This document shows, piece by piece, positions 1-64,000 of a stretch of 64,000 nt of DNA. The first letter of the stretch is position 1. Each line of letters opens with the position of its first letter. The stretch is taken from contig NC_012870.2 of assembly GCF_000003195.3 (NCBI RefSeq), positions 8,424,501-8,488,500 on the forward strand, written 5' to 3'. The translations under genes were made by a program, and so were the position numbers. This stretch comes from Sorghum bicolor (Eukaryota > Streptophyta > Magnoliopsida > Poales > Poaceae). Below the pieces are notes generated by a model. It saw only the letters and a program-made list of their open reading frames with translations, made no database searches and was not told the DNA's origin.

Positions 1-18
1 CTGACGGCAACGCACAAA

Positions 19-229
19 GGCCTTGTTTAGTTGGCAAAATTTTGGTTTTTTGGCTACTGTATCACTTTCGTTTTTATTTGACAAACATTATCCAATCACG
101 GAGTAACTAGGCTCAAAAGATTCATCTCATAAATTTCAGGTAAACTGTGTAATTAGTTTTTATTTTTATCTTTATTTAATGCTCCATGCATGTGACCAAA
201 GATTCGATGTGACGGGAAATCTTGAAAGC
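19..229. mobile_element. Truncated Tourist-like MITE (GGCCTTGTTTAGTT family)
   Basis: It begins with the family terminus GGCCTTGTTTAG and carries the internal motifs shared by the other copies (CTACTGTA, ACTTTCGTTTTTATTTG, GATTCGATGTGACGGGAAATCTTGAA). The right terminus is missing: after the CTTGAA motif the sequence changes to unrelated DNA. It lies downstream of the first CRAL-TRIO gene. Confidence 0.75.
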
Positions 230-760
230 ACTTGTTCGCTTCTGCCGCAGCCGAGTTAAAGCTGCAGCTGAATCTCTTTAACTCTTAATTGAATGACAGA
301 GCTCCTGCCGTTTGTGCTAAAAAGAAAATCTCAAGAGGGAGTATCATTACTACTAGAATCCACAAGCTGGTGAGGAGCTACTTCGGCCATAATCAAATAC
401 AAATATAAAATCAGCACTTTTAGCCATAACCCAGAATTAGCTTCTGCAGAGCCACGGCTAAAACATGTTCAGCATTTAGTGACTTTTAGATACAATAAGC
501 AGGTGGCACTCCAACCTCTCACACCATTTCTTTTGGGCTTTTGCATCCAATATCCACCCATGGCGATATCCTCCTGTAACTCATCGTGTACTGGATAAAG
601 TGTTTGATAAGTGCAACTATTTCGACTATGGACAAGTAATATCTCATCTGTTATTTCCTCTATTATTTGTTTACTATCAATAAACTATTGGTGCTCAACT
701 TTTCCAGTTCCTCCATTAAAGCATTCTGAATAGCTCCCATCCATCATAGTAGGATGATAC

Positions 761-2420
761 TCAACTGGCTTTAGCAGCAAGTTGCAGCGACCGAGGTGCA
801 ACATCAGGAACCAAGGTCCCATTGACAGCATGGTCAACTGTTTTCGCGTCATCTTCCCAGAAGCTTGATGGTTCGATATCTTCTTGCAGCATCAACTTGG
901 AGTACTCCTCATGGTTGTACATAACACTGTTCCTTCCCCCGAACTCGACAGGAAGGACCTCGGGATCAATGCATTTGTACAGGACCTTCATGCTCTCCTC
1001 ATCCTTCAGGTACACAAAGTTCAGTTTCTCGATAGATCTTGGGTCAAGGAAATATTTGACAGCCTGTAAGAATTCGGAACACTTGAGTCAGGATAGGGAA
1101 ATCAAAGCAGGAGCATAATTTATGTATCAATTCTGCATATAGATTTTGAATCTTTGTAAAGTAAATCAAACACAAACATAACATTTACGAAACAGGAGGT
1201 TAAAAAGCCTTTACCTTGTAAAAGGCTTCGAATACTTTTGGGGGATTAAACAAAAATGCAACGGCCAGCCTCTCAGGGTAATGATTTTGCAGGATGCTTG
1301 TAGATTCTCTTGCAGTCTTTATGGGTGTGGCATGGGCCATTGTCCACCCTGCGAAGTCTATCAGCCATACCATTTTCTCTTGACCTTCATGTTGGCCCAG
1401 GATCGCGTTCTCCAAAACATATACAAGAAACCGGATCTTACCGTCATGGGACGTTGAATTCTGGAATTTGATAAAAGCATACACATGAATTCTTATCAAA
1501 GTAAGCAAGAAAGACGGATGATCTTTATGAAGGAGAAATAAAAAACATAGGGATGTCAGTTCAAAAGAGAAAGCCTTACCTCCTTTGTAGGTCTCATAAT
1601 AATTACGGTTCTCCCTTCTCTATCTCGAAAACTTGCCTTGTACATTTTTCCGGTTTCCGCTTCAACAGAAACATCAGGCTGAAAGGCAGTTAGCATGGTG
1701 ATTGGTCACTTGACAGGATTCAGCGAACAAAGTAACTTGAGCACATACCCAGCGAATATCCTCCGGCTTATAAGTTGCCCTCCATTTGAGACTTTCTTCA
1801 AGCATTTTTCTCGACTTGGTAACATTCCAGTTCCGGGCTTCAAGATATCTTCTGAAACATGTGTCACTGCAGTACTTCTCGTCATGGGCAGACAAAGGAC
1901 CAAGTGCATATTTTAATTCATTTATCTGCTCATAGGCGACATCATGTGAGAAATCGACCAGGCAATACAGGGGTATTTCAATAAAGAAACTAAAACCATT
2001 TGTCAAGCTTATAAAGGCCCAAGGGCAAGTCTGCGACAACAACACACAGCTATGTATGAACATTTGGATTGTTAAATGCAGGCTTTTGTGTGAACTAGTA
2101 CTAACACACAAACATAACATGGTATTCATAAGTAAGCCCATGTAGGCTCTGGTGTTTCATTGCAGCAAATATTGGATCATAGTCATAGCACTAGTTAGTA
2201 GTATATGAACAAAGCACGCGTTTATGGACTATGGAATATACTCCCAGCATGATTCACTATGGGCTTTCACGTAAAATAAGAATTCACAGCAGGCTCTAAA
2301 ATCTTCATGTCAACAAAAACTTATGAGCTATGATGAGAAGATAATTGTCACACTTACCTTTGCTTCTTGCTGCTCAGCATCATTTGAGTTGAAATGAGAA
2401 GCATGCTTTCTCCTGAACAT
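761..2420 (-). CDS. Sec14-like CRAL-TRIO domain protein, copy 1 (295 aa, five coding exons)
   Basis: My model is complement(join(761..1063, 1215..1460, 1580..1678, 1749..1925, 2358..2420)). All introns are GT-AG and the frame closes at 295 residues. The start is MFRRKHASHF, 21 codons before the first coding intron. The N-terminal CRAL-TRIO-N part has YLEARNWNVTKSRKMLEESLKWR. The lipid-binding core has VWLIDFAGWTM, ILQNHYPERLAVAFLFNPPK and, in the last exon, DPEVLPVEFGG, all typical of Sec14/CRAL-TRIO phosphoinositide and phosphatidylcholine transfer proteins. The family exchanges phospholipids at membranes and supports phosphoinositide signalling; the ligand here is unknown. An acceptor just upstream of the ATG (AG/GGTTGAGCATC) also occurs in copy 2, so both genes probably have a non-coding first exon, here within about 3.5-3.9 kb. 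Copy 2 at 7795..9311 is a tandem paralogue with identical sizes for the first four coding exons. Confidence 0.9.
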
Positions 2421-2493
2421 GATTCCTTTCTTCCACTCCCAATGATGCTCAACCCTATGATGGATGACACATTAAGAAAAATATTAAACAATA

Positions 2494-2751
2494 CTCCATG
2501 GTCCATTTTATCTGGTGCAAGTTAGAATGACACGGCCTCCTAGATTACACTTTCACCATTCATTAGCTTTATATTATACTATTATTTATGCTTATAAACT
2601 TATAACTATTGGATAGTATAATTCCTTACAAATCTAATTATATAAAGATTGTATTATAATAGTTAAAAATTATTAGCCTAATTATTGGTCAAAGTTTTTG
2701 AAGTTTGAATCGTGATATGCGTGTGCGCTAGATAAAATGAACCGGAGGGAG
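2494..2751. mobile_element. Stowaway-like MITE
   Basis: The inverted ends CTCCATGGTCCATTTTATC and GATAAAATGAACCGGAGGGAG are flanked by TA on both sides, as in Tc1/mariner-type MITEs. It lies in the probable 5' UTR intron of the first CRAL-TRIO gene. Confidence 0.65.
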
Positions 2752-3499
2752 TACAAATTAACAACACATCAATTCAATCTCATAACACAATTCAAAGGTA
2801 TTTAAACAACACTGGTGATAATATACAAAATGAGACACTGCACAGTAATACTTGCTTTCACTTTCAGAATATTTACATAATAATGTGGAGTCTTCCTGAA
2901 TTAAGTAGAATTTTGGGCCCAGTTCTGAATTTGCAAATAACACCGATGTGTTCAATTGTTGCCATTCAGGAAAAGAAACATTTTTCTATTAAGCATTTAG
3001 TATTCTATTATTATGTGGGCCAGAGCCTTACCATGACAGGAAAGGCAACAAGTGACTTACTACCTGTCATCCAATTGGATAGAGAAATGAGAAACTCTCC
3101 CCAATTGGAATATGAAAACGTGCAATTTTCTATTCTGTGGTTCTGATAATAACGTAGAAAGACAGAGAATATGACAAACGCAATTATACTAGACAAACTC
3201 GATAAGCTGGGAAGGGGCTCAATAAAATGAATTCTCTCCCAGTGAACTCATATTGGAGAAGAAAATAATAGATCTGACAAATGAATATGATAGATACAAA
3301 CAAGAACATCCGTTGAACATAAAGGCAGGCAATATCTCCCAATTGGCGGATTCCCACATGCTCAACGGTGAAGACGTCCGATCAAATTCGAGCGTTGAAC
3401 CAGCAATCTTCCTCATGTCCATGCCCCCATGGTATTTTAACGGTGTAAAGCAACGAAACAAAGAACAGAAAGGCAGGACAGTAGCAGAACAGGAACTCT

Positions 3500-3870
3500 A
3501 GCTGCTGCGTATCATCCGAACACAAGCCGGCAACGAATCCACTACACCCTGGAGCAAATTCACCCAGACGCGGCAGGAGGGGGGAAAAAGAAAAAGAAAA
3601 GAAACAAATCAAGAAATGCTTCGTACCAGGGTACGCAAGACGCGCAGCAACCCCGACCAGGAAGAAGCTACGTACGAGTCCCGAAATGGCGGCAAGGCCC
3701 GACCTGACCAGAGCCGGCGCCTCGGGGAAGAAGAGGAAAAGAGAAGGGAAGCGCTAGAGTTGGACTGGAATTTTCCTCCCTCTCGTCGCCCGCTGTCCTC
3801 TCATCCTGTCCCCGCTGGGCGTTGGCCTTGGGGCGCAGCGCAGGAATCAACGCACACCTGCCTCTCCGGA
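3500..3870 (-). promoter_or_regulatory. Probable 5' UTR exon and promoter of CRAL-TRIO copy 1
   Basis: This GC-rich stretch resembles the stretch near 11350-11570 upstream of copy 2. Shared pieces include AATGGCGG, GCCGGCGCC and AACTGGAATTTTCC followed by CCCTCTC and GCTGTCCTCTC. The similarity upstream of two tandem paralogues suggests a duplicated non-coding first exon plus promoter. Exact exon limits and the transcription start cannot be read from sequence alone. Confidence 0.45.
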
Positions 3871-4158
3871 ATGGAATCACGCGCACAAGCTTGTCACTTG
3901 GCCGAGACGGAAGGGGTCGGTTGGCTCGGCTTATTGATTTGTTTTGTAGCATTCCGTTCCGTTTCCATGGGCGGCTGCTTCTGCGGACATTGATGACTTG
4001 TTCGTACGAGTATACCGGAAGTGACGGTGCATGCGCTGCTGTAGTCCGCGGCACTAATTGAGTAATTGAGCGATTACCAACCTAGTGCTTCTAGAAACCG
4101 TACAATACCTAGAAAATTATTTAGGACAGCGATCCTCAAAGCTTAACTTTAACTTTAA

Positions 4159-4689
4159 GAGAGATTTACTTGTATAGTTCTCAAAAAAATACCTCTTTTT
4201 TATATGACCTTTTTTTTTTGAACTTCCTTCTATGGCTCTCAAACAAACTTTCATTCCTTCTATGGTCTTCCGTTCGTTTTCAGCACTTAATAGTATTAAG
4301 AGGAGAATAAAAAGACCATAATGCCCCTAGCGTAAAAAAATTCGCAAAATTTGGTTTGTTTCTTGTATATTTTGAGTAATAGTAAACAAATAAATTGACA
4401 ATTTAGACATTATAACAGTAAAAATTTGGATCACAATAAATATTTGGACGGCATCACAGTATGTGCTCAAAAATTTCATTTATACAAGAAACAAACTAAA
4501 CTTTGTGAAAAAAATTTCATGCCAGGGGTATTATGATCTTTTTACCCTCCACTTAACACTGTTTAGTGCTAAAATAGACAGAAGGCCATAAAAGGAATGG
4601 AAATTCGTTTGAGGATTATAGAAGAAAGTTCAAAAAAGAGGTCATATAAAGAAGAGGCATTTTTTGAGGGCCGCACAAGTAAATCTCTC
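4159..4689. mobile_element. Mutator-type fold-back MITE with 9-bp target duplication
   Basis: A 531-bp element with long inverted arms: the left arm starts GAGAGATTTACTTGTATAG and the right arm ends ACAAGTAAATCTCTC. It is flanked on both sides by the 9-bp direct repeat TAACTTTAA (4150-4158 and 4690-4698), the length expected for Mutator-like elements. No coding sequence is visible. The arms stay complementary over most of the element. Confidence 0.8.
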
Positions 4690-5291
4690 TAACTTTAACT
4701 TATTGTTTTTTTATAAAAATATTTATCAAAAAGTGGTATATGTATATTTTAGAAAAGTATTTTTTAAGATAAATCTATTTATATGGTTTTCATATTTTCA
4801 AACTTAACAATTTAAAAGTTACTTATGATTTATATTTTTAATGTTTGACCTAAATCATGTTCAAAATGATTTTCTTATAGGTACGAAGGGATTGTTTGAA
4901 GAGTTTGTTCTCGATGGCACTTGGCTGAGGTCAAAGGAACACGCACACCTTGCATGAAATGGTATACCCAACAAGCTTTGGGAACTTTAAAACTAATCTG
5001 AACGTTTCGATGACTGTATTTGTGAATTGTTGCTATGGCCTATGGGGACAAGTTTCCCTTCGAAAGGAAAGACTTTCACAGTTAATAAGGAGTAAATAAT
5101 CGAGGGAAGGGAATTGATGCAAAGTAGATTTTCAACACGATTTCAGTTGTGTGTAACCTTCAGTTGTTAATAACTACTAAGCTGTTAGCTCAAGAAATTC
5201 AGCTAATAGCTTTTCATTAACGAAGCTATTAGGTGACCTATTGACTGAGCCCAATTTGAATCCTTGAGAATTCTCGAGCTAATTGTTAGTA

Positions 5292-5519
5292 CTACTTCCA
5301 TCCAAAAAATGATATAATTTTAGATCAAGTAAAATCAAACTATAAGAACAGTATCAGCATATATGACTCAAATAGGTATATTGAAAATATATTTTACAAA
5401 AAAAATATTGATACTTATTTAGTATGATAAATATTAGTATTTTTTATATAAATCTGTTTAATTTTTTATTGTTTGACGTAGCACTATTTTAGAATTACGT
5501 TCTTCTAGGACGAAGAGAG
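5292..5519. mobile_element. Stowaway-like MITE
   Basis: Ends CTACTTCCATCC and GGACGAAGAGAG form imperfect terminal inverted repeats flanked by TA. The interior is AT-rich and non-coding. Confidence 0.6.
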
Positions 5520-5927
5520 TAGCACTTAGCCAGGAAGAGTTAGCTAATAACTTTTCATTAGCTAAATAGTTTATTTTAAGATGTTAGTTGGGATTTTAGA
5601 TATACTGAAGAGCTAATAACTATTACTTCTATGTTAACTTTTGTTTAGTATGTACACATGTCTTTTTTCAACTTTTAGTGGATGAAACTAAAAGTGTTTA
5701 TCAAGGGCAAATCTAAATGGCCTTATATATCAACAATTGGACATGATTGAATAAATACTTTCCTACACCTTTTTTTTGCAAAATTTGCTATGGGACACTG
5801 AAAGTGACGGCATGTTACTAGTGGATAAAAAAAAATATGTTTGGCTAGTTGTCACATTGAAATGTGTTAATTTGCTAGAAAACACCGCTGCTTCCATTAA
5901 TTAATATATTCATTTATAGTATTTTTT

Positions 5928-6026
5928 GTTTGAGCTTATCAGCCGAATCTGCTAGCTATTCAGCAGTATTTTTCTTTCACAACAAATCAGCCAATAGGAC
6001 TTTCTGTCACGACTTATCAGCCAAAC
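5928..6026. repeat. Short dispersed repeat, copy 1 (CTTATCAGCC motif)
   Basis: About 99 bp running from GTTTGAGCTTATCAGCC to GACTTATCAGCCAAAC, with CAGTATTTTTCT inside. A diverged second copy with the same order of motifs is at 49858-49950. Probably a small non-autonomous DNA transposon or a remnant of one; target duplications are not clear. Confidence 0.5.
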
Positions 6027-6307
6027 GATGGCTCCTAGACCACACCTAACCTGGCCCGGTTAGATTGAACCAGGTCAGATTGAACCAGGATAGGTTAGGT
6101 CACTCATCTCTTTTCTCATCCGCTTCTTTCAGCTCTCGGCCTCGATGGTGGCAGTTGGATGGGTGAACTGGCGAAGTAGTGGTCACTGGAAAGCCTGTCG
6201 TCGCTGGCAACATGACATCACTTTTAGGAGAGAGAATGAAGAATAGAGAAGAAGAGCCTATGCTAAGCTAGGCTCAATGGCTGGCTCTGCTGCGCAGTTC
6301 TTAATAT

Positions 6308-6577
6308 GGCCTTGTTTAGTTTTGATTTTTTTTAATTTTGGGTACTGTAACACTTTCATTTTTATTTAGTAATTATTATTTAATTATGGACTAACTATAC
6401 TTAAAAGATTTATCTTGTGATTTAAAGGCAAACTGTGCAATTAGTTTTTGTTTTCGTTTATATTTAATACGGTTTTTGTTTTCGTCTATATTTAATACTT
6501 CATGCATGTGCCGCAAGATTCGATTCGACGAATAATATTGAAAAACTTTTGGTTTTTGGGTTGAACTAAACAAGGCC
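6308..6577. mobile_element. Tourist-like MITE (GGCCTTGTTTAGTT family)
   Basis: A 270-bp element with ends GGCCTTGTTTAGTT and AACTAAACAAGGCC, flanked by the 3-bp repeat TAT. A stretch around GTTTTTGTTTTCGT is partly duplicated inside. Confidence 0.85.
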
Positions 6578-6899
6578 TATAAGTGTCTAGATTAGCAAAT
6601 AGTCAAACTTCAGTTGTTAATATGTATGCATAATTTGGTGATTTACTAAATTCTGTTGGGAATTCCAAGTTTGGTATAAATTTACTAAATTTTGACATAA
6701 GAGAACTGCTCCGTTACTCCCTTCTAAAAATTAACACGAATCTTAAGGCAAACTATAATTATACTGAGTTATTAATTACTATTTTCCACGTGGGCCTCAT
6801 ATGAGCCTGACCCTACCCGCTTCAACCTATATTGGCCCTTATCCAATCCCGTTCTTCTCTTTTGATCTCAAGTGATGACCACAGCAGCATCGGGCCATT

Positions 6900-7250
6900 G
6901 ATGACCTACAGACCATTCAGTCTCCTTCGACGAGCTCAAGGACGGGCTTAAGGAAGCACGGTAACAACCTTAGGGAGAACGAGATGCCGAGATCAGGAAC
7001 ATAGCTCATGGACGTCGCTGATGTCAATAGCGGCACCATCGACTACGACGAGTTCATCGCTGCCACCATGCACATGAACAAGCTGGAGCGCGAGGTGCAC
7101 CTGCTCGCGGCCTTCACCTACTTCGATAAGGACGACATTGGCTACCTCACCATCGACAAGCTGTGGACGCGTGCAGGGAGCACAACATGGCTGACGTCGT
7201 CGCTATCGATTGGTTTGTGGCTGATATCCATGGGTATGTAGTTCTCGCCT
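6900..7250 (+). pseudogene. Calcium-dependent protein kinase EF-hand fragment
   Basis: Translated pieces match the calmodulin-like domain of plant CDPKs: FDELKDGLK, then [20 protein letters not shown], then [17 protein letters not shown] and CREHNMADV. These are parts of two successive EF hands. The reading frame is broken: one extra base after GGGCTTAAG shifts the frame, a TAG precedes ATGGACGTC, and the frame shifts again after the second hand. No kinase domain is nearby. It is best read as a decayed gene fragment, perhaps carried in by a transposon. Confidence 0.75.
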
Positions 7251-7794
7251 TATTTTTTCAGTTGGTACGCAACCACACATTTCTCGATGCCGGAAATGCT
7301 AGCGATTGATAACTCAGAAGACCTCACTGAGATAGATCTGCGCGAGACTAGGCCTAGGCAGTGCTGGCTGGGTCTAACCAACCCAAAAGTCAAATAACAT
7401 TAATTAAATTAATTAATGAAATGGCTGCTTTGGGATTCATGCTAATTTTTAAAGGAGGAGTACCGGAGCAGTTGCCTTGACATAATTGTGTCCAGTCTTC
7501 ATACGGTATGACTACTAAACCTAGTACACCACTTCTGACTGTTGGGCTTTTGGCACTCAAGACACCCATGATGAAAACTCCTCTTGAAGGTTTGAAGCAC
7601 AACGGATGGATATACTATTTTTTATTACACGAACAAATTTCAGAATGAAAAAGTACATAACTTATTTGTTATTTTATTCACTTATGTTTGGTGTGATTCC
7701 ATTAGTCCTCTACTTGTCTGTTTCCTCCAATAAAGCTATATGAGATATAGAATAACTCTTATCATAGCAGAATGATACTCCTCAGCTAATTTTA

Positions 7795-9311
7795 TCAGCA
7801 ATTAGCGGTGACAACAGGTGTAACCTCAGGGGCCAAGGTCCCATCGATGACATGATTAACATGGTCAGTTTGAGCATCTGTTGCCCAAAAGCTGGATATT
7901 TTAGTGTCATCTTTGGTCATCAACTCAGAGTACTCTTCATGGTTGTAAACCACACTGCTCTTGCCCCCAAACTCAATAGGAAGGACTTCCGGGTCAATGA
8001 ACTTGTGGATGACCTTCATGCTCTCTTCATCCTTCGGGTAAACAAACTTCACCTTCTCGATCGTTCTCAGGTCAACAAAATATTTGACAACCTGAAAGAA
8101 TCAGCGTCATTTATGTTGCAAAGGGAAACAACAACACTATTTTCTCTACAATTTGGTTTCGAATTTGTATATTTTGAACAAAATTAGAATATTTTGTACA
8201 ACAATCACTTATCCTATATGGCTATATCTCAGGTCCTGTTGTTGTTCAGGCAAGATGTAATTTTGTTATTGTTTGGCTATAGAAAAAAAACTTGTGAGTT
8301 ATCTTCTGCGAGTTGTCCTTTTGATTGTACACGTTGATTGTTTAAGATTGTTGCCTAAAAATCCAAATATTTCGGAAGATCGACAGAGTTTACCTTCCAA
8401 AACGCTTCGAATACTTTTGGGGGATTGAATAGAAATGCAATGGCCAGCCTCTCAGGATAATGATTCTGCAGGATGTTTACAGTTTCTCGGGCAGTCTTTA
8501 TGGGCACAGCATTTGCCATTGTCCATCCTGTGAAGTCGATCAGCCAGACCATTTTCTCTTGGCCTTCAGGCAGGCTGAGGATTGCATTCTCCAAAGAGTA
8601 TGCAAGGAACCGTATCTGTCCTTCATGGGATGATGTGTTCTGAAATTTGAAAACGGTATACAGATGAATTCTGAACAAAGCTTACGGAGAGCAACGGTTT
8701 TCAGAAAGAAAAGAGTCAAAGACACTCAAGGATAACACTTTAAAAGAGGGACTTCTTGCCTGCTTTGCTGGTCTCATAACGACAATAGTTCTCCCCTCTC
8801 TGTCTCGAAAACTTGCCCTGTACATTTTACCTGTTTCCCCTTCAACAGAAACTTCAGGCTGAAATGCAGTAACAATGATGCTTAGTTACTTTACCGGGGT
8901 TCAGATACCATAGTAATAATAACTTCAGGAATACACGCAAGGTAAAAATGAAAGGGCGGATTTACCCAGCGTATATCTTCTGGCCTGTAAGCTGCCCTCC
9001 ACTTGAGACTGTCTTCCAACATTTTTCTGGACTTAGCAACATTCCAGTTACGGGCTTCTAGATATCTTGTCAAGCATGCTTCGCTGCAGTACTTCTCACT
9101 ACGGGCAGACAAAGGCTCAAGTGCAGATTTCAGTTCAGCAATCTGCTCGCTCCGGGATAGATGTGTCAGAAATGGACCCAAAAAAATGCTGCCATTAGAA
9201 ACTGTCATTTTTTTTAGTTCCCAATAGAATGACAACTTTCAAAATTACCTTTGCTTTTCGCTGATCAGCATCGTTGGAATCGAAATGAGAGGCATGCTTT
9301 CTCCTAAACAT
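7795..9311 (-). CDS. Sec14-like CRAL-TRIO domain protein, copy 2 (293 aa, five coding exons)
   Basis: My model is complement(join(7795..8091, 8394..8639, 8760..8858, 8966..9142, 9249..9311)). It gives 293 residues and repeats the exon sizes of copy 1 except in the last exon. The start is MFRRKHASHFDSND. Family motifs are YLEARNWNVAKSRKMLEDSL, VWLIDFTGWTM, LQNHYPERLAIAFLFNPPK and DPEVLPIEFGGKSS. The predicted role is phospholipid binding and transfer, as for copy 1. The intron after exon 3 has a GC donor (CAG/GCAAGA) where copy 1 has GAG/GTAAGG. An acceptor just 5' of the ATG (TTTTAG/GTTGAGCATC) points to a non-coding first exon, probably near 11.4-11.55 kb. That would make a roughly 2-kb 5' UTR intron holding two MITEs. 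Confidence 0.9.
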
Positions 9312-9574
9312 GATTTCTTCCACTCCCAATGATGCTCAACCTAAAATGAATGGTGCCATATCGTCAAAGAATCGGCAGTAAACCACAACACACCGGATTT
9401 GTTCTAAAAGATAAAACATAAACATAAACACAGTACTGGTGCCAATTACAAAGCATGGTACTGGTGCATGCCAATCATATATGTAAATATCAGGATCACT
9501 GAATTTTTACATAATACCGATTCATAAAGCAATACTTTGTTTTCAGAACATTTTCATGGAGACTGAACGGTTTA

Positions 9575-10035
9575 GGCCCTGTTTAGTTTCCTATCCAAAA
9601 TTTTTTCATCCATCCCATCGAATCTTTAGACACATGCATGGAACATTAAATGTACATAAAAAAATAAAATAATTACACAGTTTGGTTGAAAATCGCGAGA
9701 CATTTCCCATCCAAATTTTTTTCATCCATCCCATTGAATCTTTAGACACATGCATGGAACATTAAATGTACATAAAAAATAAAATAATTACACAGTTTGG
9801 TTGAAAATCGCGAGACAAATCTTTTATGACTAGTTACTCCATGATTAGCCATAAGTGCTACAGTAACCCACATGTGCTAATGACAGATTAATTATGCTTA
9901 ATAGATTTGTCTTGCGGTTTTCTGACGAGCTATGTAATTTGTTTTTTTATTAGTTTCTAAAAACCCCTCCCGACATCCTTCCGACATATCCGATGTGGCC
10001 ACAAAAAAATTTTCATCAGCAATCTAAACAGGGCC
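9575..10035. mobile_element. MITE with GGCCCTGTTTAG ends and an internal duplication
   Basis: Ends GGCCCTGTTTAG and AAACAGGGCC, about 461 bp. Near the left end a segment of roughly 110 bp (TTTTTTCATCCATCCCAT through AATCGCGAGACA) is present twice in tandem, so the 5' part is duplicated. The flanks are TTA on the left and TAT on the right, so a 3-bp duplication is not clear. Confidence 0.7.
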
Positions 10036-10725
10036 TATACACTTTGAAAAAAAAGGATACAGAATTAATTGTAGACTAAATCCAGGATTTGGGCTCCATT
10101 TCTGCATTCACTCTCACTGACGTGAATGCAGATTTGTTCTTAAAAGACAACACAAAGGTAAATGGAGTCCTGACGCCAATTAAAAAGCATGCTACTCGAA
10201 TGGGATTTTACTTGACCATATATGTAAATATCAGGGTTACTGAATTTTACATGTCACTGATTCATAGAGCAATACTTCGTTTTCAGACTGAACGGTTTAT
10301 ATACTTCGAAAAAAGATAAAGAATTAGTTGTAGACTACGTCCAGGAATTGTGCTCCATTTCTGCATACACTCACACTGGCGTGTTTGATGGTTTGTTTCC
10401 ACGAAGAACAGAAAGGATATCTTCCCCTTTGGGTGCACTATATCATCGTTGAATTGGTTTTATTATTCTGTAGGCCATTGGCAAGGTAGCGTCCTAACCA
10501 ACTATAATAACAGACAAAAAAACATGTAAAAACAAGTAATTCACGGACCTGGCATCCAGGCGCAAAATGGAACTGAACAAATACCTGGCTCCTTTTGAGG
10601 GCATGTCTATGTATCTATTCTGATTGCTGATAGGAACGTACTCCTACATTATGGGGCTGCTAATAATTCCATAAACGAAAAGAACGTTGCCGGGTTGCTA
10701 TTTTGGAGGAGTTAGGGTGAAATAA

Positions 10726-10954
10726 GGCCTTGTTTAGTTAAAAAAAATTGCAAAACTTTTCAGATTCCACGTCACATCGAATTTTGCGGAACATACATGA
10801 AGCATTAAATATAGATTAAAAAATAACTAATTGCTCAGTTTATCTATAATTTGTGAGACGAATAGTTAGACCATGATTAGACAATATTTGTCAAAGACAA
10901 ACAAAAGTGCTACAGTGTCTATTTTGCAAAAAAAATTTGGAACTAAACAAGGCC
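10726..10954. mobile_element. Tourist-like MITE (GGCCTTGTTTAGTT family)
   Basis: A 229-bp element with ends GGCCTTGTTTAGTT and AACTAAACAAGGCC and a 3-bp duplication TAA. It is inside the probable 5' UTR intron of CRAL-TRIO copy 2. Confidence 0.88.
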
Positions 10955-11339
10955 TAAGCTCTTGTACCTAACAGTTGCCTGTGTCCTTCGAGCTGTTGCC
11001 TGTGTCCTTCGAGCTGTTCGGTTGATGGTATGCTTACACTGTACCAAGAAAACAACACATCTGATAAAGCCGAAATTGTATCAACAAGAACATGAATTCT
11101 ACAGGTAGAGGTAGGCATCAAGATCTCGGTGTTTCCTCAAAAGACAAATCTTGATTCTCATATCACTTGCCGACTTACGGTATAAACAAAGAACACACAA
11201 GCAGTATTATTAGACTGACGGCCACAAGGAAATAAACAAATCCCTGATATTCCAAGACCAAAGGAAACAAAAACAAGCAGAGACAACCACACCAGCAATT
11301 TGCTACCGAGCTAGGCAGGCAGACAACAAGAAGAGGAAC

Positions 11340-11575
11340 CAGAAGAGGGGGTCGAAAAAGGCTCCATACCAGAGCCCGGCAGCTGAGGCCACAGTCCAGG
11401 AACCTGCGAGTCACGCAATGGCGGAAAGACGACTAGCCATGGCCGGCGCCGGCGACGGAGAAAGGAGAAGAAAACGAATTGAACTGGAATTTTCCGCCCT
11501 CTCCTCGCTCGTTGCTGTCCTCTCGTGGGAGCAGGAATCAACGCACTTGTGCTGAGAGGCAGGCAGGGGAGGGGC
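11340..11575 (-). promoter_or_regulatory. Probable 5' UTR exon and promoter of CRAL-TRIO copy 2
   Basis: GC-rich DNA resembling the upstream stretch of copy 1 (AATGGCGG, GGCCGGCGCCGGCG, AACTGGAATTTTCC, GCTGTCCTCTCG). Matching upstream DNA suggests the tandem duplication included the promoter and first exon. The limits are approximate. Confidence 0.45.
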
Positions 11576-11947
11576 TTCTAGAATTGTACCGATCGATCGC
11601 GTGCTTTTTGTTGCTTTGGTGGTCTGGTGGATGTTGGGACGGCGCTCTTGAGGTCGCTTCGCCTGGCTTCGCTGACTTGCATGACACCACCGAGAGCGCG
11701 AGAGATGGAAGGTGCTATAGCTATACTGCGAGTGCGATCGACGTCAGATAAGGAACAGGACAGCTGCAACGAAAGGAAATGGGCGGCAGAGATTGTTTTT
11801 TCCCGCCTCTCCACCGGGCCAGGTAATAGAATTGTTGTGTTTTTTTTTAATTGTGAGGTGTGAGTACACTACACGCATGACGCATGCTCTTTTGTTGACA
11901 CAGTGCTATCAAATTAAAGTATCTTAAATACCAATAGTTATAATATA

Positions 11948-12339
11948 CTCTCTCCCTATTCGTAAAGAAAGTCGTTTTGGATAAAGTTTAAATTAAATAG
12001 AAAATATAATTATAAATAACTTTAAGTTGTTGAGTGTGGAAATGTAAAAAACATATGACTAGATTTGTCTTGAAAAATAACTTCATAAAAATATACATAT
12101 ACCACTTTTTAATAAATATTTTTATAAAAACAATGAGTAAAAGTTAGGTTTTGAAGACCGTGTCGCTATCTTTACAACTTACTTTGTGAGTATACAGAGA
12201 GTAAATATCATTAAATTTGTTATGAGATATATTATTATAGTATATCTATTTCTTATCCTAAATGTTAATATTTTTATCTATATCTTCTAATACTTTAACA
12301 AAAAAATGTATTTAGATATTTTTTTTAGAATGAAGGTAG
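11948..12339. mobile_element. Stowaway-like MITE
   Basis: The left end TACTCTCTCCCTATTCG and right end GAATGAAGGTAGTA are imperfect inverted repeats flanked by TA. The interior is AT-rich with no ORF. Confidence 0.5.
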
Positions 12340-12642
12340 TACAATTCACGCAACACGTACATGTTGCTACAATAGGATTTGCAAACTACTCGTATATACG
12401 CAGCTTAATGTCAAACTACACGTAGCTTAATGTCACTCGGAACAAAATAGTTAGTCCAAACAAGCACATAGTTATACACAAATACTAAAAGCAATATCGT
12501 ACCAGAAACAATTAAGTTAACCAAATCAAAAGGGTAAAATGGTCAGAAACTTATGTATATCCAGATTTTCATCAAAAAAATTTTATATACCCAAGCAAGT
12601 CAGAAGTCGGCGACACTAGCGGAGTTGCAGTTCTGTTCATTA

Positions 12643-13582
12643 GGGCATGTACAACGGGTCTCTTCCACCCGTCTCTTAGCTGCTGACGGAGGCCGCGTCC
12701 TCTCGTGAAGCGACGGAAAAAGCCCGTGCTCCAAGGCGCAGAAGCCGGCTCCAGAAGCGTTGTACGGCTTTGTCTCTCCGACTCGACGATACTCAGATCC
12801 CATGTGCACGCTTCGTGCGGGAGGGAGTTGAGTTATCACACCAAATTCCTTTCGTTTCGAGCTCATCCCTGCGATACCAATGTCCAAGCGAGGAGGAATC
12901 GAGGAGGAATCGAAGAGGATAAGGAAAAATATGAGTTGCGGAGGCATCAGGCGGGGAAGCCAGGCGTGGGCAGCTTCTGCATCTTCGCCGATCAAGCTCT
13001 GCCCCAGCCACCGCGAGATGTGGGGACGCCAGGCGGGCTCTGCCCAGCCGCCGCGAGCTGTGCAGGTGGAGCGCGAGGTGTGCTGGTGGGCGAGCTCCGC
13101 TATGAGCTGCGAGCTGCGCGTGGCGGCGTGTGCAGCCCACCCTTCTCTGTTATGCAGTTAGAAGAAATCTAGCATGGCTTTAAAGTTTTTCTTTTCTTTA
13201 AGAGATGGCTAGTGAAGATCAGCGCAGAATACTTTTGTGCTAAACACCGAATCTCATCGCTATTACGTTAGTAGTTTCTGTTGCAAAGTTTCTTTACTAA
13301 AATAATAACCCTGATTCTATTTCTGAAATTTCTAAACATTTTTTTGTGTTCTATCTGTGCATGTATATAATTCCGATGAACTTCTTTGATCATGTTGTGT
13401 ATCTATCAGTAGCAAAATAGTATACATAATAAAATTCACGATTGATCTTCGCTATATGCAAAGCATTAAATGGTTTATAGACGACTCACTGTCTTTGGTT
13501 GCACGAACTGTCCCTTTAACTGTCTCTATGTTAGATTCTTGTCTCTTAGAGACGACCTTTCGTCTGTGGGTTGTACATGCCC
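12643..13582. mobile_element. Harbinger-like non-autonomous element (940 bp) with a GC-rich interior
   Basis: Perfect 13-bp terminal inverted repeats GGGCATGTACAAC and GTTGTACATGCCC, flanked by TTA at 12640-12642 and 13583-13585. Ends and duplication fit PIF/Harbinger. The left half (about 12700-13150) is GC-rich with overlapping open frames on both strands but no protein I recognise; the right half is AT-rich. No transposase is present. The GC-rich part could be captured host DNA. Confidence 0.8.
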
Positions 13583-14051
13583 TTAGACATTTTTACAGAA
13601 CCTTCGTTGACATATGTGATCAATGTTAGGGATTAGTGCAGTAATAACACACAGGTGCAAACATTTATACCTACTACGTGCAGAATTTCAATTGTTAGGG
13701 ACTGTATCGCCGATGAATACATTTGCATCGATCGGCACCTAACTCTATCGGGTACCATCCCATTAATAACAAACAAGAACGGATAGTCTAGTGATTGGAT
13801 TATTACCAATGTTTTCAAATGTTCATTATATATGCAGTGGCGGAATCAGAGGGGCTAGTAGGGGCAGTGCCCCACCTAAGCTCAATCATTCCTTTAAACA
13901 CCTATGTAAATATTAATATTTATAGTACAAAAAATATAAATTTCATCTATTTTTTGTTCAAATATGATGATTTTGGTAAGAAATAGTATAATATTTTTTA
14001 AAAATTTCTTCAAACATATAATTATGGATATTTTATCATACTAAAAAACTA

Positions 14052-14386
14052 GGTAAATTCCCCACGCATTGCTGCGGGACTTTCTTAAAAATAAATTATT
14101 ATATACATAGCATGACTATATGGTATTCAGTATATTATATATGTATACATGTACATGAATTTGAGTTGCATGTATTTTATTGTATTAGATCTAGTAAAAA
14201 ATTGCTAAGTTAATAGAAGAAAAACTAATATTTGGTTACATTATAGAGGAATTGATGTTGAAACAAATGATGTGGACACCTTGCATGATGAGATAGAACA
14301 TTTAGTGGGTTACTTAATGGGGAATGATGTGGACAACTTGCATGAAGAGAGAATTCATCTAATGGGATTTAGCTTTATAAGAGTAT
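14052..14386 (-). mobile_element. Helitron-like unit 1
   Basis: Read on the minus strand, the unit ends with a hairpin-like CCCGCAGCAATGCGTGGGG, a short spacer and CTAG followed by T. That is the 3' signature of plant Helitrons (hairpin plus CTRR, inserted before T). The other boundary (minus strand TCTTATAAAGCTAAA) is shared with the adjacent unit 2. No Rep/helicase is encoded. Confidence 0.55.
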
Positions 14387-14842
14387 TAGGTGAATTCCCC
14401 GCGCGTTACTGCGGGATTTTTTAAAAAATAAATCATTTTATACATAGTATTACTATATGGTATTCAGTCTATTATATATGTATGCATATGAATTTGATTT
14501 GCATGTATTTTATTGTATTAGATCTAGTAAAAAATTGCTAAGCTAATAGAACAAAAACTAATATTTGGTTATATTATAGAGGAATTAATTGGTGATGAAA
14601 CAAATAGTGTATGTACATGACTTGTATGTTAATAGATTAAAGATTTAAAGTATTTCACATGATATAGATGACATAGTCATTTTTTTTAATTAATATGGAA
14701 TGACATGGATTTAGTGTGGAACGATGTGGACACCTTGCATGAAGAGATAAAATATTTAGTGGGTCACTTAGTGAGTAATGATGTGAACACCTTGCATGAA
14801 GAGAGAATTTATCTAATGGGGTTTAGCTTTATAAGAGTTATA
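14387..14842 (-). mobile_element. Helitron-like unit 2
   Basis: A direct repeat of unit 1 with the minus-strand 3' end CCCGCAGTAACGCGCGGGG, then ACCTAA and T. It shares the ATTTTATTGTATTAGATCTA segment and the GAGAGAATTxATCTAATGGG end with unit 1. The GATGTGGACACCTTGCATGA motif recurs inside both units. The two are head to tail, suggesting adjacent insertion or tandem duplication. Confidence 0.5.
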
Positions 14843-15421
14843 GATATGATAAAGTCATATTTGTTAGCCCCTCTTAATCAAACTCGTTGGTTTCGTCACT
14901 GTATATATGTGACTTCAAGGAGAAATCTTTTTGAATTTTTTTTTGGGGGGGCGGGGGGTATTTTGAAAAGTAAGTTTGTGCAGTTTGCCTGCAACATGGG
15001 CCATCTCTCGTTCTCTTGTACTTGTGTATATTATAATCGTCGTAATTGAGTGGTGTTTAGCAGGACGATGCATTTTAAGGGACCACGATCAGTATGCAAA
15101 ATCCAATTTGGCATACGAGAAGCTCTATGTAGCCCTAGATCCAATGTTATGACTTGTGTGTTAAATATATAAAAAGTATTTATATGTCTGCCTGCACCTG
15201 CACCTAGGGGATAGTTTCCAATGAACCGCCCTCGGAATAGCAATTTTCTAGCTGAGATTTCAGCTCCATCCGCTCTTTTACATGGTCCGTAGCTCTGAAA
15301 TATTCCTCGTTTGGATCAATTTTGGATTCTTAAGAACTATGTTTTCTAAAATCTAAATTCTGAGCTAAAAACTAGTGGAATGTTTGGAACTTTGGTCCCT
15401 AATTTTTACTTCATTTATTGC

Positions 15422-15778
15422 CAGTGGCGGACTCAGGATTTACCAATGACTAGGGCCAATTTTCAATGACGAAACTTCGATAGATACACCATAGTGTATA
15501 TGACTATATACATAATAGATATTCTTAAGAAAACTTTGCAAATAAGGTATAATATAGTACATGATTCTAATGGGAATAACATGGAACATTAAAAAAACTA
15601 GTTTGGACAAGATGTAAGAGCAGAGCGTGAGTTCGTGAGGGTGACTCTGCACTGCTCTCCTTCAGTCCTTCTTACTGAGCTGTTCTTTGTTGGGCCAAAA
15701 CTAAAGACCTGTTTCTAAAATATTTGGGCCATGACTAGAGCCATGGCCCTATTGGCCTTAGGCCTAGGCCCGCCCCTG
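15422..15778. mobile_element. hAT-type MITE with 8-bp target duplication
   Basis: A 357-bp element with ends CAGTGGCGGACTCAGG and CCTAGGCCCGCCCCTG (imperfect inverted repeats), flanked by the 8-bp direct repeat TTTATTGC (15414-15421 and 15779-15786). An 8-bp duplication and CAG...CTG ends fit the hAT superfamily. A second CAGTGGCGGAATCAG end is at about 13836, apparently truncated. Confidence 0.8.
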
Positions 15779-15829
15779 TTTATTGCTCTTTGGATCATAA
15801 GAAACTAGCAAAACCCGAGTATCAACAAC

Positions 15830-16437
15830 TTTTTGGATTACTTTATTACCTCAACTCTACAGGGTAAACCATTTTACCCCTCAAACTATAAAATTAGATT
15901 TTCTACCCTTTGAACTTTCTAAACCGGTCAAATAACCTCATCAAGCGGTTTTTTGAGGGTGATTTTGCTATAGTGACGGTGGTTTTGTATTTTTCTTTTT
16001 TATTTATTTCCGCTAAAATTTAAAAATATAGTAAATATAAAATAGAAAATAGAAAATCTAATTTTACTGAACACCACATGAGTAGATCTACACGATGAAT
16101 ATATAATATGATATGCTTTACTATAACTTTTTATTATAGCTTTAGATCTATGAATTATTTCAATTAATTACAAAAAAGTATAGATCTAAAGTTACAACAA
16201 AAATTTTATACTAAACCATATCATATTATATGTTCACTATGTAGATTTACTCATGTGGAGTCCAACAAATAAATAAATAAAAATACAAACACCGTCACTA
16301 TAGCAAAACCACCATCTAAAACCACTTGAGGTTATTTGACCGCTTATAAAAAGTATAGGGTAGAAAATCCGATTTTATAGTTTGAGTGTGAAGTAGTCCA
16401 CCCTATATAGTTAGGACTTGAGGAGATTATGTAGACT
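15830..16437. mobile_element. Long fold-back element (about 600 bp)
   Basis: The two halves are inverted copies. The left arm has CAAACTATAAAATTAGATTTTCTACCC, CAAATAACCTCA and GCTATAGTGACGGTG; the right arm has the reverse complements in reverse order. The centre has ACATGAGTAGATCTACACG matched by an inverted copy. It would form a long hairpin if transcribed. Part of its central sequence recurs near 40010-40140. Target duplication not identified. Confidence 0.65.
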
Positions 16438-16969
16438 TTTTTCTTTCAAAAATCTAACAAAAAAACTGGCAAAAAAAACTGAGCAAAAACTAGATCCCGC
16501 CCATTTTCTTCTGTGATCACTCTAAACGGCATCTATATGCCCAACTTGAGGAAAATGGCAGTTGGCAATGATCATTGCTTCTCGTGCGTACCTTGATCTT
16601 CCGGAACGACAAGATTGGAGCTTTTCTCAATGACCGGACTTGAAAGTCTGAGCCGAGAAAATTTCGCAAATTGTGCCGAGCGCCCGAGCCAACGAACCCG
16701 TCAAAATCCACGGACGCGGCGGCGGCGCCAGGCGTCGACGCGTACGTTTCACTGCACGGCGGGACCCGACACGTAACGGAACGGACTCTGGACCCGTGCA
16801 GCCACGACGCCGCCAGCCCGCCACCCCACCTTCCTCCAGGTCAACCACCAGCTCGCATCGCCGCTGCCGGACTGGAGCACTTCTCGTCAAACTTTTCCTC
16901 TGAATATCCATTCCCCTGTTGCTAGTTTCTGCGTCCCTTTGGGGAGTTGGGAGTCGCGTACCCATAGGC

Positions 16970-17105
16970 CACCACCGCACTTGCAGTTGCAGAGGATTTT
17001 ATGCTCCCAACGAGCAGAGAGTGAGGGAGGATCCCCAGGCCAGGGCACTTGCAATTGCAAAGGATTTTTAGCCTCCCAACGAGCAACGAGAGAGAGAGAG
17101 AGGGG
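16970..17105 (+). repeat. Duplicated leader segment and GA tract
   Basis: A segment of about 50 bp occurs twice: GCACTTGCAGTTGCAGAGGATTTT...CTCCCAACGAGCA near 16977 and GCACTTGCAATTGCAAAGGATTTT...CTCCCAACGAGCA near 17045. A GAGAGAGAGAGAG tract follows directly upstream of the gene at 17140. It is probably in the 5' leader or core promoter; GA tracts are common near plant transcription starts. Confidence 0.7.
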
Positions 17106-17139
17106 GTGTTTTGCTCTTGCGTGGTTGGTGGCGTTAAAT

Positions 17140-17736
17140 ATGGACGTCCTGGATCACTCGGACGATGAGGAGGAGCAGCAGAGCCGGTACGCCACCAGCA
17201 GCGGCAGGCAAGGCTCCAGGCTCGGCGCGCGGCGGCGGAAGCGGAGGTCCGGCGGAACCCACCAGCACCTGCTGCTCATGGACTGCGTCGGCGGCAGCGG
17301 CGATGGGGACGGCGCGTTGGAGGACACCGTGCCGCTGCCGGACTACGAGCGCCTGTCCCAGTCCGCGCCCCTCCACGACGACGCCGCCAAGAACCCGCTT
17401 CCGGCTCTGCTGCTGGCCGTAGAGGAGGAGGAGCAGCAGCAGAAGGCGCAGGCGCCGGCGTTCCCGCCGCAGCCTCCGCCGCCGCCAGTGCCGCAGCAGC
17501 AGAAGCCGGCGGCGTGGAGGCTGATCGAGTACGTGCGGTCCAGGAACAGGGCGGGCGGCGCAGCTGGGATGGCGGCCGGTGGGTGCGGCGCCGGGTCTGA
17601 TGGCGATTCCAAGAGCTCCGAGGACGGCGAGGATGGCGGCGGCGAGGAAGGGAAGAAGGACAAGAAGAAGAAGATGAAGCGGTCGTCGTGGCTGCCGGAC
17701 CCCGAACGCCGGTGGCCGGTGCAGGGCTTCTACTAG
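17140..17736 (+). CDS. Intronless plant protein of unknown function (198 aa)
   Basis: I start at the ATG at 17140 (MDVLDHSDDEEEQQ). The longer open frame from 16939 runs through the duplicated leader and GA tract and looks untranslated. The protein is low in complexity: an acidic N-terminus, an Arg/Lys patch (ARRRKRRSGG) that could be a nuclear signal, a Pro/Gln segment, then WRLIEYVRSRNR, a Ser/Asp/Glu-rich linker and a Lys run (KKDKKKKMKR). It ends in SSWLPDPERRWPVQGFY. The WRLIEYV and SWLPDPERRWPVQG blocks look conserved rather than random, but I cannot name the family. GC-rich codon use and the ordered tail support a real gene. Function unknown; a nuclear location is an inference. Confidence 0.7.
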   Translation: MDVLDHSDDEEEQQSRYATSSGRQGSRLGARRRKRRSGGTHQHLLLMDCVGGSGDGDGALEDTVPLPDYERLSQSAPLHDDAAKNPLPALLLAVEEEEQQQKAQAPAFPPQPPPPPVPQQQKPAAWRLIEYVRSRNRAGGAAGMAAGGCGAGSDGDSKSSEDGEDGGGEEGKKDKKKKMKRSSWLPDPERRWPVQGFY

Positions 17737-18671
17737 CGGCGCTCTTGCGTGCGCCGAGGTCCATCATTTTCCCAGTCTCCTCGTCAGCAAAAGTAAAACC
17801 GTTGGTCAATTTTTTTGTCGAGGGTAAAACCGTTAGTCATGAATCATGACGCGTCTCTGACCCATCACCCATGCGTTGGCTGCTTCCGTCTCTCTTTTCA
17901 ATTTTTTTTCTCCGCTTTCCTTCTTTTCGGTGTGGGTTTGCAATGTCAATGCACGGACATAAATGACGAGGACAAACCTGGCATGCTTTTTGCGATGTAC
18001 TATAACAATGTAATGATCTTCTACAAAAATGCAAGGCAATATATTTTGAGGGCGTCTCATGCCACGTTCAGCTTTCAGCTTCCCGGCGCTGATGCACCAG
18101 GACAGGGTTATTTTTACAAAACAAACAAACATTTACGCTCTTTTTAGTGGTCACACTTTTACAACAAAACACATATAATATATGCTCTTTTTAGTGGTGC
18201 GCCAGGATCGATTTGTTGACAGCTTCGCCTTCAGAGCTTCTTAATTGCATCCTCTTTCTTCGATATCTTGTGTCCAAAGAATCAGAATTTTTTTTATTTA
18301 TCTTCTTCACGCATTTCACAACTTATCTTTGCAGAGAGCAATTTTCACAACTAGTTGCCGTCTCTGGAAATATTACTGCAGCCATCAAACACTGCACACT
18401 GAGTGAAAAAGGCACGCAGAGGCATCATTATTAGAGTTAAAACACGGAGCATACGCTGCATACCTTTACCTTGGTTATTAGCTAAAACGAGTACGGACAG
18501 TTAAGTGCACAAACGACAGACAATATATACAGACAATCTTGAAAAAAAAAACAGAGACGCAAGCACTATACCAAATCCAGAGGATGTAGGTAGGCCTACA
18601 GCTGACTAGTACATGTGAGAATACACAGCGCCACACGCACTGATTGGGCGATACAGACATCCGCTCATGTC
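17737..18671. other. Intergenic stretch, nothing recognised
   Basis: This holds the 3' flank of the gene at 17140 and the 3' flank of the minus-strand BTB gene. CTCTTTTTAGTGG occurs twice (about 18138 and 18183). No convincing ORF or element ends were seen. Confidence 0.5.
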
Positions 18672-21600
18672 TCAGTATTCCCCGCCCAGAGGAGCCCGGC
18701 CAGCGCGCCGGAACCACGTCTTGAACGCGGCGACCAGATGTGGGCAGTCGTCAACATTGCGGGTGGAGAACCCCAGGCACTGCTGCAGCAGCTCCTGGGC
18801 TTCTGGGACAGGCAAGGTGGAGATGATCTGAAGAAACGCCTCCTCCAGCTCTTGGCAGTTGGTTGATTTCTGGAAGTGCATTGGTTGAACAATGTCCCGG
18901 CAGACGTTTAGGACTGGGAGCCAGCTTTTGACGAGCATCATCCTCACCTGATGAAAAGACATGTAGAGCAGTTTCAGATACACAGAGAAACACAACTTCA
19001 TAAGCTATTATCAAGAGGCTTGCAACATTCAGATGCAATCGAGGAACTGAGATAGGAAGTTCCGTTTGACAAGTACTGCTGCATTGCTCAAAGGAAACAC
19101 CAGTCAAAAGATACATAAACCGCAGATGCATAGATGGAAGAACTGGAAAGAGAATTTTCTATTAAGAAAAAGTATAAACAGTATGGATGCCAACCATGAG
19201 ACCTACACCATCTAAAGGGTATCAGAGTAACATCTTTAGAGGCATTACAACATTTAAGCCAGGACCAAAAGGCCCACAGAGGCCAAACCATATACTGTGG
19301 ATGGACGATCGAAGGAAAAAAATGAACATCAGCGCATATGCATGACAATAGCACAAGAAACAGAGATGTAGCCAATTGAAAGACTTGTGATTCATCGAAA
19401 CAAATAAATAATCCGCAGGCAGGAGGCTACTCACTGGAGCACGACGTGCCAAATATATAAAGATCCAGTTCGACAATTTGAACTGCCATCTTTAGCATAT
19501 AGGACTAGTAACAGTAATCAAAGACTCCTTAGCTATTCATGAAAGGAAAATTGTATGGCGCGCAGCGGGGCTGGTGCCCTCGTTCAAAGAGTAACATGTT
19601 GCAATGTTTCAAAAATCATCACAAAATCATGTATGTAGCCACAACAATTCAGTTTGAAATTCATCTTTGATGCTGAGATTAAAAAAAATAGAAGTGTCAC
19701 TGTCTGCACATGATGAACAGTACCAGGTTGACTGCTTGTCTATTTTGTTTCTTGGCATCTAGGAGGAATTTCAAACTGAATTGCAGCAGCTATACTTAAC
19801 TTTATGTGTACTACATACATGACTTCTGTGACGATTTTCGAAACATTGCAACATGGCATTTTAGCTAACAAGGGCGCCAGCCCCCCTGGGAACCAAATCT
19901 GCACTCTTCATAAAAAAGATTATGTGCCTTCCTGAAAAGCAATTACAAACTCTGCAATTTTAGCAAACCGTACAATGAGCATTTTTGGTAGAAACCTACA
20001 GAGTAGCCTCTTCTGCAAACTAAACACTATAACCTGCAGCTACATACTGCTTCGTTTACTGGCAAAAATGTAGATATTTGGTCATGTAATAAAAAGTGCA
20101 TAATTCTGGGAAAGCCTTTTGTAGGGAAAGACCATCAAGATTAGAAAAGCAAGCACATACTTGGATATAATTAGTTTGGGGTCCTTCATCTTCATGCAAC
20201 AATTAGATTTTAAGATGACAAAAATACTGGTGGTGTTTCTTTTTAGAGATTGACAGTGATGTAGCCTTGCTGACAAATCTGAAAGCAGATCTGAGCATTT
20301 TAGTTTTGCTTGGCCGACCTAGCAAAAATATTCAGTCAGATTTTATTCAGCTGTATTGTCTTGTTTACTTTCTCTAGGGAGGACAAAGTTTAAGCAATAG
20401 TAGTTCCGAGGATTGTATGAGGAAGGTCTGAACTGTTTCTATTGGTAGAAACATAAGGAACCCCGAAGGGAGAATAAGAAAGATTAACCAATGCCGCATT
20501 TTTAGAAGAAGCAATTAGACAAGAGGTGAATGAGCAGACAAAGGGACCAAGGGCTCGCACAAGAAACCACTAATAGTCGGGCCACAATGTGGCCAAATGT
20601 TTTTAGACCAACTCCACTGAACCAAATATACTAGGCCCATTTTTCTCATCAGACTCCATAAGTAAAGCAATAAATGAGTACTCAACAATCCTGACCCTCT
20701 TATCTCTGAAATCAGCTCCTAGCTTAAAGCTTTTTGTTATTTCTCTTTTCTCTTTTTTTTTGCATGTACCATAAACCTTTTGATCTGAATCCAACCCAGA
20801 TTCATGTTTAATTCCTATCATCCTCTTGGAAGATACCTTTATCTTTCTTTCAGCTTTTGACCCTTGACCATCAATAACTCCAATAAAAGTAACATTTAAA
20901 TATCTGTAAATTGAATCCTTATTGGAATTGCTCCTATATATTCACGCAAATATATAATCAAGGTCCCAAGTCAACATTAAAACACTTCCCTTTCAAAAAA
21001 AATTTAAAACACTTGTACAGGTTGTATACCATTAATAATTAGTTAATTTAGCACTGAAGCTCAACGTCAAACGTAGATCACTTTTTAAGTAATAATTCTT
21101 TCATCGGTCCAACCTGTCACTGATAAATCTTGTTCACAACCTATTAATCCAAGTAATGCACATAAATAAGACACAAGCTAATTGATATTATTAATATATA
21201 CTCATAAAAGGCACTTTTGCTCTGCAATTTAATACACTACCAAAGACCTCAGAAAAATCTGACTTAGAGGTCAATGCTACAAACCCTAATTACCAAACAA
21301 CGTAGTTACGTAGTAGAGACCTTGTGGAGTTCTTAGATCAGAACCAACAGAGATACCCACTAAGGCCCTGATAGCATGATGAATTATATGGAGTCATCAC
21401 ACAACATGTTTCTTGAATTAAATAAATTAACCATGAGATTACAATATATCGTACTAGTAATTAATGGTCAAAGTAGTATGTCGGTGGCCATGTCAATGTC
21501 ACTGATGCACTATTATAATTGGAGGAAGTACTCCAACAAATCTGCGCTACCTTGTTTTCGTCTATCCACATTATATTAAGTGGAAGTAGATTCCACTACA

Positions 21601-23300
21601 ATTAAGGAACTCAAACAACTCTAGGACCGAAGTAAGGATCAATCTAGAACTTATCAAAAGAATACACTCAGATAAATCATAATACATTACATATCAACAA
21701 AGTTATCTTGCAAAGCCAACAGTATATCAGCACAGTATAAAACCTATTTTCATTGTACTGAGATGTATAGACAAAAAAATGGTATGCAGGTAATGCAAGT
21801 CATGTCTGGGCTTTTCAGGCTTACCAATAAACAATTGAACACATTAGGTACTACTTTGTATTAAGAGGAAAGATGCATAAAACACAGCCATTGGTTTATA
21901 ATAATGGAACATTCCATTAACAAGTCTTATAAGCTGTGGCAAGTTAAACCATTCTAGCAGAGCATGTTATTGACATATACAATCTATTATTAACTGCATT
22001 TCAACAGAAGGAAATCACACGCAGGTACATCTTCTAAGTTCTAACTGAATCGTCACATTTATAATATATAATTTACCTTCACAAGATACAACATGCATAA
22101 AGTTGATGTAATAGAAAGATTATCAGCTAGCAGACTAACCTGCCGAGGTACCAGGGTCTCCCCAGTGATGACTGAATTGGCGAGCCTGAGTGTGCATCGG
22201 GTCACAAGCATTGGAAGCCCGGGCGTCATGTTCCGCCACATGTCTGCATCATTCAGCAACTTCTGCAAATCAGTAGCCAGGGCAGCCTGATCACTCCACA
22301 GCATCACCGCATTATGCGCCACCCTCAGATCGACCATCCTCTCGATGAGCCAATACAGGTGCTTAACATTCAACACTGCAGACTGCAGGTTTAGCCTCTG
22401 TATGGCCTCGCGTTCATCACTGTCCACAGCAACCCTGAAATCCGGGCTTGCATACTTCCCCATGAGTTCCTTGACTGTGTCCAGGCGCGACTGAAATGCC
22501 TCGTTGAGCACCTTGTGGACGCAGTCCCGCGACGGGTAGTCCTTAAGGAGCATCGCTACGAACGCCTTGGTGGCAGCATGGACGGGGTGGCCATGGATCG
22601 CCGAGTGGATCAGGCCGTGCAGCATCGCCTCGGAGGGCGACCTGACGTTCACCCCCGAAGCGGAAGAAGGACCAGCGGCGACGGGGGGAGGAGAAACCCT
22701 GGCGAGCAGGTCGGCTGCCTCATCGGCGGGGAGGAGCCGCGCCAGGTCAATGACGCGGGCCTCCTCTTCCTCGGACCAGGGCACGGCCTCGAGGAAACGG
22801 ATGCAGGCCTCGACGCAGGCGTCGAAGAGGAGCAGGAGCGCAACGGGGAGGAGGTCGAGGGCATCGCCGGGGGAGCGGATGGCACCCGCGAAATCGAGAG
22901 TGTGGAGGAGGCGGAGCACCTGGATGTGGGCGTCGAACGGGCGGGGGCAAGAGGGGGGCGCCACCACCGCGAGGGAGAGACGGCCACTCGCGGCGGTGGG
23001 CCAGCGGTCGGAGAGGAGGGCGGCGAAGTAGCGGGAGCGGAGGAGGGACGCGGACGAGACCTGCAGGTCGAGGAAGGTTCCCGAGGAGGCGGCGGAGAGG
23101 TGGCAGTCGGTGTCGGGTGTGGCGTCCACGTCGTCGGGAGAGGAGGGGTCGAGGTGGAGGCGGAGGAACACGTCGGCGTTGGGGAAGGTAAGCGAGTCAG
23201 GAGAGGTGGAAATGGATGAGGGAAGCGGAGGGGACGGCGGCGAGCAGAAGGCGGCGAGGCGGGAGCTGCTCGCCGAGCGCTGGCGCTTGCGGAGGGACAT
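18672..23300 (-). CDS. BTB/POZ domain protein (478 aa, two exons, 3.2-kb intron)
   Basis: The model is complement(join(18672..18947, 22140..23300)), 387 codons plus 91 and a stop. Donor CAG/GTTAGT and acceptor ATCAG/GTGAGG keep the frame. The start MSLRKRQRSAS is the first in-frame ATG. A Ser/Pro-rich leader is followed by a BTB-like fold (DLQVSSASLLRSRYFAALLSD) and a helical C-terminal region with ASPDFRVAVDSDEREAIQRL, LYWLIERMVDLRVAHNAV and WLPVLNVCRD. The order resembles plant BTB/POZ proteins of the At1g63850/At3g50780 type. BTB proteins often bring substrates to cullin-3 ubiquitin ligases, but this subgroup's partners are not something I can infer. The final exon, ending RRAGRAPLGGEY, looks intact. 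The long intron holds a fold-back element. Confidence 0.88.
19566..19891. mobile_element. Fold-back element inside the BTB gene intron
   Basis: Inverted arms GGGGCTGGTGCCCTCGTT ... GCAATGTTTCAAAAATCATC ... CAGTTTGAAATTCATC on the left, and their complements (GAATTTCAAACTGAATTGCAG, GTGACGATTTTCGAAACATTGC, AACAAGGGCGCCAGCCCC) on the right. The transcript could fold here. Target duplication not resolved. Confidence 0.65.
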
Positions 23301-23470
23301 CGCCGTCGGCGTTCGATGTCGGTAATTGGGGATTTTTTTTCTTCTCGCTTGCCGCTTTGGGGATAGCGAGGCCACGAGGGAGCCAGGGAGTGCGTCAGTT
23401 GCGCTTGCGCGAGGAAGGGACACGGGCCAGGGGGGATGGATGAGGATCCGTCCGGACAGCGCAAACCTGA
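23301..23470 (-). promoter_or_regulatory. 5' leader and proximal promoter of the BTB gene
   Basis: GC-rich DNA directly upstream of the ATG at 23300. The frame is open upstream to about 23420 but has only a GTG, so it is treated as leader. No clear TATA box seen. Confidence 0.35.
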
Positions 23471-23849
23471 TGTAACTTTTCCGAGGCTAGGTACAATTTC
23501 GTTTTACCATGGTCGAAGTGTCAAAATATGAACATATGTCAAAAAATCTCATATATCAAATAAAAAAAGAAGTGACTTTTGGTATCAAATGCATAAATTC
23601 ACAACTGCTCATCTGCTATGGAAAATATGGTGAAAACTATTAGAAAAGCTCTCAACCCTAGAACAAGCTCATACATCCATCCATTACACGGAAGAATAAA
23701 GGGATAAAAAATAAAACTCGATACCCTTGAAATAACAGTTTCAAACGTTTCAAAATTGATGTACTCCTATACGACAACCAGTAACAGAGATACTACAGTT
23801 TTGGTTATCCTTGAGACCTTGACCTACGGCATATAATTGAGTGTTCTTT

Positions 23850-24210
23850 CTTTTGGGTAAAGAGAGATTTTATTAACTAGGCAAGTAAAGTTACGATCTT
23901 TACTAAGAAAATCTAAGGTACATGCAGGTACTCCTAACCATCTAACCTCAATATTTTTACACTATCTAACTAAATTAGTAAGAGTATTGGTAACTCTATT
24001 TTTCTCTCTCTTTACTTGGACTATTCTCCAATCGCCCAGCAGATGTGTAAGGCTCTTGGTCTCACCAATAACGATGTTGATCTTTGATTTATCCTTCTCC
24101 GGATTTTTTAGGACCCACATTATTCTTGCACAATCTGCTTCTACAATTACCTATGCTATGTGTGCTTGAAGTGCTTGTTGTAGTCCTTCGAAGCAATATA
24201 ATTGAGTATT
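23850..24210 (-). pseudogene. Decayed RNase H-like (retroelement) fragment
   Basis: On the minus strand, separate open pieces read VIVEADCARI, KINIVIGETKSLTHLLGDW and KREKNRVTNTLTNLVR. They follow the order of the RNase H-like domain (RVT_3) found in plant non-LTR retroelement genes, including an Asp after VEA and a terminal N-R-V-x-x-x-L block. Two stop codons interrupt the frame. It is a remnant, not an active gene. Confidence 0.55.
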
Positions 24211-24287
24211 TTATCTTAGGTCAATGTGATTACATATTTAGTTGCCAATTGAGTGTTTTATCTTAGGTCAATGTGATTATATATTCA

Positions 24288-24581
24288 GGCCTTGTTTAGT
24301 TCGCAAAAAGAAAATTTTAAGGTATCACATTAAATATGTCGTCGTCACACATTTGAAGTATTAAACGTAGACTAATCGAAAAATAAATTACATAGCTTGG
24401 CTAGAAACTGCAAGTTGAGTTTATTAAACCTAATTAATCTAACATTAACATGTAGTGATTACTGTAGCAATTATGACTAATCATGGACTAATTAGACTTA
24501 AAAAAATCATCTCTCGATTTACAACTAAACTATGCAATTAGTTTTTATGAAAAGTTTTTGAATGAGGATCTTAACAAGGCC
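24288..24581. mobile_element. Tourist-like MITE (GGCCTTGTTTAGTT family)
   Basis: A 294-bp element from GGCCTTGTTTAGTTCGC to TTAACAAGGCC with a 3-bp duplication TCA. Its interior (CATTAACATGTAGTGATTACTGTAGCA) differs somewhat from the other copies, so it may be a subfamily. Confidence 0.82.
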
Positions 24582-24682
24582 TCAGTCGCCAAACAGTAAA
24601 TATGGGCGGGGTAGGGGGGAAAAACTAGACGGTGGCATGCAAGACGCAGCATGGACAAGTTTGGACCCTTCATGAAAGTAAG

Positions 24683-24958
24683 AGCATCTCCAAAAGTTTG
24701 GCTAAAATTAGTAGTCAAATTTAGATGTTTAGCCATTTTGTAAAATAGATAACTTCTTAAAAAAAGAAGAGGTTCGCAACAGTCTTGCTATGAGATAGCT
24801 AGTGTTAGTGGTTGGCTATATATGGCCAACGAAAATCAAGGGATAGCAAACTTTCTATTTTACAAAACCAAATAGCACATCTGTTGGAGTCTATTTTTCT
24901 ACTATAAAATTTCTAAAAGGCCTCCATAATAAGAGTAGCAAAGCTGTTGGAGTTGCTC
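24683..24958. mobile_element. Tourist-like MITE with GAGCATCTCCAA ends
   Basis: A 276-bp element with ends GAGCATCTCCAA and TTGGAGTTGCTC, flanked by TAA on both sides (24680-24682, 24959-24961). Internal arms are partly complementary (TAGCCATTTTGTAAAATAGA against TCTATTTTACAAAACCAAAT). Confidence 0.8.
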
Positions 24959-25250
24959 TAACACCTACAGATCCTGGGTTTGTGGATTGCGTTGCTCTGT
25001 TCACATATGTTAAAGTGTGTTGATATTATGAGATTAGGTCCTAACTAGGAGTTCCCTACCAAGCTTACATCCTTACATAGTTTAGGTTTACAAAGTCGGC
25101 GCTCCTCTAATCTTTGTTACATATTACTTTCCTAGTCGGATACACTGATCCATTGGTCATACGAGATGAAGTTTCTAGCTAACTATACATCAATCAAAGT
25201 AGACGACGACGATAAAATCTGAAATTAATCCAACACACACGACGCACCAT

Positions 25251-25470
25251 GGGCGTGTTTGGTTCACTTCCCAGCGGATCCTGGGTAGCACTAGCCAGCC
25301 AGGCTAGGATTGGCCAGGATGAACACATGCAATAGGCACTTGTTTGGTTACCTGCATCAGCTCAGCGTGGCCAGCATTAGCCGCTGTTTGGTTATCTGCG
25401 CCCGCATGGAATTCAAATCCTGGACATACAAGGTGGTGTTTGGTTGCTTGCATACAAGGTGGTGTTGTCA
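25251..25470. repeat. Subterminal TGTTTGGTT repeats of the Harbinger element (left end)
   Basis: The terminal GCGTGTTTGGTT is followed by TTGTTTGGTTACCTGC, CTGTTTGGTTATCTGC and GTGTTTGGTTGCTTGC at intervals of about 50-80 bp. CATACAAGGTGGTGTT occurs twice. The right end has two inverted copies (ACCAAACACCG and CAACCAAACACG). Repeated subterminal motifs are typical binding sites for transposase or its Myb-like partner; that role is inferred here. Confidence 0.7.
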
Positions 25471-25518
25471 CCAGTTTGCACCTTTGGTAAGGTTACCACT
25501 ACCCACACACAGAAGCTG

Positions 25519-25824
25519 TTACAGCAGCTTCCAAATTAGAAAGCCTATTAGCAAAACTACAACCAGCAGTATTACAATTTTAAAAACTGCAAGCCACAAG
25601 GCGAGGCTCCCATCGTTTCCATCATTGTAGACATGAGGTGGATTGACAGGTTGTAGAAGAGGAGGATTGTCAAGGGAATGTCCATAGAAGGCTTGCACAG
25701 CTTGGTTTCTGCTGTTGTATTTCTTATAGCAGTTACCCTTGAAGCCATTCACCTGCTCATGTGCTTCTTCCAAGGTAGAATACACACCCGGTTTCTTGCC
25801 AACGTGAACCACATACCAAGCCAT
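25519..25824 (-). CDS. RNase H1-N/viroplasmin-type domain fused to a C-terminal membrane helix (101 aa)
   Basis: A single uninterrupted frame. Residues 1-48 (MAWYVVHVGKKPGVY, HEQVNGFKG, NCYKKYNSRNQAVQAFYG) match the small N-terminal RNase H1 domain, also called the caulimovirus viroplasmin-like domain, which binds RNA-DNA hybrids or double-stranded RNA in known proteins. The usual W in the Y-x-x-W-E-E segment is L here (STLEEAHEQ); the copy at 63.5 kb has W. Residues 49-74 are a Pro/Asn-rich linker. Residues 75-100 are a strongly hydrophobic helix (LWLAVFKIVILLVVVLLIGF) ending in WKLL, so a tail-anchored protein is predicted. There is no catalytic RNase H domain. The gene lies near the left end of the Harbinger element on the strand of the transposase. 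Its function in the element is unknown. Confidence 0.72.
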   Translation of the reverse strand: MAWYVVHVGKKPGVYSTLEEAHEQVNGFKGNCYKKYNSRNQAVQAFYGHSLDNPPLLQPVNPPHVYNDGNDGSLALWLAVFKIVILLVVVLLIGFLIWKLL

Positions 25825-26560
25825 AGCTGTTCAAAAAAAGAGTAGCAAGAAAAATAGACAGAATCTGCTGAGTTATAAATATTATCATAAAAGTAACATC
25901 GGTGTCAAATAATAGGGGCCTCAGATATTTTTTTTTCTGCACAAATTTTGTTTAAGACAATCATCCCTGGTGGCCACTTTCATGATCCCAAATAACTGTT
26001 TCATGTGTACCATGGGGCCATGAGACACTCCATCCTCAGCCATCAGGTGGTAAGTCCAAACCTGTTGCATTGGGGATGGATGTATCTCATGTCCTGATGA
26101 TACCCACGAATGAAAGGTAGCCATACAATACAACAGCAACTAAACATGTAATGCCACCTCAGATTGTCATGTGCACAGATAAGGTAGTAATCATTGGTAG
26201 CTCTAATAGAAAATCCAAAGAATTGTGGCACCCATGGCATCTGGAGTACCATAAACTTCTTGCCATCACCTTGAGTCATGAACCCAATTGTTGCTAAGTA
26301 AAGTTTATGGTTCCTTCAGATGTGATGAATGACACAAGAAAAACAGTATAGCCACCTCATACTTTTTTTGTCATCATAGGCCACAACAAAACCTCAGAGT
26401 ATGTAATGAAACTCATACATGCCATGGAAGTATGTGTAGTGAGCTGGCCACACAACAAAGTCAGAAACAACCTTGTGTAGGCCAACTCACTATCACATAC
26501 TTTGATGACAGGCATGACATAATATAACTTAGTCATACTCATCATTGGCAAACAAACAAG

Positions 26561-26680
26561 AAAACATCACTGGCAAGATTAGGCATGTGCTCAGACCAAA
26601 TAAGAAAACATCACTGGCAAGATTAGGCATGTGCTCAGACCAAATAAGAAAACATCACAGGCAAAGATTAGGCATGTTCC
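26561..26680. repeat. 44-bp tandem repeat in the Harbinger element
   Basis: Units start at 26561, 26605 and 26649 with AAAACATCACTGGCAAGATT; the third is partial and diverged. Non-coding. Similar short repeats (CATCATAGCACATGCCTACT near 28090-28170, AGTCATCACAGCAT near 28262-28340) lie in the spacer upstream of the Myb-like gene. Confidence 0.8.
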
Positions 26681-26985
26681 ATAGGCACATGCTCAGATCA
26701 TGTTCAGAACCATCTTGGTTCTCATCAAGTACATCCAACAACTTGGTTGATCTAGGATGGAAGGGTAGGGTTACACTAGAATATGTAAGACACTAACTAT
26801 AAGTTAGTGTTAGTAGGAAGAATGCAGGATTAGATCAACTGCACAAAAGAGTAGGTTAGCCCACTACACAACCACCAACTGCAGTAAGCTATGCACAAAA
26901 GAAACCACCACTGCACACCATCAAGCAGTCACCTAAAGAGGGGCATGCACTGCACAAAAGGATCAACCACCAGCTTCCAAGCACC

Positions 26986-28045
26986 TCAAACATAGTAGTG
27001 CTTGGCCAAGAAAGTCCTCAGCCACAAGACACGGTGGGAGTCAACCATCTTGACAAAAGTTGTGCCCAGGGCCTTGTTGTCCAACAGGTGACCATAAGCA
27101 CACATCAGGGCTTCGTCAGTGAAGCCAGGCACATACATCACAGCTGCATACAACTCTAGATGAGAATCCTCCACCTTAGTAGACCTAATAGCATCTGCAA
27201 CATCCCTCACAGCATCTGCCATTCCAGTGAACAACACCACATCCTCATCAGCAAGCACAGATCTCTTCCTCTTGTTCCCAACAACCACCTCAGGTTTTGT
27301 AGCATCAACGGTGTCAGTTTTCCCACTAAGAAGCTCTGTTGGGTTAGGCTTGAGGGAGCTCTCAGCAAAGTCAGATGGAGTACCCAGTGGTTCATTTGAT
27401 CCCATGGCATACTTACCAGTTGCCTGACCATTTCCAAAGATGATCATCATCTGCTTGTAGTGTTGGATGGGTTTGTTCAGGAGCTCAGCATCTTTGGGAT
27501 GTGCCTACACAAACAATGAGAAGTGGCAGTTAGCATTGAAATAAGTTTGAAGTCAGAAGTGGACACTCTGTGCTCAGATTGCTTACTTGGGTATGGCCAT
27601 TGTAGTGCTCCTCCTCTAGCACAATCATGCATGCATCCTCATCCCACAAAGCACCACTTAGCTCCCTCAGTTTGGTCACTCTCACCCACCTCTGCCTCCA
27701 CTTTCTCAGGTGGTTGTACACCTGGGTACCAGTGACCTCTTGCCCACTGAACTCATGAAGCGCTTTGGCTACCTGATTAAGGTGAACTTCCTTGAAACCC
27801 TTATCAGTCCTAACTCCAATGGTTATGAGCTGGCACATGTGGCGCAGCACAAACCCAGACATAGGGTCAGTCCACCTCAGATTTGTCCTCTGCTGAGCTA
27901 GAACCTGTGATGCAGTTGTGAAACCAGCACCAACATCCCCATGGCCAACATCCCCAGCCCCAATCTCCCCATGACCAACATCCCCAGCAACATCCTCAAC
28001 TCCAGGAAACACAAGGTGGTCAGCAGGCATGCCCCCCTCAGCCAT
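26986..28045 (-). CDS. Myb/SANT-like protein of a PIF/Harbinger element (325 aa, two exons)
   Basis: The model is complement(join(26986..27504, 27587..28045)), a GT-AG intron with the frame intact. Residues about 55-150 are a Myb/SANT-like DNA-binding domain: LRWTDPMSGFVLRHMCQLI, KALHEFSGQEVTGTQVYNHL and KWRQRWVRVTKLRELSGALWD. The N-terminus has two copies of a VGHGxxGAGD repeat. The C-terminal half has KRKRSVLADEDVV, a possible nuclear signal, and a helical tail with MYVPGFTDEALMCAYGHLLD. In PIF/Harbinger elements such a protein partners the transposase, helps its nuclear entry and binds element DNA. It lies downstream of the transposase gene on the same strand. Nothing looks broken. Confidence 0.85.
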
Positions 28046-29072
28046 GGCCTATTTGCAGAGCCAGATGGCACTTAGAAACAGAATAACAGAAATCATCATA
28101 GCACATGCCTACTTGCCTCAGTTCATCAGTAGTACTAACACAAATCATCATAGCACATGCCTACTTGCCTCAGTTCATAAGAAGTAATAACAAAAAATGA
28201 AGTAATCATCATTGCATATGTACAAAGCCTCAGATGCAGTGCAGTATCTAAAGAAATAAAGAGTCATCACAGCATTTGTCCATAGTCTCAGATCAAGTGC
28301 ATTATCTCAAGAAATAAATAGTCATCACAGCATATGTCCATAGTCTGAGCAAAACTTACAATACAGGTCTAGATGCGAGAGGAACCCTTATTAGCCCACA
28401 TGTGGGTTGCCCATTCATCCCTTTTAAGAGCCCAAGCAGCATTGTCATCCATATGGACATGGGGTAAAGGGGGGTTATTATTTGGCACCCAGGAGAACTC
28501 AGCAGGAACTACTTCATCAACCCCATGAGCAAGGATCCAATTATGTAATATACAACATGCAAGTACTAACTTCACTTGTGTCTTATAGGGATGGAAGGGT
28601 TTGTTGTCAATCATGCGAAAACGATTCTTTAAAGCACCGAAGGCACGTTCAACGGTCACTCTCAGGCTAGAGTGTCTCAAATTAAATAATTCCTTATAGT
28701 TTGTTGGGTTGTTCCTAGGACCAAATTCTTTGAGATGATACCTAGTCCCTCGATAAGGAGGAAGAAACCCTGGCCGACATGCATACCCAGCATCAACTAA
28801 GTAGAACTTGCCTAAAAGAAGAATGGGCAGACATTAGGTTCATGTGTATGTAACTATATGTTTTAAAAATGATAATAAGGGCCTTAGTTACCTGGTGCAA
28901 CCCTTAACCCATCATGTCTCTCTAGTGCATCAGCTAGAATGGTTGCATCATGTGCTGATCCCTCCCAGCCAGCCAAAACATAGGTGAATTTCAAGTCAAA
29001 GTCGACTGCAGCAAGGACATTTTGTGTTGGGTGGTTCTTGCTACCCCTAAATGCAGCTTGGATCTTGGCTGG

Positions 29073-30995
29073 TGAAAGCCCTAGTTTGGTTTTGGATAAT
29101 TGATGAAACCCTAGTACTAACCTCTATACTAAGTGTGTGTAGACTTAATGAGGTGGGTACATGCCAAGTGATGGAGCAAGTGATGATCATGGTGATGATA
29201 GTGATGACCACAAGATGATCAAGTGCTCAACTTGGAAAAGAAGAAAGAGAAAAACAAAACCCTATGGACATCAAGGCAAAGGTATTGCTTAGGGTTTTTG
29301 GTTTTGGTGATCAAGACACCATAGAGGGTGTGATCACATTTAGGATAAATAGCCATACTATAAAGAGGGGAATTCTTTGGCTAAGCGGTTATCAAGTGCC
29401 ACTAGGTGTCATTGTTCATGTGCATGCATTTAGAACCTAGTGAGCTAACTTAACTCCTTCAAAGAAAATGATTGTGAAAATGCTAACACACGTGCACTTG
29501 TTGGTACACACTTTGTGGTGTTGGCACACTTTGAGAAGGAGGTGGAGTTACAAAGGTAGAGAGAGGATAGGTTCGGCGCTTTTCGAGAAAATGAAGTGCA
29601 TATTTTCTATTACGCCGGGTGGAAATTTTGGAGAAGTCGCGGGAGTGTTTCTCGCTGAGGAACACTCACCGGACGCTGGCTCAGAGGCACCGGACGCTGT
29701 GTCTGAGCGTCCGGTGTGCAGACAGTGCCTGGCCCAGTTAGGGTAAGGCACCGGACGATAGGCACCGGATGCTGGGTTGAGCGTCCGGTGGTGCGCGTCC
29801 GGTGTGCGGGCGTCTTACGACCTTCTCTGCGCATGGGTCCGGTGAGCACCGGACGCTAAGGGTGCGTCCGGTGGCTTGCGTCCGGTGACCCTGCGAGTTT
29901 GCGAAGCTCTTTGCGCATGAGTCCGGTGTGCACCGGACGCGTCCGGTGCTAACTTGCTCAGCGTCCGGTGCTCTGCAGGTTACCGTTAGACTCTGACACG
30001 CGGCTGACGTTGGAGCACCGGACGCTGGTGTTGAGCGTCCGGTGCCCCTTTAAGAGCGTCCGGTGACCCCGAGTTTTGCCCAGTGAAAAGAGCCAACGGC
30101 TCTATTTGTATGAGGGGCAATAAATACGTGTTTGGCCGGCTTGGGGCTTACCCTCTTGGCATTCTAACATACTTGACATCCTTGTGAGCCTAAGCAAACA
30201 CCTCCCACTCATCTCCTTCATAGATTATACATCTTTGTGAGATTGGGAGTGTTTCCAAGTGCATTTGCTTGAGTGATTGCATCTAGTGGCACTTGGGGAT
30301 CGTTCTAGCTGCGGTTTTCTTGTTACTCTTGGTGGTTGCCGCCACCTAGACGGCTTGGAGCAGCGGAGGAGAATTGGCACGAGTTGGTGATTGTTCGTGG
30401 CCATCTCATGGTGATTGTGAGGGGTCTTGTACCTTCCCCGGCGGAGAGCCGAAAGGTAACTCTAGTGGATTGCTCGTGTCATTGAGTTACCTCACTTGTG
30501 GGTAGGTTCTTGTGGTGTCCTAGTGAGGACGAGGTTCGTGCTACACCTCTTAGCCACCGAACCACCAAGTGTTGGTCGACACAACGGGGACGTAGCGTGC
30601 CGGCAAGCACGTGAACCTCGGGAGAAAAATTGTGTGTCTCCATTATGATTGTTCATTGGATTTCTCCTGGTGATTGGACTTCATATTATTGATTGGTCCA
30701 TCCCCTCTACGCGGCGGTATAAAGTTCAAACCATCTCTTTTACATTCCCGCAAACTAGAGTAGCTTACTTACTTGTATAGAAACTTTAGGTAGCTTTCTA
30801 GTGTAAGTAGTGACATAGCTCTTGTGTGCCTAGTGATTATATCAACTAGAATTGTTGGATAGGTGGCTTGCAAACACCCCATTAGAGCTAGAGCAAAAAG
30901 CTTCGCTTTGTTTTTTACTAACCTCTTGCTCTAGTGAGTTTGTAGAATATTTAAATAGGCTATTCACCCCCCTCTAACCATATTAGGACCTTTCA
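29073..30995 (+). mobile_element. Solo LTR (1923 bp) in the transposase gene
   Basis: It begins TGAAAGCCCTAG and ends GGACCTTTCA (TG...CA), flanked by the 5-bp duplication GCTGG (29068-29072 and 30996-31000). There are no internal retrotransposon genes and no second LTR, so it is a solo LTR left by recombination. Related to the inverted copy at 40900..42812: same ends, similar length and the same array of GCGTCCGGTG motifs. I do not assign the retrotransposon family. Confidence 0.88.
29660..30070. repeat. Array of CACCGGACGC / GCGTCCGGTG motifs in the solo LTR
   Basis: The 8-10-bp motif recurs more than fifteen times in both orientations (e.g. CACCGGACGCTGG, GAGCGTCCGGTGC) within about 400 bp. 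The second solo LTR has a comparable array at about 41815-42195. It could be a transcription-factor site cluster, a hairpin-forming region or a recombination-prone repeat. Confidence 0.85.
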
Positions 30996-31659
30996 GCTGG
31001 CACTTTAGCATAGATATGTGTACCATCTATTGCCCCAACACAGTCCTACATGGCATGCAAAAGTGCATAGTGAATTGACATGAACCCATGCAGCAACAAC
31101 CTAAATTCTAAATGACAAATTATTTACCTTCAAATATGGATACCACCTTGGGCTGTTGCTAACCTTAAGGGGTGTCTCATTGGATGGAGGTCTAATCATA
31201 TCTTGCCTAAGTTCACCAATTGCATACAACACCTCTTTGAAATGGCGATGGACAGTCTCTATAGACCTTCTCCAGTTTTGCCTAATCACTCTAAAACGTT
31301 GGTTATGCCCCACAATATGTAGAAACATAGCAACTTGCTCTTCTACACAACAATTAATGTTGTCTGCTAGCAATTTTCTCTCCCTAAGCAAGTTACACAA
31401 CCTAAAGAAGGGTGCCCTTCTCATGCGAAGCATGTTCACACACTCAACATCATTGTAGTTGTAAATTAAGTCTAGATTCTTTTGCCTTTCCTCATCCCAC
31501 TTACTCAAAGGACCATAACTGATCTGAGGCCTTGAGGATTGAATCATTCTAATCCTAGCAAAAAGTAGGGCATACATAGCAGCAACAAGAGTTGCAGCAC
31601 GAGCAAAAAGCATGCGCCTCTTCTCTTGCAAATCCATCTAGAAGATAAAACATGGAATA

Positions 31660-32520
31660 AATGCTTAGACTAGGACATAAGCTCAGACTAACTGAAAATC
31701 ATCATAGACTTGGACAAATGCTCAGACATAATGAACAATCATCATAGACTTCAACATATGCTCAGACATAACAATGTAATCATCGACTTGAGCAATAGCT
31801 TAGCAAAAAAGGGATCTTCATATAATTGCTCTTAATATTAAAAGTACTACATGCATCCAAATCAAAGAAGGCAAAACTCTGTATCACATGGTGCAGATTA
31901 GAGGGAGGGGGGTAGGGGGAGGAGATGAACAAATTACCCACGTCAACGCACAAGACCCAGCAAAGCACAACAGCAGTTCAGGGGACGTCGGATCTGCACG
32001 CACAGATCCACAACAAACATTTACACAAGTTAGGGTTTACAAATCGGTAACAAAAAGAGGAGAAAATGAGGGAGAACTCACCGGCTATGAAAATCGTCAG
32101 ATCCACTTGCCCTGCAACAAATCCAGCGAGAAAGAAATCAATAGCATGAAACAAATCAAACCAAGAACAAAGGGGGAGAGGGAGAAGACCACGTACCCTA
32201 GGAACCGGCGGCGCAGACGTGGAGCGACGAGAAGACAGGGAGGAAGCGGGAAAGGAGATATATAGGCGGTGAATGGCGGGAAAGAGGGAGGTAACCCTAG
32301 AAACTTCGCGCCATCTCCCCGCGCACGGAATCGCCGAGCGCGCGAGCACGCGAGAGCACGGAGCGATCCAGGCTGAAGAAAAACGGCCGATTCGAGCGTA
32401 GCTTCGGAGCCTGGCTCCGGGGATCCTTTTGCACGGGATAAGCCAGGCTAGAGAGAAGAGAAGGGAACCAAACACCGAAACGCTACATCCAGGGAGCCTG
32501 GTTCGCCCATATGCGGGCAA
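31660..32520 (-). promoter_or_regulatory. Right-end leader/promoter region of the Harbinger element
   Basis: Sequence between the transposase start and the right terminus. It holds a tandem repeat with TCATCATAGACTT and ATGCTCAGACATAA (about 31660-31790). A GC-rich part near 32280-32480 follows. The two inverted TGTTTGGTT motifs at the end are at about 32467 and 32520. Transposase transcription should start here, given the gene order. No definite TATA box assigned. Confidence 0.4.
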
Positions 32521-32679
32521 CCAAACACGCCCCATATGTCCGGGGAGCTGGGTCTGCCCTGTGTGATAACTAAAAGCAGCCATAACGCGCCAACGTGGCT
32601 AGTAGCCCCTAACCTCCACATATGCTGCAAATCTCCAATGTCAAATGCTACAGATATCTATGGTTTCGTGAACCATTAC

Positions 32680-35352
32680 TGTGGGGGTATAAACCCCTAT
32701 ACCCTCATGGGCCTATATGGGCCGCACCATCAGAGGTGGCTCGGCCCACAAGATGAAGACGTGCGGCGCACGACTGGTCGGCGTGCACCGCAAGGCTACA
32801 AGATTTTGTACCAAATAGGATACTTTGCTTGTAACTCTGTCCCTTCAGGATATATAAGGAGGGGCAGGGGTCCCCTAGAGGACAGATCATACATCATATT
32901 CTCTCAACACAAATCAATACAACCAGACGCAGGACGTAGGTATTACGCCAACTCGGCGGCCGAACCTGGATAAAAAGCTTGTCCGTGTCTTGCGTCACCA
33001 TCGAGTTCGTAGTTTGCGCACCGTCTACCGATAAACTACTACCGTGGGTATACCCCAAGGTAGACTGCCGACTAGCTTTCGTCGACAGTGGCGCGCCAGG
33101 TAGGGGGTGTGCGTACAGCTCTTCCGACGAACAAGATGGCCATCATCCCTGACTTCGCGGCCATGGCGGGCGACTTCACGTTCACCGTCAGCTTCAACAA
33201 CTTCACCGCCATGACCACGGAGGAGGTGTAGATCCGATCTGCGCCAACCACTTCTTCATCGACGTCGGCGGCGGCTTCAACCACGCTGGCTACGACTCCG
33301 ACTACTCCAGCAACGTCTCCGACCACGCCGACAACGCGTCACCCGCTTCCCTGCTACAAAGGGAGGCAGATCGACAACACCGACCTGCTCGGGCCATCGA
33401 CCAAATTGTTTAGCCTACTTGCTCTGACCACCAGTCGCAATAATAATCGCCGCGAAGAACGACGCTACGACAACAGCGACCACCGTCATAACAAGTCGAA
33501 AAGCTCGAGGGCCGGACAATTTTGTCGTCACCGACTAGACTTTCATCCAAAGATAAGTACACTTCTAATATCTTATTTATTTTTGGCATAATATTTTTTA
33601 TTATCCTTCAAAAACAACTTTTTGTTTAGCCACACTAGTTTTTTCTCCTACACGAGCTTTCCAGAGCCGGTACTGTCTCCGACTCCTCCCTACACGTGCA
33701 CGAGATCCGCCCTCTGCGTTCCGGGTGGTCGGCAGTAGCTCTCTGGCGAGGCTGGCAATCCCACGCGTGTCTAGGTTCCGCACCTCATGCTGATTGTTGG
33801 CTAGACCAGAGCTGGTACAAGCTCTAGGATGAATTAACTACTTGTGCTAATTTTATAACAAAAAATCTAAAACTTGTCTCAGTACTGATTTTTATCTAAA
33901 GTTTATTTATACATCATGTACTACCTATTATTTATATTTATTTTTCAGGGGTTTGGCCCAGTCGACAAGCTACGCTCGGGGACTCGTCGACTATTCCCTA
34001 CGCTGTGCCCGGGGACTGCTCCGACCACCGAGCACGTTTACGTTCCCAACCACGCTCGGGGACTTGTCGACTACTCTCTATGCTATGCTCGAAGACTGTG
34101 CCGACCACCGAGCACGTTTACGTTCCCAACCACGCTCGGGGACTTGTCCGTCGGTCCCTACGCCGTGCTCGAGGACTGTGCCGACCACCGAGCACTATAC
34201 GCTCGGGGACTGGTCGACCAGCCCACCAATTTAAGAACTTGGGGACTGCACCGACCACCGAGCACTATACGCTCGGGGACTGGTCGACCAGCCCACCAAT
34301 TTGAGAATTCGGGGACTGCACCGACCACCGAGCACTATACGCTCAGGGACTGGTCGACCAGCCCACCATGAGAATTCGGGGACTGTACCGACCACCGAGC
34401 GTTATATGCTCGGAGACTGGTCGATTAGTCTATTCAATTGCAGACGAGCATGATATGCTCGGAGACTGGTAAATTCAATTTTTTAGACCTTGCTACAAGG
34501 CTCATACTTCGCCTTCCAGCAAGCTCGGGGACTACATCGGTACGATGCATCTGGCGATGCATCTCAGTTTCAGAATTTCTTTAAGAACTTTTCTTTTGAC
34601 CCTGGCACCACGTGTCTACGTCACCTACTACCAGGCTCGGGGACTAAGTGGGCACACTTCACCTTGCGGTGAATATGCTTGCTATTTTGAGGTCTATACT
34701 TTTCAGAAAAGTAAAGTGGGCACACTTCACCAGGAAAGAAATCTTTTTTAATTAAGAGCACCATGCATTCTTCGAACAACCTGCTTCTTCGATGTCAATG
34801 TTGATCAACTGTCTTTTGAGTTTGTCAAAATACCGTTGCAACTGTTTGGGCGACTTTCCTGTTTATTGAAGACGTCAAGCCTCACTAATCGAAGAAGCTC
34901 AAGACGGCGTGTTACATCATAATACATGGTGCTCGGGGACTAGCTGTGGGGGTATAAACCCCTATACCCTCATGGGCCTATATGGGCCGCACCATCAGAG
35001 GTGGCTCGGCCCACAAGATGAAGACGTGCGGCGCACGACTGGTCGGCGTGCACCGCAAGGCTACAAGATTTTGTACCAAATAGGATACTTTGCTTGTAAC
35101 TCTGTCCCTTCAGGATATATAAGGAGGGGCAGGGGTCCCCTAGAGGACAGATCATACATCATATTCTCTCAACACAAATCAATACAACCAGACGCAGGAC
35201 GTAGGTATTACGCCAACTCGGCGGCCGAATCTGGATAAAAAGCTTGTCCGTGTCTTGCGTCACCATCGAGTTCGTAGTTTGCGCACCGTCTACCGATAAA
35301 CTACTACCGTGGGTATACCCCAAGGTAGACCGCCGACTAGCTTTCGTCGACA
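32680..35352 (+). mobile_element. Young non-autonomous LTR retrotransposon (2.67 kb)
   Basis: Two 408-bp LTRs (32680-33087 and 34945-35352) start TGTGGGGGTATAAACC, end CGTCGACA and are flanked by the 5-bp duplication ATTAC (32675-32679 and 35353-35357). By eye the LTRs differ at only two positions (GAACCTGG/GAATCTGG and AGACTGCC/AGACCGCC), so insertion was recent. A TATA-like TATATAA is at 32851-32857. TGGCGCGCCAGGTAGGGG follows the left LTR (33089-33106), where a tRNA primer-binding site belongs. The 1.86-kb interior has no visible reverse transcriptase, integrase or protease; it must use proteins from another element. Confidence 0.92.
33950..34470 (+). repeat. Tandem array inside the LTR element (70-80 bp units)
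   Basis: Units carry GCTCGGGGACT, CGACCACCGAGCAC and GACTGGTCGACCAGCCCACCA. AGCACTATAC recurs at 34191, 34261 and 34331 (70-bp period). Units with AGCACGTTTACGTTCC upstream repeat at 80 bp (about 34031 and 34111). CTCGGGGAC also occurs next to the right LTR. Frames are open across the array only because of the repeat; not called coding. Confidence 0.85.
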
Positions 35353-35384
35353 ATTACCTGCAAAGGCAAAGGTTGCTCCCAATT

Positions 35385-35946
35385 GACATTTGAGGGGGGT
35401 GTTTACTTCTCCGTAAAATATCAGATGTAAAATACCAACTACGAGGGTGTTTAGTTTTTCATCAAATATAAAATACACAATACCAACTATTTTAGAATAA
35501 AATTTTCAGTTACATTTAATTTCTATTCAAGATACAGATTTTATTGCTCTCATAATGATTATTTGAGATTTTTTTAGGTTTCTTAATCTCCTAATATCAA
35601 AATCCAAAATGGAGAATGATAACTATTTTACCAAAAAGGGTATTTAGTTCCGTTATACAAAAACATTAGACCAAAACTTAGAATATTTTGGATGAAAATA
35701 AACGAAACATCCCCTACTTTAAAATGATAGTCAAAATGCCCAAATTTTCGAGGTTATATTTAATTTCATCAAGAATGTAGAACTTATTGCCCTTATGTTG
35801 ACCTCTTGAGGCTTCAGACTTTTTTTGACCACTTAAGACCAAAATCCAAAATAAAAAATAACCATTTTTATAAAAAAAAATTGTATAGTATTTAGTTCCA
35901 TTATACAAATAATAAAGAAATAAAACCCAAAATTAACACCCCCTAA
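35385..35946. mobile_element. Possible MITE with GGGGGTGTT / AACACCCCC ends
   Basis: TTTGAGGGGGGTGTTTACTT at the left and AAAATTAACACCCCCTAA at the right are short inverted ends around AT-rich DNA. Inner parts are partly repeated (ACCAACTACGAGGGTGTTTAG, ATTTAGTTCCGTTATACAAA). A target duplication is not clear. Confidence 0.4.
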
Positions 35947-36379
35947 CAAAAAAAAATTGAAACGTCCACGAACTTGCAATGGAAGAGGAAACCTACCTCA
36001 AAAGCTATTGCATGCCGTTACCTTTTTGGCCTGCTACCATCATATATAGCTTTGAAAGGGCAGCTCTTACAAATGCAAGCATAAGGCCTGGATAACGTTG
36101 AGCTCCATTTGAACCATGGCATTATAAAATGTAACGTTTCTGAGGTCCGCTATTACTTTTCGTCATATAGAAATCATGCCATTATAATTTGTCATGCAAT
36201 TATAGTTTTAAGAGAATTTCGTATATGCCGTTGAATGATTCAACGGTGCTGAAAAAGATACTGAAAATTTGATTTGAACATGAGGACTATCGAATTTATT
36301 CGAAATACATACATTTCAAGTATTTGGTTGACGTATAAATAAATTGTCCACTTAGCTTAGTTTTTTTTTATATATATAA

Positions 36380-36623
36380 GGTCTTGTTTAGTTGGCAAAA
36401 AGTTTTGGTTAGAAACATTGTAGTATTTTTATTTGTTTGTGGTAAATATTATACAATTATTAATTAATTAGACTCAAAAGATTAATTTATGAATAAACTG
36501 TATAATTAATTTTTGTTTTTTTTACTATATTTAATATTTTATATATTTAATTCATGCATGTACCGCAAGATTCTGACGAGAATCTTGAAAATTTTTGGAT
36601 TTTGGGGTGAGCTAAACAAGGCC
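36380..36623. mobile_element. Tourist-like MITE (GGCCTTGTTTAGTT family)
   Basis: A 244-bp element with ends GGTCTTGTTTAGTTGGC and GAGCTAAACAAGGCC and the duplication TAA. Confidence 0.85.
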
Positions 36624-36880
36624 TAACTGGTCGACAGACTGAGGTTGAATCTGGCACGCTCAAAATAACTGTGTAGCTTATCACATAAAAAAACCACAAG
36701 AAAAGAAATAACATACATATCACGAAAGCTCCTTGAAACAGCTTACTAAATTGAGATAGTAGTGTTTCAAAAGCAGTGAACCACGAGTACGTGACATCCC
36801 CTGAACCGGGAGCAACGCAGACTCAGCTGGGCGCTAACTAACTAAACGTTGACAACACCGACTGATATCGCCGCCTGCAC

Positions 36881-37617
36881 CTAGGCGGTGGCATGCTTCT
36901 CGTCCTTGAGGTGGCGCGCCTTCTCCTTCTCCTTCACCTCCGAACCCTGCGACGTGTCGTACTCTGCACAGAAACGAATCACAGCCAGTCAATACACCGT
37001 CTCACACACACACACACACACACACACAAACAAACAACCCGGCGTTTCGATCTGCCGGAGATCAGAGCGCCGCGTGCACGGCGGCACGTACCGGGGTGGC
37101 TAGGATGGATCTCGGTGCCGGGGTGCTCCACGGGGTCGTTCCCGCCGTACACGCCGCCGAACCCCTCCTCGTCCGACCGCGTCGAGTACCCCTCCCCGAA
37201 CGAGTGGCTCATCACGTCCCTGCGTGCGCGCGACGTGGCCGAAACCAATCAAACATACCGCGGGGGAGAAGGCATAGGAGGAGACACGGCGGATTACCCG
37301 GTGGTCTTGTGCATGTCGTCGCGTCGTTTGTTCTTGTCCCCGGCGGCGGCGTCCTGCGCGGGCACCTGCGGCTGCTGCTGCTTCGGCTGCTCCATGCCGA
37401 CGCCCTGGTCGCCCGGCACGGGCGCGTTGCCGGCCGGCGTCGACGACACGCTCCTCCCGCGTGCTACGCCCGCGGCGGGTACCACCAAGCCTTGCGCCGC
37501 GGCACCACCGCCACCGCCTCTCGTCGTCGTGCCGCCGATCCGGCCGAGCGCGAACCCGAGACCCGTGCTGCTGCTGCTGCTGCTGCTAGCCGCCGCCCGA
37601 AGCGTGTAGGGGTACAT
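36881..37617 (-). CDS. Plant protein of unknown function, possibly organelle-targeted (176 aa, three exons)
   Basis: The model is complement(join(36881..36963, 37092..37219, 37298..37617)); all splice sites are GT-AG and the frame closes at 176 residues. The first in-frame ATG (MYPYTLRAAASSSS) is used; upstream the frame stays open for about 20 codons without an ATG. The N-terminus is rich in Ser, Ala and Arg and lacks acidic residues, which fits a mitochondrial or plastid transit peptide. A Gln/Pro/Ala linker follows (MEQPKQQQPQVPAQD). The C-terminal part has DVMSHSFGEGYSTRSDEEGF, GGVYGGND and EYDTSQGSEVKEKEKARHLK. The ordered last two exons look like a conserved plant family, but I do not recall an established function. 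A (CA)13 run (37003-37028) is in the second intron. Confidence 0.82.
37003..37028. repeat. (CA)13 microsatellite in an intron
   Basis: An uninterrupted CA dinucleotide run between the last two coding exons of the gene at 36881..37617. Likely polymorphic. Confidence 0.95.
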
Positions 37618-38050
37618 GAGCAACGAAGTGGACGCGCGCACGGCGATGCGTTCCCTGAGGCCTGAGCACGGACGAGGAGCCGCTTAAAAGCGGCCCGCCT
37701 CTGCCGTGGGGCTGCCGCCGTCGCGGTGGCGCCTCGCGCGGGGGCACACGTACGGGGGCGCGCCTGGAAGGCACCAAAGGGGTGGCAGCGTGGCGCCGTG
37801 GACCGCGCGGGGGCCGCACACGTACGCGAGCCGGTACACGCGCTGAAGCGCAGGAGCGGATTCTGCCGGCAGTCTCGGCGAGGAAATGCGCGCAGGGGAT
37901 AGGGACGCCTCGTGTCAGTCGCCCCGATCCCTCTCGCACGCCGGCACGCGACTCGCGTCGCGTCGCGTCGCGGGTGGCCAGTCGGTGTATCCGTATCCGG
38001 CGCCCTGGCGATTGTGGGACGGTGACACGAGCTCCCAATTCTTGATTTGG
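37618..38050 (-). promoter_or_regulatory. GC-rich leader/promoter of the gene at 36881-37617
   Basis: A GC-rich upstream region with GCCCGCCTCTGCCGTGGGG and ACACGTACGGGGGCGCG blocks and two ACACGTACG elements (near 37746 and 37817), which contain an ACGT core. CGCGTCGCGTCGCG is at about 37955. No TATA box assigned. Confidence 0.35.
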
Positions 38051-39917
38051 TTGTTTAGATGGAGGCCTCACCGTTTAGAGTTAGAGCCAAGTGGAAGTGG
38101 TGGTGTCGCAGTAATCGCGAAATGTGCCGGGCCGAGGGTTTTCGTCGAGGCTACACAAGACAGCAACAGTCGGCGTAAAGTGAAGGAAAAGGTCCATTTT
38201 TTTTCTGCCTCCACCTCTGGTAAAGTTATTTTTTCTCTCTAAACTATAAAACCCATCTTCTTTAACTTTTAAAATCATACGTTTTACTTCCCTAGCCCAA
38301 TTATAAACGGCTTTAAAGATAATTTTATCCTTTTTATTTACTAGCAAAATATATCTTTACGTTGCAACATAAAAACAAAGTTATTGGCAACTTCTCCTTA
38401 CATTGTAATTTTAATCTTTCATATAAGTCAATCAGGAGTTTATTGCCGACATATTAAGTCAGGATTAGTTTTTCCATAGATGGTTACGATAAAAGTTCTA
38501 TCTTGACTTTCCATATTACACCGTTCAATGAGGGTTGCACTGGTATATGCATATAATTTAAGAGTATATTTATTTATGACGATCTCAGATAACAAATTGT
38601 TAGAAATTACTTAGGGTTCAAATTGAAACAGGATTAGGACACATGATCTTAGACTTAGATTAGTAGATTTCTTGAGCTTACCTTCATTAGTGTAGAGAAA
38701 GTCATTATACTTTAGGTGTGAGGACCTGTGCCTACTTAGAGCCAGCCCTTGATGCTGAGAGTTAGGGAAGGTATATCCGTAGTTGTACGGTTGTCGTCGA
38801 TGTCCTTCTGCAGCGGCGATCCTTCTTGGTCAGTCTGCTGGTGATGGCGATGACCCGTCGATAAGACCGGAGAAGGAGACATGGGGCGGCGACCTTCCAT
38901 TTCCTCCTACGCTTTGGTTGAATCGGGGGCTTAAGTTTTGATGTGGCCAATCAATTTGGCTCTTGTACTTATGATCGAAAAGGTGGGTTCTATGGGTGTT
39001 ATGCATGATGAAAATTATCGTAGCTCAAAGAAAAAAATATGTAAACAAAAACAGCTATCCGTCTGTGCCGTGACGTGGTGGCTCTTTCACTTGAGCTTGA
39101 AAATGTAGATATTTTACACGTGACGGAACTACTGTAGCTAAAAAACCATGGAAACAAAAGCAGATACCATCTATGCGCGGTGACATGAGAGATTATAACA
39201 AACTCATTAACATATGGTAATACGGACGATAAGAAGAAATTTTCACGTACAAATATATATTTCTACTTCTATCTTTTCTTAAGGATCAGAATTTCTATTT
39301 AGTAGATTACTCAAGATCGGAGAAAAGTTTTTGAATTAGGATTCCCATTGGGGAGATATTTTTGAATTAGGATTCCTAACTATCTAGATTAGCTCGCATA
39401 TACATTTTACATTCACAGAGTTTGTTATAGGAAGATGGATAAAAAATAATAATAAAATTTGGATTTTTAATATACTATGTTATATTATATTATTATTAAT
39501 AACTAATAATTATAGTTATCAAGGTACATATAGGGAGTATAAGAAAATCGGGAAGTATATTAGATAGATCCAAAAAAGGACAAGAGAACAAAATTGAACG
39601 CTGAAATAGTAATTAAACGAGGTAATATAGGAACATATATGCACAGTTAGGAATATATTTTTATCTTTTATTTTTCTAATTTTCTGATTCTATTTGAGTT
39701 AAGATCTATTTAGAACAAGATTCGTAGCTATATTTGTGTTAATCTTAGAATGAGACTCCATATCCATCTATACGTGGGCTATTCTAACTCATATAAGCAC
39801 GGATTATATATAAGAAAGATCGGATAGAAGAAACTCTAAGAAGCAGACAAACAAAATAGATGGACGGAAAAAACAAATAGATGGACGGAAAAAAGAGTAT
39901 GAAATTTCACCTCTTTA

Positions 39918-39953
<36 letters not shown>

Positions 39954-40890
39954 TTTGGATAATTTTTTTAAAAATCATAATAAATCACAAAAGAATCATA
40001 AAACAGAAAAATCTAATTTTGTTGGAGTCCACATGAGTAGATCTATACAGTGAATATATAATATGGTATACTTAGTACAAAACTTTTGTTGTAGATTTGT
40101 ACATTTTGATCAATTCTTTTCTATAATTAATTGGAATAATTCATAAATATGGTTTTTATGGTCTAATTGTGGTAAATTTTTATGATAATCTAATTATTGT
40201 ATGTTTGAACTGTAGTAAAAAATTTGTACTCATTGAATTATGTATACCTTAGCTATAGATTTATTTAGGGTTAAGCACCAAACTAAAACGCTGCCCAGGG
40301 TCCAGTTCTGAAAGGCCGAAAGCTCTCTGCGGTTTGGCCCAGTATTCAGTAGAATCTGGAATACGGCTACCCGTGCAGATGCAGTGGACTCTATCTTCCG
40401 GATTGCTTGATCAGATCGACTGAATAGTGTAAGGCATGAGCGTTGTTGTGACGTTTTCCAAAAAAAAACTTTATTATGGGGGTAGTTTTGATTAAGAACC
40501 AAGTGGTGAGGTACAAAAGGGAGCATTAGATTATCTCCAACAATTATCGCCCAAAATACAAGACTTATTTGTCCTTTGAATAGCACTACAGTTCCAAGGT
40601 TCAATACATATTTTCAGTCTTCTCCAATAACAAGAACTAAAAGACAACACTCTCTGTAAATGGATCTTGAAGAGAGAGGATACCTAAATTTGGGTTATGT
40701 CTTTTCTTATACCTAAAATGGTTCTTTCGTATAGATACTATATTAGAGGCTATAAGTATTATATTGGAGACCCATTTTAAATTTGGGTTCCCAAATAGGT
40801 CTCCTATTGAAGACAACAGCTAGGCCGTCGCTGGAGCTCTAGTGATAGTGAAGGTGATCATATGAAGTGGCTCGAACTTGTACTACGTAC
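38051..40890. other. AT-rich intergenic DNA, no gene recognised
   Basis: It contains short frames only. GTAGTTGTACGGTTGTCGTCGATGTCC near 38780 resembles transposon debris. An (AT)n run is at 39924-39950. A stretch near 40010-40140 shares GTCCACATGAGTAGATCTA with the fold-back at 15.8-16.4 kb. A decayed MITE with ATTATCTCCAACAATTATC lies near 40530-40820. Confidence 0.5.
39924..39950. repeat. (AT)13 microsatellite
   Basis: An uninterrupted AT run in AT-rich intergenic DNA. Confidence 0.9.
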
Positions 40891-40893
40891 CTA

Positions 40894-43034
40894 CTCCCTT
40901 GAAAGGTCCAAATGGCTAGAGGGGGGTGAATAGCCTATTTAAAATTCTACAAACTTTACTAAACAAGTGAGTTAGTAAAATAAGTGGCGAAGCTATTCTA
41001 GCACTAGCACAACTAAGCTATGCAAGCCACCTATACAAGTCTAGCAAGAAGGCTAAACACTAAACCACAACAACTAGAGAAGGCTACACAACAACTCTAA
41101 ACTAACAAGAACTAAGCTACACAAGCTAAACTAACAAGGTAGGCAAGTAAGTAAAGAGAGGAGAGTGATTGTTATACCAACGTTGTAGAGTAGAGATATA
41201 TCCAATCAATCACTCACAATCACAAGAGAAACCTCGGCAAGAGAAGACACAAGATTTTTTACCGAGGTTCACTTGCTTCCCGGCAAGCTACTCCTCGTTG
41301 TGGCGATACACCCACTTGATGGATCACGAGCTAATTGTCAATCCAAAGCCAAACCCTCAGCGGGTGCCGCACATCCACTCACAAGATGAGGATCCTCCAA
41401 GCCACGAGCAATCCACTAGAGTAGCCAATTGCGATCTCCCGCGGGGAAGGCTCAAGAACCCCTCACAAGTCACTTGGTGAGGCTCGAAACAATCTCCAAT
41501 CACGAGCTCAACACCACCGCTGCTACAAGCCGTCTAGAGCGTCGGGAAACACCCAAGAGTAACAAGAAATCCGCAGCAAACTCAAGAATCAAGTGCTACT
41601 AAATGCAACTCTCAAAGCAATGCACTTGAATCTTACTCAATCTCACTAGGATTAGCAATCAAGCAAGGAGATGAGTGGAGGGAGTGTTCTCTAGCTCAAT
41701 GTATGCCTCAACTAATCAAATGTGCAAGAGAGAGCCTCCCAAAACCGGCCACCTTCTATTTATAAGCCCCTCAAAGAAACTAGCCGTTGGCTGTTTTCAC
41801 TGGGCTGAAAACGAGGGCACCAGACGCTACTAAGTGAGCACCGGACGCTCTACCCCCTACGTCCGGTGCACTGGAGTTGGCCACGTGTCCTCTTTGAATC
41901 TCGCGTGTCAGATCCTAACGGCTACCTGCAACACACCGGACGCTCTGCAAGTCCACACCGGACGCGTCCGGTGCACACCGGACTCATGCGCAGAGAGTTT
42001 GTCAAACTCGCGACCTCACCGGACGCTGGGCACCGGACAGTCCGGTGCTCACCGGACTCGTGCGCAGAGAGGGTTGCAAAAACCCCTCACACCGGACGCT
42101 CTCAGAGTGCGTCCGGTGCTCAACCCTAGCAGGGTCAAGCACACCGGACTCTGAGGCCAGCGTCCGGTGCCTACGCACTCAACGTCCGGTGAGTGTTTCT
42201 CAGAGAGAAAGCACTCCCGCGACTTCTCCAAAATTTCCCATCGGCGCAATAGAAAATATACACTTATTTTTCTCAAAAGCGCCGAATCCCGCCTCGCAAG
42301 CTCGGCGGGAGGGAGAGAGGAACCCACACCCCTCTCAACCCTAGGAACTCCACCTTCTTTGTAAATGTACTAACACCAACAAGTGTCCACCACCAAAGTG
42401 CAAGTGTGTTAGCTTTTCACAAACATTTTCACCAAAGGAGTTAAGTTAGCACTTTACTAGATCCTAATGCATATGCTCATGATATGGACCTAGTAGCACT
42501 TGATTCGAGAGATGACCGTGATTTCCCCTCTTGATAGTCGGCTATCTATCCTAAACCCGGTCAATCACTTCTCTACTCATCTTAGACCGGCAAAAGTAAA
42601 ACCCTATGTTTATATCTTTGCCTTGATAACTTTGCTCCTCGTCTATCACCATGATCTTCACTCATGCTTCATCCCTTTGTGATCATGTGGCCACCTTTCC
42701 ATGCCACCATGCACCTTCATCACATGTGTTGCTATACCTAACTCGAATCACTTAAACACAAAGCATTAGCAACTTGGTGTCATTAATTACCAAAACCAAA
42801 CTTGGACTTTCATCCCTCTGCTCCATTGAAAGTGTTATTTTTTATTTTTATATTTCTTCTTTGATCGTTTGTCTTATTCAATTTTTATATAAATAGTAAA
42901 ATAAATAAGTAATTGTTAAATTATTTTTATTAACAAAACAAGTCATAACAAAATAAATAATATTTATATAAAGATGAATAGTCAAGTAAGAACTCCGAAA
43001 GTCAAAAACGACACTTTCAGTTAGACGAAGGGAG
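40894..43034. mobile_element. Stowaway MITE split by a solo LTR
   Basis: Left piece CTCCCT (40894-40899) directly abuts the solo LTR. On its other side the sequence continues TCCCTCTGCTCCATTGAAAGTG and ends ACACTTTCAGTTAGACGAAGGGAG, flanked by TA on both outer sides. Removing the LTR and one TCCCT rebuilds a typical CTCCCTCTGCTCC terminus, so the LTR landed 6 bp inside the MITE. Confidence 0.78.
40900..42812 (-). mobile_element. Solo LTR (1913 bp), inverted relative to the copy at 29.07 kb
   Basis: On the plus strand it starts TGAAAGGTCCAAATGG and ends CTTGGACTTTCA, flanked by the 5-bp duplication TCCCT (40895-40899 and 42813-42817). Its reverse complement matches the ends of the LTR at 29073..30995, and it has the same GCGTCCGGTG array (about 41815-42195). 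No internal retrotransposon region. Confidence 0.88.
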
Positions 43035-43039
43035 TATGA

Positions 43040-44030
43040 GGCTAGGACGAGATGACAGTTGATGAGGAGATTTGTGGGAGGATATGTTCGGGATCGGAGT
43101 TGATGAAAGAACCTTTCATATGTTCGGGATTGAGGCCTCACCCCTTGTCACGCCTGATAATGAGCCCAATGAAAGACACTCTAAACAATGACGTACTGGC
43201 GTCAACAATCAGCCCAAAAACACTCTATGCTGGCCCAAAACTTCCCAATAGGAAGTTTATAACAAGTCTTGGCGACCTCTGATTGCGTGTTCCATATTGC
43301 ATTAAGTGTCTTATATCATCATTGGTAGCGCTCTAGCTCCAGCTCCAGCTCCTATCGCTCCTGGAGTCACATCAAATGGCAACGTGACGAGTGCTTTTGT
43401 TCGTTTGGCCGGAGGAGCTGGAGCCAATTTAACGTACGGAGATGGAGCAATTACTCGCTCTGTATATTGTATTTCACATGTTTTTCTCTTCATTTTGCAT
43501 TTTGATATGTGACCATATCCTTGTATGCCCCAAGAATTTAGCTGGAGTGATTCATCAATCATAGTCCTTTCTATGCTCCCTTCCAGTGAAATAGGCACCT
43601 TGTCGTTGTTGTTCATTCAAACAAAAAAAAGACTTCATTCTCAATGGGAGTTTTTTTTTAAAAAAAAATGTCTATGAGAGGTTTTGGACTAATCTTGTTA
43701 ACACATACTCCATCGATTTTTTTTGCATTAGTCATAGAGATTAATCCAAAAAAAACATCATTTTATGTGGGAGATTCTTAGTTCGAAGCCTAAAAATGTT
43801 TTTTTTGGATTCATCTGAGAACTAGAAACTAGAAAAAAAAACTACAACTAGAGAATCAGGAATAGTTTCTCTATAGAGACGTTAAATTAATTATAAACTA
43901 TCATATGAGAATCAGGATTAGTTCATCCCAAATTATATGTTGTTTTGACTTTTTTTTACATATTGTTTTTGTTATACACTCAGATACTATATACTATATA
44001 CTAATATATCTAAATATATAATACTCCCTC
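43040..44030. other. Intergenic DNA, no gene recognised
   Basis: Short frames only. CTCTAGCTCCAGCTCCAGCTCC near 43331 and GGAGGAGCTGGAGCC near 43410 are partly complementary. TACTCCATCGATTTTTTTTGC near 43705 resembles a lone MITE end. Confidence 0.4.
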
Positions 44031-44033
44031 TGT

Positions 44034-44582
44034 ACCTATTATTTTTGACGTCCTGGGCTGGTGAGAGGAATCCACAAAGCTTGACGTTACCGAGCCACAT
44101 ACTCCAATACGGACGCAATTACCCCTGCATGCGCCTCGCTGCCCGCATGTGACTGCTCAGCTTCACCATAATTATTTGCGCTGCCTCGCGAGGATGACTT
44201 TGTCGCCAGCACGCATGCACAACACGCGTCAAGGCAGCACGCTCGCACGCAGGCCAAACCCAACGAGTGCGCAGGGCCAAATTCATGCTAGCAAGCGCAT
44301 GCATGGAAGAGTGCCATGCAAAATAATAAAAAAAAAAGTGCCATGCAAAAAAAAAAGGCTTGGAAAATCAAAATATAGTATCTCCAAAGGAGTCGGACCG
44401 GCAACCTCCATCTCAAGATATAGAGATCTCACCAATTGAGCTATACTAGACTATTATAAAGAAAACACACGCAGCGCTATTTAATAAGGGCAAAGCAGAA
44501 AAACTAACCTTATTATTTCCTTATTATTTCTTGGTTACCACAATCCTGTCCTAAACGTCAACTAATTCAGGTATGGAGGGAG
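44034..44582. mobile_element. Stowaway-type element (549 bp) with a tRNA-like segment
   Basis: Ends CTCCCTCTGTACCTATTATTTTTGACGTC and CTAAACGTCAACTAATTCAGGTATGGAGGGAG are imperfect inverted repeats flanked by TA. The interior has a GC-rich part (44090-44300), two copies of GAGTGCCATGCAAAA/AAGTGCCATGCAAAA and a tRNA-like stretch on the minus strand. It is longer than most Stowaway MITEs. Confidence 0.65.
44382..44452 (-). pseudogene. tRNA-like segment with A- and B-box motifs
   Basis: On the minus strand TAGCTCAATTGG (44432-44443) fits a tRNA A box and GGTCCGACTCC (44389-44399) fits a B box at near-normal spacing. ATCTC and GAGAT between them could pair as an anticodon stem, but the loop is 8 nt. 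The acceptor ends do not pair convincingly, so it is a tRNA relic or tRNA-derived promoter, not a working tRNA gene. Confidence 0.45.
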
Positions 44583-44589
44583 TATATAT

Positions 44590-47010
44590 ATGTAGAAAAG
44601 CTAAAACGTCTTATAATAAAGAATAGAGAGAGCACAAGAAAATCAAATCCCTTAAAAAACGCACCCTAAATATTGAGGCAATTCTAACTAATTCGGTGAA
44701 TCCCAAACAACGTGGGTGGCTCCCTTTCCGGTTCGATAGGCAGTACAATCGCTGAAGAATGTCCCATATTATCCCGTGATCCTACCATGTGCTTGTGCTA
44801 GTTTATTTTGGACAAATGCGCAAATGCAATGCACTCATCAAAGACCAAATCCGAGGACAATAATATGAAACAGTGACCTACGGGCTACGGCCATATGCGA
44901 CCACTCGCGCGACGTGATCGCTACCATGGCCACAGCCTACGGTTCACGCCTCAGGTAATAGCCCATTTCACTCTGATCCTCGTCCTCGGTAGCATTCCGT
45001 TTCCGCTTTGTATCAGCTTTGCTTTTTGCAGCTACTGTACTTCCTTGGACCGACGACACAACACGCAATCCAGCTCTTTGCATCCTAATGATGATGATAG
45101 GTGTTTGGTTGGGGATGCTAAAATTTAATAAATATTATAATTTATCTTATTTGATAATTATTGTCTAATCATAGACTAATTATGCTTAAAAGATTTGTCT
45201 CGTAACTTACTCTTTAGCTGTGTTTTTAGTCGTAAATAGTCTCTTCAGTCTGCTGGGGGACAGGCTTAACGCAGCTAATCCAGCCGCTTCAGTCTGCTGG
45301 AGCAGAAAATGTAAACCAAGTGATGATTATTATTGATTAGAACCACAGTCGGCAGCTTATGGTAGTAAACACCACGCGTGGGTGTGGCTTCCTAAGATGT
45401 CTCAACTTGCTATCGCCGATGGCAATTTCAGTGTGGGACCCGCCGACAGCTTGAAGTGGCAGTGGCTTCAGACTCAAGCTACGTGGAGGTAAGCGAGCAA
45501 GCAACTCAACTGGGTGTGGGTGGCCGTCAGCGTGTCTGCTGTTTGATCTTGCATTTGTAACGCTAAACTTTCAGGGTTAAGTTGCAGTGAACTTCTCTAG
45601 TACTGTTAAAACTAGAACTTGTATTTTCTACAATAAATTGCAGTCAAGATAAAACTAGACAAAATAGTCCTACATGCCCATTGGAACATATGAATTTAAG
45701 GGAAAACAACATCGTTCTCACTGCTTAATCCATAAATATGGCTTTGGTGCGGGGCAACACCAAAACAGGCCATTGCTCCGAGTCCAGATATCGGTCACTG
45801 CATGCGTTCCCATCCAAGAAAAGGGTGAGGAACAGACTCCAGGTAACCGAAAGAACCAGAAAATAACGGCAGGCATACGATCCTTGGCACCAACGTTTTC
45901 TAGCTAAAATGCGTTGAGTCACGAAGACGCATAGCAATTTTAGCTGCAGAAGAAAAGACTAAGCATCAACAGAATGGAAATATGCTGCCTTCCGGATCAA
46001 GATAAAACGCCAAGCCTCCTAACAAATTACATGAAAATGACAGCTTACAATCAGAACAGCAAGGATACAGGGCAGCACTGGAATAGGGTAATGAGCACAT
46101 TGCTTCTCTTTCACATAAATGGTGGCGTACTTGATGTGCTTTAGAACACCTGCAACAGGCATATGCAGAACACACTGGAATAGGGTAATGAGCGCATTGC
46201 TTCTCTTTCACATTAATGGTGGCATACTTGATGTGCATTAGAACACCTACAACAGGCATATGCAGCTACAGACAATGCGAGATATCTGTGATGAATACTT
46301 GAAAACCTAATTTCAAGTAAGAAACATACAGCGACACATAAGAACTGAGGCCTGAGGTCACGAACCTTGAAACGACAAGAAGAGATGAATGGCGCTTCCA
46401 GAAAATTATTAATCTCAATAGACAAACTGAGGACTAAGACCCAAAAGGCAAACAGATATAAATAGGACAGATGAATAAGGAAAGAATGCAGGATAATGAA
46501 GGAGTAAATGACAACCCTGAGGTAGGACGCATAATAACTGGATTAGCGATGTTGAAATCAGCTGTGTTGCCAACTCAAACAGAATTTCATTTTGTGCGCT
46601 ACACTACCATTACAACCGAATACATGAGAATAGTAGTTGCAATAACACTTAAACAAACATTGGTTGTAGTTAGCTTTACGACTATAGTTGATTGCAATGA
46701 TGGATGTGCCTGTATGATTTTTCAAAGCCATACGCCCATACACATACAGAATGCCAATTGTCGTCAGAATTCAGAAAACCACATGAGCAAGCAGTCTACT
46801 CCACCTGCTATCCATTTCTATACAATTAGTGCTAAATTTGCTCTAGCTACTGATCATGTAGTTGAACAAACATCATACAAGTTAACTAAATTCCCAATTA
46901 TACCATCTAGCCATTGTCATCATCTTGGGAGGAAACTAAGAAAATGCAAAACCATATCCATTTCTTCCCTGATCCTATGACAATGCTACATACAACAACG
47001 CTAATACAAA
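44590..47010. other. Intergenic DNA downstream of the GRAS gene
   Basis: It contains a truncated Tourist-like fragment near 45107-45220 (GTTTGGTTGG...AGACTAATTATGCTTAAAAG) and TTCAGTCTGCTGG twice near 45247 and 45290. A 97-bp tandem duplication lies at 46076-46268. No protein gene recognised. The part nearest 47020 may belong to the 3' UTR. Confidence 0.45.
46076..46268. repeat. 97-bp tandem duplication
   Basis: Two head-to-tail copies (46076-46172 and 46173-46268) both run from CACTGGAATAGGGTAATGAGC through TTCTCTTTCACAT to CAACAGGCATATGCAG, with a few differences (e.g. AGCACATTG/AGCGCATTG). Confidence 0.9.
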
Positions 47011-47019
47011 AAAAAGGAC

Positions 47020-48699
47020 TCACCGCCAAGCAGACACGGTGAGCAGCGGCCGCTTCTCCCAAGCCAGAGATAAGAACGCTGGTGGCAACTCAACAAGTGA
47101 ATACTTGTACTTTGAATCGTAATTCCAAAGCAAAAGATCAGCCTGACTCATGGCATAGTTGCTGAGCTTGACAGGCTCAAATCCACACCACTCCATCAAT
47201 GTCTGCCACTCCCTACTAGCCGCCATCCTATCAGTCCTCTCTTCGCCTTCCTCTGGCCCAATGGCCCTTCGAATGCGCTCCCCAAACATGCATCGCTCCA
47301 CCCTCACCCTCTCCGGTGAGTCCCGTGGCATCGCCACATCCAGTGACTCGAACACTGGCTTGTAATACAACAGTGCATTGGCAAACCGGTCAACGAACCC
47401 AGCTCGGTTCAGACTGACCTCATACTCCCCAAGGGTAACCACTGATGGATCGAGTGACTTAACCAGCTGGAGGACTCGTCGCACGGGTTCATCGGAGTCG
47501 CCAAGAAGGTGGTACAACTGGAGCATGAAATTGACGGCTACGGTCTCGTCAGGCTCAACGGAGAAATCCGACCGATCCAGCTCGTGCACTGGCCGCAGCA
47601 ATGGGACGAACTCGAAGTCCACCCCAAGAAGCTTGGCGAAGTCGCGGAGACGGGCACTGGTTGCGGCGAGGGACGTCGCAGGCTTTGGCCCCAAGTACGG
47701 CGAGGGTACACCGGAGATACGTACCCGGGACGGCTTCTCCCCCGGGCGAGTGGCGAGCGCCTGCAGCAGCGCCGCCCATTGGATACCCTGCACGATCCCG
47801 AAGTCAACGATATGGATCTTGGTCGCCGTGCCCGTAGCCTCCAGGATGGCCTGGTTGGCGGTCAGGTGCGCAAACTTGGAGTAGGGGCAGGCGTCATTGA
47901 GTGTCTTGTAGCAGAGCGTGAGCTCGTCGGAGGCGAAACGCGCGTCTACTGCCATCGTGGGTTGCGCCCCGCCGCCGCACGCGAGGCGGCGCGCCAGCGC
48001 GTCCGCGAAGTAGAACGCCACGCGCTCTGCGGGGTCCCCATCGTCGGAGGCGGCAGCGCGCACCTGGACGAGCTCCGCGGCAGCGAGCCCTGGGTCAGCG
48101 GCCGCTGTACGGGAGCAGGCGAGGAGGGACTGGAGGATGGGCGCGGAGCAGGAGGCGTCCAAGGAGCTCGGAGAGGAACACGCTGCCGGGGTAGCGACGG
48201 CGGCAGGCTGGGGAAGCGACGCCGGAGTGGCGGCCTCTGGCTGGGCCGCCGCGTCGACGGGGGCCACGGCGGGGGTGGCGACAGGGGCAGGGACGGGCGG
48301 CGGCGGGGTGGTGAAGATGAGGCGCTCGAGGTCGGAGTCCGCGAAGACCGGTGCGTCCCCGATGAGGCTGTCCATCCACACATCGGAGTCGAAGTCCGCG
48401 GCGCCGGCGAGGTCCGAGAACACCGCGTCGGCCGCGGACGTGCCGACGAAGGCGTCGGGGAAGAAATGGTCCGCCTGGGGCCACGCGCCGCCGCCGTAGG
48501 GGAGGGATGCCGCCGGGATCTGGCCGTGCGGGGGCGCCGGGGACGGCGGCATCGGCGGCGCCTGGCGCGGCGGGAGCGGGAGCGGCATCGGCGGCGGCGG
48601 CAGGTGGTGCCTCTGGTGCTGCTGCTGTTGCTGCTGCTGCTGAATCACCTGCTGCGCGATGGCCATGAGGTTGCCGCTGTCGGCGCACATGTACGCCAT
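47020..48699 (-). CDS. GRAS-domain transcription factor, SCARECROW-LIKE 4/7 type (559 aa, intronless)
   Basis: One open frame starting MAYMCADSGNLMAIAQQVIQ. A run of eight Gln (about residues 20-27) and a Pro-rich stretch come first. An acidic region (DFDSDVWMDSLIGDAP) could be an activation segment. The GRAS domain fills the C-terminal 370 residues: the VHIID motif is KIHIVDFGIVQGIQW near residue 296, followed by RISGVPSPYLGPKP, a PFYRE-like region (VAVNFMLQLYHLLGDSDEPV, ANALLYYKPVFESLDV) and the SAW motif with WQTLMEWCGFEPVKLSNYA and a final PLLTVSAWR. The N-terminus and VELPPAFLSLAWEKRPLL tail fit the SCL4/SCL7 branch. GRAS proteins act in the nucleus as transcription regulators, often through partner proteins; specific targets are not evident. 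The lack of introns is usual for the family. Confidence 0.93.
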   Translation of the reverse strand: MAYMCADSGNLMAIAQQVIQQQQQQQQHQRHHLPPPPMPLPLPPRQAPPMPPSPAPPHGQIPAASLPYGGGAWPQADHFFPDAFVGTSAADAVFSDLAGAADFDSDVWMDSLIGDAPVFADSDLERLIFTTPPPPVPAPVATPAVAPVDAAAQPEAATPASLPQPAAVATPAACSSPSSLDASCSAPILQSLLACSRTAAADPGLAAAELVQVRAAASDDGDPAERVAFYFADALARRLACGGGAQPTMAVDARFASDELTLCYKTLNDACPYSKFAHLTANQAILEATGTATKIHIVDFGIVQGIQWAALLQALATRPGEKPSRVRISGVPSPYLGPKPATSLAATSARLRDFAKLLGVDFEFVPLLRPVHELDRSDFSVEPDETVAVNFMLQLYHLLGDSDEPVRRVLQLVKSLDPSVVTLGEYEVSLNRAGFVDRFANALLYYKPVFESLDVAMPRDSPERVRVERCMFGERIRRAIGPEEGEERTDRMAASREWQTLMEWCGFEPVKLSNYAMSQADLLLWNYDSKYKYSLVELPPAFLSLAWEKRPLLTVSAWR

Positions 48700-49060
48700 G
48701 GCGCTCCCCGCCGTTCCCGGTGGGAGAATCGCGGAATGGTGGGTGGGGAGCGGCGCGGCGCGGCCGGGAGATTCGGCGGTGCTGTTTTGGGAGAATGGAT
48801 GGAAGGAAGGACCGGGGGGACGGCGGGGTGAGCGGCGGCAGGGGATTTAAAACAGTAGGGCGTGGGCACCGTGGTGGCACACTCGCAGGCACTGGCACTG
48901 TGCGGTGCGCAATTACGGGACTGTCCTCGGGTGTACAGAATCCTAGAGTGTAGTAGACCCTGCCCTCTCTGTCTGCGTAGAGTGGCATTGTATACCGTAC
49001 CGGTTGGCTTCAACGGTAAAATGAGAGCACTAGTCATGAGGGGGGTGCGGCTTGAACTGC
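48700..49060 (-). promoter_or_regulatory. Leader and proximal promoter of the GRAS gene
   Basis: GC-rich DNA upstream of the ATG. Read on the minus strand, TTTAAATCCCC at about 48842-48852 could be a TATA-like element. A frame on the minus strand is open across much of this region but its codons look shifted from the gene, so it is treated as non-coding. Confidence 0.35.
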
Positions 49061-49102
49061 GCCGATCAGGTGTGGCTCGCTAGGATCTTCTGCGATTGCT
49101 AA

Positions 49103-49335
49103 GACTCTGGTTAGTTTTCGAAAATTTCTTAATTTTTTAAAAAAATTTACGTCACATCAAATTTTTTAATGCATATTTAAAACATTAAATATAAATAAAA
49201 AAATAATTATTTTTTCTGTAATTTAGAAGATGAATCTTTTAAACCTAATTAATTCATGATTAAACAACAATTGCCAAAAAAAATAAAAATACTACAGCAC
49301 TTAAAAAATTTTCACCTCCTCAATTAAACAAGACC
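49103..49335. mobile_element. Diverged Tourist-like MITE (GGCCTTGTTTAGTT family)
   Basis: Degraded ends GACTCTGGTTAGTTTTCG and CAATTAAACAAGACC with an intact 3-bp duplication TAA (49100-49102, 49336-49338). Interior motifs (ACGTCACATCAAATTTTTTAATGCATATTTAAAACATTAAATAT) match the family. Confidence 0.75.
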
Positions 49336-49339
49336 TAAA

Positions 49340-50820
49340 TAACCATGCCAGATTTCTTCACTGCAAGCCAGCATCGAATAGCGTTTGAGTGGAAAGAAAA
49401 CAAAACATTACGAGTAATAGAATTAGAATTATATAATTGAAACATAGCCAATAATGGGCATTAGTCTACTATACCAAACTTTCACTAACTTCAATTGTAA
49501 ACCGCGATTACTTAGCCCTATTTAAAAGTTAAGGGCTAGTTATTAGCTACAACTAAAAACTAGCTAGGGATTGCCCTTGTTTTTTTTTGTGTGTCTCTCA
49601 GCGAGATAGTTCTCCCAAAAATGAACCCGAACAACAGTAACACAAGAGTAATGGGGTGCAAGTATGCAAAAGTTCTACACTGACTGGTATGGATTCCAAC
49701 TCTACACACTAACACAAGATGACAATGAGTTACAAGGTGACCCGCGAGTTGTCATGTTTGAATTTGATCAAATTACTATCACTAGAGGGAACACATGTAT
49801 GGCAAACACAAATCTATAAACTAGATCAAGGATGCAATAGGAAGCTCAAAGAATTCAGTTAAACTTATCAGTCGAATTTGTCAGACATTCAACAGTATTT
49901 TTCTCTCAAAACAGTCAACAATACTTTCCGTTATGGCTTATCAGCCAAACGAACTGTAATGATCACACTTTATCGCATAACACTGGTACCACAAGAAGCT
50001 TACAAGACAACACTTCAACTCCCAATTCATGAATTATAACAAGTGGTAGAAATACACAAATAAGGAGTTTTGTGAATTCAACGTGTCAAGTGGCAACCTG
50101 GGCAACGAATCAACAAACTTATGGCATCCTGATGGCTTTGAGAGCATCTTGGTGGCAAGCCACGTTTCAAAGCAGTGAGAAATGTCATGTATGCAATAGT
50201 TAGGGGATAAAGTTTGAAAAAAAAATACTGGATTATCTATGGGCCTATGCTACCCATAAGAATGAGATGGTCGTCCAAATGGATATCTGCGGTTGTTCTC
50301 TACTCTAATTAAATAAATTAAATAAAAAAATAAAGAAAAAAGTTATCTATTTAGTTCACTAAATTAGATTAGGGAAAAACTGCAGGTATTCATTTGAAGC
50401 ACCGTCCTCATCCTTAGCCCAACGACCGAGTAAAGCCAGTAGAAAAGAGGAGTGGCACAAATAGATGAGGCCCTCGACAAATATAACACAACATCGACCT
50501 TCTCTCACCTTGGCTCCTTTATATACTTTGCTACTATACTATACATATAAACTGCATAGCGTAAAATATTGTACTGCATGAAATTTTCTCGAAAAGAAAC
50601 CAAATTCACAGTAAAAAGGATCAGTACATTTTGGAAGAACTTCAGACACCTTACATCATAACTGTTCTAAATGTGGGCTACTACTTTTCTCCGCCCACAT
50701 ACTATGTGGAGTCGCCAATGGATGCTTAATGCACGGTCGAAGGAAAAGTTAGCTTGCTTACATGCTTTGCTTAACAGACCGAATTGAAAAGCTGAGGAAG
50801 GGAATGGCTATTTTCTTGTG
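49340..50820. other. Intergenic DNA, no gene recognised
   Basis: AT-rich with short frames. It includes the second short CTTATCAGTC/CTTATCAGCC repeat at 49858-49950. Nothing else was identified. Confidence 0.5.
49858..49950. repeat. Short dispersed repeat, copy 2 (CTTATCAGCC motif)
   Basis: It matches the repeat at 5928-6026 in motif order: AACTTATCAGTCGAAT, CAGTATTTTTCTCTCA and GGCTTATCAGCCAAAC. Confidence 0.5.
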
Positions 50821-50824
50821 CTAA

Positions 50825-51057
50825 GAGCACCCACAATAGTATGAGCTATAGTTTCTAACTCTAAACCAATTTCTTCAATAATGCTAACTTATAGCATATA
50901 TCTCATAACATGGATAGACTCACATGGCACTCTCACATGATTTTGAAATATATGTATGAGTCTAGCTCTTGGCCATGAGCTACCTTTTCTTTCTCTTATA
51001 TTAAAATATGAAAATTTTGGTTAGAGCTAGCTTATGGGTCACCCATTACGGGTGCCC
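50825..51057. mobile_element. Tourist-like MITE with GAGCACCCACAAT ends
   Basis: Ends GAGCACCCACAAT and ATTACGGGTGCCC, flanked by TAA on both sides (50822-50824, 51058-51060). Length 233 bp; inner arms partly complementary (ATGAGCTATAGTTTCT against the GAGCTAGCTTATGG region). Confidence 0.8.
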
Positions 51058-51058
51058 T

Positions 51059-51506
51059 AAGAGGAATTCTAATAGCTCCGCTATTCTTATTTTAGAGTAT
51101 ATTTTAAATTTTATATAGCAAAAAGCAGTCTTTCAATATATGTGCTATTTAGCATGGTAAAATAGGAACTGGCTATCCTTTCATTTTCAATGACCATATA
51201 AAGCCAATCACGAGCAATTGCTATCTAAAGATGACGAATAACAAGGTTGTTGTAGACTCTTACGTTATTTATGACCTTTTTTTGTAAAATAGTTAAAACT
51301 ATAGATATTTTTTACAACTTCAACAGGCGATTCCTCCCCACTTGAATTTATTGAACTATAGTATTGGTAACCTATTACAAAGATGTTTACAAGTATTGGG
51401 GAAGAAATTGCTTTTTTGGCTACATATTACATTCATAGAATTGTTCGTCGTCATTTTTCTATAGTGCCTATTAATATTAGCCAAGCTATTAGAGTCATTC
51501 TCACAG
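51059..51506. mobile_element. Possible MITE with TCTAATAGC ends
   Basis: AGAGGAATTCTAATAGCTCCGCTATT at the left and ATTAGCCAAGCTATTAGAGTCATTCTCA at the right form imperfect inverted ends of about 25 bp. It directly abuts the preceding MITE. Target duplication uncertain. Confidence 0.5.
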
Positions 51507-51889
51507 ACTTTCTATAAAACACAAAGAAAAACATTTTAGAAATTCAGTCTGAAGTGTCGCCAAATTGGTATGTGGTTCCGGACAATTAAATGGTTTTAGA
51601 CCGACTAAGTTTTAGACCAACGAATCCAACCATACACAAATGGGTTGTTGCAATCCTTTTTCTCAAAAGATCTGTTATCGCAATCCTTGCACTCAACAAA
51701 ATGGTGTCCGGTCCCGGACAACGAAATGGTGAAATGGTTAAACGCCGATCTAGACTTAAGTTGATCTCCAGCTGCTGTCAACTGTAGACTGTGGAAGCTT
51801 GTTATGTTTACACAAGATCTTCCAAACCAACGTGTGTCGAGCGCCGCTCCGACCGACGTTCCCGGCTCCATCACTGTTGATCCCCGTCC

Positions 51890-52400
51890 CCTTAGAGATG
51901 TCAACAGGCCCCGTCCCTCATTTTCCGTGGAGAATTTAGTCATTAGGAAACGAAGATGGTACAGATTTTGTCCTCACGAAGAATTAAACGGGGCTAAAAT
52001 TGTTCCTGTCAGGATTCATGGAGCCGGGAATTGTATGTATGCCCCCGTCCCTGCTCCCGATCCAATTTTGATGGCCCATTTTCTTTCAAGGTTCATTAAT
52101 TATAGTAAAGTTGAAATCTTAAATCTTTATTTTTTAGTCTCGAATGTGAATCTTTGTAGAAGGGATTTGTTTCTATACCATTAATTGAATTTGTGAATAA
52201 TTGATATCACATAAACTAACATGAACTAATGCAGATACGGAGAACCTCACAGAAATTATTCCCGGGACGAGGATAGGGAGAAAATCTCCCCTGTGACATT
52301 TGGTGGGGACGCGGATGGGGGAAGTTTCTTCCCCACAGGGACGAGGACGGGGATGAGGAAGGACTCCTCGACGGAGAATTCTCCATTGACATCTTGACTT
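51890..52400. mobile_element. GATGTCAACAGG-end element with CCCCGTCCC blocks
   Basis: The left end AGAGATGTCAACAGGCCCCGTCCC and right end GAATTCTCCATTGACATCTTGAC are inverted. The subterminal parts contain repeated CCCCGTCCC and GGGACGAGGA blocks. This is a repeat pattern often seen in plant genomes; superfamily not assigned. Frames inside are not considered genes. Confidence 0.5.
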
Positions 52401-52949
52401 CTCCTTCAGCCACCACGCTCAAGAGAGTGAGGATCTATCATTTTTAATAAGTTTTCAGTAGATTAAGTTTCTAAGGTTAAAGTCTTAATGTCAAGTTCTT
52501 TGGTACTAGAGATTTATCTCCTCCTTCTCCTCTCTGGCAGCGGCGCGGAGGTACAATGGACTCTTTTTATTCACGACGGGGTTGTTGAAGATGAGGATGA
52601 CAACTTTGACGTCAACAACTTCGTGACTTCATCGGCACGATAACATGGAGATTTTTTTCTGGACAGTGACATCAAAGTAGAGATGATATCGCCACCATGA
52701 AATACTTTTCTCTATATTTTTTTCTTCGTTTTGTTGTTGTTAGATCTAGCCTTAACGGTAGAATAAGTCAATCTTTTTGTTCTTTGGTGCCAGAAAGAAA
52801 AAGAAAGACACAAAAAATGAGAAGTTTCTCTAACTCCGCTTGCAAGAATGTTGATCGTTGTTCATTGAATATTTGTTTTCAAGGCATTTTCCAAGTTTTT
52901 TACCTATGTAGTCATATATACGAAGCGTTAGATTTGAGATCTAGTGTTA

Positions 52950-53175
52950 GGCTTTGTCTAAATGTCAAAAGTTTTTGAAGTTTGATATTGTAGCACTTTC
53001 GTTTGTATTTGATAATTATTATTTAACCATAGACTAACTAGACTCATAAGATTCGTCTCGCAAATTAAAGATAAACTATGTAATTAGTTATTTTTTATTT
53101 ATATTTAATGTTCCATGTATGTGTCTAAAGATTCGATGGGATGAAAAATCTTATAAATTTTTGGAATTTTGGATA
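52950..53175. mobile_element. Diverged Tourist-like MITE (GGCCTTGTTTAGTT family)
   Basis: Internal motifs of the family are present (TTGTAGCACTTTCGTTTG, ATAGACTAACTAGACTCA, AAGATTCGATGGGATG), but both ends are decayed (GGCTTTGTCTAAATG at the left). It lies about 20 bp from the next intact copy. Confidence 0.65.
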
Positions 53176-53194
53176 GTAGCATGAGTATAATTTA

Positions 53195-53426
53195 GGCCTT
53201 GTTTAGTTTCCAAAAAATTTCAAGATTCCCTGTCACATCGAATCTTACGGCACATGCATAGAGTATTAAATTTAGACGAAAACAAAAACTAATTACACAG
53301 TTTGTCTGTAAATCGCGAGATTAATCTTTTGGCCATAATTAGTCTATGATTGGACAATATTAGTCACAAATAAACGAAAGTGCTACAATACTAAAAATCT
53401 AAAAATTTTGCCAACTAAACAAGGCC
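53195..53426. mobile_element. Tourist-like MITE (GGCCTTGTTTAGTT family)
   Basis: A 232-bp element with ends GGCCTTGTTTAGTTTCC and CCAACTAAACAAGGCC and the duplication TTA. Confidence 0.9.
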
Positions 53427-53429
53427 TTA

Positions 53430-54205
53430 TATAAAAATCAATTTATAAATGTTCGTCCGGGGAGAAAAAATATCTTCCAAACCAACCACTGCCGGTGGAG
53501 CACACTGCCACGCCACACGACGACCGTTTCCTCGCACAGGCACAGTAGTGCAGCGTGCGGCCGTGCCCTACCGGCCCGTGACGTCTCTCTCGCTCTCTCC
53601 CTGTCACTCCGGACCACGAGACCCCCGCCCCACCTGCCAATGGAACACACTGCAGAGGCAGCGCACGCCCGGGCCGGGCCGGGGTGGAGGGGACCCCCGA
53701 TCTGATCGGCCGAGGGGTACCGAGCCGAGGCCACATCCTGTTGGCCGTGGCCCGCGCCGGCGTGCCGCGCTCGTCCCCAGCCTGCCTGGGTAGCCTCGGG
53801 ACGCCGTCCCGTGACGTGACCTTGCGGTTCCCCTGATCCCGGCCTCGCGCGCGGGTGGCGGCCCCCACCTCCCTGTCGCACCACTGTGCCACTGGCACTC
53901 TGCGCCACTGCGTGTGCTGTGCTGGCTGCCTGGGAGAGCGGGACGGAGGGACACAGCACCTCGCGGCTCGTCCGTACGGGGCGGTACAGAGCTTTGACTG
54001 TCCTGCCACGTCCGATCGGCTGGCACGCCCTACTCGTCTACGTGGCGCGGGGCCCGGGGTCATAAACCAAAAGTTAATGCGGGGCATAGTGCGGCCCTTT
54101 TTTGCCCCTGAATTCGGGAATCGGGACTAGCCACAGCCGTGAACTGGGGTGATTGGCTCCGTGCCATGGCTCGTTTGTCCAAAACCCCAAACCAAACCAC
54201 TTGTC
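53430..54205. other. GC-rich island between two MITEs, no gene recognised
   Basis: About 750 bp of GC-rich DNA with long overlapping open frames on both strands. The longest is 53443..54087 on the minus strand, about 214 aa. Open frames in all phases are expected at this base composition. The translations are Arg-, Ala- and Pro-rich without a domain I recognise. It may be a promoter/leader region or relic gene sequence. Confidence 0.4.
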
Positions 54206-54211
54206 CGGCCA

Positions 54212-54444
54212 AGGCCTTGTTTAGTTTCCAAAAATTTTCAAGATTCCCCGTCACATCGAATCTTTAAACGTATGCATAAAACATTAAATATAAATAAAAA
54301 TAAAAACTAATTGCACAGTTTGCCTGTAATTTACGAGATGAATCTTTTGAGCCTAGTTAGTCCATGATTGGACAATACTTTTCAAATACAAACGAAAGTG
54401 CTACAGTAGCCGAAGGCAAAAATTTTCGCAAACTAAACAAGGCC
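54212..54444. mobile_element. Tourist-like MITE (GGCCTTGTTTAGTT family)
   Basis: A 233-bp element with ends GGCCTTGTTTAGTTTCC and GCAAACTAAACAAGGCC and the duplication CAA. Confidence 0.88.
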
Positions 54445-54449
54445 CAAGA

Positions 54450-56415
54450 ATTCTGCGCGCACGGGCTTCCAATCATACTGCGTGAAAACATCAGTACACG
54501 TGCAATTAGAAAACAACCGTGGTGTTTACCGAGTGAGGACAAGAATGGGCCGGGCGAAAACTGCTGCTGCTCTTCGCCTTCAATTGAAGGGCGAGGCAGG
54601 GTGGAAGCGTCGAAGGAGTCTGATCGTCTCGTTTTCACATTTCACACTACTCCAGCGGTGGCTCCCGCCACCAAATGTGCAAGAGGAGCAGGCGATGACA
54701 GGCACCCCCATTGATGATCGTTCACGCCAGCGAGCGCGAGAGGCAGGGACGGGACAGCCGGACAGGTCCCCATCCCCCGGCGCCGCGCCGGCCGGCCCCG
54801 GTGGGAGTGGGACGCACGAATGCACGGTCCTCCAAAGCGAGCGCCCGTGGGAACGGCGCTCGAAGCGGCCCCGCCGGCGACGTCAGCCTCGGGGCCGACG
54901 GGTAATTTCTCGTTTCCCCTGTCGGCTCCTTTTTCGCGTTTCTTTTCGGGCACGCGGATCAATGCGCCCCCTGCCCCCTCCTTCCATGACGTTGCCGCAA
55001 CGAATGGCACGACTGCACGAGGACGGAGGACGGCGATGTCTCCGTGCAGGCGTGCACCGTGCACGCTCCCGTCTGCGACGTGTGCATGGAGCTGATAATT
55101 GGTTTCCAAGTACCTTCTCTTTTAATTTGTTGTGCGGGGTAACAAGTACGGTACTGTAGACTGCAGTAGGAGTATACATGCTGAGCTTGAACCAAATCAT
55201 GTGGTATTGTGGTATCGCTTTCTTGCAGAGGAAAATTCTCTGCTTATTACTGCCGGTAATTACTGTATCGAAAAACACCCTCCGTGACTGTACGTACGTT
55301 GTTTCGTGCACATGATAAAAAGCAACGAAAATGATTGTGGCAAGACAATCATGATGCCTAACCGTATCGGAACTAGGACTGACCCTTATCTAACCACGCA
55401 CCATGGACTATAGATCTCGCTTTACCAATAAACTAGTGCGCGCCCTCGTAATCTAATCGTTTTTACACGTGCACCGGTCGCGCGGATGACGTGTTTATGG
55501 GGGGCCTGAAAATGATTGTGCCTCGACTGTGAGGGCCAAATTACGTATATACGCTGAACATCATCGATCCCCGGTCAACAGTAGGAGTAGATTTTTTGTA
55601 AGCAATGGCGCTGTCGGGACGTGAATCTCGAGCCCACCGCTGGGGAAGCGTGCGCTCCGGCCGTATATGAGCCGGGAAAGGCAAGGAGCACCATAATATG
55701 GTCTTTACCACAGCACGCGAGTAAATTTTTTTTTTTATAAAGATGTCCACTGCATAAGCATAAAATCGGTTCCTAATCGAAGATTTCACTTGGGTTTAAC
55801 GACTTTTCTATCTGTCGGCTTGTGGTTTTCCTACTACCAGTACGTGTTTTCCCTCCAGATTTGGCAAAGCACGAAGGTCTAGCAAGCAGTAGTTTGTATA
55901 TGTTCTGCTGCGAGCCTTGGGATAGATCTGATTGTGACTCGCAACGACTCGTAGTTTTTATCACAGCTTTTGTTGTGAGATAAAAAGCGCCCCAAGAAAA
56001 TACAAAAAAGTGATCGCACCAACGAGCGCCGAGTTCCAAAGACGGGGGCAAATTAATCCAGCGACCGAAAGCCCCAAAATGCAGCGCGGTCAAGCGGCGC
56101 CTTCACACCAGGTCCGCCAGTGAGGAGTGGCGAGTGCGGACGTCGCCGTCGCCGACGACGTCGATCGCGGCCGCCTGGTCCTGGCGTCGTCACCAACCCG
56201 GCTGGCGCGACGTCGACCGCCCATGCGCGCGCGCACACAAAAGCTCTCCCTCTCCCCGGTCGCCGGTCAGGCCTCTAGCCTCTAGCTCGCGCGCGTGTAT
56301 CATTGGGCCATTGGCCATCCCAGGCATAGTCCCATGCTGCGGCAGGCAGCTCCGCGCGTCCCTGTCCGGGATGTGCGTGGCGCCACTCACTCACTGGCTT
56401 GACCGCGCTTTATTA
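54450..56415. other. GC-rich intergenic DNA, no gene recognised
   Basis: It contains several overlapping open frames of 100-225 codons (e.g. 54482..55159 plus, 54642..55109 minus) that are Arg-, Pro- and Gly-rich and show no family motif. ACGT-core words and a T13 tract near 55725 are present. Not called coding. Confidence 0.4.
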
Positions 56416-56419
56416 ACTA

Positions 56420-56662
56420 GGCCTTGTTTAGTTCCGAAAAAATTTCGGATTTCGGTACTGTAGCAATTTCGTTTGTTTGTGACAAATATTATTTAATTAT
56501 GGACTAACTAGGATCAAAAGATTCGTCTCGTGATTTCCAGCTAAACTGTGTAATTAGTTTTTTCTTTCGTTTATATTTAATGCTTCATGCATGTGTCGCA
56601 AGATTAGATGTGACGGAGAATCTTGAAAACTTTTTTCTTTTTTGGGTGAACTAAACAAGGCC
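56420..56662. mobile_element. Tourist-like MITE (GGCCTTGTTTAGTT family)
   Basis: A 243-bp element with ends GGCCTTGTTTAGTTCCG and GTGAACTAAACAAGGCC. Its flanks are CTA on the left and TAG on the right, which extend the inverted repeat rather than showing a clear direct repeat. Confidence 0.82.
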
Positions 56663-56912
56663 TAGTTGATCTCCAGCTACCAGACGACGCGTGACAAATT
56701 TTGCCGGTCGCGTTCAGTGGCGCACTCGTGCGGCTGGCTCGATGGGCAAAGGCGGGCGGGGCGGGCAAGTCGCGCAGGCGGGGCCGAAAGCTGCGTGGCC
56801 GCGTCTGAAAACTGGCACCGGAAGCGCCGTTGCTTGCGGACTACTGGAAGTGTGGTCACGTCTCGTTCCACTTCCATCGATTGCCACCAGCGAAGACTCA
56901 CTCAAATATTTA

Positions 56913-57469
56913 GGGCCTGTTTGGCCTCACAACAGTTTTATGAGCTGTTGTAAGCTGTTTTTTTTACCAAACACTTATTTCTAAAACAGTTTCATGGGTG
57001 AAGCTGTTTTTCTCCTCCTCTCACAAAAACATAAGTTGGATGAAACTGAAAAAAAGTAGCTTATTGCAGCTTCTCCCTCATTTCTCTCTCTCAACTATGC
57101 ATGAAGTAGTTGGTGAAGCTATTTTGCCAAACACTTTTTCCAAAACAGCTTAGGCCTTGTTCAGTTCGCAAAAACTGGTGAAAAACGGCACTGTAGCACT
57201 TTCGTTTTTATTTGACAAACATTGTCCAATTATAGAGTAACTAGGCTCAAAAGATTCATCTCGTGGTTTACAGATGAACTGTGCAAATAGTTTTTGTTTT
57301 TATGTATATTTAATGTTCCATGCATGTGCCGCAAGATTCGATGTGACGGGAAATCTTGAAAAATTTTGCGAACTAAACAAGGCCTTAGCTTCATCTAGAA
57401 AGTCACTCATGAAGCTATTTTCTAAAAAAACAGCTTTACTAGTGAGGTTGAGCTGTGCCAAACAAGCTC
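56913..57469. mobile_element. MITE with GGGCCTGTTTGGC ends, interrupted by another MITE
   Basis: Ends GGGCCTGTTTGGCCTC and GTGCCAAACAAGCTC, flanked by TTA on both sides (56910-56912, 57470-57472). Inside are repeated CAGTTTTATGAGCTGTTG-like words. A complete GGCCTTG-family MITE with its own TTA duplication lies at 57153..57384. Confidence 0.75.
57153..57384. mobile_element. Nested Tourist-like MITE (GGCCTTGTTCAGTT variant)
   Basis: A 232-bp element with ends GGCCTTGTTCAGTTCGC and GCGAACTAAACAAGGCC and the duplication TTA. It lies inside the MITE at 56913..57469, so it is the younger of the two. Confidence 0.88.
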
Positions 57470-57472
57470 TTA

Positions 57473-58270
57473 TTTTCACCCTCTTTGTTAAGCTGTTTTC
57501 TCTAGTTTTGACATGTGCCATTACAGAACTTGTCTTGTTTTCTCTAGATTTGGCGGCGATTATCAGGTGGCCCGGGTTTCAGAAACGTGCGTGCTGCCGT
57601 GCTGGCCGGGCAGTTGACATTGACAACTCGACGAGTTAGCGTGAGCAGAGACGCTTCACAAGGGTGCGTCATCAGATGTTGCCATGTTGGCATGTTGTTT
57701 GGTGCACTGCATCGCTTGCTTGTTCGAGAGATTAGCCAGCTGTACTGTACAGCCCCGATCCAGTGATCTATCATCTGTCTCCGGCGTTGTCCGCGGTGCA
57801 CGCAGCATTAGCAATCGATGGATCTATCTTTCGTGCATGCAGCTGTGTTTGCTTTGTAGTATAGGCCTTGTCAAGCAGTAGTGTTTACCCGAGATCCGGA
57901 AATCATGCAACTCTAAAGTTGTTGCTCTTTTCTAATCCGTCGATTAGGCGATACAGTCGTCCTGGTGATTAGTGTTGTCTTATCCTTTGGTCTTGGTTGC
58001 CTGTTTGTCGTCTTGTATACTCCAATCTCGCATACTAGTGCGAGGCGCGCGCCATCGCGCGCAAAGGAAAGCTTTTGAAGCTTGAGAAAATATGTAACAT
58101 GTAGACTCCAATATAAGCAATAATGTAGGTCGATATATATTGAGGATTTGTATATTACAAGCATTGATCTGTACATAGAAGACAACAAACATATGTAGGG
58201 TTCTTTAGTAGTATACTCTGCTTGCGTGGGTTTTTGAAGCCGTTGAGGCTTTAAGTGTTGCAGGAATAAT
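57473..58270. other. Intergenic DNA, no gene recognised
   Basis: Moderate GC with short frames only. It ends at the 3' flank of the minus-strand gene whose stop is at 58273. Nothing else was supported. Confidence 0.45.
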
Positions 58271-58272
58271 GT

Positions 58273-61200
58273 TTAGAACCTCATAGCTATCCTTGGCTGA
58301 GTCAAGTTAGAAGAAGCACTCGAGGAACCCCGTGGAGTATACATATCATCGATATTCTCATTGTAATTCAGAACTCTCCTTGGAGTAGCTGATTTTATAA
58401 CTCTCAGGTTCTCAACTTCAAGGGAATCAGGCCCTTTGTCTTCCGTGGCACGTGCAAAGTCACGTTGCTCCCAAGTTAGCCATTGTTTTCTTTTAGGGTG
58501 CTTATCATCATAACTGGGGTGAAGCCTGAAGAAATTCTCGTTGGGCTTGTCATCATAGTGGACTGAAGTGGCACTGACCTTTTTTATGTCAACACTTGGC
58601 TTTGCTACCAGGGAACAATATAGACCTCAACTCATCTGCATTTGGAATAAAAGAAGAATAGAAGAATAAAATAAAGAGAAAGGAGCAATTAAAAAATTTT
58701 GAGAAATAGGCCAATCTAGCTATTAGCTATGTCCGGTGACAAAGAAAATAAGAAAATAAGGCAACTCATAAACCCTCAAATAAAATGATAGTTCTTTCTA
58801 CATACTAAACCAGGATTTGTAGCTAATCTAAGAGTGAACTAATAATGGCAGAAACAATAGTACAAAGTAAATAGTACCATAGTACTAGTACTGTGCAATC
58901 AGAGAAAAGTATTACATTGAAGTTTGTAGCATGGATGTTAATGGTTAAAAAATGGAGATTTCAATCAGGCAATTGCCTAAGTGTTCAGGATCAGGGAGCA
59001 ATAACCACAAAAGTAAACAATAATTTCTCCATGGATCCTAAACTATATTCATTTCAAGAATTCTCTATCCACTTATATGTAATTAAATAAGGATATGTCA
59101 TCCCATTAACATATTGATGGTTGTCATTTCTGTCTGAGCCACATACACTTTCAGTGTTTCAGAAACCAAATGGATCTTCTACTTTTGATCTGTATGTCAT
59201 ATGTGAAATTATTGTTTGAAAAAAGACGTAGGTCTATTTACCATGGCATGTTCGTATGCATGTAATACTTACTTCCAGCCTGCACATTGTCATAATGAGG
59301 CTGTTTTGCTTTTTCTCAATGTTCTGCCCAGCTTTGGTTATGTGGGTTTCTTCACTGGTTTTTTTCCTGCACATCATACAATACATGTTTAGGTATCTTT
59401 AGAGCTGTTAGGTATTAACTATGGTCAGAATTTCCCCACATAGAAAATAACCAAAAATCAGATGGTCTATCATCTGCAAAATTTAGGCAGGCTTTGGTTA
59501 GCCTTTCTCGAACTAATGAGGCAGAAATTTATTAACTATATATAGTTAATAAATTGCATAGATCTATGCTGGAAATGTGATCAGAGGATCGTAAAAAATT
59601 GGAAGCAAAAAATTGCTAAGAACTGCATACGTTTGCCTTGTTCTCACTTTCAGTTAGTTTGATTATAATTATGGCAGGAACAAACCATGATATAGTTGGT
59701 GCATGAAATCCAGGAGGCCAAATATAATAAGATGTGGATGTGGGGGGGAAAAAGATAATTAAACCGCACACAATGAATAGATTAAGTGTCACACTAACGT
59801 AACAATTGAGTTTGGGAAGTAGTGGAGACCGTTCTAGAAACATAATATACAACTGCAGGGCCTATATAAATAAGAGGAAACGGCGAGATAAATAGCACTA
59901 ATTTCTAGTGACATTTGTATGTGCAAACGAATATGTTTTTAGGGGTTTAGTTAATAAGCCTTTAGTAGATAGAATCTTAAAAAGTTTAGTTAATACACCT
60001 TGGGAAACATGTTAAGATTATGGTGCGAAGGTAATGACATATCCCTCCCTGATGTGGTTGTTTATCTCTTGCTGCAAACAGGGAACATCCTATTAGGAAA
60101 GTAACCAAAAGTTAAAGTCATAAATCAATGAACTAATGCTATAAGAAAGTTGTGGTGCACCTTCATCACCATTGTGTGTCATCTGCTGGTAACGAAACAA
60201 GCAGAGGATCTGGTGCTGGAAGGAGCATTTGGTCAGTTGGGTCCCTTATGGATTCATGCACATCTGCTGATAAGGAAACAAGCAAAGGATCTGGTGCTGG
60301 AAGGAGCATTTGGTCAAATGGGTTTCTTATCGATTCATGCACAAAAGAAATAATCATAAGACAACTGAGTACTACTAAAGCACATACATAAAAGAAGGGC
60401 AGTAAATTTGAAACATAAATGACCTGCAACAAAAGTTGAGATCAAAGTCTATCATTCCAAGAATTAAATCTATCAGGTTGCCATGTATGAAGTATATATT
60501 ATATATGGAGAATCAACTGGCTGAGTATAGGAACAATATTTGTTCAATGAATTGCGGTACTTGTTCAATGAATGGGAATGAGACATGTATTTTGCCCCTG
60601 ATAGCATGATGTTTTGTGATAATCATAACAATATCATAGATTGGGAGAAATAAATACAAAGGAATAGAAAATGACAGTACTTACCAAAGCACAAGGCAAC
60701 TGCATAATAACGGGGATCCATTTGATGACAGGATGTGCTACTTGGCTAGTAAATCGAGAGGATAAAAGGAATTAGGTACAATAATGGATAAGTAACACAA
60801 CCTTGCTAAGGAAAGGAGTAAGTGTGAGCATTTGAGATACTAATATACAAATAGAGGGGACAAAATAGTACTCACCAGAAAACCCACGCTTACTGGAAAA
60901 GCTTGTCTGCCCACCGCTATGACTGCAAGTAGTTACTGATTGACTTTGAAATACGATGTGTAGAGTAATTAGCCTTAGATGACTTTAGGAAGAGACTTGT
61001 ATATTAAACCAATATCTTTATTGAATCCTTGCTGAAGCTAAATCACTATAAGTTTGGTTCTTTAACAATTTCAGGGGCAAATCTTGGTTAGCCCCAAATA
61101 CAATCAGACCCAACACACACTCAAATCTCGCTTCGTTTACAAAAAGAACTCAGTTAGCTGTACAGTACTAACTACTAAACTTTAGCCTGACAAAATAAAA

Positions 61201-61896
61201 TAAGGTCACAGTGGAGTAAATGTGGTTCTAACTTTCTGAAAGTCCGCATGGAGGTAACTTCAACTCCTATCTTCTAAAAAAACCTTCAACTCCTAAGACT
61301 CAAAGTTTTCGGGGGTGGCCCGGTGTGCTGCTTGCCCATTGCCTGAACTTCTTTGAACTCCTCCTCATGCAACACTATATTAGCCGTTAAAATAAATTCA
61401 GTCGCACAAGAGATAATATACACAAGATCCAAACTAATGTATCCATGGTTCCAACCAAATCAGTGTGTAAGAAAAAGTGAAAGTTGTCAATAAACGTTCA
61501 CCTATTCACCTGCAGGTATCCAATCCAACACAAAAGTATGGAAGCAAAAGGATTACCCTGCAGGCCATCCACCGTGGCACCGTTGACAGCCGCCGTGATT
61601 CGAGAGCACAAGCACCGAAGGAGATCCGCTGCCTGCTGCTGCGCACGTCCATGAGGGAGAGGGGATCTGGGGAGTAGCCATGGTATGAAATAGGAGAAGA
61701 AGAGGGTGACATACCGGCAGATGCAACCACGGAGCTGAGCCGCCGCCGCCGTCGAGGACGACGCGTCTAGGGTTTCGTGGAGCCCACGCGGATCGATGAG
61801 AGGACACAACACTGAGGGGAAGCCGCGCCGACGGCCACTGCCGTAGCCCGTTCGCGGCGCTCCATGGTCGGGGATGACCACTGTGGGGGCGGACAT
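58273..61896 (-). CDS. Partly modelled multi-exon gene of unknown function
   Basis: Four exons are supported by splice signals and open frame. Exon A is 61715..61896, starting MSAPTVVIPDHGAPRTGYG with donor CCG/GTATGT. Exon B is 60876..60922, acceptor TTGCAG and donor CTG/GTGAGT. The phases of A and B join exactly, giving HSGGQTSFSSKRGFS across exon B. Exon C is 59273..59366, acceptor GTGCAG and donor GAA/GTAAGT, reading TKAGQNIEKKQNSL. Exon D is 58273..58599, acceptor GCAAAG, 108 codons, with HYDDKPNENFFRLHPSYDDK, KRKQWLTWEQRDF, SLEVENLRVIKSATPRRVLN and the end NLTQPRIAMRF. C and D also join in phase. Exons between B and C are not resolved; the duplicated 81-bp segment at 60182-60343 may be one. 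The charged C-terminus looks like a conserved plant protein, but I do not recognise the family. Confidence 0.6.
60182..60343. repeat. 81-bp tandem duplication, possibly coding
   Basis: Two head-to-tail 81-bp units (60182-60262 and 60263-60343) starting TCTGCTGGTAACGAAACAAG and TCTGCTGATAAGGAAACAAG. The length is a multiple of three. On the minus strand the open frame gives two copies of HESIR-(5 residues)-QMLLPAPDPLLVSL; on the plus strand two frames are also open. It lies between exons B and C of the minus-strand gene and may be an exon of it. Confidence 0.75.
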
Positions 61897-62240
61897 GCGC
61901 CGCACGGGGGAGGCCGTTGTCGCTGCCGCCCGTGTCGGGGAGAGAGGGAGAGGGAGCGAGGGAAGAGGGAGCAGAGGATGGGAGAGAGAGGGAGAGGGAG
62001 CGGAGGATGAGGAGGAGGGTCGCCGCCGCGCCGAGGGACGGCACCGACGGGTGCTGCCTGCGCCGTCGCGCTGTCCGCTTCTGGAGAGGTCGGGCTTCTC
62101 GACGGGAAGAAGGGAGAGAGAGAGAGAAAGAAAGATATATTTTTTAGTGTACACTGTATATAACCGGGAATTGATTCTAGAGCGTTGATTGCTGGATCCG
62201 ATGGTCAAGGAGATTTCGGACGACGTGGCCACCCTGGTCG
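61897..62240 (-). promoter_or_regulatory. Leader/promoter of the gene at 58273-61896
   Basis: On the minus strand this is rich in CTCTCCCTCTCCCTC (GAGA-type tracts at 61940-62000 and 62112-62135 on the plus strand). A reading frame is open upstream of the ATG at 61896 to 62232, but its low-complexity Ser/Pro/Leu content suggests leader DNA. Confidence 0.4.
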
Positions 62241-62575
62241 CACGGGAAGCTCCCGCTGAATGTAGTTGTAAATAATAATTGATCGAATGTGGTCACTGCT
62301 CAGGTGGTGTGTAGTTTTTTTTAGGAAGAGGTGGTGTGTAGTTTAGCAGTACCGCAGAGTATGCTACAATGGATTATGGACCCATCAGGCTTGTCCATCA
62401 GGTACGATCCAGGGCCCCAGAAATACAAGCACTGCGCACAGCAGGCCTTAAGCCCAATAGACGGCCCAGGTCCTGGAAGCTGAATCGATCACATCGCCAT
62501 CCAGCACCACCCCAAGTACATCACCGACTCGTCGTTTTGTTCGACTTGTGGGCACCTGCGAGATTTTTACAATGA

Positions 62576-62914
62576 GATTTTTAAGAAGGCAATAAAGCAT
62601 AGACAGTATTGGCTCAGACGATGGGTTGCAACAGAATAATGATCCAATTGGATTGTTTCGAAGTAGTAGAAACAATGAAGCAAGACGGAATTTCAGCAAC
62701 GGTAAGTGCTCTAATTTTTTATGAATGCTGCATGCTTTGGCAAGATTTCGCTTCTATAAGTATTGATCACTGCAACCGAGAAGCAAATAGTGTAGCATAT
62801 GAATTAGCTAAAGTTGCAATGCGAAGTAAATTATCTTGTAATTGGGTCGATGAACCCCCTAGTTTCATTCTAGGAGCCTTGGTGAATGATGTAACTATTA
62901 TCCAAGATCAATAA
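62576..62914 (+). pseudogene. RNase H-like domain fragment of a non-LTR retroelement
   Basis: The frame from 62609 reads TMGCNRIMIQLDCFEVVETM, then YECCMLWQDFASISIDHCNR, EANSVAYELAKVAMRS and WVDEPPSFILGALVNDVTII. This is the C-terminal RNase H-like (RVT_3) domain typical of plant non-LTR elements or their relics; the first catalytic Asp is in LDCFE and the last active-site region has HCNREAN. The N-terminal part of the domain is missing. The stop is followed by AATAAAGTGCGCC and a TTTTTCAAAAAAAG end resembling a retroposon 3' tail. Confidence 0.75.
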
Positions 62915-63219
62915 AGTGCGCCAAATGGTTTTTCAAAAAAAGTATAGACAACATAATGTACTATTTTCTCCATTCCTTTTCTCTCTTACTGTATTTAGAA
63001 AAAGAATTTCTAACGAGACATAAGCTAGCCACGGTATTTGTTCAGAGAAAGTGTTAAGATATTTTCATGAAGGGTTCACATCATATAAAGAAACATGTAT
63101 CCATCTATTACGTATTGAATCAGAGGTCAGCTCCTTCAACGTTTTTTTTGTCTCAGTGTGCTCTCGTGCATGTTTCACTTGGGGAGATGTATCATATACC
63201 ATCTTCTCTCCACGTCTAA

Positions 63220-64000
63220 GGACGTGTTTGGTTCACTTCCCAGCGGATCCTGGGTAGCACTAGCCAGCCAGGCTAGGATTGGCCAGGATGAACACATGCA
63301 ACAGGCACTTGTTTGGTTACCTGCATCAGCTCAGCGTGGCCTGCATTAGCTGCTGTTTGGTTACCTGCGCCCGCATGGAATTCAAATCCTGGACATACAA
63401 GGTGGTGTTTGGTTGCTTGCATACAAGGTGGTGTTGTCACCAGTTTGCACCTTTGGTAAGGTTACCACTACCCACACACAGAAGCTGTTACAGCAGCTTC
63501 CAAATTAGAAAGCCTATTAGCAAAACTACAACTAGCAGTATTACAATTTTAAAAACTGCAAGCCACAAGGCGAGGCTCCCATCGTTTCCATCATTGTAGA
63601 CATGAGGTGGATTGACAGGTTGTAGAAGAGGAGGATTGTCAAGGGAATGTCCATAGAAGGCTTGCACAGCTTGGTTTCTGCTGTTGTATTTCTTATAGCA
63701 GTTACCCTTAAGCCATTCACCTGCTCATGTGCTTCTTCCCAGGTAGAATACACACCCGGTTTCTTGCCAACGTGAACCACATACCAAGCCATAGCTGTTC
63801 AAGAAAAGAGTAGCAAGAAAAATAGGCAGAATTTGCTGAGTTATAAATATTATCATAAAAGTAACATCAGTGTCAAATAATAGGGGCCTCAGATATTAAT
63901 TTTTTCTGCACAAATTTTGTTTAAGACAATCATCCCTGGTGGCCACTTTCATGATACCAAATAACTGTTTCATGCGTACCATGGGGCCTTGAGACACTCC
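63220..64000 (-). mobile_element. Second copy of the Harbinger element (left end, cut by the window)
   Basis: From GGACGTGTTTGGTTCACTTCC at 63220 the sequence follows the element at 25251 almost base for base to the window end (about 780 bp), including the subterminal TGTTTGGTT repeats and the small viroplasmin-type gene. The flank before it is TAA, the expected kind of 3-bp duplication. The terminal G-G-G is G-G-A here. The rest lies outside the window. Confidence 0.9.
63488..63792 (-). pseudogene. Frameshifted copy of the viroplasmin-domain membrane protein gene
   Basis: It starts MAWYVVHVGKKPGVYSTWEE with the canonical Trp that the copy at 25.8 kb has lost. One G is missing in the codon region after HEQVNG (CCCTTAAGCC here against CCCTTGAAGCC), which shifts the frame and ends the domain early. 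Beyond the deletion the sequence still matches the linker and membrane helix of the first copy. The nucleotide sequence differs from the first copy at only a few positions. Confidence 0.85.

Follow-up and report, generated by a model that had tools for sequence, protein, structure and literature searches.

Structure of the Element and Its Genes

The analysed window, i.e., the whole stretch of 64,000 nucleotides of Sorghum bicolor DNA, contained a PIF/Harbinger-type element with a transposase gene, a Myb gene and a third gene, arranged in this order and all on one strand. The first-pass annotation, made from the letters alone, had placed a 101-aa frame within the ends of the element and on the transposase strand, and this was confirmed. 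The frame coordinates were exact, with the stop codon included in the span. The following features were located (positions in the window).

25248–25250, no strand: target-site duplication CAT, left
25251–32532, minus strand: PIF/Harbinger element of 7,282 bp with 14-bp inverted ends and a 3-bp duplication
25251–25264, plus strand: terminal inverted repeat GGGCGTGTTTGGTT, third-gene end
25437–25445, 25385–25393, 25341–25349 and 25256–25264, minus strand: four copies of AACCAAACA, third-gene end
25519–25824, minus strand: third gene, 101 aa (ORF, Pfam, family profile, AlphaFold2 and Foldseek)
25827–25828, minus strand: candidate 3' splice site (pyrimidine-rich tract and AG) in the sequence just before the third-gene ATG
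26986–27504, minus strand: exon 2 of the Myb/SANT gene, stop included
27587–28045, minus strand: exon 1 of the Myb/SANT gene (Myb_DNA-bind_3, E = 2.4e-10 for the ORF)
28369–28811, minus strand: transposase exon 3 (end of DDE_Tnp_4), from the L003 gene model, splice signals checked
28892–31045, minus strand: transposase exon 2, containing the start of DDE_Tnp_4 and interrupted by the 29073–30995 insert
29073–30995, no strand: solo-LTR-like insert of 1,923 bp (TGAAAG...CTTTCA) with GCTGG on both sides
31128–31637, minus strand: transposase exon 1
32519–32532, minus strand: terminal inverted repeat GGGCGTGTTTGGTT, transposase end
32533–32535, no strand: target-site duplication CAT, right
63220–64000, minus strand: second element copy (L002, 3,822 bp in all, target-site duplication TAA), running off the window end

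The gene models were chosen among open joins in another copy of the element, L003, and then placed on the window. The L003 transposase model comprised three exons separated by introns of 82 and 80 bp, with the DDE_Tnp_4 domain detected in exon 2 (E = 4.4e-9) and exon 3 (E = 2.9e-11). The Myb model joined two exons across an 82-bp intron and encoded a 325-aa protein with a Myb_DNA-bind_3 match (E = 1.2e-10). The window copy followed the L003 layout with GT–AG borders and an interrupted exon 2, and matched other copies of its subfamily (subfamily A, defined below) at 92–98%. The interrupting insert was missing from all other copies aligned over the insertion point (six of A and two of B), and the length of the element without it was 5,359 bp. 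The first-pass annotation was silent on this insert and on the Trp to Leu replacement in the third gene described below. The window copy cannot itself be regarded as a working element. The second copy mentioned in that annotation does exist, but its third-gene frame was shifted. A 69% similar copy of the LTR-like insert was also noticed on the other strand of the window, at 40900–42627.

The transposase with its DDE_Tnp_4-type domain (scored in L003), the second gene with a Myb/SANT domain and the short terminal inverted repeats starting with G are all features of PIF/Harbinger elements. The 14-bp repeat GGGCGTGTTTGGTT was perfect in eight of the nine elements measured, with one change in L002, and a perfect 3-bp target-site duplication flanked all 11 elements examined. 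The available part of a survey gives TWA as the duplicated sequence of the PIF/Harbinger group (PMC4482050), but this was not the rule here: TAA or TTA was found in 5 of 11 elements (L002, L004, L007, L009 and L024), with CAT in the window copy and TTT, ATA, TAG, CAA and GTA elsewhere. Because the transposase, the Myb gene, the ends and the 3-bp duplications agree with this assignment despite the non-TWA sites, the window element is assigned to PIF/Harbinger at the superfamily level. The AACCAAACA copies fell between the third gene and the element end with nearly equal spacing in subfamilies A and B, and are putative binding sites. The same ends with a TTA duplication also delimited a 331-bp element (L009:501–831), a short non-autonomous relative.

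Domain, Predicted Fold and Tail of the Third-Gene Protein

The search of Pfam revealed a PF01693 domain (Cauli_VI/RNase H1 N-terminal domain) at aa 2–43 of the third-gene protein (E = 1.7e-14; 54.2 bits, with a curated cut-off of 21), and the scores in three other subfamilies were 52–58 bits. The family profile also matched RNase H1 N-terminal domains of known structure (1qhk, E = 1.3e-10; 3bsu, E = 7e-10). The AlphaFold2 model (mean pLDDT 76.8, pTM 0.46) consisted of this domain and a C-terminal helix at aa 71–100, with pLDDT of 92–93 in the helix blocks and about 50 in the linker. The top Foldseek matches of the model were chains of 3bsu, a structure of the hybrid-binding domain of human RNase H1 in complex with RNA/DNA (target-normalised TM 0.83, 1.3 Å, probability 1.00, best E 9.6e-3), followed by the yeast hybrid-binding domain (E 0.22); none of the Foldseek matches had an E below 1e-3. 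The predicted structure thus agreed, in the 3bsu comparison, with the fold of solved hybrid-binding domains, and the RNase H1-N/viroplasmin-type domain that the first-pass annotation had read from the sequence was borne out. The same holds for the hydrophobic tail placed there after a linker, as the Kyte–Doolittle maximum reached 3.2 over 19 residues. The model predicted a single hydrophobic helix near the C-terminus, as expected of a tail-anchored protein. No catalytic RNase H domain was detected by Pfam in the 101-aa protein, which is thus not an RNase H1 enzyme.

The family residues Y4, W18, Y33, K34 and K35 were the counterparts of Y29, W43, F58, K59 and K60 of the human hybrid-binding domain, which we take to be its nucleic-acid contact residues, and were invariant or nearly so in a 12-sequence alignment. 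From its domain family, the third-gene protein may bind RNA–DNA hybrids or dsRNA, and the hydrophobic tail would be expected to insert in the membrane of the ER/nuclear envelope or of a different organelle. An AG was present 2–4 nt before the third-gene ATG in 9 of 10 loci of groups A, B, C, D and E, having been lost in L041. This is in keeping with a splice acceptor, considered here a candidate site.

Occurrence of the Third Gene in the Sorghum Genome

The genome contained 138 sites of the element end, 76 forward and 62 reverse. Whole-element pairs (L001 and L003–L008) were picked among the first 100 of them, and L002 was the second window copy. All eight of these further end-to-end elements with a transposase carried the third gene, with its ATG 573–639 bp from the same element end. 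They formed subfamilies A (L001–L005 and L007) and B (L006 and L008), the first transposase exons of the latter being about 82% identical to that of the window and its third-gene proteins 45–46%. No Myb match was found in L002 and L004 (A) or L008 (B), which are known deletion copies. Among 20 regions with a single end, 18 were without a transposase, Myb or third-gene match, one (L029) was an A copy and one (L024) a different element. A stretch of about 142 bp was 93–94% identical between A and B (window 26195–26336, L006:2317–2458 and L008:2318–2459), the other aligned A–B pieces being 69–87% identical; it was located between the Myb gene and the third gene in A and inside a transposase intron in B.

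The third-gene protein had 119 genome matches at E ≤ 1, corresponding to at least 105 loci when neighbours within 1.5 kb were merged. Exon 2 of the Myb gene had 114 matches at E ≤ 1e-3, i.e., at least 95 loci. A Myb exon 2 was located at most 5 kb upstream of the third gene and on the same strand at 56 of 105 loci and, from the Myb side, a third gene lay within 5 kb at 56 of 95. This genome-wide association was measured on the Myb exon and not on the transposase. The 56 gaps between the two genes were 0.8–1.6 kb long in 39 cases, below 500 bp in 10, 500–800 bp in 2 and above 1.6 kb in 5.

The other 49 of the 105 third-gene loci, some of them the deletion copies L002, L004 and L008, had no Myb exon within 5 kb, which would suit an independent host family of small membrane proteins, in which Harbinger elements inserted, or of which they carried pieces, by chance. 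Such a family is highly improbable given the layout of the loci: at E ≤ 1e-3, 49 of 84 third-gene loci had the Myb exon on their own strand and no more than 5 kb upstream, and none of the 84 had it downstream or on the opposite strand within this limit, the mean expected under random placement being 0.035 (200 placements, uniform over 65 Mb per contig as an approximation). An exact element end also followed at about 265–315 bp past the stop, where one was seen beyond full-length frames. Among 30 fetched records (29 distinct loci, L045 and L056 being one), 27 had a transposase or Myb match or an exact element end within about 1.5 kb; none of these was found within that distance in L046, L048 and L057.

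The identity of Myb exons beside third genes ranged from 100% down to 31%. Because these exons have diverged (31–48% identity), the Myb–third-gene arrangement was considered old in the lineage. The first-pass annotation had allowed for a truncated host gene captured once; the gene is, whatever its first origin, old in the lineage.

Two domain matches about 200–400 bp apart on one strand were observed at 12 loci known by their coordinates, e.g., C7:11622449/11622663, C3:51521427/51521779, C4:3213447/3213802 and C10:13715844/13716199. These appear as if two small hybrid-binding-type genes stood in tandem, duplicated in some families.

Selection on the Third Gene

Stops were present in 42 of the 119 genome matches, and many of the 119 were partial. 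The 15 full-length stop-free copies that were read belonged to five groups (two A-like, B, C and D), one of them (L052) having Leu instead of Met at the start. A further 15 stop-free matches at 26–33% identity, judged by their alignment span with the sequences unread, aligned from residue 1–2 to 92–97, i.e., through the tail. Another group of matches, with a 112-aa frame, was known by coordinates only.

The codon alignment of the 15 copies gave a whole-gene omega of 0.36 (GY) or 0.35 (MG), with lnL of -1662.3 against -1685.6 at omega = 1 (2ΔlnL = 46.6; lnL values at the best kappa of a grid). Most of this signal came from the domain, for which omega was about 0.2 (lnL -674.2 against -692.5 at omega = 1). 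The linker (omega about 0.55; -458.6 against -460.1, 2ΔlnL = 3.0) and the tail (omega about 0.6; -482.3 against -483.4, 2ΔlnL = 2.2) were indistinguishable from omega = 1. Purifying selection thus acts on the domain and on the gene as a whole, and not demonstrably on the tail or linker taken separately; in the tail, it is the hydrophobic character that is retained rather than the exact residues. A dN/dS near 1, which the first-pass annotation had named as a sign of a non-functional frame, was rejected for the whole gene and the domain, but not for the linker and tail. The possibility that tail and domain are equally constrained was examined and not upheld.

In the A–B comparison, dN/dS was 0.22 for the third gene (bootstrap 0.13–0.47, 751 of 1000 replicates usable), with dS near saturation, 0.07–0.12 for the transposase exons and 0.09–0.16 for the Myb exons, with dS high in several. 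The values within subfamilies (1.40 for L006/L008, 0.87 for L003/L004 and 0.14–0.29 for others) were based on few changes and were uninformative. When neutral decay of the third gene was simulated, an open frame with its tail still hydrophobic survived in 1.4% of the runs at 0.5 substitutions per site and in 0.3% at 0.8.

These data bear on whether the third gene is a mere passenger, i.e., a functionless host fragment captured early, the apparent conservation of which reflects shared descent. The frequent stops and partial matches, the omega values of the tail and linker, which do not demonstrate constraint, and the existence of an element without the gene (L024) would be expected of such a fragment. 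The domain and whole-gene omega significantly below 1 would not, nor would the stop-free copies in five groups, the rarity of an open frame with a tail after neutral decay, and the recurrence of the gene across deep families with similar spacing. A passenger was therefore judged very unlikely. The third gene, documented here in its place in the element and its recurrence, in the constraint on its domain and in the predicted fold and hydrophobic tail of its product, is probably a selected gene of a grass PIF/Harbinger lineage, encoding a tail-anchored protein of the duplex-binding type. This reading, proposed in outline by the first-pass annotation as a third gene with a domain and a membrane anchor, has gained stronger support than letters alone could give.

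Codon 18 (window 25771–25773), which encodes a nearly invariant Trp in the family, encoded Leu in the window copy and was a stop in L001, L005, L007, L042, L057 and L058, i.e., at six loci from two groups. The deamination of a methylated CCTGG/CCAGG site would explain this repeated loss.

Relatives in Sorghum and in Databases

The element L024 (L024:2789–7001) was 4,213 bp long, with the same type of ends (GGGCRTGTTTGGTT) and a TTA target-site duplication. Its transposase exons were 40–67% and its Myb gene 25% identical to those of the window element, and the profile search showed the third-gene domain to be absent from it. Because L024 is without the domain, the third gene is not essential to all relatives. 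As a two-gene relative, L024 is useful as a comparison.

Both the domain and the tail were present in subfamilies B, C and D. In a deeper group, E, the domain (MSGWYVVFKGKVPGIYSS...) was found at L057:1306–1752, L058:1339–1686 and L059:1462–1821. In L058 and L059, it lay beside a transposase 57–74% identical and the tail was not clear, and in L057 a hydrophobic stretch was present, though not at the C-end. No Myb match was detected in the fetched stretches of these three loci.

The first database search had 27 candidates, 22 of them at E ≤ 0.01, and a 12-sequence profile extended this to 260 proteins at E ≤ 1e-3 among 3,127 candidates. Together with the 119 genome matches at 105 loci, they rule out that the frame occurs only in the two window copies, the case in which the first-pass annotation would have abandoned the gene. 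The full-length database relatives of 40–63% identity (e.g., P0003, P0004, P0012, P0014, P0016, P0017, P0019 and P0020) kept both domain and tail, the latter ending near ...FLIWKLM. A near-complete domain was found in 107 of the 122 relatives examined, and 50 of these 107 also had a hydrophobic tail no more than 8 residues from the end; of the 57 others, many among the 40 listed were short or ended in a shifted frame. The database relatives were known by sequence alone, without host or neighbourhood, and Harbinger membership of the gene refers to the sorghum genome. Among viral contigs, 36 pattern matches included no relative.

Comparison with Known Systems

The DDE_Tnp_4 transposase and the Myb/SANT second gene are shared with plant PIF/Harbinger elements (PHIS, with the PIF, Pong and Nuwa groups), and so are, according to the available part of the survey, the short G-starting inverted ends and 3-bp duplications (PMC4482050). 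The usual description of PIF/Harbinger elements is one of mostly two-gene elements, with a transposase and a Myb-like partner. For the superfamily's groups, the survey text lists either one ORF or two (PMC4482050), whereas the sorghum element has the third gene in addition. Because this gene was kept across many families of one grass genome, the standard account of PIF/Harbinger is incomplete for this lineage.

Harbinger-type elements with an extra gene are described in the available part of another report (PMC12730594): PHISTA, a TET/JBP-carrying Harbinger of rust fungi encoding three proteins, and HarbingerS, a SET-domain Harbinger of oomycetes. They resemble the sorghum element in this respect, but their extra genes encode chromatin enzymes and belong to other kingdoms, the same part of the report mentioning no RNase H1-N domain in them and no Myb/SANT domain in the third proteins of PHISTA (PMC12730594). 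The literature search, which covered open-licence PMC papers, found no RNase H1-N/viroplasmin gene described in a PIF/Harbinger element. The nearest case in that literature was capE, a PF01693 gene in a DNA transposon, the HELPO1 Helitron of Pleurotus; as far as the available text goes, this is a fungal Helitron known from one long copy, with no membrane tail described (PMC4289320).

The third-gene protein shares a duplex-binding motif of about 40 aa (Pfam) with caulimovirus P6/viroplasmin and eukaryotic RNase H1, and carries neither the RNase H catalytic domain nor the rest of P6, having instead a predicted C-terminal membrane helix. Cerritelli is said to have described in 1998 the motif common to P6/viroplasmin and eukaryotic RNase H1. 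According to the available part of a review on CaMV P6, residues 80–110 are important for silencing suppression, the RNase H-like domain overlaps part 111–242, and different types of suppression may depend on other regions. The analogy with CaMV P6 is therefore loose, as the residues 80–110 lie outside the RNase H-like part.

Possible Role of the Third Gene

We infer that the third-gene protein would act as an accessory, not a catalytic, factor. Its N-terminal RNase H1-type duplex-binding domain would face the cytosol or nucleoplasm and would be joined by a short variable linker to a single C-terminal membrane helix. One may tentatively propose that, once inserted in a membrane, the protein tethers duplexed element RNA there and keeps it from the silencing machinery, to the benefit of the element. 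This silencing step is much less certain than the claim of a selected third gene.

The same anatomy could also serve as a trap at the membrane, in which the anchored domain would hold element RNA, hybrids or the Myb/transposase proteins outside the nucleus and so limit copy number instead of countering silencing. Accessory proteins with a self-limiting effect occur in other DNA transposons, and the third gene was kept together with the Myb gene, but selection for self-limitation would presumably be weaker than that for spread, and this reading is rather doubtful. The domain, being of the hybrid-binding type, could also bind R-loops or hybrids on element DNA and tether the element to the nuclear periphery, affecting its transcription or transposition. 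The inner nuclear membrane is accessible to tail-anchored proteins; nonetheless, such a nuclear-envelope tether was considered unlikely.

The VANC protein and the VANDAL element are presumably unrelated to the sorghum third gene and element. VANDAL elements (Mutator-like), as far as the source available to us goes, carry VANC anti-silencing proteins, and VANC, as an accessory gene of a DNA transposon directed against silencing, is the nearest functional model for the role proposed here. The shielding of element RNA was favoured because DNA transposons carry such anti-silencing genes. Its placement at the ER was favoured because membrane-bound polysomes are where plants produce phased siRNAs, as stated in the available part of the source (PMC5207768). 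In its most specific and somewhat doubtful form, the proposal is that grass Harbinger elements evolved an ER-anchored silencing suppressor, a duplex-RNA binder withholding element RNA from the phased-siRNA pathway. If true, a cut-and-paste transposon would act at the level of RNA, as a plant virus does.

Should the protein bind duplex RNA at membranes, one could ask directly whether the fight of DNA transposons against silencing extends to the RNA stage, as gain- and loss-of-gene assays with this element are feasible in yeast or plant cells. Such genes may already be filed in databases under names such as "viroplasmin and RNaseH domain-containing protein".
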